Of a DNA stretch of 64,000 nucleotides, positions 1-64,000 are shown piece after piece. Within the stretch, counting starts at the first letter, position 1; each line of letters starts with the position of its first letter. Source of the stretch: Defluviitaleaceae bacterium (lineage in GTDB: Bacteria > Bacillota > Clostridia > Lachnospirales > WQUN01); the NCBI GenBank assembly GCA_009784025.1, contig WQVK01000005.1, forward strand, positions 1-64,000, in the 5' to 3' direction. The notes below the pieces were generated by a model, which ran no database searches, had not been told where the DNA came from, and saw only the letters and a list, made by a program, of their open reading frames with translations. The position numbers and the translations under genes were made by a program.

Positions 1-271
1 GTGGGGGTGGGGTAGGGTTTTGGGTGTGATGAGGGGGGGGAGGAGGAGATATTTGTGGAAAAAAATTAAAGAATATAAATAAAATATTGTGGAGAAGGGG
101 GGGGGGGGGGGGGGGGGTAAGCTTGAAACACGTAGTCTTGATAAGTGGATACATGGGGTGAGGGGTGATGTTATGGCGTGGACTTAATGTTGAATAGCTG
201 TAAAATGAAGTAGTAACAGTAATGGTTGTAGGAAGTTAAACAATATGGGTATGATAGAGAGGGAGATAAGA

Positions 272-1175
272 ATGAAATACACAAGAAAAATAATGGTTGC
301 AATGCTTTTGGCGGTTGTGTTATTGTTGTCGCATGGGGTAGCGTTTTACGCTATGGAAGAGAGCGTTGTAGACAAATGCTATAATTGTATTTGATGTAGC
401 AACTCGTGAGGTTTCTGCGTATAATACAGGCAGGCAACGCCGAGCAGTAGCAGTACCTGAAAGCAATTGGCCAGAAATCCCACAAATCCTTGACATTCCA
501 AGAGAGCCTTCTGCTCAATTTGAAGCTTTTAATGCACCTAGCATAAATATGGTTCAAAATACACTTATGCGCCCGTACAATGGAATTGTTCAAGTAAGAA
601 CAATTTGGCCATGGGGTCCTGCGACTTACGGAACTGGATTTCTTTACGGAAATAGGCACGTTGCCACAGTAGGGCATGCCCTGTTTGATCTAGATAGAGG
701 CGGCTGGGCAAGTTGGGTTCAAATTTTCCCAGCCAGAAATGGTTCCATATCTCCACTTGGAGGATTTTTCCCTCTTAATCTTTCTGTACATGGAAATTGG
801 TTTCAAAGTAGAACTCAAGGTTACGATATAGGATTTATTATCCTTAATGATAATGTGCCTTCGGCAAGTATATTTAGCATGATGGCTGCAAATGATGCCG
901 CATTGCAAGGAATGAGCGTAACGGCAACAGGGTATTACAATAACGCACACCCACAGCACACGATGTGGAGAAGGCACGGTAGCATACGAACTCCACTCCA
1001 GAATGTTTTCGTAAGTACGTACTCCAGGGCAGGATCGCTTAGCGGCGCACCAGTTTACGATCAATTTGGAAGGGTTGTCGGTATTCATACGGGGCATACT
1101 CCAAGCGGTGAATCTGTTGCAGTTAGATTAACTTGGAATAAGATAGAAATGTTTAGTTCTACGCTTTTTTGGTAA
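272..1175 (+). pseudogene. Secreted trypsin-like/V8-like serine protease, frameshifted near the N-terminus (intact part 549..1175)
   Basis: Signal peptide MKYTRKIMVAMLLAVVLLLSHGVAFYAMEESVVDK from ATG 272 runs into TGA at 392. The other frame continues NAIIVFDVATREVSAYNTG... into the protease ORF. Catalytic-like motifs: VATVGHA (His), YDIGFIIL (Asp), GSLSGAPVY (Ser). Confidence 0.7.
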
Positions 1176-1202
1176 CACGATCTTAAGAAAGGATGATACC
1201 TG

Positions 1203-1886
1203 ATGCTAATTTTTACTTTTCTGATTTTGCTAGTGCTTCCTGGCTTTACTGCAGATATGTATTGCTGCAGGGGCTTGGATAAGCATAATTGGGAAGTGTG
1301 GGTGCCATCTAGGGTTGTATGTGAAGTTGAGTCCAGTGTTTCGGTACAGCCCGAAGTTGATAAATATCCTGTTGGCGTAGTGGCAATGCAGTTTTCGCTA
1401 GAAAACGATAATACAGAATCTTTTTATCATGGCCAATCGTTTACTATCATCAAAAGAGTAGACGGAGTATGGCGCGTTGTTCCAATGAGAGGTTATGGGG
1501 CTTTTTGGCATGACTTAGCTATGGTGCTGGGCGAGGGCCAGAGCCGCAGGGTTTTTGTTGACGTAGAGCTTATGTATGGCAAGCTTTGCGTGGGCGAGTA
1601 CGCCATTGTGATAGACGGTTGGCTATACGATAGGGCATATCATGCCATAGGCAGGTTTGCAATAGTTGCCGAGGGTTATGATGTTTCTGCGGAAGAAACG
1701 GCCGCAGAAGTTTGCAGGCCAATGTTATACGAAATTGTGAGCGGTGAAGCTCTACAGTGGCTAATGATTTGGACACAGCATGGCACAATAATCTATAACC
1801 TAGCCCCATACGAAGAATTTGACACAACAGGAATGGTTAATGCTGAAACTCTACGAGAGGCCAACTATTGGGTTTTCGCACCTTAA
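1203..1886 (+). CDS. Secreted protein with bacterial Ig-like (Big_14-like) fold, tandem copy 1
   Basis: Signal peptide. 'VAMQFSLENDN...KRVDGVWRVVPM...YGKLCVGEYAIV' pattern resembles Ig-like proteins of Firmicutes. Paralogous to 2181..2897 and 2968..3687. Confidence 0.65.
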   Translation: MLIFTFLILLVLPGFTADMYCCRGLDKHNWEVWVPSRVVCEVESSVSVQPEVDKYPVGVVAMQFSLENDNTESFYHGQSFTIIKRVDGVWRVVPMRGYGAFWHDLAMVLGEGQSRRVFVDVELMYGKLCVGEYAIVIDGWLYDRAYHAIGRFAIVAEGYDVSAEETAAEVCRPMLYEIVSGEALQWLMIWTQHGTIIYNLAPYEEFDTTGMVNAETLREANYWVFAP

Positions 1887-1892
1887 ACATAA

Positions 1893-1928
1893 AAAATACG
1901 CCCGGGATTAAGTTCCCGGGCGTATTTT
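1893..1928 (+). terminator. Rho-independent terminator
   Basis: AAAATACGCCCGGGATTAAGTTCCCGGGCGTATTTT just after the stop of copy 1. Confidence 0.85.
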
Positions 1929-2050
1929 CTTGCTAAAGTTTTTGTCAAGCTTTTGTAATATATAGTATGCCACTTCAAAGTGACAAGGTGTAAGAAATAT
2001 GTACAAATTGTGAGTTGACAGCACAGGATAGTGGGGTACACTTAAAACAC

Positions 2051-2152
2051 ATTGGCATCCATTTGGGATATGATTCTGGGCGGCAATCCCTGGCAGTTAG
2101 GCTGACCTGGAATCTTATCGAAATGCTAAACCCTACAATGTGGCTATGGTGA
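2051..2152 (+). pseudogene. C-terminal remnant of the serine protease
   Basis: Translates IGIHLGYDSGRQSLAVRLTWNLIEMLNPTMWLW*, matching VGIHTGHTPSGESVAVRLTWNKIEMFSSTLFW* of the protease at 549..1175. Confidence 0.85.
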
Positions 2153-2180
2153 ATGCAAAGCCAAGAAAGGATAATGCCGC

Positions 2181-2897
2181 ATGTTAATTTTCGCCCTTCT
2201 CATTCTAATGATGTTGCCATCTTACTATGCTGGCACATACTGCCGTGAAGACTTAAATAAGTATGACTGGGAGGTCTGGGTGCCGCATAGGTTATTAATT
2301 GCACAGACGCAAGATATAACCCTGCAACCAGAGTTTGATGTCTACCCTGTTGGAACAGTTGCCGTGCGGTTCGCGTTAAAAAATTTTGCAAGTGATACAT
2401 TTTATTATGCAAAGCCCACCACCCTTGTAAAAAAAGTTGACGATGTTTGGCTGGTTGTTCCAATTCGAGGTGATAATGCCAGCTGGTGGGATATTGGCAT
2501 CGAGCTTCCCACTGGAAGTAGTACAGAAATTATCCTTGATATTGGATTGATTTATGGTCAACTTCGCGAGGGTGAGTACGCCATAATAAAGGATGGAAGT
2601 GTGGATGGCAAACGCATCCATGTCCTAGGCATGTTTAGCATAGTCGCCGAAGGTTATGAAATTTCTGTAGAAGATACCGCAATAGCCACAAGGCCGATAA
2701 TATACAGTGTTTCGGAATCTAGAGGCTGGAATGAAAACAGTGAAGTAGTAACCCAGCGATGGCTTAGTATTCGGACTATAGATAGCGCTGTTACCATTTA
2801 TATAAGAGACGATTACGAAAAATTTGACACAACGGGAATGATTCCCGCTGAAAGCAGGTGGAGTAACAGTGTGTATCCATTTTGGGTAAGCCCATAA
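2181..2897 (+). CDS. Secreted Ig-like (Big_14-like) protein, tandem copy 2
   Basis: Strong similarity to copies 1 and 3 (HRLLIAQTQDITLQPEFDVYPVGTVAVRFALKN). Confidence 0.65.
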   Translation: MLIFALLILMMLPSYYAGTYCREDLNKYDWEVWVPHRLLIAQTQDITLQPEFDVYPVGTVAVRFALKNFASDTFYYAKPTTLVKKVDDVWLVVPIRGDNASWWDIGIELPTGSSTEIILDIGLIYGQLREGEYAIIKDGSVDGKRIHVLGMFSIVAEGYEISVEDTAIATRPIIYSVSESRGWNENSEVVTQRWLSIRTIDSAVTIYIRDDYEKFDTTGMIPAESRWSNSVYPFWVSP

Positions 2898-2903
2898 ACA
2901 TAA

Positions 2904-2939
2904 ATTGAGATGTTAAACTCCGTAAGGTGGCTATGGTAA
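2904..2939 (+). pseudogene. Extreme C-terminal scar of the serine protease
   Basis: Translates IEMLNSVRWLW*, matching IEMLNPTMWLW* (2152) and IEMFSSTLFW* (1175). Same position relative to the following Ig-like gene. Confidence 0.7.
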
Positions 2940-2967
2940 AAGCAAAGCCAAGAAAGGATAATGCCGT

Positions 2968-3687
2968 ATGTTAATTTTTGCCCTTTTCATGCTAATGATG
3001 ATGCCATCTTATTATACTGGCACATACTGTTGTGAAGAGTTAAATAAGCATGACTGGGAAGTCTGGGTGCCGCATAGGTTATCAATTGCACAGACGCAAG
3101 ATATAACCCTGCAACCAGAGTTTGATGTCTACCCCGTAGGAACAGTTGCTGTGCGGTTTGCGTTAAAGAATAATAGTGACCATGATATGTTGCGAGGCGA
3201 AGGGTTCAGGCTTGTAAAGAAAATTGACGACGTATGGCGTATTGTCCCCATGAGAGTTTACGACATCCTATGGTTTGACATAGCAATTTTGCATAGTGCC
3301 AGGAGTGTAAGAGAAATTGTTCTTGACATCGAGTTGATTTTTGGCCAGCTTTGCGAGGGCGAGTATGCTATGATTATAAATGACAGATGGATGAGCGCCC
3401 CTATTAAGGGCAGGTTTAGCATTGCTGCCACCGGCTACGAAATATCTGTAGAGGATACTTCCGCGGCGGTTGCCAGGCCTGTAGTTTACTCGCTTTCCGA
3501 TTCTACTGGCGCTGTAGATAGGGAGACGGTAACAAGAGAGACGGCAACAATGATACTAGTTCGTTCCAGGCATTCACCCGCTGTAATTTTCACTATAGAC
3601 ATGTACGAAGAAATCTACAAAATGGGAGCAGTAGATACCCGCACCCTGCCTAGAAATTGGTGGGAAGAACTTTGGATAGGTCATTGA
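2968..3687 (+). CDS. Secreted Ig-like (Big_14-like) protein, tandem copy 3
   Basis: Paralogous to copies 1 and 2. Confidence 0.65.
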   Translation: MLIFALFMLMMMPSYYTGTYCCEELNKHDWEVWVPHRLSIAQTQDITLQPEFDVYPVGTVAVRFALKNNSDHDMLRGEGFRLVKKIDDVWRIVPMRVYDILWFDIAILHSARSVREIVLDIELIFGQLCEGEYAMIINDRWMSAPIKGRFSIAATGYEISVEDTSAAVARPVVYSLSDSTGAVDRETVTRETATMILVRSRHSPAVIFTIDMYEEIYKMGAVDTRTLPRNWWEELWIGH

Positions 3688-3696
3688 GCTGCCAAC

Positions 3697-3736
3697 AAAA
3701 ATACGCCTGGGATTAAATTCCCAGGCGTATTTTTTT
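3697..3736 (+). terminator. Rho-independent terminator, near-copy of 1893..1928
   Basis: AAAAATACGCCTGGGATTAAATTCCCAGGCGTATTTTTTT. Confidence 0.85.
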
Positions 3737-3819
3737 GCTAAAGTTTTTTGTCAGGTTTTTTTCAAAAAGGCGGCGGAGGTGTGGTCGGCGGAGCCTCTGA
3801 CGGTTTTGCTCTAAATCAT

Positions 3820-4983
3820 CTATCTGCCAAAGTTCAAATGGATGCTCCCAGTAGTTGTCCTGGCGGTAAGCGGGGTGCCGCCTGCATGTTGGTTTGTCTG
3901 GCTGCGGCGGTCGCCGTTTATTCTTATCGTTCCTGTGGATACAGATGTAGAGATATTAAATGCGCTTTCTGGTTGGCCTGTGGTGAAGCGGATTGTGCCG
4001 GTGTTGGCCTGTAGGTTAATTGGGGCAGCGGGGTGCTGGGCAGAGCCGGAGTCGTTAAGGTGTATGCTGCCAGTTGTTGTCGTCGCGTTAATGTCGCCCC
4101 CTGTAAGGGTTGTGTCTATGCGTATTGTGCCTGTGTTTGCGCGGAAGCGGCCTTCGTGTAGGGTTGTGCCGCTGTAGTGTATGCTGCCGGTGGTGGTGCT
4201 GGTGTATATGGTTTCGGCGGCGGTTGTGGTCACGCGGATTGTGCCTGTGGTGGCATGGAAGCCGCCTGTGGTGATGGCGTTACCGTTGTAATGGATGCTG
4301 CCTGTGGTGGTACGCATGTACATGCTGGCTACATAAGAGTTGGTTGGGTTTATACGCATTGTGCCTGTGGTTGCGCTTATGCGGCCTCTGTTTATGCTAC
4401 CGTTGTTAAAATGGATGCTGCCAGTGGTGGCGCGTAGGACGAGATCGTCTGCGTCTATGCCGTCCATGCGTATTGTGCCTGTAGAAGTTGTGATGTTAAA
4501 CACATCTACATGGCTGGGTACGTACAGGCGTATCGAGCCTGGGTGGTTAAAACCGAAGGAAATTCTTGCCCTGCGTGGGTCTCTGGCGGTGAATGTCATC
4601 ACGCCGTTTACATCTGTTAGGGTTACGTCTAGGTTGTTGGGGTAGGCGACTCTTGGCCTGGGTTCATCTGTTGGGAATATTGTTATGCTGCTTGCTGCTG
4701 CGTTTATATAAATAGTGTGGGTATCCCCTGCGCCGTACCTAATATTTGAAGGTGCTGCGCGGCCTATGCGCGGGCCGCCTTGGAAATAAATGAAGCCGCC
4801 GCGGCCGCCTAAGCCCCAGCCGCCGCCGTACATTAGTACGCCTACTATTATAAGAATCACTGCCAGCTTAACCGGCGAGAACCTGCGCCTTGGCGGTTCT
4901 GGCGGGGATGGGGTTGGTGTTTCTTCTGGCGCATTCCATTCTGTTGGTGTGCCGTCGTTGTTTACTGGTTTATTATCTTCCAT
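3820..4983 (-). CDS. DUF4097-like membrane-anchored beta-helix/adhesin-like protein with alternating TTGSIH / TGTIR repeats
   Basis: N-terminal TM segment, then a periodic repeat (RTTTGSIHYNG...ATTGTIRV). SD GGAGGATT precedes ATG at 4983. Confidence 0.75.
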   Translation of the reverse strand: MEDNKPVNNDGTPTEWNAPEETPTPSPPEPPRRRFSPVKLAVILIIVGVLMYGGGWGLGGRGGFIYFQGGPRIGRAAPSNIRYGAGDTHTIYINAAASSITIFPTDEPRPRVAYPNNLDVTLTDVNGVMTFTARDPRRARISFGFNHPGSIRLYVPSHVDVFNITTSTGTIRMDGIDADDLVLRATTGSIHFNNGSINRGRISATTGTMRINPTNSYVASMYMRTTTGSIHYNGNAITTGGFHATTGTIRVTTTAAETIYTSTTTGSIHYSGTTLHEGRFRANTGTIRIDTTLTGGDINATTTTGSIHLNDSGSAQHPAAPINLQANTGTIRFTTGQPESAFNISTSVSTGTIRINGDRRSQTNQHAGGTPLTARTTTGSIHLNFGR

Positions 4984-5383
4984 GGCTAATCCTCCCGAAA
5001 ATTCCATTATAAATAAATTTTATGGCTGCCACGCACCATTTGCACAGCAGCACAGTTAGTAGAAACAAAAGTATGCCAACGCCCAGCGCAGCAACTGCGC
5101 CGCCTCCCATTACTAGCCCCCCGACAAAATCCTGGAATAAGAAAAACGGCGTTCCAATTATAACACCAATGCCGGAAATCACAAGTGCCGCGGCCGAAAT
5201 TGCAAAGGCCAGCAATACGCTGCCAATGGCAACCACAACCGCAAAAATGGCAGAAATAAGCGCAATGGCTATAGGCAGTATTATTGGCGCAGCCAGCACC
5301 GCAAGCACTATTATAATAATACGGCTGCTGCTTTTGGCAGGCGCTGCTGCCACAGGTGTTGCTAAAGTTTGTTCATTCATCAT
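4973..5383 (-). CDS. Polytopic membrane protein (DUF1700-like), cotranscribed with the DUF4097-like gene
   Basis: Hydrophobic ORF directly upstream of the DUF4097-like gene on the same strand, overlapping start. Confidence 0.6.
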   Translation of the reverse strand: MMNEQTLATPVAAAPAKSSSRIIIIVLAVLAAPIILPIAIALISAIFAVVVAIGSVLLAFAISAAALVISGIGVIIGTPFFLFQDFVGGLVMGGGAVAALGVGILLFLLTVLLCKWCVAAIKFIYNGIFGRISHGR

Positions 5384-5575
5384 ATCTTCCTCTCCTTTTC
5401 AAAAATATTTACGGCAGCCGCCAAAAAAAGTTTGTTTTGCCAAAAAATAATTTATTGAAATCAAATAGCCTCCCCGCCAAACCCCCAAAACACGTCATTC
5501 CTCGTCAAAATAAAAACACAGCACCAACACTTGACATTTTCTAAGAACCAAGCTAAAATATCTTTTGTTTGATTC

Positions 5576-5655
5576 ACCCCTGTGGCGGAATTGGCAGACG
5601 CGCCAGATTTAGGTTCTGGTGGGAGACCGTGCAGGTTCAAGTCCTGTCAGGGGTA
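5576..5655 (+). tRNA. tRNA-Leu (anticodon UAG), 3' CCA not encoded
   Basis: Acceptor ACCCCTG/CAGGGGT, anticodon stem CCAGA-TTTAGGT-TCTGG, long variable arm, GGTTCAAGTCC T-arm. Confidence 0.93.
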
Positions 5656-5843
5656 AAGCAAAAAACGGGCGTTCCGGTTTTCGGATGCTCGTTTTTTTTA
5701 TTTAAGTTTGTGGGCTTTGCCCTGGCCAGCCAGCACCAGCTTTTCATGAGACCTGCTTCGCCAACCCGGCGCGGCCTGCCGCCTGATTTCTTTTGGGTTA
5801 CATTTGAAAAAAGCGGGGCAAAATTTTGACAGGAGGGTTAACT

Positions 5844-6356
5844 ATGAAATTTTGCCCGGAATGTGGGATAGAGATTCGTGACGGTGCTACAGTATGCGGT
5901 AACTGCAGCGGTGAAGTGGGTTATGACGAAGCCCACAAAACCGTCAACACTCACGATTTCCAGTACGAGATAGATTATGAAAACGAAGATACCCCTGCGC
6001 TTTTGTGCGTGGCGAAGGACCATTTTGAGGCTACGCTGCTGGAGTCTATGTTAAAGCTAAACAAAATCCCTGTAATGAAAAAATGGAAAACCGGCGGCGA
6101 TGTGATTATGCTGTACACAGGCGGATCTACCGTAGGTATGGAGCTGTATGTGCCATCTAAGCTGCTGCCGGCCGCAAAAGAGCTGATAGATGCAAAACCA
6201 GCCCCTAGCGAAGAAATGGAAGCCCCAGTACCGTACGGCCACCCACAACAAGACGAAATGCACCGCCGGCAAAGGGCGCGCCTGGTAATCTTTCTGGTTT
6301 TCTTGCTGCCGTCGCTGGTAGCGCTAATAGCTGCGCTACGCAATATCATTTCTTAA
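5844..6356 (+). CDS. Zinc-ribbon plus DUF2007-like domain protein with C-terminal TM helix
   Basis: MKFCPECGIEIRDGATVCGNCSGE zinc ribbon, LLCVAKDHFEATLLESMLKLNKIPV domain. Confidence 0.65.
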   Translation: MKFCPECGIEIRDGATVCGNCSGEVGYDEAHKTVNTHDFQYEIDYENEDTPALLCVAKDHFEATLLESMLKLNKIPVMKKWKTGGDVIMLYTGGSTVGMELYVPSKLLPAAKELIDAKPAPSEEMEAPVPYGHPQQDEMHRRQRARLVIFLVFLLPSLVALIAALRNIIS

Positions 6357-6507
6357 AACCCACAACCCTTGATAAAAGCACATTCATAGTGTAAAGTATT
6401 AATATTAGATTTTGTCAAAGTTTTTTGTTTGTCCTTATTAAAAACGAAGTGGAGATGCTAGAGGCGAAGCCTCTGACGGCCTTATCACTATTGAAAGAGG
6501 ATTCCAA

Positions 6508-8499
6508 ATGATAGAAGTTAAATTTCCTAAGCGGGCGGTTATTACTGGTGGGATGCCGTATGGCGACAAGGCGCTGCATTTTGGGCATCTTGGCGGGCCG
6601 TTTATCCCGGCAGATATTTATGCGCGTTTTTTGCGGGACCGTATTGGCAAGGATAATGTGATATATGTAAGCGGCACAGATTGTTTTGGTGCTGGCATAG
6701 AGGTTAAGTTTCAGGCCGCCCAGGCAGATGGCTTTGCAGGCAGCATACAGGATTTTGTGGCGGGCAACCATAAGCTGCAAAAGGAAATGTTTGAGGCATA
6801 TGGCAGCAGCATGAATATGTATGCTGCGTCTTCGTTAGAACCAGCCGCCAGCCGCCATAAGGCTATGTCTGAAAATTTGTTTAATACATGGTACAAGCAG
6901 GGTTATTTGCGGATGGAAGAAGTTCAGCTTTTTTACGACGAAGAAAGTGAAACCTTCCTAAACGGCAGGCAAGTTGAAGGCAAATGCCCCATAAATGGCT
7001 GCCAATCTGAAAAAGGTTATGCAGATGAATGTGCCTTGGGGCATCAGTATGCGCCAAAGGAACTTATAGACCCGAAATCAGTAATAACTGGTAAAACCCC
7101 AACCCTGCGCCCCAACAAAAACTGGTATTTTGACCTGGAACGCTTTAGCGAAGATTTAAAAAAACGCCACAGCCAGCTAAAAGAACGCGGCATAAGCCGC
7201 CGCTTTTTGCTGTCTTATATTGAAGATTTTTTGAAAGACCCGGCGATTCTTATAAGCAAAGTAGAGCAGCTAGAAACGCTGTATGCCGCCTGCAAAAAAA
7301 TGCCATCACATGCGGCGGACATAAAGAAAGAAAAAAAATCCGCAGTGCTAACCTTCAAAGCATTAAAAGACCGGGAAACCGCTTGCGAAATATTACGTGA
7401 GCATGGTATCCGCTTCCGCACTGGCACTACGTTAACGCCGTTTCGCCTTACAGGCAATGTAAAATGGGGCATTAAAGTACCAGAAAAAGACGGCATAGAT
7501 GACCAAACTTTTTGGGTATGGCCGGAATCCCTTTGGGCGCCGTTGTCTTTTGTTCAAACTTATTTGGATTTGAACCGCCCTGGCGAAAGCTGGGATGATT
7601 GGTGGTTTGGGGATGATTCCCAGGTGTACCAATTTATTGGCGAGGATAATATTTATTTTTACGATATCGCGGGCATGGGGCTGTTTATGGCATTAAACGA
7701 AGCCGCCGGCCGCGACAGGCTGGCCAATTTGCCAGTGGTAATACCTAGCCGCCATCTGTTTTTTGGCAACAGCAAAGCCGCCAGCAGCGGCAAGCTGCGC
7801 GCCCCGGCCGCAGATGAACTGCTACAATATTACACCGCAGAGCAGCTGCGCATGCATTTTGGCCATATGGCCCTGCAAAATAACAGCGTTAAATTTTTAC
7901 CAAAGGCTGTATTTAAAGCCTGGCAAGCCCAAGGGGTAGACCTGCCGAAAGACCTTGGAGACATAGAGGGCTTCGATGCAACCCTAGCCGAAGGCAACCT
8001 GCTAACAAATGTGTTCAACCGCCTTGCCCGCTCTTGCTTCTACAGCTTGCAGCAATATTTTGAGGGCAAGCTGCCAAGCCTCGAAATTAGCGAAAAAACA
8101 AAACAAATGGCAGAAACCCTAATACAAGATTTCCAGCTGGCCATGTACCGCTTCGAATTCTCGCGGGCATACGATTTTATAGACAAATACCTGCGCGACA
8201 CCAACAAAATATTCGACGCAGGCATGAAAGAAGCAAAAGAAAACGAAAGCCTACGCCCAGCCACGCTAATAGACGGCTTTTACGCCATGCGTGTGGCCGC
8301 GGTGCTGCTGCACCCCTTTGCCCCAGAAGGCACAGAGGCAATAGCAGAATACCTCAACTTTGGCCCGGCAATGTGGGATTGGGCCAATATCCACAAACCC
8401 ATCAGTTTTTTTGCGCCAGAAGGGCATCAATTCAAATTTTTAGAGCCGCGAATAGATTTTTTCCTAAAACATCCATCACAGATTGTGCCAAGAGAATAA
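6508..8499 (+). CDS. metG: Methionine--tRNA ligase (class I, MetG type)
   Basis: ITGGMPYGDKALHFGHLGG HIGH-like motif, VSGTDCFG, zinc-knuckle-like cysteines, QFIGEDNIYFY. Confidence 0.8.
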   Translation: MIEVKFPKRAVITGGMPYGDKALHFGHLGGPFIPADIYARFLRDRIGKDNVIYVSGTDCFGAGIEVKFQAAQADGFAGSIQDFVAGNHKLQKEMFEAYGSSMNMYAASSLEPAASRHKAMSENLFNTWYKQGYLRMEEVQLFYDEESETFLNGRQVEGKCPINGCQSEKGYADECALGHQYAPKELIDPKSVITGKTPTLRPNKNWYFDLERFSEDLKKRHSQLKERGISRRFLLSYIEDFLKDPAILISKVEQLETLYAACKKMPSHAADIKKEKKSAVLTFKALKDRETACEILREHGIRFRTGTTLTPFRLTGNVKWGIKVPEKDGIDDQTFWVWPESLWAPLSFVQTYLDLNRPGESWDDWWFGDDSQVYQFIGEDNIYFYDIAGMGLFMALNEAAGRDRLANLPVVIPSRHLFFGNSKAASSGKLRAPAADELLQYYTAEQLRMHFGHMALQNNSVKFLPKAVFKAWQAQGVDLPKDLGDIEGFDATLAEGNLLTNVFNRLARSCFYSLQQYFEGKLPSLEISEKTKQMAETLIQDFQLAMYRFEFSRAYDFIDKYLRDTNKIFDAGMKEAKENESLRPATLIDGFYAMRVAAVLLHPFAPEGTEAIAEYLNFGPAMWDWANIHKPISFFAPEGHQFKFLEPRIDFFLKHPSQIVPRE

Positions 8500-8560
8500 A
8501 AAGGGAAATTTTTTCCTGATGCGCTCAAAAAATCTTGGCAAAACTTTACAGCTTTATAAT

Positions 8561-8676
8561 TATAGTGAAATAATTCGAAATTGGTCTCGCCTGTCGCGGC
8601 AAAAACGCCTGAGACGCCTTATCTCGGCGTTTCAGGCGCCGCTTGGGCGAGACCGTTTCTCATTTATTTCACTATA
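8561..8676 (-). repeat. MITE-like element, family 1
   Basis: TIR TATAGTGAAATAA...TTATTTCACTATA with inner stem CGCCTGAGACGCC-TTATCTC-GGCGTTTCAGGCG. Confidence 0.9.
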
Positions 8677-8682
8677 GTTTAA

Positions 8683-8712
8683 AAAAAAAGCCCGATTTTT
8701 CGGGTTTTTTTG
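8683..8712. terminator. Terminator-like hairpin
   Basis: AAAAAAAGCCCGATTTTTCGGGTTTTTTT. Confidence 0.7.
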
Positions 8713-8895
8713 TTTTTATAATGGAAGAAAATAATCGTCGTAAGCTTCCCCTTCCACAACATTATTTCCTTTTTGATAAAAAAATAATAAAAAACTATAA
8801 TATTTTGATAATTGATTTTCAAAAAAGCCTGTAATACCGGGCTTTTGAATTTTTCGTAGCATAAAAATAGGTGCAAAAAGTGGGTTTTTCCACAA

Positions 8896-8923
8896 AAAAA
8901 TGGTACCGTACGGTACCATTTTT
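8896..8923. repeat. GGTACC palindrome module
   Basis: Perfect 28-bp palindrome AAAAATGGTACCGTACGGTACCATTTTT. Same motif at 24282, 39491, 45838, 45870, 54649 and 54681. Confidence 0.85.
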
Positions 8924-8931
8924 CTTAAATC

Positions 8932-9047
8932 TATAGTGAAATAAATGAGAAACGGTCTCACCCGAGCAGCGCCTAAAACGCCGAGATAAGGCGTTTCAGG
9001 CGTTTTTGCCGCGACAGGCGAGACCGATTTCGAATTATTTCATTATG
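8932..9047 (+). repeat. MITE-like element, family 1 (inverted relative to 8561..8676)
   Basis: TATAGTGAAATAAATGAGAAACGGTCTC...GAATTATTTCATTAT. Confidence 0.9.
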
Positions 9048-9066
9048 ATAAGAATCAAGTAAAGAT

Positions 9067-9444
9067 TTACTCTGCGTCTAAATTAGCCAAAGCCTTCATG
9101 GTTTGTATTGCTACCTTTAGTTCTTTCAGTTCCAGTTTAGACAACAGCACTGCCGCTTTGGCGCGGTAAACGTCTTCTTTAGTTTTTTCTTTCTTGGTTT
9201 CTAGATCTGGCTCTACAAAAAGCTTGTCTATGGTAATTTTTAACAATGTAGAGATTTGCTCTAGCACGTACATGTTTGCGCCGCGTTCGCCTCGCTCTAT
9301 TAGGCCCAGGTGCGGAGTAGTTAGCACAATAGATTTGGCTAATTCGTCTCTGGATAGGCCTCTTGCCATTCTTTCTCTTTTAATGTTTGCGCCTATTATT
9401 TGGTTTAGCCGCCGCACATCGTTTTTCATTCTGCTTCTCGCCAT
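9067..9444 (-). CDS. XRE-family HTH transcriptional regulator
   Basis: IIGANIKRERMARGLSRDELAKSIVLTTPHLGLIERGERGANMYVLEQIS HTH_3 pattern. Confidence 0.85.
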   Translation of the reverse strand: MARSRMKNDVRRLNQIIGANIKRERMARGLSRDELAKSIVLTTPHLGLIERGERGANMYVLEQISTLLKITIDKLFVEPDLETKKEKTKEDVYRAKAAVLLSKLELKELKVAIQTMKALANLDAE

Positions 9445-9511
9445 GTTTTTTCAATCCTTTCGCGTATTTATTTCTTATGTCTTAATGTACGCTTTTTCGC
9501 GATGCATTGCA

Positions 9512-9574
9512 AATACTCACAGTATTCGACAAATCGCCAAATTGCGCTATTGTGAAAATACTCTCAGAGTTATT
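9512..9574. promoter_or_regulatory. Two operator-like palindromes in the divergent intergenic region
   Basis: AATACT-CAC-AGTATT (9512..9526) and AATACTCTCAGAGTTATT (9557..9574). Confidence 0.5.
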
Positions 9575-9577
9575 TTG

Positions 9578-9605
9578 TTGACATTGTCCAAAATTATGCT
9601 ATAAT
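9578..9605 (+). promoter_or_regulatory. Sigma-A-like promoter upstream of a small ORF
   Basis: TTGACA (9578..9583), 16-bp spacer, TATAAT (9600..9605). Confidence 0.7.
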
Positions 9606-9648
9606 TTATATGTAGTAAAAAATAAAATATGGAAAAGGGGGATTTGCC

Positions 9649-9717
9649 ATGTTATTTTATTGTCTATGTGAGTTGTGCGATCTAGTGATTGGGCCGCGTT
9701 GGCCAATATACTGCTAA
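9649..9717 (+). CDS. Candidate 22-aa Cys-rich small peptide MLFYCLCELCDLVIGPRWPIYC
   Basis: SD-like GGAAAAGGGGGA, ATG 9649, TAA 9715..9717, own promoter and terminator. Confidence 0.5.
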   Translation: MLFYCLCELCDLVIGPRWPIYC

Positions 9718-9740
9718 TTTAGCGGTTATTCACGGGATCA

Positions 9741-9767
9741 AAAAGTCCGCATTTTATGCGGACTTTT
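9741..9767 (+). terminator. Rho-independent terminator after the small ORF
   Basis: AAAAGTCCGCATTTTATGCGGACTTTT. Confidence 0.8.
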
Positions 9768-9794
9768 GCAATTATAATAGGGAGCTTGTACAAT

Positions 9795-10877
9795 ATGTGC
9801 AGTAGATATGATGCAATAGATGCGTTTTTCGCACTAAGAAGCAATTTAGACAAAAGAGATTTTGGTAAAGTAAAAAGGAAGCTTTTAATTTTTTTAGAAT
9901 CCAATCCACAAAACCCTCACATTAAAGATATATTGACGTTGCTTGAATTGTTTGAAAATGAACATACTCATAAAGAATTTGAAAATTCGCTAAAAATGGC
10001 TGATTCTATAATAGATAGGCTAGTAGCATTGAAAGAATGGCAATTTTACGATATTCGGATTTTAGCTTCTTCAGTTGGATACGCGGCAGATTACAAAACC
10101 TCCAACGCCCTTGCAGAAAGAGCCATAGCCGCCATAGAGCATTTTAAAGATGATAAAGATTATCAATATATAAATTTCGCCATCCACTTTAACATAGCAA
10201 CCCGTATAGTGCGGGCGCGTTATTTCGATATAGAGTCAGACGCCAACAAGGAAGAAGAAATAAAAGAGCAAGAGCGACTTTTCACTAAGCATTTTAACGC
10301 AGCCTCGGCCATAAGCAAGGCGGGCGGAATGTGGGTTTCGGAAACTGTTTTGTTAATCATGAAAGGTCTATTCAAAAAAGATTATAGTCTAGTAGACGAA
10401 AACCTAAAGCTTTTGCAAACTAAGGGTGCAAGAGATGCATGGAAGATGATGCGCAATATAGTTAACGAATACAATGTCCTGGTGGGTAGCAGCATAAGCG
10501 CAATACAGCTTAACGTGCTAATAGGCAGCAATATAAGAAAAATCCGCGAACATAAAGGCCTAAGCATGGACGATATCGCAGATATGACAGGCATGACCTC
10601 ATCCCATATAGGCCTGCTAGAGCGCGGGGACCGCGGCGCATCTGTACTAAACCTATACAAACTAGCCGACGCCCTGGGCGTAAGCTGGGAAATGATATTA
10701 AAGGGCAGTGGCCTTTCCAGCAAAGAAGATTTAGAGCTAGAGGTGCAGCGCCAAAGGCTAATGGCCATGATACCCTCCATGCAAAAGGACGATTTAATAG
10801 CGCTAAACGAAGTCGCCGAACGGCTTTGCCGCTACAGCTCGCAATTCAACAGAAAACCCTTACAGCGTTTAAACTAA
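9795..10877 (+). CDS. Regulator with helical (TPR-like) N-terminal region and C-terminal XRE HTH
   Basis: C-terminal IRKIREHKGLSMDDIADMTGMTSSHIGLLERGDRGASVLNLYKLADALG. ATG 9795 preceded by AATAGGGAG. Confidence 0.7.
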   Translation: MCSRYDAIDAFFALRSNLDKRDFGKVKRKLLIFLESNPQNPHIKDILTLLELFENEHTHKEFENSLKMADSIIDRLVALKEWQFYDIRILASSVGYAADYKTSNALAERAIAAIEHFKDDKDYQYINFAIHFNIATRIVRARYFDIESDANKEEEIKEQERLFTKHFNAASAISKAGGMWVSETVLLIMKGLFKKDYSLVDENLKLLQTKGARDAWKMMRNIVNEYNVLVGSSISAIQLNVLIGSNIRKIREHKGLSMDDIADMTGMTSSHIGLLERGDRGASVLNLYKLADALGVSWEMILKGSGLSSKEDLELEVQRQRLMAMIPSMQKDDLIALNEVAERLCRYSSQFNRKPLQRLN

Positions 10878-11042
10878 CCAAAGAAGGCTGTGGGAAAGTG
10901 AAGGATATCACTTTGCCATAGCTATTTTTTTGCCATAATTTTTTCTAAAAAGAAGTGGGGATATGGCCAGCAAAACCCCTGGCGGTTTTTACAATCTTTA
11001 CTTGATTCTTGTCAGGATTACATATATACTCAATCTTATGTT

Positions 11043-12257
11043 ATGACAATTTCTTGGATTGGAGTTGATTTTATTTTTTCTAGGTTAAGGGAAAGATTTT
11101 TCCCACCAAAGGGCGGCAATAATATTGATGATAAGGAAACAACGATAAGTAAGGGGCGGCGTGTTAAGCAGATTTTGTTTATTGGCGGGGCTATTGCCGG
11201 GGTTTATCTTTTAATTGCGGTTACGGTTGTTGTGGCGCAGCATCAAAGGGAGATGAATTACCATAGGCCGCCTTCGCTGGCAGATGACAGGCCGGTGGTG
11301 GTTGTGCCACCAATCGGTGAAAACGATAACGAGCAGCTTCCCACCCATTTAGAAGTTGACGAAAATGAAAATGATAATGATGGCAGCTGGCTACAGCCAC
11401 CAGCCAGAACCAATTTTTTGCTTATTGGCATAGACAATTTTGTGCTAGCAGATGCTATTATGGTAGGTACTTTTTATCGTGACTCTGGAGAGATTAGGCT
11501 TATGTCTATCCCTAGGGATACCAGGGCGCATATTTCCCAGTATAGGCTGGATCAGATGCGGGCAGACGGCCTGCGGCCGTTTTCGCCAATGCGCATAAAT
11601 GCCATCAGGTCTATTGGTGGCAGCGAGTTTGGCGTGTATTATTTAAGTAGAGTTATTGAAGATATGCTTGGCGTGCAATTTGATTTCTATGTGGAGGTAG
11701 AAATGCTTGCATTCCGCCGCATTGTGGATATTATTGGCGGGGTAGAGGTTTATGTGCCGCGCAGGTTCTTTTATGCAGACGCCGGGCAAAACCTGCGTAT
11801 AGACCTGCAACCGGGCTTGCAAGTGCTAGACGGCGGGCAGGCAGAAGGCTTCGTGCGCTTCCGCTCGTTCCCAATGGGCGACCTCACCAGAATCGAGATG
11901 CAGCACGAGTTTATGCAGCAGATAATCCGCCAAACCCTAACACGCGAAGCCATAATGAACAACCCCCTAGAGCTACTAACAGTGATTATAGACCATGTGC
12001 ATACAAATTTTAGCATTCTAACAGATGCGCCGGCATATGTACGCTATATTGGCAATGTTGATTTGAATGGGATTCAGTCGTTCGCTATACCTGGGTTCTT
12101 GCAGGGTAGTTATTTTGTAATAGATGCGCAAAACTTGCCAGGTGTAGTTAACCAGGTGTTTTTCCACACCCCAGGTGCGGGTGAAGATGCAACACCCACA
12201 GAAGAATCAGTAGCCTTAGACGATGAAACCGAAGAAATATCCACAGTTACTGACTAG
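11043..12257 (+). CDS. LytR-CpsA-Psr (LCP) family protein
   Basis: TM segment, then NFLLIGIDN...RLMSIPRDTRAHI...RIVDIIGGVEVYVP...GLQVLDGGQAEGFVRFRS. Confidence 0.88.
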   Translation: MTISWIGVDFIFSRLRERFFPPKGGNNIDDKETTISKGRRVKQILFIGGAIAGVYLLIAVTVVVAQHQREMNYHRPPSLADDRPVVVVPPIGENDNEQLPTHLEVDENENDNDGSWLQPPARTNFLLIGIDNFVLADAIMVGTFYRDSGEIRLMSIPRDTRAHISQYRLDQMRADGLRPFSPMRINAIRSIGGSEFGVYYLSRVIEDMLGVQFDFYVEVEMLAFRRIVDIIGGVEVYVPRRFFYADAGQNLRIDLQPGLQVLDGGQAEGFVRFRSFPMGDLTRIEMQHEFMQQIIRQTLTREAIMNNPLELLTVIIDHVHTNFSILTDAPAYVRYIGNVDLNGIQSFAIPGFLQGSYFVIDAQNLPGVVNQVFFHTPGAGEDATPTEESVALDDETEEISTVTD

Positions 12258-12268
12258 GAGCGTGGAGA

Positions 12269-13276
12269 ATGGGGAGAGGCATTAGGCTAATAATTGTTGC
12301 CAGGCGGCAAGATTTTATCGCCATAGTGAAAAAAACCTTGCAGCAAAAACAGTATATCGAGTCCATTATAACTGTAACCCATGCCCATGGCTGGGAAGAT
12401 AAACTTGACCGTAACAGCGTTAATTTATTGATTGTAGATGTGGACGATTGCCTGCCGGATATTGGCAATGTGCGCGCAATGCAGGCTAGGTTAACGCTGT
12501 TCACCCTGTACTCGTCTTGTAGCCTTAGCCAGGTGCGCAATATATTGCACAGCGCCAAAGACGAGTTTATTCAGAAGCCCCCTGTTTTTACAGAAATCAC
12601 CGCAAGTAAATTCTCTTCACGGCTAGACAACTACGCCAGCGGCCTGCTGCAAAGGCAGCGGCGGCCAGACGCCAGGGCAATGGTAAAAATGGTTGGGCGG
12701 CATAATAGGCAAAAAATAATCGCCATAGCATCCTCCACCGGCGGTACCAACGCACTAGAGCAAATAATCAAGCGGCTACCCGTAAACACGCCGCCCATTC
12801 TAATAGTACAGCATATGCCCAGCGGTTTTACACAGCTTTTTGCCGAAAGGCTAAACAGTAACTTTCCCCAGGAGATTAAGGAAGCGGAATCTGGGGATTT
12901 TCTTTTACAAGGGAGAATACTACTAGCCCCTGCAGACCGTCACATGAAACTAACCAGAACTCAAAGCGGTATAGCCGTAGAATGCTATGTGGGCACGCGC
13001 ATACACGGCGTCATGCCCGCTGCAGACATCCTATTTGAATCTATAGCAGATATAATAAAGCCCAATGCCGTAGGGGTAGTTCTTACCGGCATGGGTAGCG
13101 ACGGCGCAAGAGGCCTATTACGTATGAAAAACGCAGGCTGCAAAAACATATGTCAAAACGAAGCGACCAGCGTAGTATACGGCATGCCAAAAGCTGCCAA
13201 AGACCTAGGCGCAATAGACTATGAACTACCAATAGAAAAAATAGCAGAAATGATGCTGCATTTGGCTGGTAAATAA
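12269..13276 (+). CDS. CheB-type methylesterase with degenerate receiver-like N-terminus
   Basis: IASSTGGTNAL, IVQHMPSGFTQLFAERL and VVLTGMGSDGARGLL motifs (Ser/His/Asp triad). Confidence 0.85.
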   Translation: MGRGIRLIIVARRQDFIAIVKKTLQQKQYIESIITVTHAHGWEDKLDRNSVNLLIVDVDDCLPDIGNVRAMQARLTLFTLYSSCSLSQVRNILHSAKDEFIQKPPVFTEITASKFSSRLDNYASGLLQRQRRPDARAMVKMVGRHNRQKIIAIASSTGGTNALEQIIKRLPVNTPPILIVQHMPSGFTQLFAERLNSNFPQEIKEAESGDFLLQGRILLAPADRHMKLTRTQSGIAVECYVGTRIHGVMPAADILFESIADIIKPNAVGVVLTGMGSDGARGLLRMKNAGCKNICQNEATSVVYGMPKAAKDLGAIDYELPIEKIAEMMLHLAGK

Positions 13277-13351
13277 GACCATGGGGGCGTTGCCCCCACA
13301 CCCCCACAAACTTTAATATTCGGGGGATTGGGTTTACAGAGGAGGAATAGT

Positions 13352-14593
13352 ATGGCAGAGCTTGTTGCTAAGGGAAAGGTTGCTAAAGAGGCTGCGGCGC
13401 GGCTTATAGAGGTCATGCCTGTGATGGATGATGCGCTTGTTAAGATGGCGGCGGCATTGGAGGCTAATGCTGGTTTTATTTTGGCGGAGAATGCCCGAGA
13501 TATGGAGAATGCTAAGCGGGCTGGCATGGCCGCCCAGATGCAGGATAGGTTGCTGCTTACTGCCGATAGAATAGGGCAGGTGGCCGAGGGGATTAGGCAG
13601 GTAGCGGCTTTGGAAAGCCCGCTTGGGCGGGTTTTGCACAGGGCAGAGCGGCCTAATGGGCTTAAAATAGAGAAGATTTCTGTGCCGCTGGGTGTGATTG
13701 GGATTATTTATGAATCACGGCCAAATGTGACTGCCGATGCAGCTGCGCTTTGTTTAAAGGCTGGCAATGCTGTTATTCTGCGGGGTGGCAAAGAGGCGAT
13801 TTTGTCTAATATCGCCATCGTAAAGGTGCTGGCCGAGGCCGCCCAGGCTGCTGGCTTGCCCGCGGGCTGTATCCAGCTTATTGAGGATATTACCCGGGAA
13901 AGCGCCGTTGGGCTTATGAAATTGAACGAATACCTTGATGTGATTATCCCAAGGGGCGGAGCGGGGCTGATAAAATCCGTGATGGAGAACGCAACCGTTC
14001 CTGCAATAGAAACTGGCACTGGCAACTGCCACATTTATGTAGACGCCAGCGCAAACATTGAAATGGCGCAGGAAATAGCCATAAATGCCAAGACCAGCCG
14101 CCCCAGCGTTTGCAATGCTGCGGAAAAGCTGCTGGTGCATCAGGCTGTGGCCCGTGAGTTTTTGCCGGGGGCGCTGGCTGCTTTGGCGGAAAAAGGCGTG
14201 GAAATACGCGGCTGTGAGAAGGTTCGCGAGATTTACCCTGCCGCCCTGCCCATGGCCAGCGACGAATGGTACTTGGAATATCTGGATATGGTGATTGGCG
14301 TTAAGGTGGTTAACTGCCTAGCTTGTGCCATTGCCCATGTAAATAAATATTCCAGCAAGCATTCAGAGGCTATCATCACCAGCGATACGGCCGCTGCCGA
14401 GAAGTTTTTAGCGCATATAGATTCGTCTTCTGTGTATGTAAATGCTTCTACCAGGTTTACAGATGGCTTTGAGTTTGGTCTGGGGGCCGAGATTGGCATA
14501 AGCACACAAAAAGTACATGCCCGTGGCCCAATGGGGCTGATGGAGCTTACTAGCACAAAATATCAAATTCGCGGAGAGGGACAAATTCGATGA
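13352..14593 (+). CDS. proA: Gamma-glutamyl phosphate reductase
   Basis: IYESRPNVTADAAALCLKAGNAVILRGGKEA, ETGTGNCHIYVD, GLGAEIGISTQKVHARGPMGL. Confidence 0.93.
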   Translation: MAELVAKGKVAKEAAARLIEVMPVMDDALVKMAAALEANAGFILAENARDMENAKRAGMAAQMQDRLLLTADRIGQVAEGIRQVAALESPLGRVLHRAERPNGLKIEKISVPLGVIGIIYESRPNVTADAAALCLKAGNAVILRGGKEAILSNIAIVKVLAEAAQAAGLPAGCIQLIEDITRESAVGLMKLNEYLDVIIPRGGAGLIKSVMENATVPAIETGTGNCHIYVDASANIEMAQEIAINAKTSRPSVCNAAEKLLVHQAVAREFLPGALAALAEKGVEIRGCEKVREIYPAALPMASDEWYLEYLDMVIGVKVVNCLACAIAHVNKYSSKHSEAIITSDTAAAEKFLAHIDSSSVYVNASTRFTDGFEFGLGAEIGISTQKVHARGPMGLMELTSTKYQIRGEGQIR

Positions 14594-15372
14594 AAATTGG
14601 ATTCATAGGGGTAGGGAACATGGCATGTGCAATCCTGGAGGGCTTGCACCAAAAGGGCATGACCGGGCAGTATGAGTTTTTTTTGTACGATATTTTGCCA
14701 GAGAAGGCTATTCATGCGGCCAATAGGTATTCGCTAAAAGTTTGCGATGCTGTTGAACATGTTGTGGCTGCGGCGGATATCATTTTTCTTGCCATCAAGC
14801 CGCATCAGCTTTACCCGCTGCTGGACCAAATTAAGCCACTGTTGGGCAAAAAGGTGATTGTATCGCTGCCTGTGGGCATTAGCATAGCGGATATGGAAGC
14901 TCGGCTTGGCAACAATCCCGCGATAATACGAATAGTAGCCAATGTGAATACAGAAAAATTCTTAAGCATCACATCCATTTGCTGCAACAAGCCCGCCGTC
15001 GCTGCAAAACCCGCCGTGGTAAGCCTACTAGAGGCCATAGGCAGCGTGGTTGAAATTGAAGAGAAATTTTTTGATATTTTTACGGTGATAGCCTCATCTG
15101 CCCCGGCCTTTGTGGTAAAATTTGCTGAAAGCCTGGCAGATGCTGCCCTGCGAGAAGGCCTGCCAAAGGATACCGCCCGCAAAATAATCGCGGATATGTT
15201 GCATGGTACAGGCAAAATGCTGGCAACTACCTGCCCAAAGGAAATGACAGATAAAATCTGCTCCCCCGGCGGCACAACAATTGTAGGGCTGATGGCCCTT
15301 ACAGAAGGCGGCTTCGAGACATCAATCCACGCCGCCGCCCAAGCTTGCATGGACAAGCTTGGGGCTAATTAG
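14590..15372 (+). CDS. proC: Pyrroline-5-carboxylate reductase
   Basis: IGFIGVGNMACAILEG, FLAIKPHQL, CSPGGTTIVGLMALTEGGF. Confidence 0.92.
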   Translation: MKIGFIGVGNMACAILEGLHQKGMTGQYEFFLYDILPEKAIHAANRYSLKVCDAVEHVVAAADIIFLAIKPHQLYPLLDQIKPLLGKKVIVSLPVGISIADMEARLGNNPAIIRIVANVNTEKFLSITSICCNKPAVAAKPAVVSLLEAIGSVVEIEEKFFDIFTVIASSAPAFVVKFAESLADAALREGLPKDTARKIIADMLHGTGKMLATTCPKEMTDKICSPGGTTIVGLMALTEGGFETSIHAAAQACMDKLGAN

Positions 15373-15445
15373 CATATTAGAGAAACCGCTGTAGCTGGGT
15401 TCAGCGGTTTTAATTTTTTTTGCGCATAATTTATTTGTGGTACTG

Positions 15446-15559
15446 TAGTGAAATAAATGAGAAACGGCCTTGCCAGAGCGGCACCTGAAACGCCGAGATA
15501 AGGCGTTCCAGGCGCTTTTGCCGCGACAGGTGAGACCGATTTCGAATTGTTTCACTATA
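15446..15559 (+). repeat. MITE-like element, family 1
   Basis: TAGTGAAATAAATGAGAAACGGCC...GAATTGTTTCACTATA. Confidence 0.88.
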
Positions 15560-15668
15560 AACCTCAAATTGAAACAACGAATTGGTACGGTACCATAAAT
15601 CGCCGAGATAAGGCGTTTTATTGCGATATTGCGGCGAACAATGAGGCGATTTTAATTGAGGTTAGCAT
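15558..15668 (+). repeat. MITE-like element, family 2 (abuts the family 1 copy)
   Basis: AACCTCAAATTGAAACAACGAATTGG...GAACAATGAGGCGATTTTAATTGAGGTTAG. Same layout as 36857..36970. Contains inner CGCCGAGATAAGGCG. Confidence 0.78.
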
Positions 15669-15679
15669 GAATGCGAAAC

Positions 15680-15706
15680 CAGTTGGTCGTAAATTACGAC
15701 CAACTG
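15680..15706. repeat. CAGTTGGTCG hairpin
   Basis: CAGTTGGTCGTAAATTACGACCAACTG. Similar hairpins at 19831 and 30813. Confidence 0.8.
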
Positions 15707-15870
15707 AAATTTCTGCGAATGAAGGCTGACTATGGCTTATATCTTGATTGCGATAATAACCATCTTATATGGTATTCTTGGAAAAATTAAAGTTTTTTGT
15801 CAAACTCTTTTTCAAAAAAGTTTGTGGGGGTGTGGGGGCAAAGCCCACACGGTCTAAACAAGGAGGCCAC

Positions 15871-17247
15871 ATGAAAACTAGATTTATATGCAACTCATGC
15901 GATTACGAGCAGGCTAAATGGCTGGGGCGATGCCCGTCTTGTGGGCAGTATAATACCTTCGAAGAAGTGGCGGTTAAGAAGCCGGATAACCGTGGTGTGA
16001 AGGGTAGCACCTTGATTGAAGCTGCCGCGAAGCCTGTTGGGGCGCAGCTTTTGCAGGATGTGTCTGTGTCTGGGGAGATTGGCGACAGGCTGGTTACGGG
16101 CATCAGCGAGCTTGACAGGGTGCTGGGCGGTGGTATTGTAGGTGGCAGCCTAATTTTGCTGGGTGGCGACCCTGGTATTGGTAAATCTACTTTGCTGCTG
16201 CAAATTTGCAAGAATGCTGCCATGGCTGGGGATTCTTCCATTCTATATATTTCTGGCGAAGAAGGCGCGGCACAGATAAAAATGCGGGCAGAACGGCTGG
16301 CCGTTAAGGCCAAAAACTGTTATCTGCTAGCAGAAACGGATCTGTATGCCATACGCGATGCGGCTAATTCTATTAAGCCAAGGTTGCTGCTTATAGATTC
16401 TATCCAAACCATGCGCCACACAGATTTAACATCCCTGCCGGGCAGCGTGTCGCAAGTGCGGGAATGTGCGGCGTTTTTCACCCATTTGGCAAAGCAGCAT
16501 AATATGGCGGTTATTTTGGTGGGGCATGTTACCAAAGAAGGCTCGCTGGCAGGCCCGCGCGTGCTAGAGCATATGGTGGACACTGTGCTGTATTTCGAGG
16601 GCGAATCCAGCGGCGCGTACAGGTTAATACGCGCGGCGAAAAACCGCTTTGGCTCCACCAACGAGGTTGGCGTGTTCGAAATGACAGAGCACGGCCTTTC
16701 CCCAATAGACGATCCATCGGCATATATGCTGGCTGGCCGCCCAGAAGGGGTTGCGGGTTCGGTTGTAACATGCAGCATGGAGGGCAGCCGCTCGTTGCTG
16801 GCAGAGGTGCAGGCACTGGTGTCTGCCACAAGTTTTGGCACTCCCCGGCGCACTGCTACGGGTGTGGATTACAACCGCATGGTGATGCTAATGGCAGTGC
16901 TAGAAAAACGCGCAGGATACAAACTGCAAAATTTTGACGCATATGTAAACATAGCCGGCGGCCTAAAAATAACCGAACCCGCCGCAGACGCAGGTATGAT
17001 AGCCGCCCTTGCCTCTTGCTACAAAGACAAGCCCCTAGCCCCCGGCGTGATGGTAATAGGCGAAGTAGGCCTAGCCGGCGAAATGCGCGCCGTAAACCAG
17101 CCAGAGCGCCGGGTGATAGAAGCCTCCAGGCATGGCTTCACCGCATGTGTGCTACCCCAGGCCAACAAGACGAAATTGCGCGTGCCGGAAGGGTTTAAGG
17201 TGTACGGTGCGGCGCATATTGGAGAGCTGCTTGGGGTGTTGTTGTGA
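15871..17247 (+). CDS. radA: DNA repair protein RadA
   Basis: TRFICNSCDYEQAKWLGRCPSC, GGDPGIGKSTLLLQI, KNRFGSTNEVGVFEM. Confidence 0.93.
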   Translation: MKTRFICNSCDYEQAKWLGRCPSCGQYNTFEEVAVKKPDNRGVKGSTLIEAAAKPVGAQLLQDVSVSGEIGDRLVTGISELDRVLGGGIVGGSLILLGGDPGIGKSTLLLQICKNAAMAGDSSILYISGEEGAAQIKMRAERLAVKAKNCYLLAETDLYAIRDAANSIKPRLLLIDSIQTMRHTDLTSLPGSVSQVRECAAFFTHLAKQHNMAVILVGHVTKEGSLAGPRVLEHMVDTVLYFEGESSGAYRLIRAAKNRFGSTNEVGVFEMTEHGLSPIDDPSAYMLAGRPEGVAGSVVTCSMEGSRSLLAEVQALVSATSFGTPRRTATGVDYNRMVMLMAVLEKRAGYKLQNFDAYVNIAGGLKITEPAADAGMIAALASCYKDKPLAPGVMVIGEVGLAGEMRAVNQPERRVIEASRHGFTACVLPQANKTKLRVPEGFKVYGAAHIGELLGVLL

Positions 17248-17359
17248 TGGCCAACGTAGAATTTTTATGAAGTCGCAAAAGCGTGATTCGATAAAAAGTT
17301 GACAAACGGGATATACGGGATTTACAATTAATTATTGCAATTATAAAAAGGAGGCGAAT

Positions 17360-17749
17360 ATGAAAAGTGTTGGAAGTATGGTAGTGGCCATTGTGGCGGC
17401 GTTTGTGATTATCGCGGCGCTAATTGGTGGGCTAATGTGGGCAATCCCTACATATAGGGTGTGGTCTATGGAAATGTCTGGCAGGGCGCAGCTAGCCGAG
17501 GCAGAGTTTAACCAACAGGTTATTACAGTAGAGGCCAGAGCGCGGCTGCAGGCAGAGATTTACAACGCCCAGGCAGAAGTAGAGCGGGCAAGGGGCGCGG
17601 CTCAGGCCATGTACGAGGTGCAAGATGCGCTTAGCGAGGAATATATCCTGTACCTTTGGGTGCGACTGATGGCCGGCAACCCTAATGTGATTTACATTCC
17701 CACAGAGGGCTCGCTGCCGATTTTGGAGGTAAATAGGAGGCTGCCTTGA
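17360..17749 (+). CDS. Small membrane protein resembling the C-terminal part of SPFH/stomatin-like proteins
   Basis: TM helix, Ala/Glu-rich coiled coil, then EYILYLWVRLMAGNPNVIYIPTEG. Confidence 0.45.
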   Translation: MKSVGSMVVAIVAAFVIIAALIGGLMWAIPTYRVWSMEMSGRAQLAEAEFNQQVITVEARARLQAEIYNAQAEVERARGAAQAMYEVQDALSEEYILYLWVRLMAGNPNVIYIPTEGSLPILEVNRRLP

Positions 17750-17759
17750 TGCTGATTCC

Positions 17760-17875
17760 TATAGTGAAATAAATGAGAAACGGTCTCGCCAAAGTGGCAC
17801 CTGAAACGCCGAGATAAGGCGTTTCAGGCGTTTTTGCCACGACAGGCGAGACAGATTTCGAATTATTTCACTATA
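17760..17875 (+). repeat. MITE-like element, family 1
   Basis: TATAGTGAAATAAATGAGAAACGGTCTC...GAATTATTTCACTATA. Confidence 0.92.
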
Positions 17876-17877
17876 TC

Positions 17878-18237
17878 TTGCATTTTGACGGCGATTGCGC
17901 GGCGGCTATTACCTTGTACGAAAAGGCCTTTGGCACAAAGGCTGGCGGCTATGATTACAGCGGTGATGGCAAAATCCGCCATGCGGAAATGAATATTCAC
18001 GGGCAAAAGGTTTTCCTTAATGATGGGAAAGCTTTTTTGCTAGGTTCGTTTGGCGTGGGTTGCGTAGCACATTTGGCGGTGACTTTTGCCACGCCAGAGA
18101 GGCTGCTTGCTTGTTATGAGAAAATGAAGGCCGGTAGCATGCCGGACGCGCCGTTTGTAAAAACGGAGTATAGCGAGCTAGTGGGCAATTTTATGGATAA
18201 GTTTGGCGTGATTTGGGGGTTTATAGTGGGAGAGTAG
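17878..18237 (+). CDS. PhnB/VOC-like protein, 5' end clipped or remodelled by the adjacent MITE
   Basis: LHFDGDCAAAITLYEKAFGTKAGGYDY...KVFLND. No ATG; TTG at 17878, 2 bp after the MITE. Confidence 0.65.
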   Translation: MHFDGDCAAAITLYEKAFGTKAGGYDYSGDGKIRHAEMNIHGQKVFLNDGKAFLLGSFGVGCVAHLAVTFATPERLLACYEKMKAGSMPDAPFVKTEYSELVGNFMDKFGVIWGFIVGE

Positions 18238-18372
18238 CATTATAGTCAGTTTATAAACCATCAGAGCCTTGCTTTGCCATCTGGAAAATTTTCAGGTGGC
18301 GGGGCGGGGCTTTTTTCGATAACAAAATCGCCGTAAGTTGCATAGAATACTTATGAAGAAAGGAGCATCAAC

Positions 18373-19686
18373 ATGCCATTACCATTCAGGCGGAGTACAT
18401 TTGCCAACCAGCAGGCGGCGCAGGCTGGCCAGCCGGATACGGTTGCTGAACATAAACCAGATGAGTTTAAATTTTTCCCCTTGAGAGGCGTTGCAGAAAA
18501 CCGCGGGGTACGACAGGTTGAGCCACTTACACCGCCGGGGGGACAGTTACCACAACAGGGAAACCCAATGCGCGGGCAGCAAGCGCACAATCCGTTGGCC
18601 AAGCATAACAGCCAAATAAATGCGCGGCTGGCGGGGCAGGCACAGCCGCCTAAGGCCAATGTGCAGCTTGCCGGGCTGCCACAGGTGCATCCCTTAACGC
18701 AAGCCCCGCAGCCTAAACAGCCCCAAAATATGCGGCAGTCGCCAATGCAGGCAGCTTCGCGCCAAACGGCGCAGTTGTTGCAAACGGCGGCTGGGCAGGG
18801 TGGAATAGGGAATGGACAGCCTCGCCCACAGAGCCAGCAGATGCAGGCTAGGCCGCCGCAGATGGCGCAGCCGCCAATGATACCTGGTGGCCATGTTCGG
18901 CCACAACAGGTTACACCACAGTTGCCCCAGCCTCAACCGCCGATGATGCCAGGCAGCCATGCTCAGCAACCACAGGCAACAAAGCCACCCAGCCGGCCGC
19001 CCCAAGCCCCAATCACACCAGAAAAAGCCGCCGATACTTTCCGCCGCTTCAATAAAACGTTGCCAGACGGCGTGCGGTACGAGCCCTTGGATGAGGAAAC
19101 AATGCGATTGTTAAAGGCCAATGGGCATTTGCCAGAGGCGGCCGCTGAAACTAAACAGCCCGCGACTCAGCAAGCATCGCCACCAGATACAAGCCAAACC
19201 CAGCCAGCGAAATCAACTTCCTTCAATTTGCCAGAAGTTGAAGCAGCGGAACCCCCAATCCTGGGCGGCATTCCACCTGAGGCAGCAAAAACCCTGCAAA
19301 ACCTAGCCCAGGATGAGTTTAACGCAAAAAAATTTTACAGCTGCTTGGCGGCTTCTATCCAGGCCGAAGGCGTAAAGCCTGGCATAGAAGCCATGGCAGC
19401 AGGTTCTGGCAACCGTTGGCAGCAGTATGTAGGGTTGCTTGAAGCCCATTGTGACAAGGCATTCACCCCGGCGCAGCAGGAAATAAAAACAGGGCTGGAT
19501 TTTGCAGATTCTCTAGATTTGGCCCTGCAGGAAGAAAATGCTGCCCTTAAAACGCTGTCTGAACTACTTGATAATGTGGCAGAGACCAAGCTGGCGGCCC
19601 CAGTGCAGCGGATAATCAATAATAAAATGGTGGGGTATAATCAGCTTTTTGCCGTGAAGGTGGCTATGGTTGGGGTAGGGAAGTGA
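18373..19686 (+). CDS. Pro/Gln-rich disordered protein with C-terminal helical (possibly ferritin-like) domain
   Basis: ~260 aa low-complexity P/Q region, then DEFNAKKFYSCLAASIQ...LALQEENAALKTLSELLDNV. Confidence 0.5.
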   Translation: MPLPFRRSTFANQQAAQAGQPDTVAEHKPDEFKFFPLRGVAENRGVRQVEPLTPPGGQLPQQGNPMRGQQAHNPLAKHNSQINARLAGQAQPPKANVQLAGLPQVHPLTQAPQPKQPQNMRQSPMQAASRQTAQLLQTAAGQGGIGNGQPRPQSQQMQARPPQMAQPPMIPGGHVRPQQVTPQLPQPQPPMMPGSHAQQPQATKPPSRPPQAPITPEKAADTFRRFNKTLPDGVRYEPLDEETMRLLKANGHLPEAAAETKQPATQQASPPDTSQTQPAKSTSFNLPEVEAAEPPILGGIPPEAAKTLQNLAQDEFNAKKFYSCLAASIQAEGVKPGIEAMAAGSGNRWQQYVGLLEAHCDKAFTPAQQEIKTGLDFADSLDLALQEENAALKTLSELLDNVAETKLAAPVQRIINNKMVGYNQLFAVKVAMVGVGK

Positions 19687-19695
19687 GCAGATATG

Positions 19696-19787
19696 TATAG
19701 CAACTCTACCTAAAAACACTCACTTATAACTTATAAATTTCTCGCAACTATGTGCTGTGTGGGTGCTTTTTAGGTGGAATTGCTATA
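19696..19787. repeat. MITE-like inverted repeat with TA ends
   Basis: TATAGCAACTCTACCTAAAAACACTC ... GGGTGCTTTTTAGGTGGAATTGCTATA. Confidence 0.75.
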
Positions 19788-19830
19788 AACGGAAAACTTT
19801 TGTGGTTGAAGTTTTATTTTGCGAAAAATT

Positions 19831-19857
19831 CAGTTGGTCGGAAAATCCGACCAACTG
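19831..19857. repeat. CAGTTGGTCG hairpin (left end of putative cassette 1)
   Basis: CAGTTGGTCGGAAAATCCGACCAACTG. Confidence 0.8.
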
Positions 19858-19917
19858 ATGCCACATTAATTATGTTATACTCGGAGAGAATAACATCTAA
19901 CTCTCTGGAGGAACAAG

Positions 19918-21060
19918 ATGAGTCAACTCGGTTTAGCGGACATTTGTGGCCACTTAAAAGCAGCGGTTATATCGCATACACCAGGCGATTTTATTATTGC
20001 CGAGGCGTTTAGGTTAGGCTTGTCCGACGATGAATTGAGGGCAGGAATATCAGCTTTCCGCTCTTTTTTGTATGAACTTTATGATATGTTAGCCAATAAC
20101 AAGAATAGATTTGACGTAAAAACACGAGAAAAAAATGGAACACTTCCTGCTCGTTTCCCGATAATAGAGGAGATGGGTGCTATTTTATTTCAATTTGGTT
20201 ACCATGGTCGCCTTGAAACAGAGCCAAAAAACGAGCTGATTGTTTACGGCGAAGATATGCTTCATGTATCCAAAATGCAGAAATATAAGCATTTGAATAA
20301 AATGTCAAAGCAACGTAAATTAGAACTGTTCGATTTATTATCAGAGTTGGGATTTTATTTCGAGGATGCGGATTTTTCAGAAAATATTGATTTCTCAAAA
20401 ACCGGCACATTTTATGTTCAATATGAAAACGACGACTCATTGCTCACTGGCTTGAAATTGATGGCTTTAGCACAATCCAATGTAAAGGCTAAATATGACC
20501 GATATTCCACCATACTCATGCGTGGGGATTTTTACCTTCTTGCAAATGTAAAACCAAAGCCGCCGACTGTCAATATCGCTGAATATGCTACTACACAGCC
20601 GCCCGATATAAGAGAATGGGTTATTAGTTTAGATGAACTATTAACCCGAAGTTGCCAAGTTGTTGGCGAGGTCAGGTATTTTTTATGCGATGGCACTTTT
20701 TCTTACACATCACGGAAAACAAAAAATGTTGTATGCAAAATAGACCTGAAAGCAAAGAATAGCTCAGCAATCCCTAATGTAAACCATTTTGAAAAATCAA
20801 GCGACATATTAAATCAGCTTACTGAATTTATGCTTGATACCATGAGAAGCAAAAATCGAAATTGCAAGAATTGCTCAGAACTTAACAACCCTAATTTCGT
20901 AAAATGTCCATACGGAGGAGGCGAACCGCACAGGTTTTCGCATAAGGGTGAAGATTTTGAACTATGTCGGCACAATGGCTTTGAATTTTTGATAAATAAT
21001 GAAATGGAACGTGATGTGCTTATGAAATGGATTGAGTTAGAGCTTGAATGGGGTAGCTAA
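19918..21060 (+). CDS. Hypothetical protein with C-terminal Cys cluster (CKNC...CPYGG...C)
   Basis: 380-aa ORF preceded by SD CTGGAGG. No recognised family. Confidence 0.7.
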   Translation: MSQLGLADICGHLKAAVISHTPGDFIIAEAFRLGLSDDELRAGISAFRSFLYELYDMLANNKNRFDVKTREKNGTLPARFPIIEEMGAILFQFGYHGRLETEPKNELIVYGEDMLHVSKMQKYKHLNKMSKQRKLELFDLLSELGFYFEDADFSENIDFSKTGTFYVQYENDDSLLTGLKLMALAQSNVKAKYDRYSTILMRGDFYLLANVKPKPPTVNIAEYATTQPPDIREWVISLDELLTRSCQVVGEVRYFLCDGTFSYTSRKTKNVVCKIDLKAKNSSAIPNVNHFEKSSDILNQLTEFMLDTMRSKNRNCKNCSELNNPNFVKCPYGGGEPHRFSHKGEDFELCRHNGFEFLINNEMERDVLMKWIELELEWGS

Positions 21061-21241
21061 GACACAGATTGTATAGTTAAAAATAGTGGCAAGGTAAAAA
21101 TGTTTAGGTTGAAAAGCCCTTATTTCTGTAGTTTTTATTAGTTGTACAATGGAAACCGTTGTCAGCCTCAAATTATATAACCGCTCCACCAAAAAGCACA
21201 TACAAAAAAACGGAGATGCACTGCAGCGCATCTCCGTTACT

Positions 21242-21357
21242 TATAGTGAAATAATTCGAAATCGGTTTCGCCTGTCACGGCAAAAGCGCCTAAAACGCCT
21301 TGTCTCGGCGTTTTAGGTGCCGCTCTGGCGAGACCGTTTCTCATTTATTTCACTATA
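21242..21357 (-). repeat. MITE-like element, family 1, abutting the leuS stop
   Basis: TIRs TATAGTGAAATAATTCG...CATTTATTTCACTATA. Confidence 0.92.
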
Positions 21358-21358
21358 T

Positions 21359-23761
21359 CTAACCCTTCACAACAAAATTAACAATCCTGCCTGGCACATA
21401 AATACTCTTTACAATCTCCATGCCGTCTAGCTTATCTGCAAGCTGTTCCCTGGCCGCGGCTATTATATCGTCTTTGCCCATATCTGCTGGCACTTCAATA
21501 TTCCCACGCAGTTTGCCGTTTATTTGCAGTGCTAGTTCTACGGTGTCGGATTTTAGCATGGCCGCATCATATTTTGGCCAGGTTTGCAGGAATACGGATT
21601 CCTTATGCCCTAGGCGTTCCCAGATTTCCTCGGCCATATGTGGCGCGAAGGGGGCCAGCAAGATGGCAAGCGCCTCTAGGTTGTCTGCTGGCAGGCCGCC
21701 ATGTGTTTTTGCTAGGTCTTGCATGGCGTTTACATGGGTCATGAAGCCGCTTACCACGGTGTTTAGGCTCATATTGTCTAGCCGCTGGCTTATATCGTGT
21801 ATCATTAGATGTTTCTGGCGGGTTAGCTCTGGGTTTGTGGCGATTATATGAGGGGCTTCCACCATGCGCCATAGCTTGTTTAGGAAGCGCGAAACTCCTT
21901 CAATACCGCTGTCATCCCATTCACAATCCATTTCTGGCGGGCTTATGAACATTTCGTACAGGCGCAGGGCGTCGCAGCCGTAGCGGGGCAATACATCATC
22001 TGGGGAGACACCATGGCCCTCGCCTTTAGACATTTTGCGGCCGTTGTAGTTTATCATCCCGATATTGAACAGGGTGCTAAATGGCTCTTCAAAGGTAACC
22101 ACGCCAATATCGTATAGGAATTTCGTGTAGAAGCGGGCGTATAGCAAATGCAGCACTGCATGCTCGATTCCGCCAACATAATAGTCTACTGGCAGCCAGT
22201 TTTTTAGCGCGTCGGGGCTGGCTAGGGCATTGTCGTTGTTTACATCTGGGTAGCGCAAAAAATACCAGGAACTACCAGCCCATTGGGGCATGGTGTTGGT
22301 TTCGCGCTGGGCGGCTTGGCCACATTTTGGGCATGGCACATTGACCCAATCTGCCATGGCTGCAAGTGGAGAATCCCCAGTGTCTGTTGGCATGTATGAT
22401 TCTACATCTGGCAGCATCACTGGCAAATCTTTATCTGGCACAACCACCGGGCCGCAGCTTTCGCAGTGGATTATGGGGATAGGCTCGCCCCAATAGCGCT
22501 GGCGCGAGAAAACCCAATCACGCAGCTTGTAATTGACAGTGGTTTTGCCAATGCCCTGGGCTTCCAAATGCGCGGCCACGGCCGCTTGCGCTTCTGCCAC
22601 GGCCATGCCGTTAAATTTGTCAGAATTTATAAGAACGCCATCGCCAATAAATGCCTCATCTAGTGGGGATTGCTTGCCGTCCGCAGATATAACTTGTACT
22701 ATTGGCAGGCCAAATTTTGTGGCAAATTCGAAGTCTCGCTCGTCGTGGGCAGGCACGCACATTATCGCGCCGGTGCCGTAATCTGCCAGCACGTAATCTG
22801 CCACCCAAATGGGCATATCCTGCCCGGTTAACGGGTTTGTGGCATTAGTCCCTATGAAAACGCCGGTTTTTTCTTTATCCTGCATCCTGTCCACATTGCT
22901 GCGGGTTGCAGAACGCTTCACATAGGCCTCAACCTGAGCCTGCTGGGGGGCTGCGGTAAGCTGCGCCACTAGCGGATGCTCAGGGGCAAGCACCATAAAA
23001 GTGGCGCCGCAAAGGGTGTCTGGCCTGGTGGTGAAGGCCTTTATTTTGGCATTACTGCCAGCCACGGCAAAATCAATTTCTGCACCATGGCTTTTGCCAA
23101 TCCAATCGGTTTGCATTTTTTTAACTTTTTCTGGCCAGTTAAGCTGGTTCAAATCTTGCAGAAGCCTTTCGGCGTATTTTGTAATGCGCAGCATCCATTG
23201 GCGTAGGTTTTTCTTGGTGGATGGTTGCTTGCAGCGCTCGCAAACGCCGCCAACGGCTTCTTCGTTGGCCAGCACCACTTTACAGTTTGGGCACCAGTTC
23301 AGCGGCATTTCTTGCTCGTAGGCCAGCCCATGCTCGAACATGCGGGCAAAAATCCACTGGGTCCATTTATAGTAGGCTGGGTCTGTGGTGTTTATCTCAA
23401 AATCCCAATCATAGATTGTGCTCATTTCGTTAAGTTGGCGCTTCATGCTGGCCACATTTTCCTCTGTGGAAATGGCCGGGTGAATCGCCTTTTTTATTGC
23501 ATTAGTTTCTGCCGCAAGGCCAAAGGCATCCCAGCCCATGGGGTGCAGCACATGATGACCCTGCAACACTTTGTGGCGGCTAAGCACGTCGCTAAGCACA
23601 TACCCGCGCCAATGCCCCACATGCAAGCTAGTGCCAGAGGGGTAGGGGAACATGTCTAAACAATAGTATTTTGGCTTGCTGCTGGTGTTTTGCTGGATGG
23701 GAGAATCCTTCCAGTTCTTACGCCATTTTTTTTCGATTGATTTAAAATCGTAACGCTGCAT
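21359..23761 (-). CDS. leuS: Leucine--tRNA ligase
   Basis: DMFPYPSGTSLHVGHWRGYVLSDV HIGH motif, NGRKMSKGEGHGV KMSKS-like motif. Confidence 0.96.
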   Translation of the reverse strand: MQRYDFKSIEKKWRKNWKDSPIQQNTSSKPKYYCLDMFPYPSGTSLHVGHWRGYVLSDVLSRHKVLQGHHVLHPMGWDAFGLAAETNAIKKAIHPAISTEENVASMKRQLNEMSTIYDWDFEINTTDPAYYKWTQWIFARMFEHGLAYEQEMPLNWCPNCKVVLANEEAVGGVCERCKQPSTKKNLRQWMLRITKYAERLLQDLNQLNWPEKVKKMQTDWIGKSHGAEIDFAVAGSNAKIKAFTTRPDTLCGATFMVLAPEHPLVAQLTAAPQQAQVEAYVKRSATRSNVDRMQDKEKTGVFIGTNATNPLTGQDMPIWVADYVLADYGTGAIMCVPAHDERDFEFATKFGLPIVQVISADGKQSPLDEAFIGDGVLINSDKFNGMAVAEAQAAVAAHLEAQGIGKTTVNYKLRDWVFSRQRYWGEPIPIIHCESCGPVVVPDKDLPVMLPDVESYMPTDTGDSPLAAMADWVNVPCPKCGQAAQRETNTMPQWAGSSWYFLRYPDVNNDNALASPDALKNWLPVDYYVGGIEHAVLHLLYARFYTKFLYDIGVVTFEEPFSTLFNIGMINYNGRKMSKGEGHGVSPDDVLPRYGCDALRLYEMFISPPEMDCEWDDSGIEGVSRFLNKLWRMVEAPHIIATNPELTRQKHLMIHDISQRLDNMSLNTVVSGFMTHVNAMQDLAKTHGGLPADNLEALAILLAPFAPHMAEEIWERLGHKESVFLQTWPKYDAAMLKSDTVELALQINGKLRGNIEVPADMGKDDIIAAAREQLADKLDGMEIVKSIYVPGRIVNFVVKG

Positions 23762-23892
23762 GTTTTAAACCTCCATTTAAATAAGGGCGCCGCCCTGCAC
23801 TCTGCCGTTCTGACGGGCAAAGCCAGGCCACTCTTCCTTGGCGGCTTGCCGCCTGCGGGTGCATGCTGTGCATGCAAATAGTCGTATTTTAG

Positions 23893-24053
23893 TAGAGTTC
23901 TTCTGAAATTGCAAAAAACGCAATTTCATAAGGTTCGCCTGGCGAACCCGGCACTCCGTGCCGCCCGGTTTCTTCCGGGTTACCTCAGAAGAAGCAAAAG
24001 ATTGAAAATGTAACTTTTCCGAAATTAAAAAGCATAATTTCGGAAGAAGTCTA
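23893..24053. repeat. Family 3 element (TAGAGTTCTTCTGAAATT TIR) carrying an internal insert
   Basis: Ends match 27318..27419. About 55 bp of extra sequence at ~23929..23984. Confidence 0.75.
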
Positions 24054-24165
24054 GTGAAATAATTCGAAATCGGTCTCGCCTGTCGCGGCAAAAGCGCCTG
24101 GAACGCCTTATCTCGGCATTCCAGGTGCCGCTCGGGCAAGACCGTTTCTCATTTATTTCACTATA
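24052..24165 (-). repeat. MITE-like element, family 1
   Basis: TAGTGAAATAATTCGAAATCGG...CATTTATTTCACTATA. Confidence 0.92.
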
Positions 24166-24281
24166 GGCTATTTTATTCTGCTTTGGCTGGGTTGTCAATT
24201 TTATAGGGAAAAGTCTTGGATGGTATGGGATGAAGATGTGTTGTGATATATTTTCCGAAAAATGACATCTTTTCCGAAAAT

Positions 24282-24297
24282 GGTACCGTATGGTACC
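24282..24297. repeat. GGTACC palindrome
   Basis: GGTACCGTATGGTACC between two inverted family 1 copies. Confidence 0.8.
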
Positions 24298-24396
24298 ATG
24301 TTTTGGGCAAAATGATGCCTTTTTCGAACCTTAGCGCAAAAGAAATCCCCAAAATTCGGGTTTTTAATCATACTAACACCAAAAAACTTAACGGTT

Positions 24397-24512
24397 TATA
24401 ATGAAATGAATGAGAAACGGTCTCGCCCGAGTGACATCTGAAACGCCGAAATAAGGCGTTTCAGGCGTTTTTGCCGCGACAGGCGAGACCGATTTCGAAT
24501 TATTTCACTATA
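24397..24512 (+). repeat. MITE-like element, family 1
   Basis: TATAATGAAATGAATGAGAAACGGTCTC...GAATTATTTCACTATA. Confidence 0.9.
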
Positions 24513-24599
24513 CCAAATCTTCTAAAAAACTTACCCAGCTTTCATCTTGACCCAACAAAATAAACATCCACAATAAAGCCATCATGCCAAACCTAATAC

Positions 24600-25454
24600 C
24601 TAAAACAGCGCAGAAATAAGCGCAACTTCAAGCAAGGTTAAATTATCTAATATGCGCCAGTTTCTGCCTACTCTTAGCATTTCAAAGCGTTGTATGTCAG
24701 ACATTTCGCCGCTGCTGCCAGATGCAGTTACGGCCACGCGCACTTCAACCCATTCGTTGATTCTATCTGTGCGGATTACATTACCAGAATCCACATCAAT
24801 CCCCATAAGCGATAGCTGCCATTCTAGTGCTTCTACTCGCTCTCGCATTTCGCGGCCGCGTATGGTGCTTGAGCCTACAACTTCAACGTAAAAGCTAAGG
24901 TTGCCATCAAGTCCTAACATGTCGCGCATGTCTTGGGCGCGGATTTCAAAATATTCAGCTATGCCGCGCACGCCAAATTCATCATCCATGATATTTCGTA
25001 TTTCCCTGCGGGAAGTATTATCGGTAAAATCACTGAACATTCTATCGTAATCTATTGCAGAGTAGCGGTTTATCCTTCTGAAATTACCTTCATATGTGGC
25101 TACAAGGTATCTTTCCATCACCCGCTCCATATTCCTGCCGCCGCCAGAGAAAACCAGCACCAAGATAAGGATAAGCGCTGCCACCGCAACCCCAACAGCC
25201 CCCAGCACCTTGATGCTTGGCAGCTTAAATGCTGCCGCTGTGGCCCTTGCAGGTTTTTCCACAATTGCGTTGTTGTGGGTGGTTGCGCCGCATTGGGCGC
25301 AGAATCTTTCTGTTTCCTCCATTTGGCTGCCGCAATTGCCGCAGAAAACTGTCGCGCCACTGCTTTCGATTTTGGGGAATTCTTCCCCGCAATGTACGCA
25401 AACATTGGCGTTGTGCGGTGCGTCCATGCCGCAATGTTCACATTTTTTGTTCAT
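24600..25454 (-). CDS. Zinc-ribbon membrane protein
   Basis: Two CxxC ribbons (KCEHCGMDAPHNANVCVHCG; FCGNCGSQMEETERFCAQCG), TM helix, extracytoplasmic domain. Confidence 0.75.
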   Translation of the reverse strand: MNKKCEHCGMDAPHNANVCVHCGEEFPKIESSGATVFCGNCGSQMEETERFCAQCGATTHNNAIVEKPARATAAAFKLPSIKVLGAVGVAVAALILILVLVFSGGGRNMERVMERYLVATYEGNFRRINRYSAIDYDRMFSDFTDNTSRREIRNIMDDEFGVRGIAEYFEIRAQDMRDMLGLDGNLSFYVEVVGSSTIRGREMRERVEALEWQLSLMGIDVDSGNVIRTDRINEWVEVRVAVTASGSSGEMSDIQRFEMLRVGRNWRILDNLTLLEVALISALF

Positions 25455-25483
25455 TTGATAAACCCCTTCCTTTAGAAATAAAT

Positions 25484-27190
25484 TTATTTAAGCTTTGCCA
25501 CCAGCTGTTTTACATGGGCTTCAACATCCCCAAGCTGGATTTTTTCGTTTATAGATTTGTTTCTGGTAGCAACTTCGCAGCAGTTTTCCTTCATATTGCG
25601 CGGGCTAACCACTACGCGAACAGGCACCCCTAGTAAATCTGCATCGGAGAACATCACCCCGGCGCTTACAAGCCTGTCGTCGTAAATCACTTCCAGCCCA
25701 GCGGCGCGAAGCTGGCTGTACAAGCCATCTGCAAAGGCCTTTGCTTCTGTGTCATCTGCCCTCACGCAGCAGATATGCACCTGCCATGGGGCTATGGCAA
25801 TTGGCCAAATAGGGCCGTAATCGTCGTGGAGTTCTTCGCAAACAGAGGCCGCCAGCCTGCCCACGCCAATGCCGTAACATCCCATGATAGGATTATGCAG
25901 TGCGCCGGCCTCGTCGGCAAATTTCATGCCCATGGCGGCGGTGTATTTTGTGCCAAGCTGGAAGATATTGCCCACTTCTATGCCGCGGGCGATAGTAAGC
26001 GTGGGCTTCTTGCAGCTTGGGCATATGCCGCCGTCCATAGCTTTGGCGAAATCATGATATTCTGCCGCGCCAAAATCCCGGGCAATATCCATGCCTGTGT
26101 AGTGATAATCCTCTTCGTTTGCGCCACAGCATAGGTTGTTGATGCCCTGCAAAGATGCGTCAAACAAAATGGTGGCATTCTTTAGCCCAACCGGCCCAAG
26201 GAAACCCACCACAAGGCCACAGCCCGCTGTAATTTCTGCGGTGATAAGCTCTTCGCCCATGAAATTGTTTAGCTTTGTTTCGTTTATATCCAAATCACCG
26301 CGGATGAAAACCACTACATATTCGCCAGTTTGTTCCTTTTGGTAAACCACGGCCTTGCAGGATTTATCTGTGGGTAACTTGAGGAAATTACATACATCTT
26401 CAATTGTTTTTGTGCCTGGGGTGTGGACTTTTGTAAGGGCTACTGGCTCTGGGGCTACGCCGTTGTCCACTATGCATTCTGCCGCTTCAAGGTTGGCTCG
26501 GAAATCGCAGCTTTTGCACACCACGATAGAATCCTCACCGGCTGGTGTAAGCAGCATAAACTCATGGGAAATCTTGCCACCCATCATGCCAGAATCCGAC
26601 GCTACGGAAATCACCCCTGGCAGCCCAACCCTGGCGAAAATCCGCTCGTAGGCCTGGAAGGCTTGTTCGTAGTAGGTTTCCAAATCTTCCTGGCTGGTGT
26701 GGAACGAGTAGGCATCCTTCATAGTAAATTCCCTGGTGCGGATTAGCCCGGCGCGCGGCCTGGCCTCATCCCGGAACTTTGTTTGAATCTGGTAAATCAT
26801 AAAAGGGTATTTTGCGTAGGTTTGGCCGTACTCGCGCACCAGTTGCACGGCGGCTTCTTCGTGAGTCATACCCAGAAGGTGGGGTGCATCGTTGCGGTCG
26901 TTAAAGCGTAGCAGCTCTTTGCCCACGCCTTCGTAGCGGCCAGATTCCTGCCATAGGCTGGCTGGCATGGCCACCGGGAAGAGGACTTCCTGGCCATCTA
27001 TCGCGTCCATTTCTTCGCGGATTATTTCTTCAATCTTACGGGTGATGCGCTTTAAAACCGTATAGGAAGAATATATGCCGTTGCCAACTTGTTTAATGTA
27101 CCCGCCTCGCACCATAAGTGCGTGGCTGTCTATGCTGCAATCTGCGGGGCGTTCTTTAAAGCGGTCACCCGTTAGTTTTTCTAGTTTCAT
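25484..27190 (-). CDS. proS: Proline--tRNA ligase
   Basis: Class II motifs, FRDEARPRAGLIRTREFTMKDAYSFH, MGCYGIGVGRL. Confidence 0.95.
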   Translation of the reverse strand: MKLEKLTGDRFKERPADCSIDSHALMVRGGYIKQVGNGIYSSYTVLKRITRKIEEIIREEMDAIDGQEVLFPVAMPASLWQESGRYEGVGKELLRFNDRNDAPHLLGMTHEEAAVQLVREYGQTYAKYPFMIYQIQTKFRDEARPRAGLIRTREFTMKDAYSFHTSQEDLETYYEQAFQAYERIFARVGLPGVISVASDSGMMGGKISHEFMLLTPAGEDSIVVCKSCDFRANLEAAECIVDNGVAPEPVALTKVHTPGTKTIEDVCNFLKLPTDKSCKAVVYQKEQTGEYVVVFIRGDLDINETKLNNFMGEELITAEITAGCGLVVGFLGPVGLKNATILFDASLQGINNLCCGANEEDYHYTGMDIARDFGAAEYHDFAKAMDGGICPSCKKPTLTIARGIEVGNIFQLGTKYTAAMGMKFADEAGALHNPIMGCYGIGVGRLAASVCEELHDDYGPIWPIAIAPWQVHICCVRADDTEAKAFADGLYSQLRAAGLEVIYDDRLVSAGVMFSDADLLGVPVRVVVSPRNMKENCCEVATRNKSINEKIQLGDVEAHVKQLVAKLK

Positions 27191-27317
27191 TTGATATGCT
27201 CCTTTTGGAATTTCGTTTTGTCGCTGACATTATACACTATAGATGAAAATTTTGTTAGACATAATCTTCATAACTTGACTAAGCCCAAAAATTGTTGCAC
27301 AATTTGAAGGAAAATAA

Positions 27318-27419
27318 TAGAGTTCTTCTGAAATTGCAAAAAACGCAATTTCAGAAGAAGCAAAAGATTGAAAATGTAACTCTTCCGAAATTAAAAAACG
27401 TAATTTCGGAAGAAGTCTA
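27318..27419. repeat. Family 3 element (reference full-length copy)
   Basis: TAGAGTTCTTCTGAAATTGC...GTAATTTCGGAAGAAGTCTA. Confidence 0.85.
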
Positions 27420-27470
27420 ATGATGGAAACCACTAATTAATTAGCGTTTCTAACCAATGGAGGCACAGAA

Positions 27471-28778
27471 ATGACATACAAAACTCAAATGGAAGCGGCG
27501 CGCAAGGGCATTATCACCCCAGAAATGAAAATAGCCGCCGCAGACGAGCATATCACCCCAGAAGCGCTTATGGCGCAGGTAGCCGCAGGGTTGGCCGCTA
27601 TCCCCAAAAATAAAAACCACCAGGCCGGCCACCCAAAGGCTATTGGCCGCTACCTTAGCACAAAAATTAACGTAAACCTAGGGGCCAGCAAAGACTGCCA
27701 TAACATGGATGCAGAGGTGGCGAAGGTGCAAGAATCTGAGAAGATGGGCGCAGATGCCATCATGGATTTAAGTACTTTTGGCGACACCCGCGCCTTTAGG
27801 CAGAAGTTATCACGGGAATGCAAGGCCGCCCTTGGCAGTGTGCCAATTTACGATGCTTTGGTGTATTACGATAAGGATTTGGCAAAAATTACTTCCGACG
27901 AATGGATGGCCATTGCCCGTATACATGCAGAGGATGGCATGGATTTTATGACAATCCACTGCGGCATGAACCGCGCCACGGCAGAGCGGTTTAAGCGCAA
28001 CCGCAACCGAATTACCAATATTGTTTCCCGTGGCGGGTCGCTTATGTTTGCCTGGATGGAAATGACCGGGCAAGAAAACCCATTCTACGAACGTTACGAC
28101 GAACTGCTGGAAATTTGCCGTGAATACGATGTAACCCTTAGCCTTGGAGATGCATGCCGCCCAGGCTGCACCCACGACGCCTCTGACGTTGCGCAAGTTG
28201 AAGAGATGATAACCCTAGGCGAGCTTACAAAGCGCGCCTGGGCCAAAGATGTACAGGTTATAATCGAAGGCCCAGGCCATATGCCAATAGACCAAATTGC
28301 CGCAAATATGAAGCTGCAAGAGACCCTATGCCATGGCGCGCCGTACTATGTACTTGGGCCAATAGTAACAGATATCGCGCCGGGGTACGACCATATAACA
28401 TCGGCCATAGGCGGTGCAATTGCCGCCGCAAATGGCGCGGCCTTCCTATGCTACGTGACTCCTGCAGAGCATTTGCGCCTGCCAAACCAGCAAGATGTGC
28501 ATGATGGCATAATAGCTGCAAAAATAGCCGCACATTCTGGCGACCTTGCCAAAAAAATCCCTAAAGCCGCAGATTGGGACAACGAAATGAGCCGCGCCCG
28601 CCAAGAAGTAGATTGGGAAAAAATGTTCAGCCTGGCCATAGACCCAGAAAAAGCCCGTAAAATCCACAACGAAGCTCCATCCACAATAAAAAACACCTGC
28701 ACAATGTGCGGCAACATGTGCGCCATGAACACCATGAATAAAATCCTAAAAGGCGAAGAAGTAACCGCCCGCGCTTAG
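27471..28778 (+). CDS. thiC: Phosphomethylpyrimidine synthase
   Basis: [25 protein letters not shown], CxxCGNMCAM C-terminal cluster. Confidence 0.95.
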
Positions 28779-28833
28779 CGGCGGCATCCCTGTGGTTTTG
28801 TGGTGGATATGCCCCAAACGAAATGGAGAAAAT

Positions 28834-29619
28834 ATGAAAAAAGTTGTGCTAACCATAGCCGGTTCAGATTCCAGCGGCGGTGCTGGTATCCAGGCTGATA
28901 CCAAGGCCATAGCCGCCCATAGACAATACGCCATGAGCGTGATTACAGCCCTTACAGCCCAAAATACCATGGGCGTTACTGGCATTTTTGAAGTCACGCC
29001 TGATTTTGTTACCGCGCAAATGGACGCGGTGTTTACAGATATCCCGCCCCATGCAGTGAAGGTTGGCATGGTGTCCAATGCAGAAATAATCAAGGCCATT
29101 GCTGCCGGGTTGCGCAAATATGCCGCCAAAAACATAGTGGTAGACCCTGTAATGGTGGCCACCAGCGGCAGCCGCCTTATGGATGACGCCGCCAAAGAAA
29201 CCCTAGTGGGCGAGCTTTTTCCGCTGGCGGCGCTGGTTACGCCAAATATCCCAGAGGCGGAGGTTTTGTGCGGGTTTGAAATACACAGCAGAGACGACAT
29301 GTTTAAGGCTGCTGAAGCTATTTGCCAGCAATATTCCTGCAATGTGCTGGTAAAAGGCGGGCATTTAGAAGGGGATGCTGCGGATATTCTGCTGGCTGGC
29401 GGGGAGGCAAGCTGGTTCACTGGCCTGCGGGTGGATAACCACAATACCCACGGCACGGGCTGCACTTTGTCTTCTGCCATTGCCTGCGGGCTGGCTGCGG
29501 GCAAACCATTGCAAGATAGTGTGGCTGCAGCCAAGGAGTATATCTCTGGCGCGCTGGCCGCTGGGTTGGACCTGGGGCAGGGCGCAGGGCCGGTAGAGCA
29601 TATGTGGCGGGATATTTAG
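28834..29619 (+). CDS. thiD: Hydroxymethylpyrimidine/phosphomethylpyrimidine kinase
   Basis: TIAGSDSSGGAGIQADTKA, VVDPVMVATSGSRL, THGTGCTLSSAIA. Confidence 0.94.
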   Translation: MKKVVLTIAGSDSSGGAGIQADTKAIAAHRQYAMSVITALTAQNTMGVTGIFEVTPDFVTAQMDAVFTDIPPHAVKVGMVSNAEIIKAIAAGLRKYAAKNIVVDPVMVATSGSRLMDDAAKETLVGELFPLAALVTPNIPEAEVLCGFEIHSRDDMFKAAEAICQQYSCNVLVKGGHLEGDAADILLAGGEASWFTGLRVDNHNTHGTGCTLSSAIACGLAAGKPLQDSVAAAKEYISGALAAGLDLGQGAGPVEHMWRDI

Positions 29620-29629
29620 GAGGGGTAGC

Positions 29630-30067
29630 ATGGAGTTTATAAGGGCAACAGCTAGGCATCTGGAGGAGGTTTACTCCCTCCTTTGCGAGCTTGAAGGCGA
29701 AATTTTAAGCAAAAGCGATTTCACAAAAATATACAATGCCAATATGGCCAATGAAAACATCCATTATGTCCTGCCCGTGGACGGCGGCCAAGTGATTGGC
29801 TTTGGCAGCATACATATACAGGGGCTGCTGCACCATTGCGCAAATATTGGCGAAATCCAAGAGCTGGTAATCGCCAGCGGCCGGCAATCTGATGGCATTG
29901 GGGCGCGGCTTTTTGCGCGGCTTAAAGAAATCGCCATAGAAAACGATTGCCTGCTGCTAGAAGTCTGTTGCAACCGCGTGCGAGAGCGTAGCCATGGGTT
30001 TTATTTGAAGCAGGGTATGGCAAAAAGCCATTTTAAGTTTACTTGCGGGCTGGAGGCTAAGAAATGA
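29630..30067 (+). CDS. GNAT-family N-acetyltransferase
   Basis: IRATARHLEEVYSLLCELEGE, ELVIASGRQSDGIGARLFARL. Confidence 0.8.
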   Translation: MEFIRATARHLEEVYSLLCELEGEILSKSDFTKIYNANMANENIHYVLPVDGGQVIGFGSIHIQGLLHHCANIGEIQELVIASGRQSDGIGARLFARLKEIAIENDCLLLEVCCNRVRERSHGFYLKQGMAKSHFKFTCGLEAKK

Positions 30068-30798
30068 AATATTTTGTGGTAGACGCATTCGTAGATGGAC
30101 CATTTTCTGGCAACCCGGCCGGGGTATGTCTGCTGGACGGCTGGCTAAGCGACGAAACCATGCAAAACATAGCCGCAGAAAATAATCTTGCAGAAACCGC
30201 CTTTGTGGTAAAGTAGGATAACCACTACGGTTTGCGCTGGCTTACCCCAGCGGTAGAGGTGGATTTATGCGGCCATGCCACCCTGGCCAGTATGGATTTC
30301 CACACCAAAAGCGGCGTTCTGTCTGTGGTAAAACAGGACGATTTATTCGAGATGGATTTCCCCGCAAGGAAGCCCGAAAAAATCCAGCCAGCAGCGCTAA
30401 TGGCGCAGGCTGTAGGGCAACCCGTGCAAGAGGCGCATCTGTCGCGGGATATGCTACTTCTGCTTGGCAGCCAAGAAGAAGTAGAAAACATTCAGCCAGA
30501 TTTAAACCTGGTGGCAAAACTGCCAAACTGCCTTGCCTTAATCGTAACCGCCAAGGGGCGTGATGTAGATTTTGTCTCGCGATTTTTCGCCCCTGCCGTC
30601 GGCCTGCCAGAAGACCATGTTACAGGTTCGGCCCATTCTACGCTTATCCCTTTTTGGGCAGAAAAACTAGGCAAGGATAAACTCACCGCCCGGCAGCTTT
30701 CTAAGCGGGGCGGCATGTTGTTTTGCCAAAGCTGTGGCGATAGGGTTAAAATCGCAGGCAAAGCCAGGCTATATTTGCAGGGCGAAATTTATTTGTAA
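30064..30798 (+). pseudogene. PhzF-family isomerase/epimerase, disrupted by in-frame TAG at 30214
   Basis: MKYFVVDAFVDGPFSGNPAGVCLLDGW...[32 protein letters not shown] continues in the same frame. A short segment appears missing after HATLAS. Confidence 0.85.
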
Positions 30799-30812
30799 TG
30801 CGCAAAAAAACT

Positions 30813-30839
30813 CAGTTGGTCGCAATTTGCAGCCGACTG
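30813..30839. repeat. CAGTTGGTCG hairpin (left end of putative cassette 2)
   Basis: CAGTTGGTCGCAATTTGCAGCCGACTG, degenerate copy of 19831..19857. Confidence 0.65.
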
Positions 30840-30924
30840 ATATCATATCTTGTGTTATATAATAATGTGTTATAATTTTTGCGTTGGCAACATTTATGAA
30901 CATACAGGATACTGGGAGGATACT

Positions 30925-31425
30925 ATGTTTTTCACAGACCTTGAAACTAATCGCTTGCACTTGCAATGCATTTCCCAGGCACACCGATATTTTTTTTATG
31001 TCCTCTACACAAACGACGAGGTGTTACGCTTTCATTCTGAGGAGGATCGTTACGCCGACATATACGGCGCAGACACGGAGATTGCAGAATGGAACCAACC
31101 TGAACCGCGCAACCAGCACGGTTGGGTTTTCGTCTGCAAAACCGACGGCGTCGCAATGGGTACGTGCGTTTTTGATAATTGGGATAAAAATACCGCATTC
31201 TGCGAAGTCCACTACGATATGCATCCAGATTTTTGGGGTAAAGGGTATATGACCGAAGCGGTACGGGCAATCATTGAATTTGCACGGGACGAGATGAAGG
31301 TACGCTGCATAGAAACAGGTATGGATGAAGAAAACGTAAGTTCTATAAAGTTAGCCGAAAGGCTTGGGTTTGAGTACATCGGGCAGACAGTTGAAGCCGA
31401 AAGAATTTACCGCCTTTGTTTTTAG
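30925..31425 (+). CDS. GNAT-family (RimJ/RimL-like) N-acetyltransferase
   Basis: MFFTDLETNRLHLQCISQAH, MHPDFWGKGYMTEAVRAIIEFA, IKLAERLGFEYIG. SD GGGAGGA. Confidence 0.85.
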   Translation: MFFTDLETNRLHLQCISQAHRYFFYVLYTNDEVLRFHSEEDRYADIYGADTEIAEWNQPEPRNQHGWVFVCKTDGVAMGTCVFDNWDKNTAFCEVHYDMHPDFWGKGYMTEAVRAIIEFARDEMKVRCIETGMDEENVSSIKLAERLGFEYIGQTVEAERIYRLCF

Positions 31426-31512
31426 TGCGTAAGATAAAGCCCGTATTTTCGTAGTTTTACGGCAGTTGTACAATGGAAATAAAAAGCAGCAAAACAAGCC
31501 GGTTTCCCTTCA

Positions 31513-31593
31513 GTTTTTCAAATCAAACTAGCCCGCAAGCTGTACGAAAAATACGGCTTTAACATATACAACAAAACCCATTCCCATCACTAA
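31513..31593 (+). pseudogene. 5'-truncated C-terminal remnant of a GNAT acetyltransferase
   Basis: VFQIKLARKLYEKYGFNIYNKTHSHH*, with no upstream part of the domain. Confidence 0.55.
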
Positions 31594-31619
31594 ATGGAGC
31601 ACAACCCCAGGAGGCCACT

Positions 31620-32717
31620 ATGCCAGAACCTTTAAAAAACGTATACAACCGCGAAACTCTACAAAATCTAGCCCAGGATATCCAAGCCGTATACAGCCCG
31701 TTTCCAATCGAACCATTTCTGGATGCCATACTAGACGAAACCTGGCCAACCCTAGAATTAAAAGCCCGTGGCCGCAAAATCACCCTGGCCTTGGGTAAAT
31801 TTTTGCCCCAAAGCTACCCCCAGGCCATAGCCATAATAGACAAAATAGTGGCCAATTACGGCGGCTGGTTAGACGGCGGTTTTAGCATGTTCTTCCCAGA
31901 TTTTGTAGAAGTCTATGGCCAGGCCGAGGCAGATTGGGATACGTCCATGGCCGCCATGGCGCTGTACACCCACTATGCCAGTGCAGAATTCGCCGTGCGG
32001 CCGTTCATAATCAACCACGAGGCGCGCATGATGGCGCAAATGCTGGCCTGGTCAAAAAGCGACGATGAGGACCTCCGCCGCCTGGCCAGCGAAGGCTGTC
32101 GCCCGGCGCTACCGTGGACCCAGGCGCTACCACGCTTTAAGGCAGACCCATCCCCAGTGCTGCTCATATTAGAAGGCCTAAAGGCCGACCCCTCCCTATA
32201 CGTGCGCCGCAGCGTAGCCAACAACCTAAACGACATATCCAAAACCCACCCAGCCTTAGTGGTAGAAATAGCCCAAAAATGGTACGGCCAAAACGACCTT
32301 ACAAACTTGGTAGTAAAACACGCCTGCCGCAGCTTATTAAAAAAAGGCAACCGCGAAGCCTTAAGCCTATTTGGCTTTGGCGGCGGCAACCACATAGAAA
32401 CCAGTGGCTTTGCCGTAACCCCAACTAAAATATCCATAGGCCAGCCCATAGAATTTTCCTTCACAATAACAACAAAAAAAGCCACAAAAGCGCGGCTAGA
32501 ATACGGCATAGACTATGTGAAATCTAACGGCAAGCGCAACCGTAAAATCTTCCAAATCTCTGAAATCGCGCTAGAAGCCAACCAAACAAAACCCTACACC
32601 AAAAAGCATTCCCTGGCAGATGTAAGCGTAAGAAAACATTACCCTGGTGTCCATTCCATCACGCTTATAGTAAACGGCACAGAGCATGGCACGCTGGATT
32701 TCGAGCTGAGTATATAG
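31620..32717 (+). CDS. AlkC-like DNA alkylation repair protein (HEAT-like repeats plus C-terminal Ig-like domain)
   Basis: SEGCRPALPW, YVRRSVANNLNDISKTHP, C-terminal beta domain. Confidence 0.8.
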   Translation: MPEPLKNVYNRETLQNLAQDIQAVYSPFPIEPFLDAILDETWPTLELKARGRKITLALGKFLPQSYPQAIAIIDKIVANYGGWLDGGFSMFFPDFVEVYGQAEADWDTSMAAMALYTHYASAEFAVRPFIINHEARMMAQMLAWSKSDDEDLRRLASEGCRPALPWTQALPRFKADPSPVLLILEGLKADPSLYVRRSVANNLNDISKTHPALVVEIAQKWYGQNDLTNLVVKHACRSLLKKGNREALSLFGFGGGNHIETSGFAVTPTKISIGQPIEFSFTITTKKATKARLEYGIDYVKSNGKRNRKIFQISEIALEANQTKPYTKKHSLADVSVRKHYPGVHSITLIVNGTEHGTLDFELSI

Positions 32718-32784
32718 CGAAATAAATAAAGAACGGTCTTGCCTGTCGCGACAGGCGAGACCGTTTTCGAATCATTTCATTATA
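32713..32784. repeat. Short family 1 derivative lacking the inner stem-loop
   Basis: TATAGCGAAATAAATAAAGAACGGTCTTGCCTGTCGCGACAGGCGAGACCGTTTTCGAATCATTTCATTATA. Confidence 0.85.
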
Positions 32785-32816
32785 TCCGGTAGGGCTTCTT
32801 CACTTCAGCATCCATG

Positions 32817-34118
32817 TTATTCCGCAACCTTCTCACCAGCATATCGCAACCGTAGCATCCAAAACCCAGCAGCCACAAGCCGCGTTGCAATAAGTAGTGC
32901 AAAAGTAATGCGCAGCGCATTAACATCCCCGCCAAAACCACGGTACACTGCAACCCCAGCCAGCGGCATCACCGCGTTGGATAGAGTAATCAGGCAAGTG
33001 TACACAGATATAGAAAAGCTGCGGTTTTCGTTATCTACTACCTTCAGCAAGCATTGGAAGAGATTTAGCGTGATATTGGCAAAGGCCAGATGCCCCACCC
33101 CATGTATGGCCAAAAACGCCCATGGGCCAATATTTGCGGGCAGCGAGACCCCCACTATTATGGCAATGGGGCTGGCTATAAGCCCAAGCATACCGTATGT
33201 TAGGGGTTTCTCCACGCCTTGCTTGGCGTTGTTCCTGCTCCAAAATTTTAACGTTACCAGCTGCGCCAACATACCCACCACAGGGGTTAGGCTTAGCATA
33301 AACTCGTTCATTTCCATGTAATTGCGCTGGCCTATAAAAAACAGCGTCCAATCCATATGCCACATCATATGAAAGAACAAAATAGTGGCGCAGAATATGA
33401 TAAATTGCTTATTGCCAGCCAGCCGCTTGGCAGCTGTTTTCATTTCTGCCCAGGAAATATGCTTAGGCTTGGCCGGGTTTATAGCTTTTATTTTGCGAAT
33501 ATGAAATGCATTGGATATAGTTAGCGCCACGGCTAGAATGTAAAAAAGCTGATGCGCCGCAATCTTACCCTGGTCACTGGCGATAGATGTAAGGATTGTA
33601 CCCACCACAAGCGGCACCACAAGCTGTACCAGCATAGTCATGCGGGCGCGGAATGTAAGCACCGTGTTGCGCGCCTCTTCGCTTACAGCTTCCGGGAAAT
33701 ACGCCTGCCAGGCCAAGTTGTAAAACCCCATGTTAGACAAATTAGCCAGCGCCAAAAAGCCCAAGAAAAAATAAACCGCAAAGGCCGGCAAAAATGCAGA
33801 GAACCCAGCCAGAGAAAAGAAAACCCCCGCGGCAAAAAGAGCCACAGTCATCATGCGGCGTTTATTTTTTAAGCTGTCGGCAAAAAGCCCTGCCGGGATA
33901 AGTATCAATAGTATGGCCATCTGCGGGATAAATTGCAACATGGCCAGGTGGAAATCCCCGGCGCCCAGCCGCTGGGCAAAAAGGTTGTTGTTGTTTCCGG
34001 CTATGCCCATCGCGCCCATTATCAGCAGGCCATCTATGCCGTAGTTCACCGAAAGAGGCTGTGTTTTTGCAAAATGCCGCCCATCGTTTATCAGCCGCCT
34101 AAGCTGGATTTTTCGCAA
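32817..34118 (-). CDS. Major facilitator superfamily transporter
   Basis: Twelve-TM-like hydrophobicity, GLFADSLKNKRRMMTVAL loop. Confidence 0.75.
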   Translation of the reverse strand: MRKIQLRRLINDGRHFAKTQPLSVNYGIDGLLIMGAMGIAGNNNNLFAQRLGAGDFHLAMLQFIPQMAILLILIPAGLFADSLKNKRRMMTVALFAAGVFFSLAGFSAFLPAFAVYFFLGFLALANLSNMGFYNLAWQAYFPEAVSEEARNTVLTFRARMTMLVQLVVPLVVGTILTSIASDQGKIAAHQLFYILAVALTISNAFHIRKIKAINPAKPKHISWAEMKTAAKRLAGNKQFIIFCATILFFHMMWHMDWTLFFIGQRNYMEMNEFMLSLTPVVGMLAQLVTLKFWSRNNAKQGVEKPLTYGMLGLIASPIAIIVGVSLPANIGPWAFLAIHGVGHLAFANITLNLFQCLLKVVDNENRSFSISVYTCLITLSNAVMPLAGVAVYRGFGGDVNALRITFALLIATRLVAAGFWMLRLRYAGEKVAE

Positions 34119-34119
34119 T

Positions 34120-34878
34120 TTAATATTCCTTCCTGTCGAAAATCAAACTGCCAGCAATATAAAACACCGCGCCATAACTTAGCAAAATCACAACCATATG
34201 CGCCAGCCGCGACGCACCCGGCAAAATCCCAACCCAAAGCCTATGCCAGCCTAAATAAGATGTAAAGATCAGCTCTGAAAATATCGGCGAAAACAGCGGC
34301 AGTACATTAAGCAGCAAGTAACTGCCAATAAGAAGCAGCATAACTAAAGTGCTGCTGCGTACCAGCAGCGCCACAAATGCCGCAAAAGTAGCCAGCACCA
34401 GCAAAGGCGGTAGCGCCAGCAAATAAGACATAAATGCATTAAAAAGCTGCCCGGCATCCAGGGCATTGCCCATGGTTTGGTTCAAAATTGTGCTGATGGC
34501 GTAAATACATGTCAAATAAATAATCACATACACCATAATTGCCGCTATTTTGGCGGTGTATAGCTTCCATTTTTCCACCGGGCAAAAGATGCTGCCTTTC
34601 ATAGTCCCGTCAGAACCTTCTGATGTAATCAAATCCGTGGCGCCCATAAAAATAAGTAGCGGCAAAATAAATTGCAAGAAAATAGGCAGCGCGCCCATTG
34701 GGGTAGGGGTTAGGTTAAAAAACATCCCTGCGCTGCGGTTCATAAGCCCAGCCGCTACAAATGCCAGCGCAGCCCAGCCGATACAAATAATCAGCCCAAT
34801 CACAAGAAACACGATATACTTCTTGCGCAAGAAAAGCTTAGTAAGTTCGTTGCGGTAAGCCGAATGGAATGATTTCAT
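34120..34878 (-). CDS. ABC transporter permease
   Basis: Six-TM ABC-2-like protein adjacent to an ATPase gene. Confidence 0.8.
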   Translation of the reverse strand: MKSFHSAYRNELTKLFLRKKYIVFLVIGLIICIGWAALAFVAAGLMNRSAGMFFNLTPTPMGALPIFLQFILPLLIFMGATDLITSEGSDGTMKGSIFCPVEKWKLYTAKIAAIMVYVIIYLTCIYAISTILNQTMGNALDAGQLFNAFMSYLLALPPLLVLATFAAFVALLVRSSTLVMLLLIGSYLLLNVLPLFSPIFSELIFTSYLGWHRLWVGILPGASRLAHMVVILLSYGAVFYIAGSLIFDRKEY

Positions 34879-35639
34879 TGTTGTCTCCCTATAATATTAT
34901 CCAAATTCTTAAAATCCTGTGGCGTTTGAGAGGGTAGTACCCCCACGGTTTTTAGAAAATAATCCTCTAGGTTGTCGTGTTTTTGTAGGATTGTATCCAT
35001 AGTATCTACGGCCAGCAGCTTGCCACTGTGCATTATGGCGGCTTTGGTGGCGCATTGCTGTACCTCGCTGGCTAAATGTGAAGAGATTAGCACCGCAGAG
35101 CCATTTTGGGCGGCTAGGTTTATTACCGTGCGTACATAATGCATCCCTTCAATGTCTAGGCCGTTAAATGGCTCGTCCAGTATCAGCAGCTTTGGGGCGG
35201 CCAATAAGGTGATGGCCAGGCCAGTGCGCTGGCGCATACCAAGGCTAAAGCTGCGTACTTTATCGCGCTTGTAGCCATCCATGCCCACCATGCGTAATAC
35301 TTCTTCTATACGGCGGGAGTCTATGCCTTTGCGGTAGCGGGCTACCTGGCGCAGGTTTTGTACCGCGGTCATGTAATCGTACAGGGCGGGGGCTTCTATT
35401 AAGCAGCCTACATGGTGCATGGCGGCTTCGTGGCAGTCTATGGCGTCTATGCCGCAGATGTTTATGTCGCCTTTTTTTGGGTGTACAAGCCCTGTTATGG
35501 CCTTCATGGTGGTGGTTTTGCCGCTACCATTTGGGCCCAGCAGCCCCAAAACATCGCCTGGCGAAAGGGTGAAGGAAATATCCTCCACCCCTCGGCCGTT
35601 GCGGTATAATTTTGTTAGGTTTTTTACTTCTAGTATCAT
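34875..35639 (-). CDS. ABC transporter ATP-binding protein
   Basis: LLGPNGSGKTTTMKAITG, SLGMRQRTGLAITLL, LLILDEPFNGLD. Confidence 0.93.
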   Translation of the reverse strand: MILEVKNLTKLYRNGRGVEDISFTLSPGDVLGLLGPNGSGKTTTMKAITGLVHPKKGDINICGIDAIDCHEAAMHHVGCLIEAPALYDYMTAVQNLRQVARYRKGIDSRRIEEVLRMVGMDGYKRDKVRSFSLGMRQRTGLAITLLAAPKLLILDEPFNGLDIEGMHYVRTVINLAAQNGSAVLISSHLASEVQQCATKAAIMHSGKLLAVDTMDTILQKHDNLEDYFLKTVGVLPSQTPQDFKNLDNIIGRQQ

Positions 35640-36685
35640 TCGGTATCTACCTCGTAAATTTCTAGCGGGGCTTGGGTGAATAGCGTACGGCCCCTGGCGG
35701 CGTCGTTTGGCCAAGAGGCTGTGAGGCTGTCTTGGTTTACTGTGCCGTCTGGGTTTAGGGTGAAGAACACTTGGCCAAAGAGATCAGATTGAATGGTTTG
35801 GCGTAAAAATTCTTGGGTGAAAAGTTCTTCTGCGCCGGGGATTGGACTTTGTGGGAAGGTTGTGCCGATATCTGTGATGTCAACTTCCATTTTCGCTTCT
35901 ACTAGGGTGGTTTCATTAAAGATATTTGTCACGGTTATTGCTGCGTAGCCGTATAGCCTTGTTAGATTGCCATTTGGGTCTATATCAGCCTCGCCGCGAA
36001 TTGTGTTAATGTAGATGCTTTGTGGGGGTGCGTCTATGGGGCGCTGGAAATTATGCCTTTGGGGCGGGGCAGAGCGTGCAAATTGTGAATCTAGCTCGAT
36101 GAGCGCTTCTATGCCAACCCGTACTATTTCTGGCAGCTGGCTATGGGTGATTGCACCGCTTATACGGCGGTTGCCGTCTACGGTGGACATGGTTAGGTTA
36201 TGGCGTAGGTCGCCAATGATTAGGTCTGCCAAAAGTATGGGCAAGCGCACCTGGGCAGAGTTTAGCTCTTCCCGGGTGCGGCCTGTTAATGTGGCATCGC
36301 GCCAGCGCCTGTTATGCTGGTTAAATACATTTACGCTGTACCAGTGAATGGTATCGTCTGGATGCCTGTGTACGGCGCTTATCCTAAGCTGGTCTGTTTC
36401 GAAGGTGAACATGCCATTTGGTTCGCCTTGGCTGTTGAAGCTTTTGTCAAAACTTCTGCCATGGCCTATGGACATGAAGCCAGGCTCGATGGATTCTTGC
36501 ACGCCATTAAAGTATAGAGATATTCTTGCGTTTATGGTGGCATTGTCAAGCACTAGCATTTCTAGCGCGGCTTGCTTTAAGGTTTCGTATGGCGAGCCGT
36601 TTATGGCTGCAAAGGTTAGCGAGCCTGTTAGCAGGATTAGGGCTAGTGCTAGGCATATCGCGCGGGTTTTGAAGCTTTTTTTCAT
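35636..36685 (-). CDS. Secreted hypothetical protein
   Basis: Signal peptide KKSFKTRAICLALALILLTGSLTFAA; overlaps the ABC ATPase start (operon). Confidence 0.65.
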   Translation of the reverse strand: MKKSFKTRAICLALALILLTGSLTFAAINGSPYETLKQAALEMLVLDNATINARISLYFNGVQESIEPGFMSIGHGRSFDKSFNSQGEPNGMFTFETDQLRISAVHRHPDDTIHWYSVNVFNQHNRRWRDATLTGRTREELNSAQVRLPILLADLIIGDLRHNLTMSTVDGNRRISGAITHSQLPEIVRVGIEALIELDSQFARSAPPQRHNFQRPIDAPPQSIYINTIRGEADIDPNGNLTRLYGYAAITVTNIFNETTLVEAKMEVDITDIGTTFPQSPIPGAEELFTQEFLRQTIQSDLFGQVFFTLNPDGTVNQDSLTASWPNDAARGRTLFTQAPLEIYEVDTE

Positions 36686-36856
36686 TTTGGGGCCTCCTCT
36701 ATCCAGTTTTGCAACTGGAGATGGTTGAAATGTTTAAAATTTTTAATGTTTGGTTATGAGTTTGTGGCCTTTACGCAGCCACGCTCTTTCCGCTAGATTG
36801 TTTCCCATGAAGTATACTGTATAATCATACCCAGTTCAATCTTTTTATGACATTTC

Positions 36857-36970
36857 ATACCAATCTCAATTAAAATCGCCTCATTGTTCGCGGCAAAACC
36901 GCCCTAAAACGCCTTATCTCGGCGTTTAAGGGTGCCGCTCCAATTCGTTGTTTTAATTTGAGATTAGTAT
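36857..36970 (-). repeat. MITE-like element, family 2
   Basis: ATACCAATCTCAATTAAAATCGCCTCATTGTTCGCGG...CCAATTCGTTGTTTTAATTTGAGATTAGTAT. Confidence 0.8.
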
Positions 36971-37092
36971 TGATAGGAGTCTTTCAAAAAAAATGAACCG
37001 TTTTAAAACGGGAGACAATATATATTGAAAATGTCATACCTGGAAACACTGAAGTGGTTAATAAATTTTTTCGCCTGCGGAAGGAGGTGCCT

Positions 37093-37626
37093 GTGCTTGT
37101 TAAAGATTTTGAAAGGCTTATAAGCGAATATGAAAAGGATTTGTACTCGTTTTGCTGCTATCTGGCGGCGGGGGCGGCCTCTGATATGGCAGGTGATTTG
37201 TACCAGGACACGGTGCTTGCGGCCTTCGAGATGCGGGGGCGCATTAACCCGGACGGCAACCCAAAATCGCTGCTGTTTAGCATAGCGGTTGGTAAATGGA
37301 AAAACGCCAGGCGCAAGGCGGTGCGCAGGCAGGCCATAGCTCCCCAGCAGCCATTGGAAGAATTTGATTATGCCGCGGCCGGCCGGGAAAATGTAGAGGC
37401 CGATGTGCAGGCCCGCGCCACGCAAGAAGCGGTGCAAGCCGCCGTAAATAGCCTGGAAGATAAATTTCGCATACCATTGATTTTGCATTATTTTGATGAT
37501 ATGGGGCTTGAGGCGATTGGCGGGGTGATGGGCCTGCCAAAAGGCACGGTAAAAAGCCGCCTGCACAAGGCCCGTGCATTAATGAAAGTATTACTTGCAA
37601 AAGAAACGGAGGGTTTGTATGGATGA
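37093..37626 (+). CDS. ECF-type RNA polymerase sigma factor
   Basis: GTG start after AAGGAGGT; LYQDTVLAAFEMRG, LEAIGGVMGLPKGTVKSRLHKARALM. Confidence 0.88.
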   Translation: MLVKDFERLISEYEKDLYSFCCYLAAGAASDMAGDLYQDTVLAAFEMRGRINPDGNPKSLLFSIAVGKWKNARRKAVRRQAIAPQQPLEEFDYAAAGRENVEADVQARATQEAVQAAVNSLEDKFRIPLILHYFDDMGLEAIGGVMGLPKGTVKSRLHKARALMKVLLAKETEGLYG

Positions 37627-37942
37627 TTTAGACAGAGCCTTAAAAGGGCATTTTGCCGGGCGAATGCCGCCGCCCGCCGAGCTAAAGCTTGCATTGCGGG
37701 CAAAGCTTAATGCAGCCGCTGCCGCAAAAACACCTTCTGCGCCCCGGTGGATGTGGATGGTTGTGGCATTTGAATTTGCGCTGTCTGTGGCTATTCTGTT
37801 TGCTTTATGGATGCTGTTTGGGCAGTCGTTGATTGTGTACGTGGCGGTTTCGTTCGCTGGCATGTCGCTCTTTTCTGCGGTGGTGTTGGTTGGGGTTACG
37901 CAGTTTATGCAGGGCAAAGTGCAGTTGGGGCGGGTTAATTAA
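37619..37942 (+). CDS. Putative anti-sigma factor / small membrane protein
   Basis: Start overlaps the sigma factor stop; two hydrophobic segments. Confidence 0.55.
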   Translation: MDDLDRALKGHFAGRMPPPAELKLALRAKLNAAAAAKTPSAPRWMWMVVAFEFALSVAILFALWMLFGQSLIVYVAVSFAGMSLFSAVVLVGVTQFMQGKVQLGRVN

Positions 37943-37962
37943 ATTAGAGAAAGGAGATTCAT

Positions 37963-38598
37963 ATGGCGACCTTTGTAGTAAGTATTATTGTTTTTGCAGC
38001 TTCAATTTTGGCTTTCTATGCTTTTATGGGGCTTTGGGTGTATCATGATGCCAAAGAAAAAAGTGACCATCCGGCCTGGCTTTGGATTATTGTTGTGCTT
38101 TTTATTAACAATTTTGTTGGCCTTATCCTATATTTGATTATAGGGCGCAACAAGAAGGATGTGGTGGCTTCTGGCCGGTTTAAAAAACTTGCCATAGCCA
38201 GTGCAATTGGGCTGGCCTTGGGTACCGCGTTCTTTACTGTTGAAACTGTGCGGTTTTCTACAAGTGCAAACGCACAACACAGGCAAATAGGCAGCTTTGC
38301 CGCAGTGGAAGATACTCTGCGCAACGGCGTGTGGCAAGTTTCTGCACAGCGGGCAAGCGGCAGCATAAGCCTTTCGCCACAGCTAACTTATGAAGAATTG
38401 CAACAGTTTTATGTACGCGGAAGTATTGGCAGCGGCAGGGTTACGCTGCAAGTAGGGCAGGGGAACAATTATTTTATAGTGGATATCACAAACACCGCCC
38501 AGCGCGTTGACCTAAGCGGCCTACAGCCCGGCCGGGTTTCACTAGAATTATTGTTTGAAAATGCAGAGAATGTAAGCGTCAACACAAGCTGGCGCTAG
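37963..38598 (+). CDS. PLDc_N-like membrane protein, tandem paralogue 1
   Basis: WVYHDAKEKSDHPAWLWIIVVLFINNFVGLILYLIIGR. Confidence 0.7.
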   Translation: MATFVVSIIVFAASILAFYAFMGLWVYHDAKEKSDHPAWLWIIVVLFINNFVGLILYLIIGRNKKDVVASGRFKKLAIASAIGLALGTAFFTVETVRFSTSANAQHRQIGSFAAVEDTLRNGVWQVSAQRASGSISLSPQLTYEELQQFYVRGSIGSGRVTLQVGQGNNYFIVDITNTAQRVDLSGLQPGRVSLELLFENAENVSVNTSWR

Positions 38599-38613
38599 AA
38601 AAGGAGAATAACT

Positions 38614-39243
38614 ATGACAATATTTATAATCAGTACGATTTTGTTTTCAATCCTGGCCTTGGCCTTCACCCTAACCGTGACCGTATGGACCTACGAAGAT
38701 GCAAAGCTAAAAAGCAACCACACCCCTATGATTTGGGTGGTAATTGTACTGTTTACAAGCCCCATTGGCATTATCTTGTACCTGATTATTGGCCGGCATA
38801 AAAAAGACGTGCCAGGGCCCACCGGCTTTAGGCTGCCTATTATCATCTTCACCTTACTATTCTTAGCATCGGCAGCGTTTTTCACTTACGGGACAGTACG
38901 TTTTGTACAAGAAGTTGGCGGCGCAAGCGTGCGTATGGGTTCTTTCTCTGGCAGCCGCAGCCACCTGCGTAACGAAACATGGACATTCACCGCCAACCGT
39001 GCCAACGGCCACGAGCGCCGTAACATAAACTTTACCGCAGCCCAGCTTAACGATTTCCACGTATTTAGCGACAGCGGCGGCGGCACAACCCTGCGCCTAG
39101 AACAAAACAACAATGTAAAAACAGTAGATATCTCCGGCTTTGTAGACCGCAATGTGGATCTATCAGCCTTTGAACCAGGGCGGGTAAGAGTACGCCTAGA
39201 CTTTGACAGGGCGGATGATGTTTATGTGAGGCTAAGCTGGTAA
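38614..39243 (+). CDS. PLDc_N-like membrane protein, tandem paralogue 2
   Basis: WTYEDAKLKSNHTPMIWVVIVLFTSPIGIILYLIIGR. Confidence 0.7.
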   Translation: MTIFIISTILFSILALAFTLTVTVWTYEDAKLKSNHTPMIWVVIVLFTSPIGIILYLIIGRHKKDVPGPTGFRLPIIIFTLLFLASAAFFTYGTVRFVQEVGGASVRMGSFSGSRSHLRNETWTFTANRANGHERRNINFTAAQLNDFHVFSDSGGGTTLRLEQNNNVKTVDISGFVDRNVDLSAFEPGRVRVRLDFDRADDVYVRLSW

Positions 39244-39267
39244 ACGATTAGTTTCGGTTTGACTGAT

Positions 39268-39383
39268 TATAGTGAAATGAATGAGAAACGGTCTCGCCCG
39301 AGCGGCACCTGAAACGCCGAGATAAGGGGTTTCAGGCGTTTTCGCCGCGACAGGCGATGCCGATTTCGAATTATTTCACTATA
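39268..39383 (+). repeat. MITE-like element, family 1
   Basis: TATAGTGAAATGAATGAGAAACGG...GAATTATTTCACTATA. Confidence 0.92.
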
Positions 39384-39418
39384 TATCAAAAAACTTTAAT
39401 TTTTGAATTTATATTTTT

Positions 39419-39506
39419 GAAAAAAAGCCCATGTTTGCGGGCTTTTTTTGTTTTGTAGTTGTGAAAACAGGGTCTTTTTTGCGGAAAAGTGGTACCGTAT
39501 GGTACC
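39419..39506. repeat. Terminator-like hairpin plus GGTACC palindrome module
   Basis: AAAAAAGCCCATGTTTGCGGGCTTTTTTT (39419..39449), then GGTACCGTATGGTACC (39491..39506). Confidence 0.8.
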
Positions 39507-39573
39507 ATTTTTTTAGCAAACCAGAAGAAATTGAACTTATTTGATGCGACAATATGAGTTATTGTATATATCT

Positions 39574-39601
39574 TATCGTCAATACCCCCGTATTGACGAT
39601 A
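39574..39601. repeat. Perfect hairpin
   Basis: TATCGTCAATACCCCCGTATTGACGATA. Confidence 0.75.
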
Positions 39602-39883
39602 GCTTTGACACAATTTCCAAAAGCCTCTGAAGGCTTGATTTCGGGGTTTTTATTGACCTGCAATGCATTTATATTGATTAAATAATATTCCCGAATGGCA
39701 ACATTTATATAAAAAACCTTTTTCGAATGCACCTCTTGTTTTATGGATACACGATATTCCTAACGTAAACACATTTCTTGGTTTCGTGGTAAGGTCCTGG
39801 TCTGGCTTCAAAAAAAGTACTTGTTAAGGGTATTTATCTATCGCCTCATCGCTTTTTGTCCTCTTGCGTTGTAAAGGAAATTA

Positions 39884-41188
39884 TTAATTTGAACCAAACA
39901 GAGCCGGAAACCCAGAGTCATATATCCTGCGCAATGACAATAACGTAAATGAATCGTCATCGTGGATATTGTAAATAAATTCATCTGTAAAAGCAGGTAC
40001 CCAACTGGCTGTATCTGCATAAAAACTGATAACAATGCGATGCGTATTGTCTTCTTCGTTAAATTCGGAAGAGAGAAGGCTGGCATACTCCCAAACTACA
40101 AAGGTTTGGCCAAAACTTATTACAACTGTGCTAATTTCTTCATCATAACTGTCATCCCATTCCTGCCTGTTATAAAGAAAATCAAAATCCTTGATGCCTA
40201 AATAACGCTCTACAACGCGCATAAATTCAGCAGCACAAGCTTTATAAGTCCACCTCCACCCATCGCCAACAATTTCCCAGGGAATTGGTAAGCTCGAATG
40301 TGAAAAACGATAAACACTGTCAACAGTTAGCAGTCGGCCATCTTCGTCTGTTAACCCATGTAGCCCAATCAAGCTTATTGAAAGAGCTACCATACAGGCC
40401 CTTTCTGAAGTCCGAACACCTGCACCTCTAGTAGTCCTAAGGTTAAACTCATATCTTGTTGGCGCGAATAGTAGTTCAAAGCGCAATATGGTTTCAAAAC
40501 CAGTATCACCAATTACAAGCTCCCATATATTTTCTCCTGTGGGGAAAAGAGGGCTTTCGCTTTCTTTTACACTCAGTAAAATTTGATATGTTTTGCCATG
40601 ATACTCATATCCGTCAAAAGAAAACATGGCTTCGTATATAATCTCACCTGAGGTAAATACAACATCTTCTATAAACGCAAACGGACCGGCGTTACCATAC
40701 CACAAATCAGACATAGTCATTATCCATGCTATGGCTCTATATTCATTTCTTATTAGCATATCTAAAAATGTTTGGGCTATATGATCCCATCTATCATATC
40801 TGCTTGGTGACTCATCGCCTCTTTCAACTCTTGGGAAAAATGAGTTTTTATAAAACTCCTCTTCATCTCGTAACGAATAAAAATGCAGAGAGGTAGTATT
40901 TTCACCAATGAAATAATCCGGCTCATTTTCTACGTCAACATCGGGTTCGGGCTCAATCCAGACACTCTCGTTTTCTCCAATTGTATTTTCATAGACGTCA
41001 GTATCTTTTGACCTATCAACTATAACATCTTGCTTTATTTGTATGGCCTCATACGGTTCTGACACAACCGCATCCTGCTCGTTTGCGCAGTACGGCTCAG
41101 GGGAATCATCTGTTTGTTCTTTCATTGTGTTGTTGCAAGCTACCAAAAATAAACCTGCTACAAGTAAACCCCAGATCATGTGTTTCAT
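39884..41188 (-). CDS. Lipoprotein, hypothetical
   Basis: Signal peptide with lipobox GLFLVACNN; AT-rich gene. Confidence 0.7.
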   Translation of the reverse strand: MKHMIWGLLVAGLFLVACNNTMKEQTDDSPEPYCANEQDAVVSEPYEAIQIKQDVIVDRSKDTDVYENTIGENESVWIEPEPDVDVENEPDYFIGENTTSLHFYSLRDEEEFYKNSFFPRVERGDESPSRYDRWDHIAQTFLDMLIRNEYRAIAWIMTMSDLWYGNAGPFAFIEDVVFTSGEIIYEAMFSFDGYEYHGKTYQILLSVKESESPLFPTGENIWELVIGDTGFETILRFELLFAPTRYEFNLRTTRGAGVRTSERACMVALSISLIGLHGLTDEDGRLLTVDSVYRFSHSSLPIPWEIVGDGWRWTYKACAAEFMRVVERYLGIKDFDFLYNRQEWDDSYDEEISTVVISFGQTFVVWEYASLLSSEFNEEDNTHRIVISFYADTASWVPAFTDEFIYNIHDDDSFTLLSLRRIYDSGFPALFGSN

Positions 41189-41646
41189 GGCAAGATTCTC
41201 CTTTCATACTTTCAAGACAAGTTGTTTCCCATATTTTCGGCAAATGCGATATGCTTTTCATGCAGCGGGAAACCAAAGGAAAGCGCGAGGATGGTTCTAT
41301 CTCTTTACTTTTTATATATATAATCGTCAAGAAAGAAGATGAACCATTCCTGTGCTTCTTGTGCTTACTAAGTCTTCTCTAGTCTTCGTGCATGGGAAAC
41401 ATCATCATATGGTTATTTCCATATATATCACAATGCCATTGACGATACGCTCTAGTAAAAGGGGCAAAGGGTGTATTCCATACCATTAAACCGCACTGTT
41501 TTAACTAACGTGCTATTGTATCGTCGTTGTAGCGAATACCACGGGCTTCGCTACAACTTTAACACAATTGCCGAACGACAATAGAAAAAAACAAGCGAAA
41601 AAATATCCGCGCCAGGAATATAACATTTACACAGCGAAGTGCATAA

Positions 41647-42135
41647 TCATATTTTTTTCCTATATCTTGCCTCTGTTGTACCAAGCCCCCCGGTAGAGCA
41701 TTTACCATCTGGCGCATATCCGTTTTTCTTGTAAAAATCAATAGCCGCTTGATTCTTCTCTAGCACCCATACGATAACTTCTGTATAATCCCGTTCCCTC
41801 GCAATTTCTTCAACATGGCCAAGTAGCTGCGCCCCAATCCCTTGCCGCAAGAAGCATGGGTCAACATAAATACTTGACAACTGTAATGATGCAAGCGCAC
41901 CTTCACATGAGCAAGGAGATATTGTAATAAATGCTTTTAATATTCCATCATCAAAAACATAGTTTTCATCGGAATCATTTTGCAGCATGTTGTTAAAATA
42001 CTCCATGCGTTTGCTTACTGTCATTTGCTTAAATAAATATTCGTCAGAAAGGATATCTCTTTCACATATCCTCCACGCAAACACCTGAATTTCTGCCACT
42101 CGCGGGATATCGTCAAGCTTCATTTGCCTTATCAT
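41647..42135 (-). CDS. GNAT-family N-acetyltransferase
   Basis: IYVDPCFLRQGIGAQLLGHVEEIA, AIDFYKKNGYAPDG. Confidence 0.88.
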   Translation of the reverse strand: MIRQMKLDDIPRVAEIQVFAWRICERDILSDEYLFKQMTVSKRMEYFNNMLQNDSDENYVFDDGILKAFITISPCSCEGALASLQLSSIYVDPCFLRQGIGAQLLGHVEEIARERDYTEVIVWVLEKNQAAIDFYKKNGYAPDGKCSTGGLGTTEARYRKKI

Positions 42136-42156
42136 TGATTATCATCCCCTCGAACT

Positions 42157-43479
<1,323 letters not shown>

Positions 43480-43483
43480 TCAA

Positions 43484-43644
43484 TAGACTTCTTTCGCAAC
43501 CGCGTATTTCGGTTCCGAAAAAGTTATATTTTGCTATAGGAAACTGGTTTCCGATTGGCCAGTGCAAAAGCGGCAAAGCCGCCTTTGTTCTTGATCCTTT
43601 GCTTCTTGTGAAATCACGGTTTTGATGGTTTCAAAAGAACTCTA
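43484..43644. repeat. Family 3 element, diverged copy
   Basis: TAGACTTCTTTCGCAACCGCG...GTTTCAAAAGAACTCTA. Confidence 0.6.
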
Positions 43645-43872
43645 CTAGGAATATGTCCATTTTAACAAAAACTGTGGTAAAATGATAGGGAAGATTAAAA
43701 CCGCCCGAGGTTTCGCCGGCCAAACCTCCACCGCTTTTCATAAGATTCGCATCGCAGGCATGGCTTGCCGCGCAAATTCTTTCTAGTTATATTTGAAAAC
43801 AGTTGGCAAAAACTTTAAAGTTTTAATGGGGGAAGCTGAACCACGGTGGTTTGAACATTAAGGAGTGATAAT

Positions 43873-44313
43873 ATGAAGGTAATTCTACTTGAAGATGTTA
43901 AGGGCACGGGCAAGAAGGGGCAGGTAATTGAGGCCAGCGACGGCCATGCCAGGAATTTTCTTATACCGCGTAAGTTGGCCATGGAGGCTACTAAGGGGAA
44001 TCTTTCTGCGCTGGAAGCGCGGCAGAAAAAGGCCGACACTCAGCTACAGCACGATATCGAGGCGGCTCAGGAAATTGGCGCTAAGCTTAGGGAAGGTAAT
44101 GTTAAGATTGCAGTTAAGGTTGGCGATGGTAAAATTTATGGCTCTGTTTCCAACAAGGAGCTGGCCGAAGCCATAAAGTCGCAGCTTGGCCTGGCTATTG
44201 ATAAGAAGAAAATTGTGATGGATTCTGTAAAAACTCTTGGCGAGCATAAGGCTACAATTAAGCTGCACCCCAAGGTGCATGTGCCAATAACTTTCCAGCT
44301 AGTGGCGGCATAA
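43873..44313 (+). CDS. rplI: 50S ribosomal protein L9
   Basis: [36 protein letters not shown]. Confidence 0.96.
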
Positions 44314-44314
44314 T

Positions 44315-45670
44315 ATGGACGAGCAAAACACCCCCATAGTCCGTATATGGCCCAATGATTCTGAGGCAGAGCTGCAGGTGCTGGCCAGCATGTTGTATGA
44401 CCGCGAGGCCATTGCAGCAGCCCAGGAAACCATCCGCGGCGAGGATTTTTACAACCATTCTAACCAAATAATATTTGAAACAATGCAAGAGCTTTTTTCC
44501 CGCAGCGTGCCTGTAGACGCGGTTACGCTGGGGGATAAACTTACGGAAAAAGGCATGTTAGACCAAGTAGGCGGGCGCGAACGTATTGCACAGTTGGCGG
44601 CTGCCTATTACACTGCTGCAAATATCCGCTACCATGCGGAAATCGTGGCAGAAAAGGCGCTAATGCGGCAGCTTATTAAGGCTGGCAACCAAATTTCTAC
44701 CGCAGGGTTTGAGGCCAACGACGAGCCTGCTGTAATATTAGAAGCCGCCGAAAAAAGCATCTTCGATATCTCTCAACGCCGTAGTACCCGGGAGTTTGCC
44801 CCCATGAACGAGGTGATAGTTGGCACGTTAGACCGTCTTACCCAGCTTTCCCAAAACCCAGGCGCAATCACCGGCGTGCGCACAGGCTTTAAAGAATTTG
44901 ACAAAATGACAGCAGGCCTGCAACCTGCAGAAATGATATTAATAGGCGCGCGGCCGTCTATGGGCAAAACCGCGCTGTTGCTAAACATAGCCCAAAGTGC
45001 TGCAATAAAAAACAAAGTACCCACAGCCATCTTTAGCTTAGAAATGGCAAAAGAACAGCTGGGCAACCGCCTACTTAGTGCAGAAGCTCGCGTAGACGCA
45101 ACCCGCATGCGTACCGGCGAACTAACCGACCAAGATTGGGAAAAAATCTCTGCCAGTATAGCAGATATATCCAACGCCCCAATTTATATCGACGACACCC
45201 CGGGCATCTCCATAACAGACCTGCGGGCAAAATGCCGTCGCCTAAAAATTGAAAAAAACCTGGGCCTAATCGTTATCGACTACCTGCAGCTAATGACCAT
45301 CGCGGGCAGCCGCCCAGAATCACGCCAGCTAGAAATCTCCGAAATTTCACGCTCGTTAAAAGGCATAGCCAAAGAGCTGCACATACCTGTTCTGGTGGCC
45401 GCCCAGCTTTCCCGCGCAGTAGAAGCCCGTAAAGACCATCGCCCAATGTTAAGTGACCTTCGGGAATCTGGCGCAATAGAACAAGACGCAGACGTAGTAG
45501 CCTTTCTATACCGCGACGAATACTATAACCCCGAAACCCTGAAGAAAAACCACGCCGAAGTAATAGTGGCCAAACAAAGAAACGGCCCAACCGGCACGGT
45601 AGAACTAACCTTCCGCGGCGCGCTAACTCGGTTTGAGGATATGTACAGGGGCGATACGCCACAGTATTAG
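44315..45670 (+). CDS. dnaB: Replicative DNA helicase
   Basis: GARPSMGKTALLLNIA, FSLEMAKEQLGNRLL, VIDYLQLM. Confidence 0.96.
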   Translation: MDEQNTPIVRIWPNDSEAELQVLASMLYDREAIAAAQETIRGEDFYNHSNQIIFETMQELFSRSVPVDAVTLGDKLTEKGMLDQVGGRERIAQLAAAYYTAANIRYHAEIVAEKALMRQLIKAGNQISTAGFEANDEPAVILEAAEKSIFDISQRRSTREFAPMNEVIVGTLDRLTQLSQNPGAITGVRTGFKEFDKMTAGLQPAEMILIGARPSMGKTALLLNIAQSAAIKNKVPTAIFSLEMAKEQLGNRLLSAEARVDATRMRTGELTDQDWEKISASIADISNAPIYIDDTPGISITDLRAKCRRLKIEKNLGLIVIDYLQLMTIAGSRPESRQLEISEISRSLKGIAKELHIPVLVAAQLSRAVEARKDHRPMLSDLRESGAIEQDADVVAFLYRDEYYNPETLKKNHAEVIVAKQRNGPTGTVELTFRGALTRFEDMYRGDTPQY

Positions 45671-45837
45671 AGATATGGTAATTCCACTTGAAAACACTCT
45701 TTAAGTTGGAATTTCCACAACATTATAATAGGGGTAAAAAGAGGCCATGCGCCATAATGCGCGTGGCCTTTGTGTTTTTCGCCTTGGTAAAAACAATGCA
45801 GCCGCAAGAGCTTTATAAATGCGACAGGCCAAGCCGT

Positions 45838-45955
45838 GGTACCATATGGTACCATTTTCAGGCGATTATGGTACCATACGGTACCACTTTTCCGCAAAAA
45901 AACCATAAAAACAATACCCCATAAACAAAAAAAGCCCCAAAACAAGGGCTTTTTT
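45838..45955. repeat. Double GGTACC palindrome plus terminator-like hairpin module
   Basis: GGTACCATATGGTACC (45838), GGTACCATACGGTACC (45870), AAAAAAAGCCCCAAAACAAGGGCTTTTTT (~45927..45955). Confidence 0.82.
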
Positions 45956-46006
45956 AATAATCAAAAATAAAATTTTCTGCTTATTTTCTCAAAAAAGGAG
46001 TAGAAT

Positions 46007-46122
46007 TATAGTGAAATAATTCGAAAACGGTCTCGCCTGTCGCGGCAAAAATGCCTGAAACGCCTTATCTTGGCGTTTCAGGTGCCGCTCGGGCGATACC
46101 GTTTCTCATTTATTTCACTATA
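46007..46122 (-). repeat. MITE-like element, family 1
   Basis: TATAGTGAAATAATTCGAAAACGG...CATTTATTTCACTATA. Confidence 0.92.
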
Positions 46123-46133
46123 CCATACATTTC

Positions 46134-47222
46134 CTATTCCTCACTATCAGCAGCACGGTTATAAGCCTCATTCAGCATAGGGTGTATTTTGCGGAAGGCT
46201 TCTAGCACTACAGGGTCAAAATGTTCCGGCATTGTACGCCCGTCGCCCTTTAGCATAATGTCCACGGCTTCATCATGCGAGAAGGAAGGCTTGTAGGGCC
46301 TTGGGCTGCGCAAGGCATCGTAAACGTCCACTACGGAAACGATTCTTGCTGCCAGCGGTATGTTATCACCTTTTTTGCCATGCGGGTAGCCAGAGCCATC
46401 AAAGCGTTCGTGATGGTTTTCTGCAATATCTATAGCAATGTCAAGGTGGCTGCTACCGGATGGCAAGAAGCTTTCAACCTGGCGCAACAAATCCCCGCCG
46501 CCAGATGTATGAGCCTTCATTTTTTGGAATTCTTCAGCTGTAAGGCTGCCCGTTTTCCTCAAGATAGCATCCGTTACAGAAACCTTACCAACGTCATGCA
46601 GCGGCGAGTAAGTTGATATAATTTCAATCATTTCTTCATTTAGCATGTCCGGGTTGTCTTTTGCCACTTTATTAGCCAAAAGCTGTGTAAGTACTTTTAT
46701 GCGCGCCAAATGCGAACCAGTAACCTCGTCGCGGCTTTCAGACAGCAACGACATACCCATGATGATAGCATCGTGGGTTGCGCTAAGTTCATTGGTTTTT
46801 TCTTCAAGCAGGCGTGTGCGCTCTTTAACAGCGTCAGAGAGGCTGTCTCGGTATGTTTTTAGTTCAATATGGTTCTTAATTTTTATACGAATAACGCCAG
46901 GTACATATGGCTTCTTAATATAATCCACCGCACCCAAGGCAAGGCCTTTTTCTTCAGAATAAGCATCCCTTTCACCGGTAACAAAAATTACAGGTATGGA
47001 GCGCAGACCCTCGTCTTTATTCATGTTTTCGATGAGTTCAAAGCCGTCCATGCCGGGCATATAAAGGTCTAGCAGGATTAAATCCGGCTTGTCTTCCTTC
47101 ATTTGTTCCAAGGCTTCTTCCGCGCTCGTTATAGAGATAAAATTGTAATCTTCTTCCAATATGGATTCCAAAACCATTAGGTTAATCAAAACATCGTCTA
47201 CAGCCATAATGGTATGCTTCAT
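46134..47222 (-). CDS. Response regulator with HD-GYP output domain
   Basis: Receiver (DLILLDLYMPGMDGFEL) plus HDVGKV...NHHERFDGSGYPHGKKGDNIPLAARI. Confidence 0.93.
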   Translation of the reverse strand: MKHTIMAVDDVLINLMVLESILEEDYNFISITSAEEALEQMKEDKPDLILLDLYMPGMDGFELIENMNKDEGLRSIPVIFVTGERDAYSEEKGLALGAVDYIKKPYVPGVIRIKIKNHIELKTYRDSLSDAVKERTRLLEEKTNELSATHDAIIMGMSLLSESRDEVTGSHLARIKVLTQLLANKVAKDNPDMLNEEMIEIISTYSPLHDVGKVSVTDAILRKTGSLTAEEFQKMKAHTSGGGDLLRQVESFLPSGSSHLDIAIDIAENHHERFDGSGYPHGKKGDNIPLAARIVSVVDVYDALRSPRPYKPSFSHDEAVDIMLKGDGRTMPEHFDPVVLEAFRKIHPMLNEAYNRAADSEE

Positions 47223-47252
47223 GAACTCACCTCCATACTAGAATATCGTAAC

Positions 47253-48119
47253 TTAAAATAAAATATCGTTTGTGCGGGCATTTATCAAAAATGGCCGTTC
47301 GAAACCTATAACAAAAATCCGATAAAAAGGTACCGCTGGGTAAATGGTGCCGTATTGGTCGCTAATCATATATTCTGGCAAATAGGCTAAATCCATATGG
47401 ATTATAACTTGTGGTTCCCCATGGAAAAAAACATCTGCGCGCTGGGCAAATGTGAGAAGCACCTCATCTGGCGAAAAAATCATAAACGAAGTGCCGCCAT
47501 GCCCTAATATTGTACCAAATTGCATCTCAACTTGTCTAATACCATATTCTGTGACAAAAAACTCCACAAAATTTGAATGAACAACCTGCCCACGATACAT
47601 CTGGCGGAAAACAACCCGCACTTCTCCCTCTTCTTGGAAGACACTGTCAAGAATAAAATCATCCAGTTTATCGTTTACAAACTGCCTTGTAATATCCTGA
47701 GCAATTTGAACAGAAATGCTTGAAATATTACGCCCCGAGTCATTTAACCCATATTGTCGATGGGTGTCAAAAAAAATAAAGCCATTGGATATTATAAGCC
47801 GACTATCCTCTCCTGTAAAGTGGTAACGATGATAATCTTCAACTTTTATTACACTTGCTGGGTCTGCAAAGAAGATTTCCTTGATTTGGTCAATATCATA
47901 ATAAAAGCCGGAAACATTCAACGGGCGCATTGGCGGGAAGCGGCGCACAGGGCTTGTGTACATGCTAATGTTGTTCTGCCCAAGCACAGCTCGGATGATT
48001 CTCTCCTGTTCACCACCTATGGTATACCTATTATGCTCGAAAAATAGCAGCACCCCAAGGCCGATGTTCAGCAGTATGAAAAAAATTAAAACAATATTTT
48101 TCGCTTTATCCCATTCCAT
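47253..48119 (-). CDS. YycI/WalI-like membrane protein
   Basis: N-terminal TM MEWDKAKNIVLIFFILLNIGLG, downstream of walRK-type genes. Confidence 0.75.
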   Translation of the reverse strand: MEWDKAKNIVLIFFILLNIGLGVLLFFEHNRYTIGGEQERIIRAVLGQNNISMYTSPVRRFPPMRPLNVSGFYYDIDQIKEIFFADPASVIKVEDYHRYHFTGEDSRLIISNGFIFFDTHRQYGLNDSGRNISSISVQIAQDITRQFVNDKLDDFILDSVFQEEGEVRVVFRQMYRGQVVHSNFVEFFVTEYGIRQVEMQFGTILGHGGTSFMIFSPDEVLLTFAQRADVFFHGEPQVIIHMDLAYLPEYMISDQYGTIYPAVPFYRIFVIGFERPFLINARTNDILF

Positions 48120-48122
48120 AAT

Positions 48123-49400
48123 TTACTCTCCAGATGCTTCAAGTTGTGAGGCTTGTTGGCCTATTATTATCGGGAAACCTACCATGAATGGGTCTTCCCG
48201 GTAGGTTGGTATTACACCAGGCAGAAGCACAACATACTGGTTTGATTCTATTTCAAAATTATGAGCCAGCCTGCGATACCTTACTACGCGACCCTGCTCT
48301 ACAAAAATTTCTATAGGGGAAAGAAGTGGGTCTGTGCATGATGGGCTTGTTGGCCAAGGCTCTGGGAAAAATATTTGATAATTATTTATTGCATAGTTAA
48401 AACGGAAAAGATACCCCCTGCCATGGGCCTCGTAGCCTGCAAGATAGAATTCGTTTGTTATAAATGAGTCACTTGCCATGAAGGCGATGGCTGCAGAAAA
48501 ATCCCCCGCAAAACCTAGGGCCGTTGGTACGCCAATGGGGCGGAAGCTGGTGTATTCTATCACATTATTTATATGATAGCGTACCATTGTGTTTTGGTTA
48601 CTGAAGGTGAAAATGCCCTCGCCGCTTACACTCTGGTTTATTGTTGCAGGGTTGCTAAAGAATGGGTGTATCATCGCGCCTATATGCCTTATATCATGGG
48701 CGCCCAGTATGGTTAGGTATGGATTTATTATCAGTAGTGGGTTGAAGGCGAAATCATGAGGCGCTGCGGGTTGGAAGTATATGTTATCCCCTTGGTGGAT
48801 GGTGAAATAAATCCTGTCTTGGGTGGCTGGTGGGATGTGAAAATTGCCAGGATTGCGTAAAGCAAATTCCCATGCGTAATCTTCGCAGAAGAAAATGATG
48901 GCGAATTGACCCGTATTATCCTCTGGCGGTAGCAATGCAATTTGCCTAAAGTTGATCATCCCCGCGGTTTCAAGAACAGTATCGCCTCGTATGCCAAGGG
49001 CTAATGCGAAAATATCTATGGACATTGGGAAAGCGTATTCGTAGACTGCTACTGGGCGGCCCTCTAGGATGCTGCTGTCGATGGGGTTTTGACCCACAAA
49101 GTTAGCGTTTGAAATGGCAGATTCTATAATGGGGTTGCCATTTGCCCAGGCTTCGTGCAGGTCTATTTGGTTAAGATATTGGTTAAAGTAGCCGTTGCCA
49201 TTGCCGGTTACAATGCGGAAAGGCCTGGCGAATAAATAGATGTCGTCGGGAGTGCTTGGTGCGAACCTTGCTTCTATATATAGAAGTAGGTTGCGGTCTG
49301 TAATGTTGACGAACCAAAGCTGACTTAGCTGATAAACGGCTAGGCCTGTTAACGCCAGTATTAGAATTGACTTTCCTATTGCTGTAATTTTAGATGTCAT
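48123..49400 (-). CDS. YycH/WalH-like protein
   Basis: Position between the walK-like and walI-like genes; single N-terminal TM. Confidence 0.7.
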   Translation of the reverse strand: MTSKITAIGKSILILALTGLAVYQLSQLWFVNITDRNLLLYIEARFAPSTPDDIYLFARPFRIVTGNGNGYFNQYLNQIDLHEAWANGNPIIESAISNANFVGQNPIDSSILEGRPVAVYEYAFPMSIDIFALALGIRGDTVLETAGMINFRQIALLPPEDNTGQFAIIFFCEDYAWEFALRNPGNFHIPPATQDRIYFTIHQGDNIYFQPAAPHDFAFNPLLIINPYLTILGAHDIRHIGAMIHPFFSNPATINQSVSGEGIFTFSNQNTMVRYHINNVIEYTSFRPIGVPTALGFAGDFSAAIAFMASDSFITNEFYLAGYEAHGRGYLFRFNYAINNYQIFFPEPWPTSPSCTDPLLSPIEIFVEQGRVVRYRRLAHNFEIESNQYVVLLPGVIPTYREDPFMVGFPIIIGQQASQLEASGE

Positions 49401-51168
49401 CTTCGTACCTATTAAACCTTAGCACCATTGTTGTACCCTCACCAAATTGGCTGGAGGCGTACACGCGGCCGCCATGTTCTTCCATTATCTCTTTTACTAT
49501 GGCAAGGCCAAGACCTGTGCCGCCCATTGCACGGGCGCGTGCCTTGTCTACTCTGTAAAAACGCTCGAATATCCTGGCTAGGCTTTCTTGTGGGATGCCC
49601 ATTCCTTGGTCCTGGATGAATATCCGGTAGAATTTTTCTGTAATTTCCATTGATACGTGGATTTTGGTGTTCTCCGGGCTGTATTTGATGGAATTAGATA
49701 GGATATTCGACACCACTTGAGTGATTCTGGCTGCGTTGGCTTCTATGAAGCAGGATTCGTCTAGGCTGTCTGTAGTGATTTTTTGGTTTTTTTGGTCTGC
49801 AAGGAATTGGCTTTGGTGGATGGTGCGGCGCAGCAAGGCGGTGAGGTCTATTACATCCATTTCTAGGGCTAGGTTCTTAGAGTCTATGCGGGAGAGTTCT
49901 AGCAAGTCTGTAATTAACAGGGTCATGCGTTGGGTTTCGTCGTTTATTACTTTTAGGAATTTTGTGGCGGTTTCTGGGTCGTCCATTGCGCCTTCCATTA
50001 GGGTTTCTGTGTAGGCTTGGATGGATGTTAATGGGGTTTTTAGCTCGTGGGAAACATTAGCCACAAATTCTTTTCGCATATTTTCTAGCTTTGCCTGGCG
50101 GGTTATATCTTGTAGCACTAGGATAAAACCTTCTAGCTTGTTGGCTTCGCTGGTGTAGGTGGTGGCGCAGGCAAGTAGGATATAGTTTTCGCCGTCGTAG
50201 ATGGCTTCCCTTATTTCGCCTGGGGGGAGTTCGTATATTTCTTCTGGGTCGAAACCTAGGGTTTCTAGTAGTTCCCGCAGGTTGGTGTCGTCTTGGATAT
50301 CTGTACCGCTCATTAGCTCTACGCTGGCGTTGTTGGCATGTATCAGGTTGCCATTTGTATCATATGCTAGTACTCCATGTGATGTGTTTTGTAGGATTGC
50401 TTCTTGCTTGTTCTTTTCGCTGGCCATGCTTATTAGGTTGGCTTGCAGCTCACGGGCCATGTGGTTGAAGTTGTAGGCTAGCTGGCCTAATTCGTCTTTG
50501 CTTTTTATTACAATCTCGCGGCTGAAATCGCCTTCTGCTATGGCCTTGGTGTGGTGGGTTAGGGTCACTATCGGGTTGATATGGGTGTTGGCTAGGAAAA
50601 ACCAGAAAACAAGGGTTAGCACCAAGGCTATCATTATCATGATGATAAGCGCGAGGGCTAGCATGGATAGGTTTTCGTACATAAACTGGGCATTGACCCT
50701 GGCGTAGAGTATAAAATGTTCTGTGTTATTGCCGAAGGTGCGTGTTACCGGGGTGGCAACGGCTATCCAGCGGCGTTCTATGCCTTGTAGGTCTGTGCCT
50801 ATGCGGCCTACAGATGTGCCTTCTTCGCCGTAGATTGCGGATATTAAGGCTTGGCAATTAAACCTTTGCGTGCCCACCACAAATACAGATGGCGCGATTG
50901 GTATGCCCATCTCGTTCATTATCATGGCTTGGATATCGTATTCTGTATCTCCGTGGCCGGCCCAGCTTGGTGCGTCTATAAGTTCGTTAAGCTCGTAGCT
51001 TTGTAGGATTTGCTGGTTGATGCGGTCTATATGGGCCCGTAGCTGATGCTGTGTGCGTTGGATTTCCATGTTGCGCATATCCCAAAGCATGAAGGTGCCG
51101 CTTGCGGCCATTACAACAAAAACTACCGCAGCGTATAGTATCATTAGTTTGAGTTTTATGCTTTTCAT
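49390..51168 (-). CDS. walK: WalK-type sensor histidine kinase (HAMP-PAS-HisKA-HATPase)
   Basis: FVANVSHELKTPLTSIQAYTETLMEGA, FERFYRVDKARARAMGGTGLGLAIVKEI. Confidence 0.93.
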   Translation of the reverse strand: MKSIKLKLMILYAAVVFVVMAASGTFMLWDMRNMEIQRTQHQLRAHIDRINQQILQSYELNELIDAPSWAGHGDTEYDIQAMIMNEMGIPIAPSVFVVGTQRFNCQALISAIYGEEGTSVGRIGTDLQGIERRWIAVATPVTRTFGNNTEHFILYARVNAQFMYENLSMLALALIIMIMIALVLTLVFWFFLANTHINPIVTLTHHTKAIAEGDFSREIVIKSKDELGQLAYNFNHMARELQANLISMASEKNKQEAILQNTSHGVLAYDTNGNLIHANNASVELMSGTDIQDDTNLRELLETLGFDPEEIYELPPGEIREAIYDGENYILLACATTYTSEANKLEGFILVLQDITRQAKLENMRKEFVANVSHELKTPLTSIQAYTETLMEGAMDDPETATKFLKVINDETQRMTLLITDLLELSRIDSKNLALEMDVIDLTALLRRTIHQSQFLADQKNQKITTDSLDESCFIEANAARITQVVSNILSNSIKYSPENTKIHVSMEITEKFYRIFIQDQGMGIPQESLARIFERFYRVDKARARAMGGTGLGLAIVKEIMEEHGGRVYASSQFGEGTTMVLRFNRYEDDI

Positions 51169-51878
51169 GTGGGTAGACCGTCACCGAATTCCTGTGTGAA
51201 ATGATAACCCACGCCGCGTTTCGTAAGGATGTAGGTTGGGTTGTCTGATGTGACTTCTAGCTTGGTGCGTAGGCGGCGGATAGTCACGTCTACCGTGCGT
51301 ACATCACCAAAGTATTCGTAGCCCCATACTTTTTCTAGCAGGGCTTCGCGGGAGAAAACATGGTTGTTTTGGGTGGATAAAAATTTCACCAGCTCGAATT
51401 CCCGGCGAGTGAGGTCTATTACATCGCTGCCGCGCTTGATTTCGTAAAGGTCTAGGTCTATTGATAGCTCGCCAAATACTAATTTGTTTACACCCTGTGC
51501 CTGTGCCTTTGGCATATTGCCGCGGCGCAGGTTGGCCATTACCCTTGCCAGCAGTTCTTTTACGCTGAAGGGTTTTGTAATGTAATCGTCTGCCCCTAGC
51601 TCGAAACTTAGTACTTTGTCTGTTTCTTCGGCCTTGGCGGTTAGCATCATGATGGGCACTTGGCTTACTTTACGGATGCGCTTGCAAACTTCGTAGCCGT
51701 CTAGCTTTGGCATCATTATGTCTAGCAGGATAAGGTCTGGGTTTTCGGACAGGGCCAGAGCCAGGCCTTTTTCGCCATCATAGGCTTCAATTGTCTCATA
51801 ACCTTCTTTTTTTAGGCTGTATGTTAGGATATCTACGATTCTGGATTCATCGTCTACTACTAGAATTTTCGCTGGCAT
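51165..51878 (-). CDS. walR: WalR-type OmpR-family response regulator
   Basis: KILVVDDESRIVDILTYSLKKEGYETIEAYDGEKGL, VDVTIRRLRTKLE. Confidence 0.93.
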   Translation of the reverse strand: MPAKILVVDDESRIVDILTYSLKKEGYETIEAYDGEKGLALALSENPDLILLDIMMPKLDGYEVCKRIRKVSQVPIMMLTAKAEETDKVLSFELGADDYITKPFSVKELLARVMANLRRGNMPKAQAQGVNKLVFGELSIDLDLYEIKRGSDVIDLTRREFELVKFLSTQNNHVFSREALLEKVWGYEYFGDVRTVDVTIRRLRTKLEVTSDNPTYILTKRGVGYHFTQEFGDGLPT

Positions 51879-51955
51879 TGTTGCCTCCTTTTGAACTTTT
51901 TCTGAATTATAACATAAAATTGGCCTTGTAGTGAAATAATTCGATTTTACTGTAG

Positions 51956-52058
51956 TAGACTTCTTCCGAAATTCCTGTAGGGGGTTTCGGAAGAAGTTAC
52001 ATTTTCAATCTTTTGCTTCTTCTGAAATTGCGCTTTTTGCAATTTCAGAAGAACTCTA
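51956..52058. repeat. Family 3 element next to a family 1 fragment (~51928..51946)
   Basis: TAGACTTCTTCCGAAATTCC...GCAATTTCAGAAGAACTCTA. Confidence 0.82.
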
Positions 52059-52118
52059 GTGTAATATTTTGGCCATCCTGTCCATATAATGAAATAAAAA
52101 TATTTGAGGAGATGCAAA

Positions 52119-52424
52119 ATGACAGCAGTTAATCATATGGGTGAAGAAAAACGCCGCTCTGTTTCACGGCATAGCTTGCAGGTGGACAGGCGCGAAAATG
52201 TGACTGTAACTGGCATGATAGATGTGATTTCCTTCGATGAGGAAAGCATAATTGGCGAGACGGAAATGGGCATAATTATAATACGTGGCGCTAACCTGCA
52301 TGTGAAACGGGTTAACCTAGAAAACGGCGAACTGATTGTATCTGGCGAAATAGATGGCATTACATACGAAAACCCTAGCGGCGGCGTGCGGGCGAAATCC
52401 TTGCTGGGGCGGTTGTTTAAATGA
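52119..52424 (+). CDS. yabP: Sporulation protein YabP
   Basis: RHSLQVDRRENVTVTGMIDVISFDEESIIGETEMGIIIIRG. Confidence 0.9.
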   Translation: MTAVNHMGEEKRRSVSRHSLQVDRRENVTVTGMIDVISFDEESIIGETEMGIIIIRGANLHVKRVNLENGELIVSGEIDGITYENPSGGVRAKSLLGRLFK

Positions 52425-52921
52425 TAATGTCTATGTCTGGCCAGGCTTGGCTGTTTTTTTATACTGTGCTGTTTGGGGTAGGGGTTGGCATATTTTACGA
52501 TTTGTTCCGGGTGCTGCGGAAAACAATGCCTCATGCTTCTTTTGCGGTGCAGCTTGAAGATGTTTTCTTTTGGGTGGCTGTTACTGGTTGTATGTTTTAT
52601 TTTATGCTAAGCCAAAATTACGGCGAAATCCGCCCGTTTACACTTATTGGCGCGGCATGTGGCTTGGCCATTTATTTTGCCACGGTTAGCCAATACGTGG
52701 TAAAAACTTTAGCGGCTGTTGTGGCATTTATTTGCAAGGTAGTGGCCGGCGCTGTTAGAATTATCCTGCTGCCAATCCGCTTTATACTTGGCTTTATAAC
52801 ACCGCCCATAAAAAAATTTGCAGCCAACCGGCGGCGGAACTTGCGCACGGGGGCAAAATATGGCAGAATACATATGAAAAAACTTTCCCGCAGCTGGTTT
52901 ATACTGCGTAAAAAGGTGTGA
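52421..52921 (+). CDS. yabQ: Spore cortex protein YabQ
   Basis: FFYTVLFGVGVGIFYDLFRVLRKT, directly follows yabP. Confidence 0.88.
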   Translation: MIMSMSGQAWLFFYTVLFGVGVGIFYDLFRVLRKTMPHASFAVQLEDVFFWVAVTGCMFYFMLSQNYGEIRPFTLIGAACGLAIYFATVSQYVVKTLAAVVAFICKVVAGAVRIILLPIRFILGFITPPIKKFAANRRRNLRTGAKYGRIHMKKLSRSWFILRKKV

Positions 52922-53253
52922 AAAAATTGGCCACAGCCGAAACTAACCAAAGAAAGCCCATGAAAACCCCTATAATACGAAGAAAATTTGCCCTGTTCAT
53001 GTACATTATGGTATGGGTGTTAACCCTGGCCACGTTTTCTGGCCTGGTGATAATACGCGCATCACAGTACAACGAACTGCGCGCAAGCCTGGACGTTATA
53101 AACACAGACATAGCCCGCGAACAATCAATATATTACGACCTAAACCGGCAAATGTTCTTCTTCGATAGCGACGCCTACATCGAGCAACTTGCCCGCGAAA
53201 GGCTGGGAATGATATTGCCGAACGAGATATTGTTTAGGAATATTGCCGAGTAG
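52918..53253 (+). CDS. DivIC/FtsB-like septum formation initiator
   Basis: Short TM plus coiled coil, ...DSDAYIEQLARERLGMILPNEILF. Confidence 0.87.
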   Translation: MKKLATAETNQRKPMKTPIIRRKFALFMYIMVWVLTLATFSGLVIIRASQYNELRASLDVINTDIAREQSIYYDLNRQMFFFDSDAYIEQLARERLGMILPNEILFRNIAE

Positions 53254-53482
53254 GATAGACTGCCAGAGGCTTCGCCACTTCTTTTCATAATGTTCGCTTC
53301 GCTAACCTGGCATTTCATGCTGCCAGATTTCTTTCGGGTTACATTTGAAAAGAAGAAGCGAAAATTTTAATTTTAGGTTTTTTATTGCCCTTGTAAAATG
53401 CTAATAGCCATGCAGTGTTGTAATTTGCCAAAAATAAACCCCCGCTAGAACTGTTTAGGTTCTGGCGGGGGTTTTTGTGTGA

Positions 53483-53562
53483 TATAGTGAAATAAATGAG
53501 GAACGGTCTCGCCCAGGCGTTTTTGACGCGACAGGCGAGACCGATTTCGAATTGTTTCACTA
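53483..53562. repeat. Short family 1 derivative
   Basis: TATAGTGAAATAAATGAGGAACGGTCTCGCCCAGGCGTTTTTGACGCGACAGGCGAGACCGATTTCGAATTGTTTCACTA. Confidence 0.85.
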
Positions 53563-53662
53563 GACTTCTTACGAAATTCCCGTAGTGGGTTTCGGAAAAG
53601 TTACATTTTCAATCTTTTGCTTCTTCTGAAATTGCGTTTGTTGCAATTTCAGAAGAACTCTG
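53561..53662. repeat. Family 3 element abutting a family 1 copy
   Basis: TAGACTTCTTACGAAATTCC...GCAATTTCAGAAGAACTCTG. Confidence 0.8.
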
Positions 53663-53721
53663 ATATGGGAAAACAAAGGCGGCAAGGCCGCGTTGTTCTG
53701 CGCTAATAGATTACCTAGGCC

Positions 53722-54543
53722 TTATCTTTCTAGCAAAACATGCGGGTTAACTGGCTGGTCGTTGTGGGTCACTTGCAAATGCAGATGCGAGCCGTCTAGG
53801 CTTGTGAACATTGTTTGGCGGCCTATGCCGCCTATCACTTGGCCGCTGCGTACTATTTCGCCTTTGGCCACAAGGGGGTTGGCCATTAGCTGGCCGTAGG
53901 TGGTTAACCAGCCGTTGCCGTGGTCTATTGTAATGTAATGCCCACGGCGGGACTCCCGGCCTATTGCTACTACTTTGCCATCTGCGGCGGCGCGTACCGG
54001 GTCGCCTTCTTCTGCCGATATGCGCAGATGGTCGTTTGTGCGAAATTGGTCTAGGGTTTGGTCGTAAATTAGGCTGGTCATGCTAAATTCCATCACGATA
54101 TCCCCGTCAACCGGCCACAACATGCTGTCGCCTTCTTCAAAGGCGGTGAATGTCTCCGGCTGCACAACTGCCTCTGGAGTAGGCTCTGGCGGCGGTTCTG
54201 GCGGCTCTGGTGGTGGCGGAACTTCCCGCGGCGGCGTATGCTCCCTTGGTGGTGGCGGTGGTTCTGCCGGCGGCAATGGCTGGGTTGGCGTTGGCTGCTG
54301 CCGCGGCCTAAACCAGGCCTCGTCATCTACCTGCGCCCTATAGGTTTCCACCTGGTCTGCCCCGGCGGCAACCGCATTTTCCTCATACAAATGTGCCAAA
54401 TCTTGCTCGCTACTGCCCTGCCCACTTCTGGCAGCAAAAGAAACTACAAATGCCAAGACGGCCACAGCCCCAAGGCATGAATACAGTGCAATGAAAAAAC
54501 CTCTTTTGCGGAACACGCTCTCTCCCTGCGAAGTATTTTTCAT
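53722..54543 (-). CDS. M23 peptidase-fold protein, SpoIIQ-like, with Pro-rich linker
   Basis: TM near N-terminus, PPP/PEPPEPPPEP linker, GDPVRAAADGKVVAIG...HYITIDHGNGWLTTYG...SHLHLQV. Confidence 0.82.
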   Translation of the reverse strand: MKNTSQGESVFRKRGFFIALYSCLGAVAVLAFVVSFAARSGQGSSEQDLAHLYEENAVAAGADQVETYRAQVDDEAWFRPRQQPTPTQPLPPAEPPPPPREHTPPREVPPPPEPPEPPPEPTPEAVVQPETFTAFEEGDSMLWPVDGDIVMEFSMTSLIYDQTLDQFRTNDHLRISAEEGDPVRAAADGKVVAIGRESRRGHYITIDHGNGWLTTYGQLMANPLVAKGEIVRSGQVIGGIGRQTMFTSLDGSHLHLQVTHNDQPVNPHVLLER

Positions 54544-54648
54544 ACACTCACCTCCTATTAAATTTTTTCATACTCGGATTATTGCCTGGAAAAATTGGGG
54601 CTATACATTTTCTTTGTAAAAGCTTTAAAATTTTGAAGGGGAAGATGT

Positions 54649-54776
54649 GGTACCATACGGTACCATTTTTACGTGATTATGGTACCGTATGGTACCGTTT
54701 TTTTGGTTTTTTTCGCCCAAAAGCATTGTTTTTGCTCTTGGCAAAATCAAAAAAGCCCTAAAATTAGGGCTTTTTT
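54649..54776. repeat. Double GGTACC palindrome plus terminator-like hairpin module
   Basis: GGTACCATACGGTACC (54649), GGTACCGTATGGTACC (54681), AAAAAAGCCCTAAAATTAGGGCTTTTTT (~54749..54776). Confidence 0.82.
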
Positions 54777-54915
54777 CATGCGTCGTAAATTTCATATTAA
54801 ATTTGTTTTTTTCCGTATCGTCTGTTTTCCACATGAAACCCTTGAAAATACTGGGTTACACCCATGCCTGGCCAAAAAATAGACCTCACAAGGCAACCCG
54901 AAAAAATTTAACTTT

Positions 54916-55029
54916 TAACGTGAAACAATTCAAAAACGGTCTCGCCTGTCGCGGTAAAAACGCCTGAAACGCCTTGTTTTGGCGTTTCAGGTGCCGCTCT
55001 AGCGAGACCACTTCTCATTTATTTCACTT
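54916..55029 (-). repeat. MITE-like element, family 1, overlapping the murA stop
   Basis: AACGTGAAACAATTC...CTCATTTATTTCACTT. Confidence 0.87.
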
Positions 55030-56296
55030 CAACCTCCACCCTTTTTATTTTTGCACCCAAATTATTCAACCTTGTATCCAAATTAAAATACCCCCGGTCT
55101 ATGTGATGTATGCCGTTTATCTCGGTTACATCGTCGGCATTTAGCGCCGCCAGCACCAGCGATGCCCCTGCACGTAAATCGCTGGCGGTTACTTGTGCCC
55201 CTGCCAAGCGTGGTATGCCCTCTATCACAGCGCTGCGGCTGTCTATTTTTATATCTGCGCCCATGCGTTTTAGTTCGCCCACTTGCATAAATCGGTTTTC
55301 AAATACGGTTTCGGTTATTATGCTTGTGCCTTGGGCGGTGGCCATTAGGCTCATAAACTGGGCTTGCATATCTGTAGGGAAGCCAGGGTAGGGTAGGGTT
55401 TTAATATCTGCAGATATTAGCCCTTGGGAAGGGTCATGCCGCACGCGTATGCCGCCTTCTAGTTCTTCTATTAAAATATTCACTTCTTTTAACTTGGCCG
55501 TTACGGGTTTTACATGGTCTGCCATTACATTACACAGCAGAATATCGCCCCTGGTTATTGCCGCCGCCACCATAAAAGTACCGGCTTCTATCCTGTCTGG
55601 GATTATGCTGTGGGTGGTGGGGTGCAAATCGTTTACGCCCACTATTTTTATGGTATCTGTGCCTGCGCCGCGGATATTTGCGCCTGCGGCGTTAAGGAAA
55701 TTGGCTAAGTCTACTATTTCTGGCTCTACGGCGCAGTTTTCTAGTATCGTTTTACCTTTGGCAAAAACAGCTGCCATCATGATATTCTCCGTAGCGCCCA
55801 CGCTGGGGAAATCCAAGTAAATTTTAGCGCCAGTAAGTTTTGGCGCGGTCACAGTTACATAACCATGGGAATGGTCAACCTCTGCCCCCAGCGCCGCAAA
55901 GCCCTTCAAATGTAAGTCTACAGGCCTGCTGCCAATTGCACAGCCCCCCGGCAGCGGAATCTTAGCCCTGCCAACCCGTGCCAGCAATGGCCCCATCACC
56001 AAAAAAGAAGCTCGCAGCCTGCCCACAAGCTCGTAAGTGGCCTCGTAAGTTGTGATATTATCTGTGTCGATAATAAGTTCCCCGCCGCTTTTGTTAAAGC
56101 TGCTTTTTGCGCCCAAAAACTCCAGTAGGCAGCACATAGATTCCACGTCACTTAAATCTGGCACATTCTGAATAACAGACCTTGCACCAGTAAGCAAAGT
56201 AGCCGCCAACACAGGCAGCACCGCATTCTTAGCCCCGGCAATCTCTACACGCCCCATAAGCCGCCCTGTAGGCTCGATAATAAATTTTTCTGCCAT
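55019..56296 (-). CDS. murA: UDP-N-acetylglucosamine 1-carboxyvinyltransferase
   Basis: GRVEIAGAKNAVLPVLAATLLT, GGCAIGSRPVDLHLKGFAALGAE, YPGFPTDMQAQ. Confidence 0.95.
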   Translation of the reverse strand: MAEKFIIEPTGRLMGRVEIAGAKNAVLPVLAATLLTGARSVIQNVPDLSDVESMCCLLEFLGAKSSFNKSGGELIIDTDNITTYEATYELVGRLRASFLVMGPLLARVGRAKIPLPGGCAIGSRPVDLHLKGFAALGAEVDHSHGYVTVTAPKLTGAKIYLDFPSVGATENIMMAAVFAKGKTILENCAVEPEIVDLANFLNAAGANIRGAGTDTIKIVGVNDLHPTTHSIIPDRIEAGTFMVAAAITRGDILLCNVMADHVKPVTAKLKEVNILIEELEGGIRVRHDPSQGLISADIKTLPYPGFPTDMQAQFMSLMATAQGTSIITETVFENRFMQVGELKRMGADIKIDSRSAVIEGIPRLAGAQVTASDLRAGASLVLAALNADDVTEINGIHHIDRGYFNLDTRLNNLGAKIKRVEVEVK

Positions 56297-56316
56297 AGAT
56301 TTCCCACTTTCAACAA

Positions 56317-56354
56317 TAGACTTCTTCCGAAATCACGCTTTTCAGAAGAACTTT
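56317..56354. repeat. Short family 3 derivative
   Basis: TAGACTTCTTCCGAAATCACGCTTTTCAGAAGAACTTT. Confidence 0.7.
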
Positions 56355-56449
56355 AATATCCAAATCATTAACATAAACCACAAAAATAATTCCAACTTCA
56401 AAGTTTTTTTGGATGAGAGGTTTTTTCAAAAGTCACCCTCCATAAGTAT

Positions 56450-56564
56450 TGTAGCGAAATAATTCAAAATCGGTCTCGCCTGTCGCGGCAAAACGCCTAA
56501 AACGCCTTATCTCGGCGTTTTAGGTGCCGCTTGGGCGAGACCGTTTCTCATTTATTTCACTATA
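56450..56564 (-). repeat. MITE-like element, family 1
   Basis: TGTAGCGAAATAATTCAAAATCGG...CATTTATTTCACTATA. Confidence 0.9.
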
Positions 56565-56625
56565 TTTGTCACAACAAGCCGACTGTGATAAAATGTAGGG
56601 AACTGTATGAAAGGGGTAGTTAAAA

Positions 56626-57636
56626 ATGGTAGTAGTTGTTAAGCCGGACGTCCCTCAAGATAAAATCGAGCATCTTGTAAAATGGCTGGAAGAGAAGCAG
56701 ATTATAGTGCGCACCTTCCAAGGCCAGCAGCAATGCGTGCTTGGGCTTATTGGGGACACCAACAATATAGACAGCGGCATGTTACGTAGCCTGGATATTG
56801 TGGAATCTGTAGGTAAGCTTACAGAGCCTTTTAAGGCGGTTAACCGTAAAATCCATCCAGATGATACGGTAATACCAGCGCCAGATGGCAAGCCCCTTAT
56901 TGGCGGCGGGCATTTTGCCATGATAGCCGGGCCATGCTCTGTAGAAAGCCGCGAACAGATAACCCTAGTAGCCAAAAAGGTAAAAGAAGCCGGGGCAACC
57001 ATGCTGCGGGGCGGGGCGTTTAAGCCGCGTACTTCGCCGTACGATTTCCAGGGCCTTGGCCAAGAAGGCCTAGACCTGCTGCTAGAGGCCAAAAAAGCCA
57101 CAGGCCTGCCCATAGTCACAGAGCTAATGGACCTGCGCGATATAGACCGCTTCGAGCAAGTAGATGTAATCCAAATAGGCGCAAGAAACACCCAAAACTA
57201 CGACCTTCTAAAAGAAATAGGCAAACTTCCCAACACAATCTTGTTAAAACGCGGCCTAGCAGGCACAATCAACGAGCTGCTAATGAGCGCCGAATACATT
57301 ATGGCCAGCGGCAACGAAAACGTAATCCTATGTGAGCGTGGCATCCGTACCTACGAATTTGCTCACACCCGCAACACCCTAGACCTATCTGCAGTGCCAA
57401 TCCTAAAAAAACTAACCCACCTGCCCGTAGTAGTGGATCCAAGCCACGGCACAGGCCGCGTAGACCTGGTACCATCCATGTCTTACGCAGCCGCAGCCGC
57501 AGGGGCAGACGGCATAATGGTAGAAGTACACAACGACCCAGCCTGCGCCCTATGCGATGGCCCCCAATCCCTAACCCCGGAACAATTCACAGAAATGGCC
57601 GCTAAGGTATTTAAAATACGCGAGGCTATACAGTAG
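56626..57636 (+). CDS. aroF: 3-deoxy-7-phosphoheptulonate synthase
   Basis: [44 protein letters not shown]. Confidence 0.95.
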
Positions 57637-57735
57637 ACTTCTTTCGAAATTGTGCTTTTCAATTTCGAAAAAGTTTCATTTTCAATCTTTTGCTTCTTCT
57701 GAGAGCACGTTTCTTGTGATTTCAGAAGAACTCTA
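57634..57735. repeat. Family 3 element overlapping the aroF stop codon
   Basis: TAGACTTCTTTCGAAATTGTG...GATTTCAGAAGAACTCTA. Confidence 0.82.
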
Positions 57736-57942
57736 GTGAGATAAGACCATGGGGGCTTTGCCCTCATACCCCCACAAGCTTTTTGAAAAAAGTTTGACAA
57801 AAATTTTAACATGGGAATAGGATTTCGTGGCAGCTGTCATTCAAAATCCAAAGTTAAGGTTTTGCCGCGCTTTTTTCAAAAAAAGCTGGAGGATGTGTGG
57901 TTTGTGAAGCATCTGACGGTTCTAAATATAGGAGGTAACGCG

Positions 57943-58779
57943 ATGCAAGTTGGTATTGTCGGCCTTGGCCTTATTGGCGGTAGCTTGGCCAAAGCGTATA
58001 AGCGAAGCCCTGGCATTAAGGTGTTGGGCGTGGATATAGACCATTCTATTGTGGAGTTTGCAAAGATCGCAGAGGCAATAGATGGCGAGCTTACAGATGC
58101 AGATTTAGGCAATTGCGATTGCATTATTTTGGCAGCCTATCCACAGGGGGTTATCGACTGGGTTAGGGCTAATGCGCCGCTTTTTTCTGCCAAAACGACT
58201 GTGATAGATTGCTCTGGTACTAAGAAGCGCATCTGCGATGTGCTGTTCCCTGTGGCTAAGGAGTATGGCTTCACTTTTATTGGCGGCCACCCCATGGCGG
58301 GTACGCATCAGTCTGGGTTTAAGTACAGCCGCGAAGATTTGTTTGACGGTGCGCCTATGGTAATTGTGCCGCCATCTTTCGAGGATATCAGGTTGCTAGA
58401 CCATGTTAAGACCCTGCTTGCGCCACTTGGCTTTGGGCATATTTCCGCCACCACCGCAGATGACCACGACGAGGTTATTGCATTTACCTCCCAAATGACA
58501 CATATCATTTCCAACGCATTTATAAAAAGCCCCACGGCCTCGCGGCATAAGGGTTATTCTGCAGGCAGTTATAGGGATTTAACCCGGGTTGCCTGGCTCA
58601 TGCCAGATATGTGGACAGAGCTTTTCCTGGAAAATAAAGAATTTTTGTTAGAAGAAATTGATGTTTTCCTAGCCGCCATGCAGCAATATAAAACCGCAAT
58701 CCAAACCGAAGACAGCGTAAAACTACGTGCCCTGCTAGACGAAGGCCGCCTAAGAAAACGCGAGGTGGATGGCCCGTGA
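57943..58779 (+). CDS. tyrA: Prephenate dehydrogenase
   Basis: MQVGIVGLGLIGGSLAKAYK, GGHPMAGTHQSGF. Confidence 0.9.
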   Translation: MQVGIVGLGLIGGSLAKAYKRSPGIKVLGVDIDHSIVEFAKIAEAIDGELTDADLGNCDCIILAAYPQGVIDWVRANAPLFSAKTTVIDCSGTKKRICDVLFPVAKEYGFTFIGGHPMAGTHQSGFKYSREDLFDGAPMVIVPPSFEDIRLLDHVKTLLAPLGFGHISATTADDHDEVIAFTSQMTHIISNAFIKSPTASRHKGYSAGSYRDLTRVAWLMPDMWTELFLENKEFLLEEIDVFLAAMQQYKTAIQTEDSVKLRALLDEGRLRKREVDGP

Positions 58780-59846
58780 CAATAATCCCAGTAAAGGTTA
58801 GCCGCCATTATGAAATCCTGCTGGCCAACGGGATACTAAGCCAGCTAGGTCAACGGCTAGAATCCCTGCTGCCAGCCGCGAAGAAAATCGCCATAATCAC
58901 AGACAGCAATGTCTGGCAGCTATATCAGCATCAAGCTGAGGCCGCGCTGGCGGGTTATGATGTAATCAGCTATAGCTTCCCAGCCGGGGAGGCCTCTAAA
59001 AGTGCGGCCCAGTACGTGAAGATTCTTTCATGGTTGGCTGCCAACGAAGTCACCCGCACAGATGCAATCGTGGCGCTGGGCGGCGGCGTAGTTGGGGATA
59101 TGGCTGGGTTTGCGGCGGCTACCTATTTGCGAGGCATACCGTTTGTGCAAGTGCCAACTACTTTGCTGGCTATGGTAGATTCCTCTGTAGGCGGCAAAAC
59201 CGGTATAGACCTGCCAGAGGGCAAAAACCTGGCAGGGGCGTTTTACCAACCTTGGCTGGTACTGGTAGACCCAGATGTGCTAAACACTCTGCCCGCCCAT
59301 ATTTTCAGCGACGGCATGGCAGAAGTTATCAAATACGGTATGCTTGGCAACGAGTACCTGCTAGAAATGCTAAAAGACCCCAAGCAACTTAACGCCATCA
59401 TCACCATTTGTATAGAAATGAAACGCGACATAGTAGAAAACGACGAATTCGACAACGGCGAGCGAATGTTACTTAATTTTGGCCACACAATAGGCCATGC
59501 AATTGAAAGGCTAAGTGACTTTCAAGTATCTCATGGCCAAGGGGTTGCGGTTGGTATGGCCATCATCACCAGGGCGGCGGCAGCATATGGGCTATGCCCG
59601 GCGGCCTGTGCGGCCAAGTTAGATGAAGCCTTAGCCATATGCAAGTTACCCGTCCCAGCAGCGGGGCAGCTGCCGTTTTTCCAGCAATACAGCGTGAGCG
59701 AAATATACAACGCCACCCTGCAAGATAAAAAACGGAGCGGCGGTAGCATCACAGAAGTTGTGCCAACCAAGTTAGGCCTTTGCCAGCTAAAGAAAATGCC
59801 AATGACAGAGCTGGAAAACTGGATAGAAATGGGGCTTAAAGCATGA
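58776..59846 (+). CDS. aroB: 3-dehydroquinate synthase
   Basis: ALGGGVVGDMAGFAAATYLRGIPFVQVPTTLLAMVDSSVGGKTGID. Confidence 0.95.
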   Translation: MTIIPVKVSRHYEILLANGILSQLGQRLESLLPAAKKIAIITDSNVWQLYQHQAEAALAGYDVISYSFPAGEASKSAAQYVKILSWLAANEVTRTDAIVALGGGVVGDMAGFAAATYLRGIPFVQVPTTLLAMVDSSVGGKTGIDLPEGKNLAGAFYQPWLVLVDPDVLNTLPAHIFSDGMAEVIKYGMLGNEYLLEMLKDPKQLNAIITICIEMKRDIVENDEFDNGERMLLNFGHTIGHAIERLSDFQVSHGQGVAVGMAIITRAAAAYGLCPAACAAKLDEALAICKLPVPAAGQLPFFQQYSVSEIYNATLQDKKRSGGSITEVVPTKLGLCQLKKMPMTELENWIEMGLKA

Positions 59847-61099
59847 CAAAAACAGTGACACCAGGCAATGCAAAAGGGCAGATAGACGCAATCCCATCTA
59901 AATCCCATTTGCATAGGTTACTTATTTGCGCCGCCTTGGCTAACGCGCCAACAGTGATAGAGCGGGCAAAAACAGAGGCAGAGGATATCCATGCTACAGT
60001 CAACTGCCTAAATGCCCTAGGGGCAAAAATTGAACATACAGCCACGGGCTTTCATGTGACGCCAATAGCCACACCGCCACAAAGCTGCGTACTACCCTGC
60101 CATGAAAGCGGGTCAACCTTGCGGTTTATGTTGCCTGTTGTATGCGCCCTTGGGGTGGAAGGCACATTCAGAATGGCAGGGCGGCTACCAAAGCGGCCCA
60201 TGCACCCGTTAGATCGCGAGCTCGAAAAGTTTGGCATAACATTCTCCCGGCCAGAGGCAGATTTACTTTGTTGCAAAGGCAAGTTAGCCGCCGGGGATTA
60301 CAGTCTGCCAGGTGATATTTCATCCCAATATATTTCCGGGCTTTTAATGGCCTTGCCTTTGGTGGAGGGCGTAAGCCGCCTTACCGTGGCCGCCCCAATA
60401 GAATCTGAAGATTACATCACGCTAACTCGGCAAGTACTTGCAGAATTTGGCTGCCAGCATAAACCAGGGCATGATTATGTTTTCAGCGGCCAGCAATTTA
60501 AAACCCCCAGCAAGGTTGAAACTGAGGGAGATTGGTCCAATGCGGCGTTCTGGCTATGTGCCGGGGCTATGCCGGGCGGCGATATCCTGCTGCGTGGTAC
60601 AAAACCAGACAGCACCCAGGGAGACAAGGAAATCTGCGATATTTTGGCAAAAATGGGCGCAAATATTTCTTGGCGGGGCGGCGATATTTCTGTAAAAGAA
60701 AGCAAGCGAAACGCTGTAGAAATTGACGCGCGGGCAATCCCAGACCTGGTGCCGGTGCTGGCTGCGGTGGCATCTGTAAGCCGCGGCATGACCACAATAA
60801 AAAACGCCGGACGCCTTAGAATAAAAGAATCTGACCGGCTAATGGCCACCGCCAAAACCCTAAATGCCCTAGGCGCAAAGGTGCATGAGGAAGGCGAAGG
60901 GTTACGCATAGAAGGCGTGCCACATCTTACAGGCGGCATAGTGGACGCCCATGGCGACCACCGCATTGCCATGATGGCGGCAGTAGCAGCCATGGCCGCC
61001 ACCGGCGAAGTGACTATAACCGGCGCAGAGGCCGTAAACAAATCCTACCCAATGTTCTGGGATGATTTAAAGATGCTGGGGCTAGAAGTTAGGGGTTAG
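59843..61099 (+). CDS. aroA: 3-phosphoshikimate 1-carboxyvinyltransferase
   Basis: CHESGSTLRFMLPV, SSQYISGLLMALPL, HGDHRIAMMAAVAA. Confidence 0.94.
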   Translation: MTKTVTPGNAKGQIDAIPSKSHLHRLLICAALANAPTVIERAKTEAEDIHATVNCLNALGAKIEHTATGFHVTPIATPPQSCVLPCHESGSTLRFMLPVVCALGVEGTFRMAGRLPKRPMHPLDRELEKFGITFSRPEADLLCCKGKLAAGDYSLPGDISSQYISGLLMALPLVEGVSRLTVAAPIESEDYITLTRQVLAEFGCQHKPGHDYVFSGQQFKTPSKVETEGDWSNAAFWLCAGAMPGGDILLRGTKPDSTQGDKEICDILAKMGANISWRGGDISVKESKRNAVEIDARAIPDLVPVLAAVASVSRGMTTIKNAGRLRIKESDRLMATAKTLNALGAKVHEEGEGLRIEGVPHLTGGIVDAHGDHRIAMMAAVAAMAATGEVTITGAEAVNKSYPMFWDDLKMLGLEVRG

Positions 61100-61179
61100 A
61101 AATCCCAAGGGGTTTCGGTCTGTTGCATGTAGGAAGGCATTAATGCTTAATTTGAGGTGACTGGCTTCAGGAGGCTCTT

Positions 61180-61644
61180 ATGGAAAACAGGCTGGAAGTA
61201 TTGCGCCTTGAAGTTGACAGGCTGATTTTCGAAAATCAGCAGGAAAAGGTACGGTTTTATATAGAGCATTTGTACAGCGTGTCGCGGTATTGCGCGCTGT
61301 TGGCGAAAAAGCGAGGCTTAAACATAGAAATTGCCATGGCTGCCGGTATGTTGCACGACATTGCCAACGTAAATGGCTGCAGCGGTGACCATGCGCTGGA
61401 AGGTGCAGGGCAGGCCGAAGCTCTGCTGGCAGCAACCGGCCTGTACAGCCGTGACGAAATTAAATTAATCACCACAGCAATATCGCGCCATAGCGATAAA
61501 AATGAAACACATGAGCCTTACGACGAATTGCTGAAAGATGCAGATGTAATGTCTCATTGTTTTTACAACCCCGAGTTCCCTATAAGTAAATGGGAGCTTG
61601 GCCGCTACATAAGCCTGCTGGAAGAATTGGGCCTGCAGGAATAA
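61180..61644 (+). CDS. HD-domain protein
   Basis: HLYSVSRYCALLAK...AGMLHDIANVNG...HSDKNETHEPYDELLKDADVMSH. Confidence 0.75.
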   Translation: MENRLEVLRLEVDRLIFENQQEKVRFYIEHLYSVSRYCALLAKKRGLNIEIAMAAGMLHDIANVNGCSGDHALEGAGQAEALLAATGLYSRDEIKLITTAISRHSDKNETHEPYDELLKDADVMSHCFYNPEFPISKWELGRYISLLEELGLQE

Positions 61645-61658
61645 AGGAGGCCGCCTAT

Positions 61659-62726
61659 ATGGGCAGCGTTTGGAAGAATAAGCTGAGTTTATCAATTTTT
61701 GGGCAATCCCATGGGGAAGCCATTGGCATGATGCTGGATGGGTTGCCTGCCGGGGAAGCCATAGATATGGCCGAGTTGCAGCAGTATTTGAGCAGGCGAG
61801 CACCGGGGAAATTCCCATGGGCGACGCCGCGTAAGGAAGACGATGTACCCGAGTTTTTGTCAGGTGTTGTGGACGGTATGACCTGCGGCGCGCCCATTAC
61901 GGCGGTGATTCGCAATACTAACACGATTTCTAAAGATTATAGCGGGCTAAAGGATGTGCCGCGTCCCGGCCATGCAGATTACACGGCTCAAGTAAAATAC
62001 GGCGGCTTTCAAGATGTGGCTGGAGGCGGGCATTTTTCTGGGCGGCTTACGGCGGCTTTTTGTATTGCCGGGGGGATTTGCTTGCAGATATTGCAGCGGC
62101 GCGGGGTGCGCGTTGGCGGGCATGTGGCGGCTGTTGGGGGCGAGGCGGATACGCTGTTTGACCCGGTGAATGTACAGGATTTTGCTAAACTGGACAGGAT
62201 GGACTTTCCCGTGTTGGACGAAAGCGCTGGCGCGAGGATGGTTGAACTGATAGACCTGGTGAGGGGCGAGGGGGATTCTGTGGGCGGTATGGTGGAAGTG
62301 GCTGTAACGGGCCTGCCATCGGGGCTTGGCGAGCCGATGTTCGATGGCATGGAAAACCAAATTGCAAAGCTGGCCTTTGCAATACCTGGGGTGAAAGGCG
62401 TAGAATTTGGCGCAGGATTTGAGGCCGCCAAGAAGCGTGGCAGCGAGAATAACGACCCTTTTTATTATAAAAACGGCCAGGTGCTGACTAAAACTAACCA
62501 CCATGGCGGCATCTTGGGCGGGATTACATCGGGTATGCCGCTGGTTTTCCGCACGGCTATTAAACCTACGCCATCCATTTCAGTGGAGCAGGATAGTGTA
62601 AGCCTAAGCAGGGGAGAGGCAGCAAAACTGGCGATTAAAGGCCGCCACGACCCTTGTATAGTGCCACGGGCAGTGCCTTGCATGGTGGCTGTGGCGGCTG
62701 TGGCTGTGCTGGATGCGATGTTGTAG
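61659..62726 (+). CDS. aroC: Chorismate synthase
   Basis: SIFGQSHGEAIGMMLDGLPAG, RPGHADYTAQVKYG, GGILGGITSGMPLVF. Confidence 0.95.
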   Translation: MGSVWKNKLSLSIFGQSHGEAIGMMLDGLPAGEAIDMAELQQYLSRRAPGKFPWATPRKEDDVPEFLSGVVDGMTCGAPITAVIRNTNTISKDYSGLKDVPRPGHADYTAQVKYGGFQDVAGGGHFSGRLTAAFCIAGGICLQILQRRGVRVGGHVAAVGGEADTLFDPVNVQDFAKLDRMDFPVLDESAGARMVELIDLVRGEGDSVGGMVEVAVTGLPSGLGEPMFDGMENQIAKLAFAIPGVKGVEFGAGFEAAKKRGSENNDPFYYKNGQVLTKTNHHGGILGGITSGMPLVFRTAIKPTPSISVEQDSVSLSRGEAAKLAIKGRHDPCIVPRAVPCMVAVAAVAVLDAML

Positions 62727-62782
62727 AAGATTTTGTTTGATAATGATTTATACGATGTGAATCACTTTAGGAGTGGTATGAA

Positions 62783-63637
62783 ATGAAGGCTACACAGCTA
62801 TACAATCAATTGGAAAAAGATTTTGTAAAATTGGATTTTACAGAGGACTGGTACGAGGATAATTGGAAAACCAAAGACTATATCTGTGATAATTTTAAAC
62901 AGCGCAGCATGGGTTTGTTATGCGATTTTGCAGAGGAAGTAAATAAGGTTTACACCGCTGTGTTCCCATCAAATGCAGTTTTGACAAATATATTAGACGA
63001 TGGGATAACAGATGCAATGCTATTTTTGCATCACCCGCTGGATTGGGATTTGAGCAAAAACCCAAGTATAGCATTTTACGAAATGGATATTGAATTGCTT
63101 GATAAGCTGAAGGCGAACCGCATTTCATTATTCAATTTCCACTTGCCCCTTGATAATTTTAGTGAATATTCAACAAGCAAGACATTGGCAGAGGCTTTGG
63201 GTATAAAAATAGAGGCATCTTTTGGTGATTATAATGGTGCGGCATGCGGCATAATTGGAACAACCGAATGCAAAACTGTGCATGAATTAAACGAAAAATA
63301 TTCACGGATTGTTGGGCATAAAACAAAGCTGTATAAATACGGTGACGATATAATTAAAGATGGAAAAGTAGGCGTGTGCGCTGGCGGCGGCAATGATATG
63401 GAAATCGTGAGCAAGCTGATAGCGAACAACATAAACGTGCATGTTGTTGGACTTTCGGTAAACAACAACTATTCAGCAGAAGTACATTCTTTAGAAAAGA
63501 AAAACAATGTTAACCTTTTGGGTGGCACGCATTACTCGTCTGAAAAATATGCATGTATTGCCATGTGTAGATATTTTGAGAAGCTAGGGCTTAAATCTGA
63601 ATTTATCCACGGCAGCCCATGCCTGGAAGATTTATAG
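62783..63637 (+). CDS. NIF3-like protein
   Basis: LFLHHPLDWDLSKNPSIAF, LLDKLKANRISLFNFHLPLDNF, VGVCAGGGNDMEIV, GGTHYSSEKYA. Confidence 0.75.
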   Translation: MKATQLYNQLEKDFVKLDFTEDWYEDNWKTKDYICDNFKQRSMGLLCDFAEEVNKVYTAVFPSNAVLTNILDDGITDAMLFLHHPLDWDLSKNPSIAFYEMDIELLDKLKANRISLFNFHLPLDNFSEYSTSKTLAEALGIKIEASFGDYNGAACGIIGTTECKTVHELNEKYSRIVGHKTKLYKYGDDIIKDGKVGVCAGGGNDMEIVSKLIANNINVHVVGLSVNNNYSAEVHSLEKKNNVNLLGGTHYSSEKYACIAMCRYFEKLGLKSEFIHGSPCLEDL

Positions 63638-63666
63638 GCGTAGTAGGTTTTTTAAAATCACGGCAT

Positions 63667-63713
63667 TAGAGTTCTTCTGAAATTACAAAAAGCGTGACTT
63701 CGAAAGAAGTCTA
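63667..63713. repeat. Short family 3 derivative
   Basis: TAGAGTTCTTCTGAAATTACAAAAAGCGTGACTTCGAAAGAAGTCTA. Confidence 0.82.
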
Positions 63714-63756
63714 TTGAATGGACTTAAAGTTAAGGTCTTAAACCTAAGGAGGCAAT

Positions 63757-64000
63757 ATGAGAACAGACATTGAAATCGCGCAGAGCGCAAAAATTAAGCC
63801 AATTATGGAGATTGCGGCTAAGTTTGATATCCCGGCAAGTGAGATGTCGCCATATGGGCATTATAAGGCGAAGGTACGCAACCAGTACAAAAGCGCTAAG
63901 GGTAAGGCTGGGGCAAAGGTGATTTTGGTTACGGCTATCAACCCGACACCGGCTGGCGAAGGTAAGACCACTACTTCTGTGGGGCTGGGGGATGCCCTTA
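63757..64000 (+). CDS. fhs: Formate--tetrahydrofolate ligase (partial, runs off the window)
   Basis: [24 protein letters not shown]...[33 protein letters not shown]. Confidence 0.92.

Follow-up and report, generated by a model that had tools for sequence, protein, structure and literature searches.

The window analysed here, a stretch of 64,000 nt, begins at base 1 of contig C5, which belongs to a draft genome of 2.14 Mb. Close to its left end, a gene for a V8-type serine protease is followed on the same strand by three genes for Ig-like proteins of the Big_14 family, the second and third of which are each preceded by a remnant of the protease 3' end, and a fourth Ig-like copy lies on another contig, C34 (Table 1). 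The very start of the contig (bases 1–120) is of low complexity and rich in poly-G, probably a sequencing or assembly artefact. Beyond the cluster, and convergent with it, the minus strand of the window encodes a DUF4097 "toastrack" protein with many repeats of TGTIR/TTGSIH-like motifs (3820–5383), which is preceded by a small hydrophobic protein, and a tRNA-Leu gene (5576–5655) is found ~1.9 kb 3' of the Ig-like cluster.

Table 1. Features of the protease/Ig-like locus and the fourth Ig-like copy (positions in the window unless a contig is named)
Feature	Position	Strand	Remarks
V8-type serine protease (Trypsin_2)	272..1175	+	PF13365 E 5e-6, above cut-off; PDB relatives 1p3c, 1qy6, 9s74
Ig-like Big_14 gene, copy 1	1203..1886	+	PF20251 E 9e-10, 38.9 bits; 27 bp 3' of protease stop
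Terminator hairpin after copy 1, TGCTAAAGTTTTT tail	1892..1954	+	Hairpin −28 kcal/mol; the core recurs after copy 3 and the C34 copy only
Weak candidate promoter of copies 2 and 3, TTGACA-16-TACACT	2015..2042	+	Directly 5' of the remnant
33-codon protease-tail remnant before copy 2	2048..2152	+	50% identity to protease residues 225–256
268-nt shared block, copy A	2117..2384	+	Direct repeat D1: protease tail, ribosome-binding region, copy 2 codons 1–68
Ig-like Big_14 gene, copy 2	2181..2897	+	PF20251 E 1.7e-11, 44.5 bits; 5' block resembles copy 3, body resembles the C34 copy
11-codon scar before copy 3	2904..2939	+	First 36 nt of 268-nt repeat copy B
268-nt shared block, copy B	2904..3171	+	Direct repeat D1
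Ig-like Big_14 gene, copy 3	2968..3687	+	PF20251 E 1.7e-7, 31.6 bits
Terminator hairpin after copy 3, TGCTAAAGTTTTTT tail	3697..3759	+	Repeat comparison, genome-wide pattern search
Fourth Ig-like copy	C34:14876-15637 (L010:6877-7638)		PF20251 29.1 bits

The His, Asp and Ser of the protease align with the catalytic residues of 1p3c, so that a catalytic triad is recognised. A preliminary description of this DNA had taken the 208-aa open reading frame at 549 for the full-length protease, which turns out to be incomplete: the catalytic frame, open from ~369 to 1175, extends 5' of 402 and includes the pro-region, which resembles those of relatives when compared by eye, whereas the signal-peptide-like start (ATG 272) is found in another frame. 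No single frame encodes an intact secreted precursor; the two frames overlap at ~366–392, which therefore points to a frameshift or an assembly error there. An assembly or sequencing error at this start is possible, given the poly-G content of the contig's first 120 bases. A phage or plasmid origin was considered and rejected, as short-pattern scans, which reach close relatives only, gave no relatives on viral contigs and plasmid proteases were merely 23–30% identical. In a related genome (G031, contig C17, 39454–45046; L012 and L014), two adjoining open frames of ~1,180 aa each carry a domain like the present protease, possibly an independent tandem expansion.

All four Ig-like copies exceed the Pfam gathering cut-off for PF20251 (27 bits) and were assigned to Big_14 on this basis. 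The C34 copy consists of an Ig-like gene and its terminator, without a protease tail, and contains an in-frame TGA within an insertion absent from the other copies, reflecting either a pseudogene or a sequencing error. The N-terminus carries no basic residue in three of the copies. From its hydrophobicity, judged by eye, and from the usual context of the family, on which export and binding roles also lean, the copies would be single-domain binding proteins that are exported or surface-associated, sharing the N-terminal leader while diversifying in the Ig-like body. Two single-chain AlphaFold models had mean pLDDT values of 34.7 and 34.2, and no mention of PF20251 was found in the literature searched. 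The present genome encodes further Big_14 proteins: a lipoprotein-like one, whose gene (L051:2100-2711, contig C58) is flanked by a transporter-like gene and by parB/parA-like genes, a second that is larger and looks secreted, and a third.

The terminators after copies 1 and 3 had been described as near-identical, and they are indeed 86% identical over 63 nt, including the sequence past the hairpin. Across the whole genome, the hairpin core (ATACGCNNGGGATTAANTTCC) is found at three places, after copies 1 and 3 and after the C34 copy (a control pattern, 0 times); a generic repeated terminator is thus ruled out. Because the core always lies 3' of an Ig-like copy, the terminator belongs to the Ig-like gene, and because the C34 copy has no tail, the protease tail does not. 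Co-transcription of the protease with copy 1 is probable, given the 27-bp gap between them and the lack of an intervening terminator, and copies 2 and 3 are probably transcribed together, since copy 2 lacks its terminator. The candidate promoter located 5' of this latter pair belongs to a type of site whose count in the region is no higher than in shuffled sequences.

Protease tails do precede the Ig-like copies, with open reading frames and scars placed as the preliminary description had them, and the similarity between them persists in a proper alignment. The 33-codon remnant, half identical to the protease C-terminus, is retrieved in a whole-genome search (E 1.5e-4), and its local score of 90 compares with a maximum of 50 in shuffles (0/1000 as good). 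No resemblance to the remaining protease was found in the DNA immediately 5' of it (1887–2046). The 11-codon remnant taken by itself is unrecognisable as protease, the gap scoring no better than shuffles; it is secure because it forms the left end of the gap-free 268-nt direct repeat, and it is as the edge of this repeat that it stands. In all three copies at the locus, the protease or tail stop codon lies 27–28 bp 5' of the Ig-like start. The claimed conservation of this gap holds for AAGCCAAGAAAGGATAATGCCG, which has exactly two occurrences (0 expected), but does not extend in full to unit 1, where only the core AAGAAAGGAT is retained.

The two copies of the shared block are 90% identical over 268 nt without gaps, and the similarity between copies 2 and 3 changes abruptly at its right end: their divergence is 0.083 in codons 1–68 and 0.467 beyond. 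The breakpoint at codon 68 has a maximum chi-square of 93.1, as compared with at most 30.8 in permutations (0/500). Beyond it, copy 2 comes closest to the C34 copy, with a divergence of 0.28 in the body as against 0.45 in the first 68 codons, and the quartet trees differ accordingly, the 5' block giving (2,3 | 1,C34) and the body (2,C34 | 1,3), each in 2000/2000 bootstraps. With a significant breakpoint and conflicting trees on either side of it, which is how we defined a mosaic, the Ig-like genes are recombinational mosaics. The scar of unit 3 starts 6 nt past the stop codon of copy 2, at a place equivalent to that where copy 1 has its terminator; a single junction therefore accounts for the shortness of the scar as well as for the absence of a terminator after copy 2. 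The 11-codon scar is then best seen as the edge of a copied block, and apparently no separately decayed protease. As to the direction of copying, the length of the scars suggests copy 2 to copy 3, and the relations of the bodies suggest copy 3 to copy 2 followed by a later deletion.

This young 5' block also bears on the proposal that the Ig-like copies were kept, with which it agrees. Its Ig-like codons have a pN/pS of 0.24, from the small counts of 9 synonymous and 8 nonsynonymous differences (Fisher p = 0.002), and appear to be under purifying selection; whole-gene dN/dS is unreliable because synonymous sites are near saturation. In the scar, 9 of the 37 sites differ, a rate that, again on small counts, matches the synonymous one (p = 0.79) and departs from the nonsynonymous one (p = 0.0009). 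The scar thus seems to behave as a neutral passenger, with the Ig-like protein being what was retained.

The preliminary description explained the cluster by duplication of a whole protease/Ig-like unit followed by decay of the protease. Part of this stands, in that Ig-like genes have multiplied near a protease, most of which is missing before copies 2 and 3. Simple unit duplication does not: at the DNA level copies 2 and 3 share just the 268 nt, and the incompatible quartets mean that duplication of whole units alone cannot give these histories. The sharp breakpoint at codon 68, together with the lack of any further protease trace, led us to reject it as the main model. A modified version, in which whole units were duplicated, the proteases were deleted down to their tails and gene conversion later evened out the 5' ends of copies 2 and 3, is in keeping with the constant spacing between tail stop and Ig-like start and with the resemblance of terminators 1 and 3 past the hairpin. 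We nevertheless regard it as unlikely, since the upstream 85% of the protease is undetectable, two large deletions both ending within the last 33 codons are required, and the mosaic has to be produced by something other than duplication.

We then consider whether the protease and the Ig-like protein form a conserved pair, as had been proposed. Among the 38 family genomes searched, in which the genus itself is represented by the present genome alone, Big_14 occurs in 21 and Trypsin_2 in all 38, and comparing the match lists by eye gave no contig carrying both besides the present locus. Of the 392 order genomes searched, 11 carry a close relative of the protease and 13 one of the Ig-like proteins, the overlap being the present genome only. 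The neighbourhoods retrieved (~1.5 kb on each side) contain no cross-hits, and no protease adjoins the other Big_14 genes of the present genome within the stretch read. At such sampling, with no adjacency in either set of genomes, the pairing idea fails by the refutation criterion that the preliminary description itself had set.

The suggestion that went with it, of a selected role as inhibitor or immunity partner of the protease, is left unsupported, because relatives lack the pair and the fourth copy has no protease tail. As an explanation of the locus, Ig-like proteins acting as inhibitors, immunity proteins or cofactors of the serine protease, like the Ig-fold protein IPI of B. subtilis, could draw on the probable co-transcription of the protease and copy 1 and on the Ig-like fold of a reported serine-protease inhibitor (PMC3901451). 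It is nonetheless improbable: three of the four copies have no protease of their own, the other Big_14 genes in the genome stand apart from proteases, the copies have no sequence relation to IPI/BsuPI or to any solved inhibitor, and the authors of the IPI work themselves doubt that it is an inhibitor (PMC3901451). The link to IPI/BsuPI was dropped, as there was no match to PF12690 in Pfam up to E 1 and none to 3ISY among PDB sequences up to E 10. Copy 1 alone may have a protease link, given its probable co-transcription with the protease, and such a link, if real, would hint at what this uncharacterised Ig-like family does. More specifically, the Ig-like set might be diversifying secreted proteins that bind serine proteases, of inhibitor or immunity type, with an N-terminal leader cassette moved between copies that have variable bodies; we consider this a long shot, which would, if true, give Big_14 its first assigned function, as a protease partner.

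An assembly artefact, in which similar repeats mis-joined near a poor contig end would have created the mosaic along with the scars and the frameshift at the protease start, could be read from the poly-G-rich end at the window start, the broken protease frame close by and the draft state of the genome (67 contigs, 82% complete), but we give it hardly any credence, because 10% of the shared-block sites differ and synonymous changes are enriched in the coding part, so that the block is no duplicated stretch of reads, while the Ig-like open reading frames are intact (3/3) and the junctions lie 2–3 kb into the contig.

Overall, we favor, with a probability of roughly two in three, a reading in which a small Big_14 family grew and diversified via segmental copying between paralogues, the protease tails being neutral passengers and the Ig-like proteins not obligate partners of the protease. 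In this reading, an Ig-like gene that carried its own hairpin terminator multiplied; four copies now exist, the one on C34 being free of a protease tail and copy 1 sitting behind the V8-type protease. Segments with breakpoints in the protease 3' end would then have been copied along with the ribosome-binding region and the Ig-like leader. The 268-nt block, made of a 36-nt protease tail, the ribosome-binding region and 68 codons, may have been transferred through gene conversion or may stem from a tandem duplication after which one body was replaced, and the terminator of copy 2 may have been lost in this block-copying event or by a later deletion. The breakpoints would have fallen 5' of the ribosome-binding site that the Ig-like gene needs, and the protease tails would thereby have been carried along, whereas the bodies of copies 2 and 3, outside the block, have a different and older history. 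This is a fairly ordinary gene-family story, and it illustrates how segmental copying within a small, spreading gene family can carry along a piece of an adjacent gene, which is left as a scar; it also cautions against taking such scars for evidence of a functional pair.

The present protease shares the trypsin-like fold family, the aligned His-Asp-Ser, a signal-peptide-like start and a pro-region with the V8-type glutamyl endopeptidases 1p3c and 1qy6 and with the Jep protease (9s74); it differs from them in being distant in sequence and in having its start split over two frames. With IPI/BsuPI (PF12690, PDB 3ISY), which has been linked to serine proteases (PMC3901451), the Ig-like copies have in common the Ig-like fold family by name, but neither a detectable match nor conserved pairing with a protease, so that the likeness is one of analogy only. 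They carry the same domain as other Big_14 (PF20251) proteins, which are small lipoproteins or have it as the C-terminal domain of larger, secreted-looking proteins, whereas the N-terminus of the present copies is hydrophobic and lacks a consensus lipobox, and their sequence continues for ~80 residues past the domain. Finally, the cluster resembles paralogue arrays diversified by gene conversion in its 5' segment of high identity, its older bodies and its conflicting trees across a breakpoint, and differs from them in comprising merely four copies and in a shared tract that includes a piece of an unrelated upstream gene.

Follow-up and report, generated by a model that had tools for sequence, protein, structure and literature searches.

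The 64,000-nucleotide stretch of DNA analyzed in this work (the window), from a Defluviitaleaceae bacterium, includes a locus that can be considered, with a probability of about 0.7, an RRNPP-like cassette composed of a peptide pheromone and its cytoplasmic receptor, in which the domain order of the receptor is swapped. In the proposed mechanism a promoter at nucleotide 9578 would generate a transcript encoding a 22-residue peptide that would either leave the cell and be re-imported, perhaps in a form shortened to the C-terminal portion (approximately GPRWPIYC), or act intracellularly. The peptide would bind the N-terminal Rgg-like domain of the regulator P0001 and alter the DNA binding by its C-terminal HTH, and presumably in this way reach target genes. 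A terminator located between the two genes would hold the level of the receptor below that of the peptide, and two palindromes would mediate autoregulation of the peptide promoter.

The promoter, the Shine-Dalgarno sequence, the 22-codon ORF, the hairpin, and two operator-like sites were all located where the preliminary description had put them. The promoter (TTGACA-16-TATAAT, nucleotides 9578-9605, + strand) matches the consensus at 12 of 12 positions, has a TG before the -10 hexamer (extended -10), and is the sole 12/12 match between nucleotides 8000 and 12000. It is followed on the same strand by the Shine-Dalgarno sequence AAGGGGGA (nucleotides 9635-9642) and by the micro-ORF (nucleotides 9649-9717), both read from the sequence. 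The 22 codons of the latter, which has counterparts in the family of loci described below, code for MLFYCLCELCDLVIGPRWPIYC, a candidate pheromone precursor. An intrinsic-terminator hairpin, AAAAGTCCGCAT-TTT-ATGCGGACTTTT, encompasses nucleotides 9741-9767 (+ strand; -16.4 kcal/mol, z -5.45), and read-through is plausible given the shortness of its T tract (TTTT followed by GC). The gene encoding P0001 (nucleotides 9795-10877, + strand) is co-directional with the micro-ORF, with a gap of 77 nt. It starts at the ATG at 9795, 28 nt past the hairpin and preceded by the Shine-Dalgarno sequence GGGAGC; an in-frame ATG at 9756, inside the hairpin, was rejected as the start. Since only weak promoter-like matches were found between the hairpin and this gene, P0001 is probably made by read-through of the micro-ORF transcript, at a level below that of the peptide. 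The unit had been called self-contained, and the promoter-to-hairpin arrangement is indeed present, but the regulator gene lies in the same direction and in the relatives the two genes are usually not separated by a terminator; the term thus covers only part of the picture.

P0001 is a 360-amino acid protein that was analyzed using Pfam, AF2 models, and structure matches. The Pfam domain HTH_3 occupies residues 247-299 (nucleotides 10533-10691, + strand) and is preceded by about 233 residues of helical character, a putative Rgg-like sensor domain (nucleotides 9795-10493, + strand) defined by structure matches and by Rgg_C matches in relatives. In the AF2 model of the full-length protein (pLDDT 82.5) residues 1-234 match the sensors of Rgg144, Rgg3, PlcR, Rap, ComR, PrgX, RopB, and NprR. 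As RRNPP structures might rank high by virtue of their own HTH, the sensor (residues 1-233) was modeled (pLDDT 92.4) and searched alone, and the ranking held: the first 14 matches were all RRNPP proteins or close relatives, counting among the latter 4ryk, an unnamed Listeria regulator. Among these 14 are Rgg144 (Z score 16.7 over 205 residues), Rgg3 (16.1), PlcR (14.7), and phage Rap (14.6); the first unrelated TPR protein, LGN, ranked after them with a Z score of 13.8, and the further RRNPP matches include ComR (12.4), PrgX (11.9), and NprR (11.8). The Foldseek E-values for the match of the sensor fold were above 0.001. At the amino acid level, out of 26 sensor domains of the family, Pfam Rgg_C matched 13 (best E-value 1.1e-5) and TIGR01716 RGG_Cterm five; the P0001 sensor has a weak match to Rgg_C. 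In 13 genomes there were six Rgg_C matches at E-values of 1e-3 or lower, all of them at loci of the P0001 family, and the genome matches were all under the curated cut-off (the best about 25 bits vs the cut-off of 27), as were the weak Rgg_C and RGG_Cterm matches of the family sensors. When PDB sequences were searched with a profile of the sensor domain, no RRNPP chain was retrieved, and the link to Rgg is therefore based on the fold and the weak Rgg_C matches. Taken together, the models and these matches indicate that the predicted P0001 sensor is, very likely, related to that of Rgg and carries the HTH at the opposite end. The proposal of an RRNPP-type peptide-responsive locus with a C-terminal HTH, made at the outset, is borne out by fold and, weakly, by sequence.

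Two genomes from the same bacterial family carry relatives of P0001, one at 6 places and the other at 17. Across the order Lachnospirales, a profile search of 295 genomes identified members in 13, which belong to three families and ten genera. The family is mostly present in multiple copies per genome, 17 in one case; as the order-wide scan scored the best 7 candidates per genome, the copy numbers are lower bounds. Outside the order, 391 genomes sampled from the class and 398 from the phylum yielded no full-length member and only stand-alone HTH proteins. A scan of genome contigs with the P0001 sequence alone detected no relative; a first family alignment was too diverse for scanning, and a second one served for the contig scan. 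Viral contigs had no match to the P0001 family, phage and plasmid records had matches to the HTH only, and searching at the DNA level with the intergenic sequence gave short weak matches only, in relatives. The named copies belong to Defluviitaleaceae MAGs (Lachnospirales), bins Emb289P1 and Lab288P1, whose hosts are the termites Embiratermes neotenicus and Labiotermes labralis (PMC7024585), and these named carriers suggest a possible restriction of the family to termites. No conserved neighbor or target gene was found at the family loci, the neighbors being unrelated and largely housekeeping genes. The genome that includes the window encodes OppA-type binding proteins, namely two SBP_bac_5 proteins, which are at most a prerequisite for re-import of the peptide by an oligopeptide permease. 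The receptors of loci L004 and L007 are extended C-terminally by about 60 residues that have no equivalent in the other receptors; this extension ends near ...NELLKKMREAGYINW and by eye looks like the alpha-subunit C-terminal domain of RNA polymerase.

The position of the micro-ORF is kept across the family. By inspection, a short ORF with a Shine-Dalgarno sequence was recognized upstream and on the same strand in about 49 of 57 loci (disrupted in one, L021), usually at a distance of 0-105 nt from the receptor gene. Loci L009, L011, L013, L058, L062, L064, L065, and L072 have no convincing micro-ORF, and their receptors are possibly orphans that listen to peptides made elsewhere. A blind count by fixed rules, demanding an ATG-initiated ORF and a Shine-Dalgarno match of at least 6, was positive at 20 of 57 loci and at 0 of 49 control genes (P 6e-7); with a match of at least 4 the figures were 39 of 57 and 10 of 49, respectively. 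Both kinds of count are given because the fixed rules miss peptides with weak Shine-Dalgarno sequences. Pairwise comparison of the family micro-ORFs gave a pS of 0.40 and a pN of 0.15, and when one pair per group was taken pN/pS was 0.42 in frame vs 1.25 and 0.96 in the other frames. As this ratio is low only in frame, the micro-ORFs evolve as translated peptides. Strong promoters are found upstream of the micro-ORFs of many relatives too, and a scan for hairpins separating the micro-ORF from the receptor gene was positive in the window and in about 5 of 31 relatives. The preliminary description had named conservation of the micro-ORF as a check and had considered that promoter and terminator conserved without it would favor a small RNA; what was found is a micro-ORF that is conserved in position and evolves as coding sequence, and a terminator that does not recur.

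The predicted peptides are diverse, as exemplified by MFLMGLIVSFIPFVPFGGGNLPGDFIRDMKL (L023), MRITISIKPNSNLIIGGDGWD (L069), and MKGKKRGIIAVLLALVMVATLATPLVADEATPPVRARSLDPGDEPE (L068). The L068 peptide reads as a classical secretory propeptide and is the only one with a clear signal sequence by eye; most of the others do not have the typical basic-plus-hydrophobic signal sequence, and many start hydrophobic without basic residues. Judged by eye, those from genomes G088 and G116 are mostly polar, MRITISIKPNSNLIIGGDGWD being an example, and the G088 peptides have no secretion signal. Tandem micro-ORFs are frequent, reaching four at L015, and at L015, L049, L061, L069, and L070 the array comprises three or four micro-ORFs that are similar without being identical, as if several related peptides were made per receptor. 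The sensors closest to that of P0001 are those of L036, L035, and L057 (32-35% identity), and the peptide encoded in the window has its best counterpart in that of L052, MLYFLYVASQLCDKYDWIIGPLTWKVGC, a weak match with a shuffle P of 2e-4, uncorrected for 25 comparisons. Cys-rich peptides are also encoded at several of the nearest relatives of the window locus. Over 26 pairs, the distance between sensors correlates with that between peptides (r 0.64; partial r 0.39 allowing for the HTH), a correlation to which common descent contributes.

Among the alternatives considered, it is rather unlikely that the peptide acts only inside the producing cell, where as a small protein it would serve the receptor as ligand or anti-repressor, with neither export nor cell-to-cell signaling. 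The scarcity of clear signal sequences and the polar, leaderless character of several peptides are what such a role would lead one to expect, but the classical secretory appearance of the L068 propeptide, the hydrophobic beginning of many peptides, like that of ComS and SHP precursors, and the OppA-type proteins encoded, common as these are in any case, argue against it. The preliminary description had left the role of the peptide as signal, toxin, or leader undecided, and of these the signal is favored. That the micro-ORF encodes a leader peptide controlling the receptor gene by attenuation at the 9741-9767 hairpin is improbable. Micro-ORF, hairpin, and receptor gene do lie in series on one strand within a short distance, and the leader folds better than shuffled versions (z -3.3), but a terminator at this point is not conserved among the relatives, the micro-ORFs occur in tandem with as many as four copies, their composition is wholly different between clades with no common run of one codon type, and a sensor domain of the pheromone-receptor type would stay unexplained.

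A small toxin controlled by P0001 or P0002, the leftward XRE regulator, would agree with the short and hydrophobic peptide of the window and its Cys residues. XRE regulators are often antitoxins, and type I toxins commonly occur in tandem. We nevertheless regard this role as very improbable, as the G088 and G116 peptides encoded at the same position are polar and ill-suited to a membrane toxin, the sensor of the regulator is that of a pheromone receptor, and neither a toxin family nor an antisense RNA was identified. An incidental ORF within a small regulatory RNA is likewise very improbable: although some 150 nt lie between a strong promoter and the hairpin of a terminator, what recurs in the family is micro-ORFs that carry Shine-Dalgarno sequences and show coding-type evolution, not the terminator, and an Rfam search of the window returned one tRNA only and no family at the micro-ORF unit.

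The operator-like sites lie between the promoter and the divergent gene P0002 (nucleotides 9067-9444, - strand), which encodes a 125-amino acid XRE regulator with a Pfam HTH_3 domain. Two palindromes had been claimed. The one at nucleotides 9512-9526, AATACTCACAGTATT, is perfect, with 6-bp arms and a 3-nt center, and the other, AATACTCTCAGAGTT, located 45 nt downstream at nucleotides 9557-9571, is present but imperfect. A search of the genome with 0 mismatches found the pair nowhere else, and because it occurs only here local autoregulation by P0001 or P0002 is suggested. A third operator-like site in the genome, inside an apparent recombinase gene, was set aside as probably due to chance. The HTHs of P0001 and P0002, which had been noted as very similar, share 35% identity over 75 residues, and P0002 may share operators with P0001. 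The idea of a divergent pair of regulators acting together was not supported, as no divergent XRE gene recurs at the loci of the relatives and P0002 is therefore not a conserved partner. P0002 belongs with other stand-alone XRE regulators of 110-150 amino acids (L002, L006, L109-L111) that are homologous to P0001 residues 228-342, approximately, and, unlike P0001, have no sensor domain. This homology in proteins devoid of the sensor suggests that the receptor may have arisen by N-terminal addition of an Rgg-like domain to a stand-alone XRE protein.

Among known systems, the streptococcal Rgg/SHP pairs (Rgg2, Rgg3, Rgg144) resemble the cassette in the sensor fold, in the weak Rgg_C sequence match, and in having a short, often hydrophobic peptide gene adjoining the receptor gene. 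They differ in that their HTH is N-terminal while that of P0001 is C-terminal, and in that SHP genes are divergent from or convergently overlap rgg (PMC13361665), whereas the micro-ORFs described here are upstream and co-directional. ComRS (ComR with ComS/XIP) shares the TPR-like sensor fold and a very short precursor, ComS of S. mutans having 17 residues (PMC13361665), but the cassette has the reversed domain order, a peptide gene upstream of the receptor gene, and no known competence target. The likeness to PlcR, NprR, PrgX, AimR, and Rap consists of the sensor fold (Z scores being those given above for PlcR, phage Rap, NprR, and PrgX) and an adjacent propeptide gene; tandem propeptides are known in RRNPPA systems too (PMC11343458). 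The RRNPPA receptors described have an N-terminal HTH or three-helix bundle and occur in Bacillales and Lactobacillales (PMC9765709), while the P0001 family has a C-terminal HTH and is found in Lachnospirales. Like RRNPP(A) systems, the cassette has a predicted TPR-like peptide-binding domain and, next to the receptor gene, a small gene for a propeptide, but the effector domain (HTH_3, residues 247-299) follows the sensor (residues 1-233) instead of being N-terminal to the TPR. As this domain order is a defining one, we do not file the cassette as an RRNPP member.

No description of the reversed order was found in the open-licence literature searched. RRNPP_detector discarded clusters with an N-terminal TPR region (PMC10075063), which could explain why the system was missed. 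It is reasonably likely that the family represents a separate Lachnospirales branch of cytoplasmic peptide-pheromone systems, in which an Rgg-type sensor was joined N-terminally to a stand-alone XRE protein, that provides up to 17 parallel peptide-receptor channels in one genome, with termite-gut bacteria as its named carriers, and that escaped detection because searches required the opposite order. If so, an N-terminal DNA-binding domain would be no general rule for RRNPP receptors, and the effect of peptide binding must be relayed to an HTH attached at the opposite sensor end. Lachnospirales, including uncultured termite-gut bacteria, would join the groups with cytoplasmic peptide signaling, and some fifty pairs of peptide and receptor, with peptides and sensors that co-vary, would be at hand. 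Dropping the domain-order filter could reveal further systems.

A TGTCGAA motif, which corresponds to the core of the Spo0A box, is found at nucleotides 9525-9531 (- strand), at -124 from the micro-ORF. Motifs of this type are present in 14 of 38 micro-ORF upstream regions, compared to 1.8 expected from composition and about 5 expected from the background rate of the family loci. In the closest relatives (L035, L036, L047, L048, L057, and L059) they lie at -109 to -124 from the micro-ORFs, and the orientation of the window motif is reversed relative to these. Spo0A was found in 10 of the 12 genomes examined, that of the window included, and a link between Spo0A and the micro-ORF loci is a lead only. 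In genome G029 two short genes containing Spo0A_C (G029:C14:15114-16050) are located just downstream of a receptor gene (G029:C14:13773-14600), and a separate Spo0A of the usual length is encoded on C20.

The region to the left of P0002 is flanked by two copies of a palindromic repeat of about 115-120 bp, at nucleotides 8559-8677 and 8930-9052, in opposite orientations. The repeat has a DNA fold z of -6.7 and is present at 85% or higher identity in at least 40 places of the 2.1-Mb genome (40 of 226 candidates scored). It looks like a MITE or a REP-type element.
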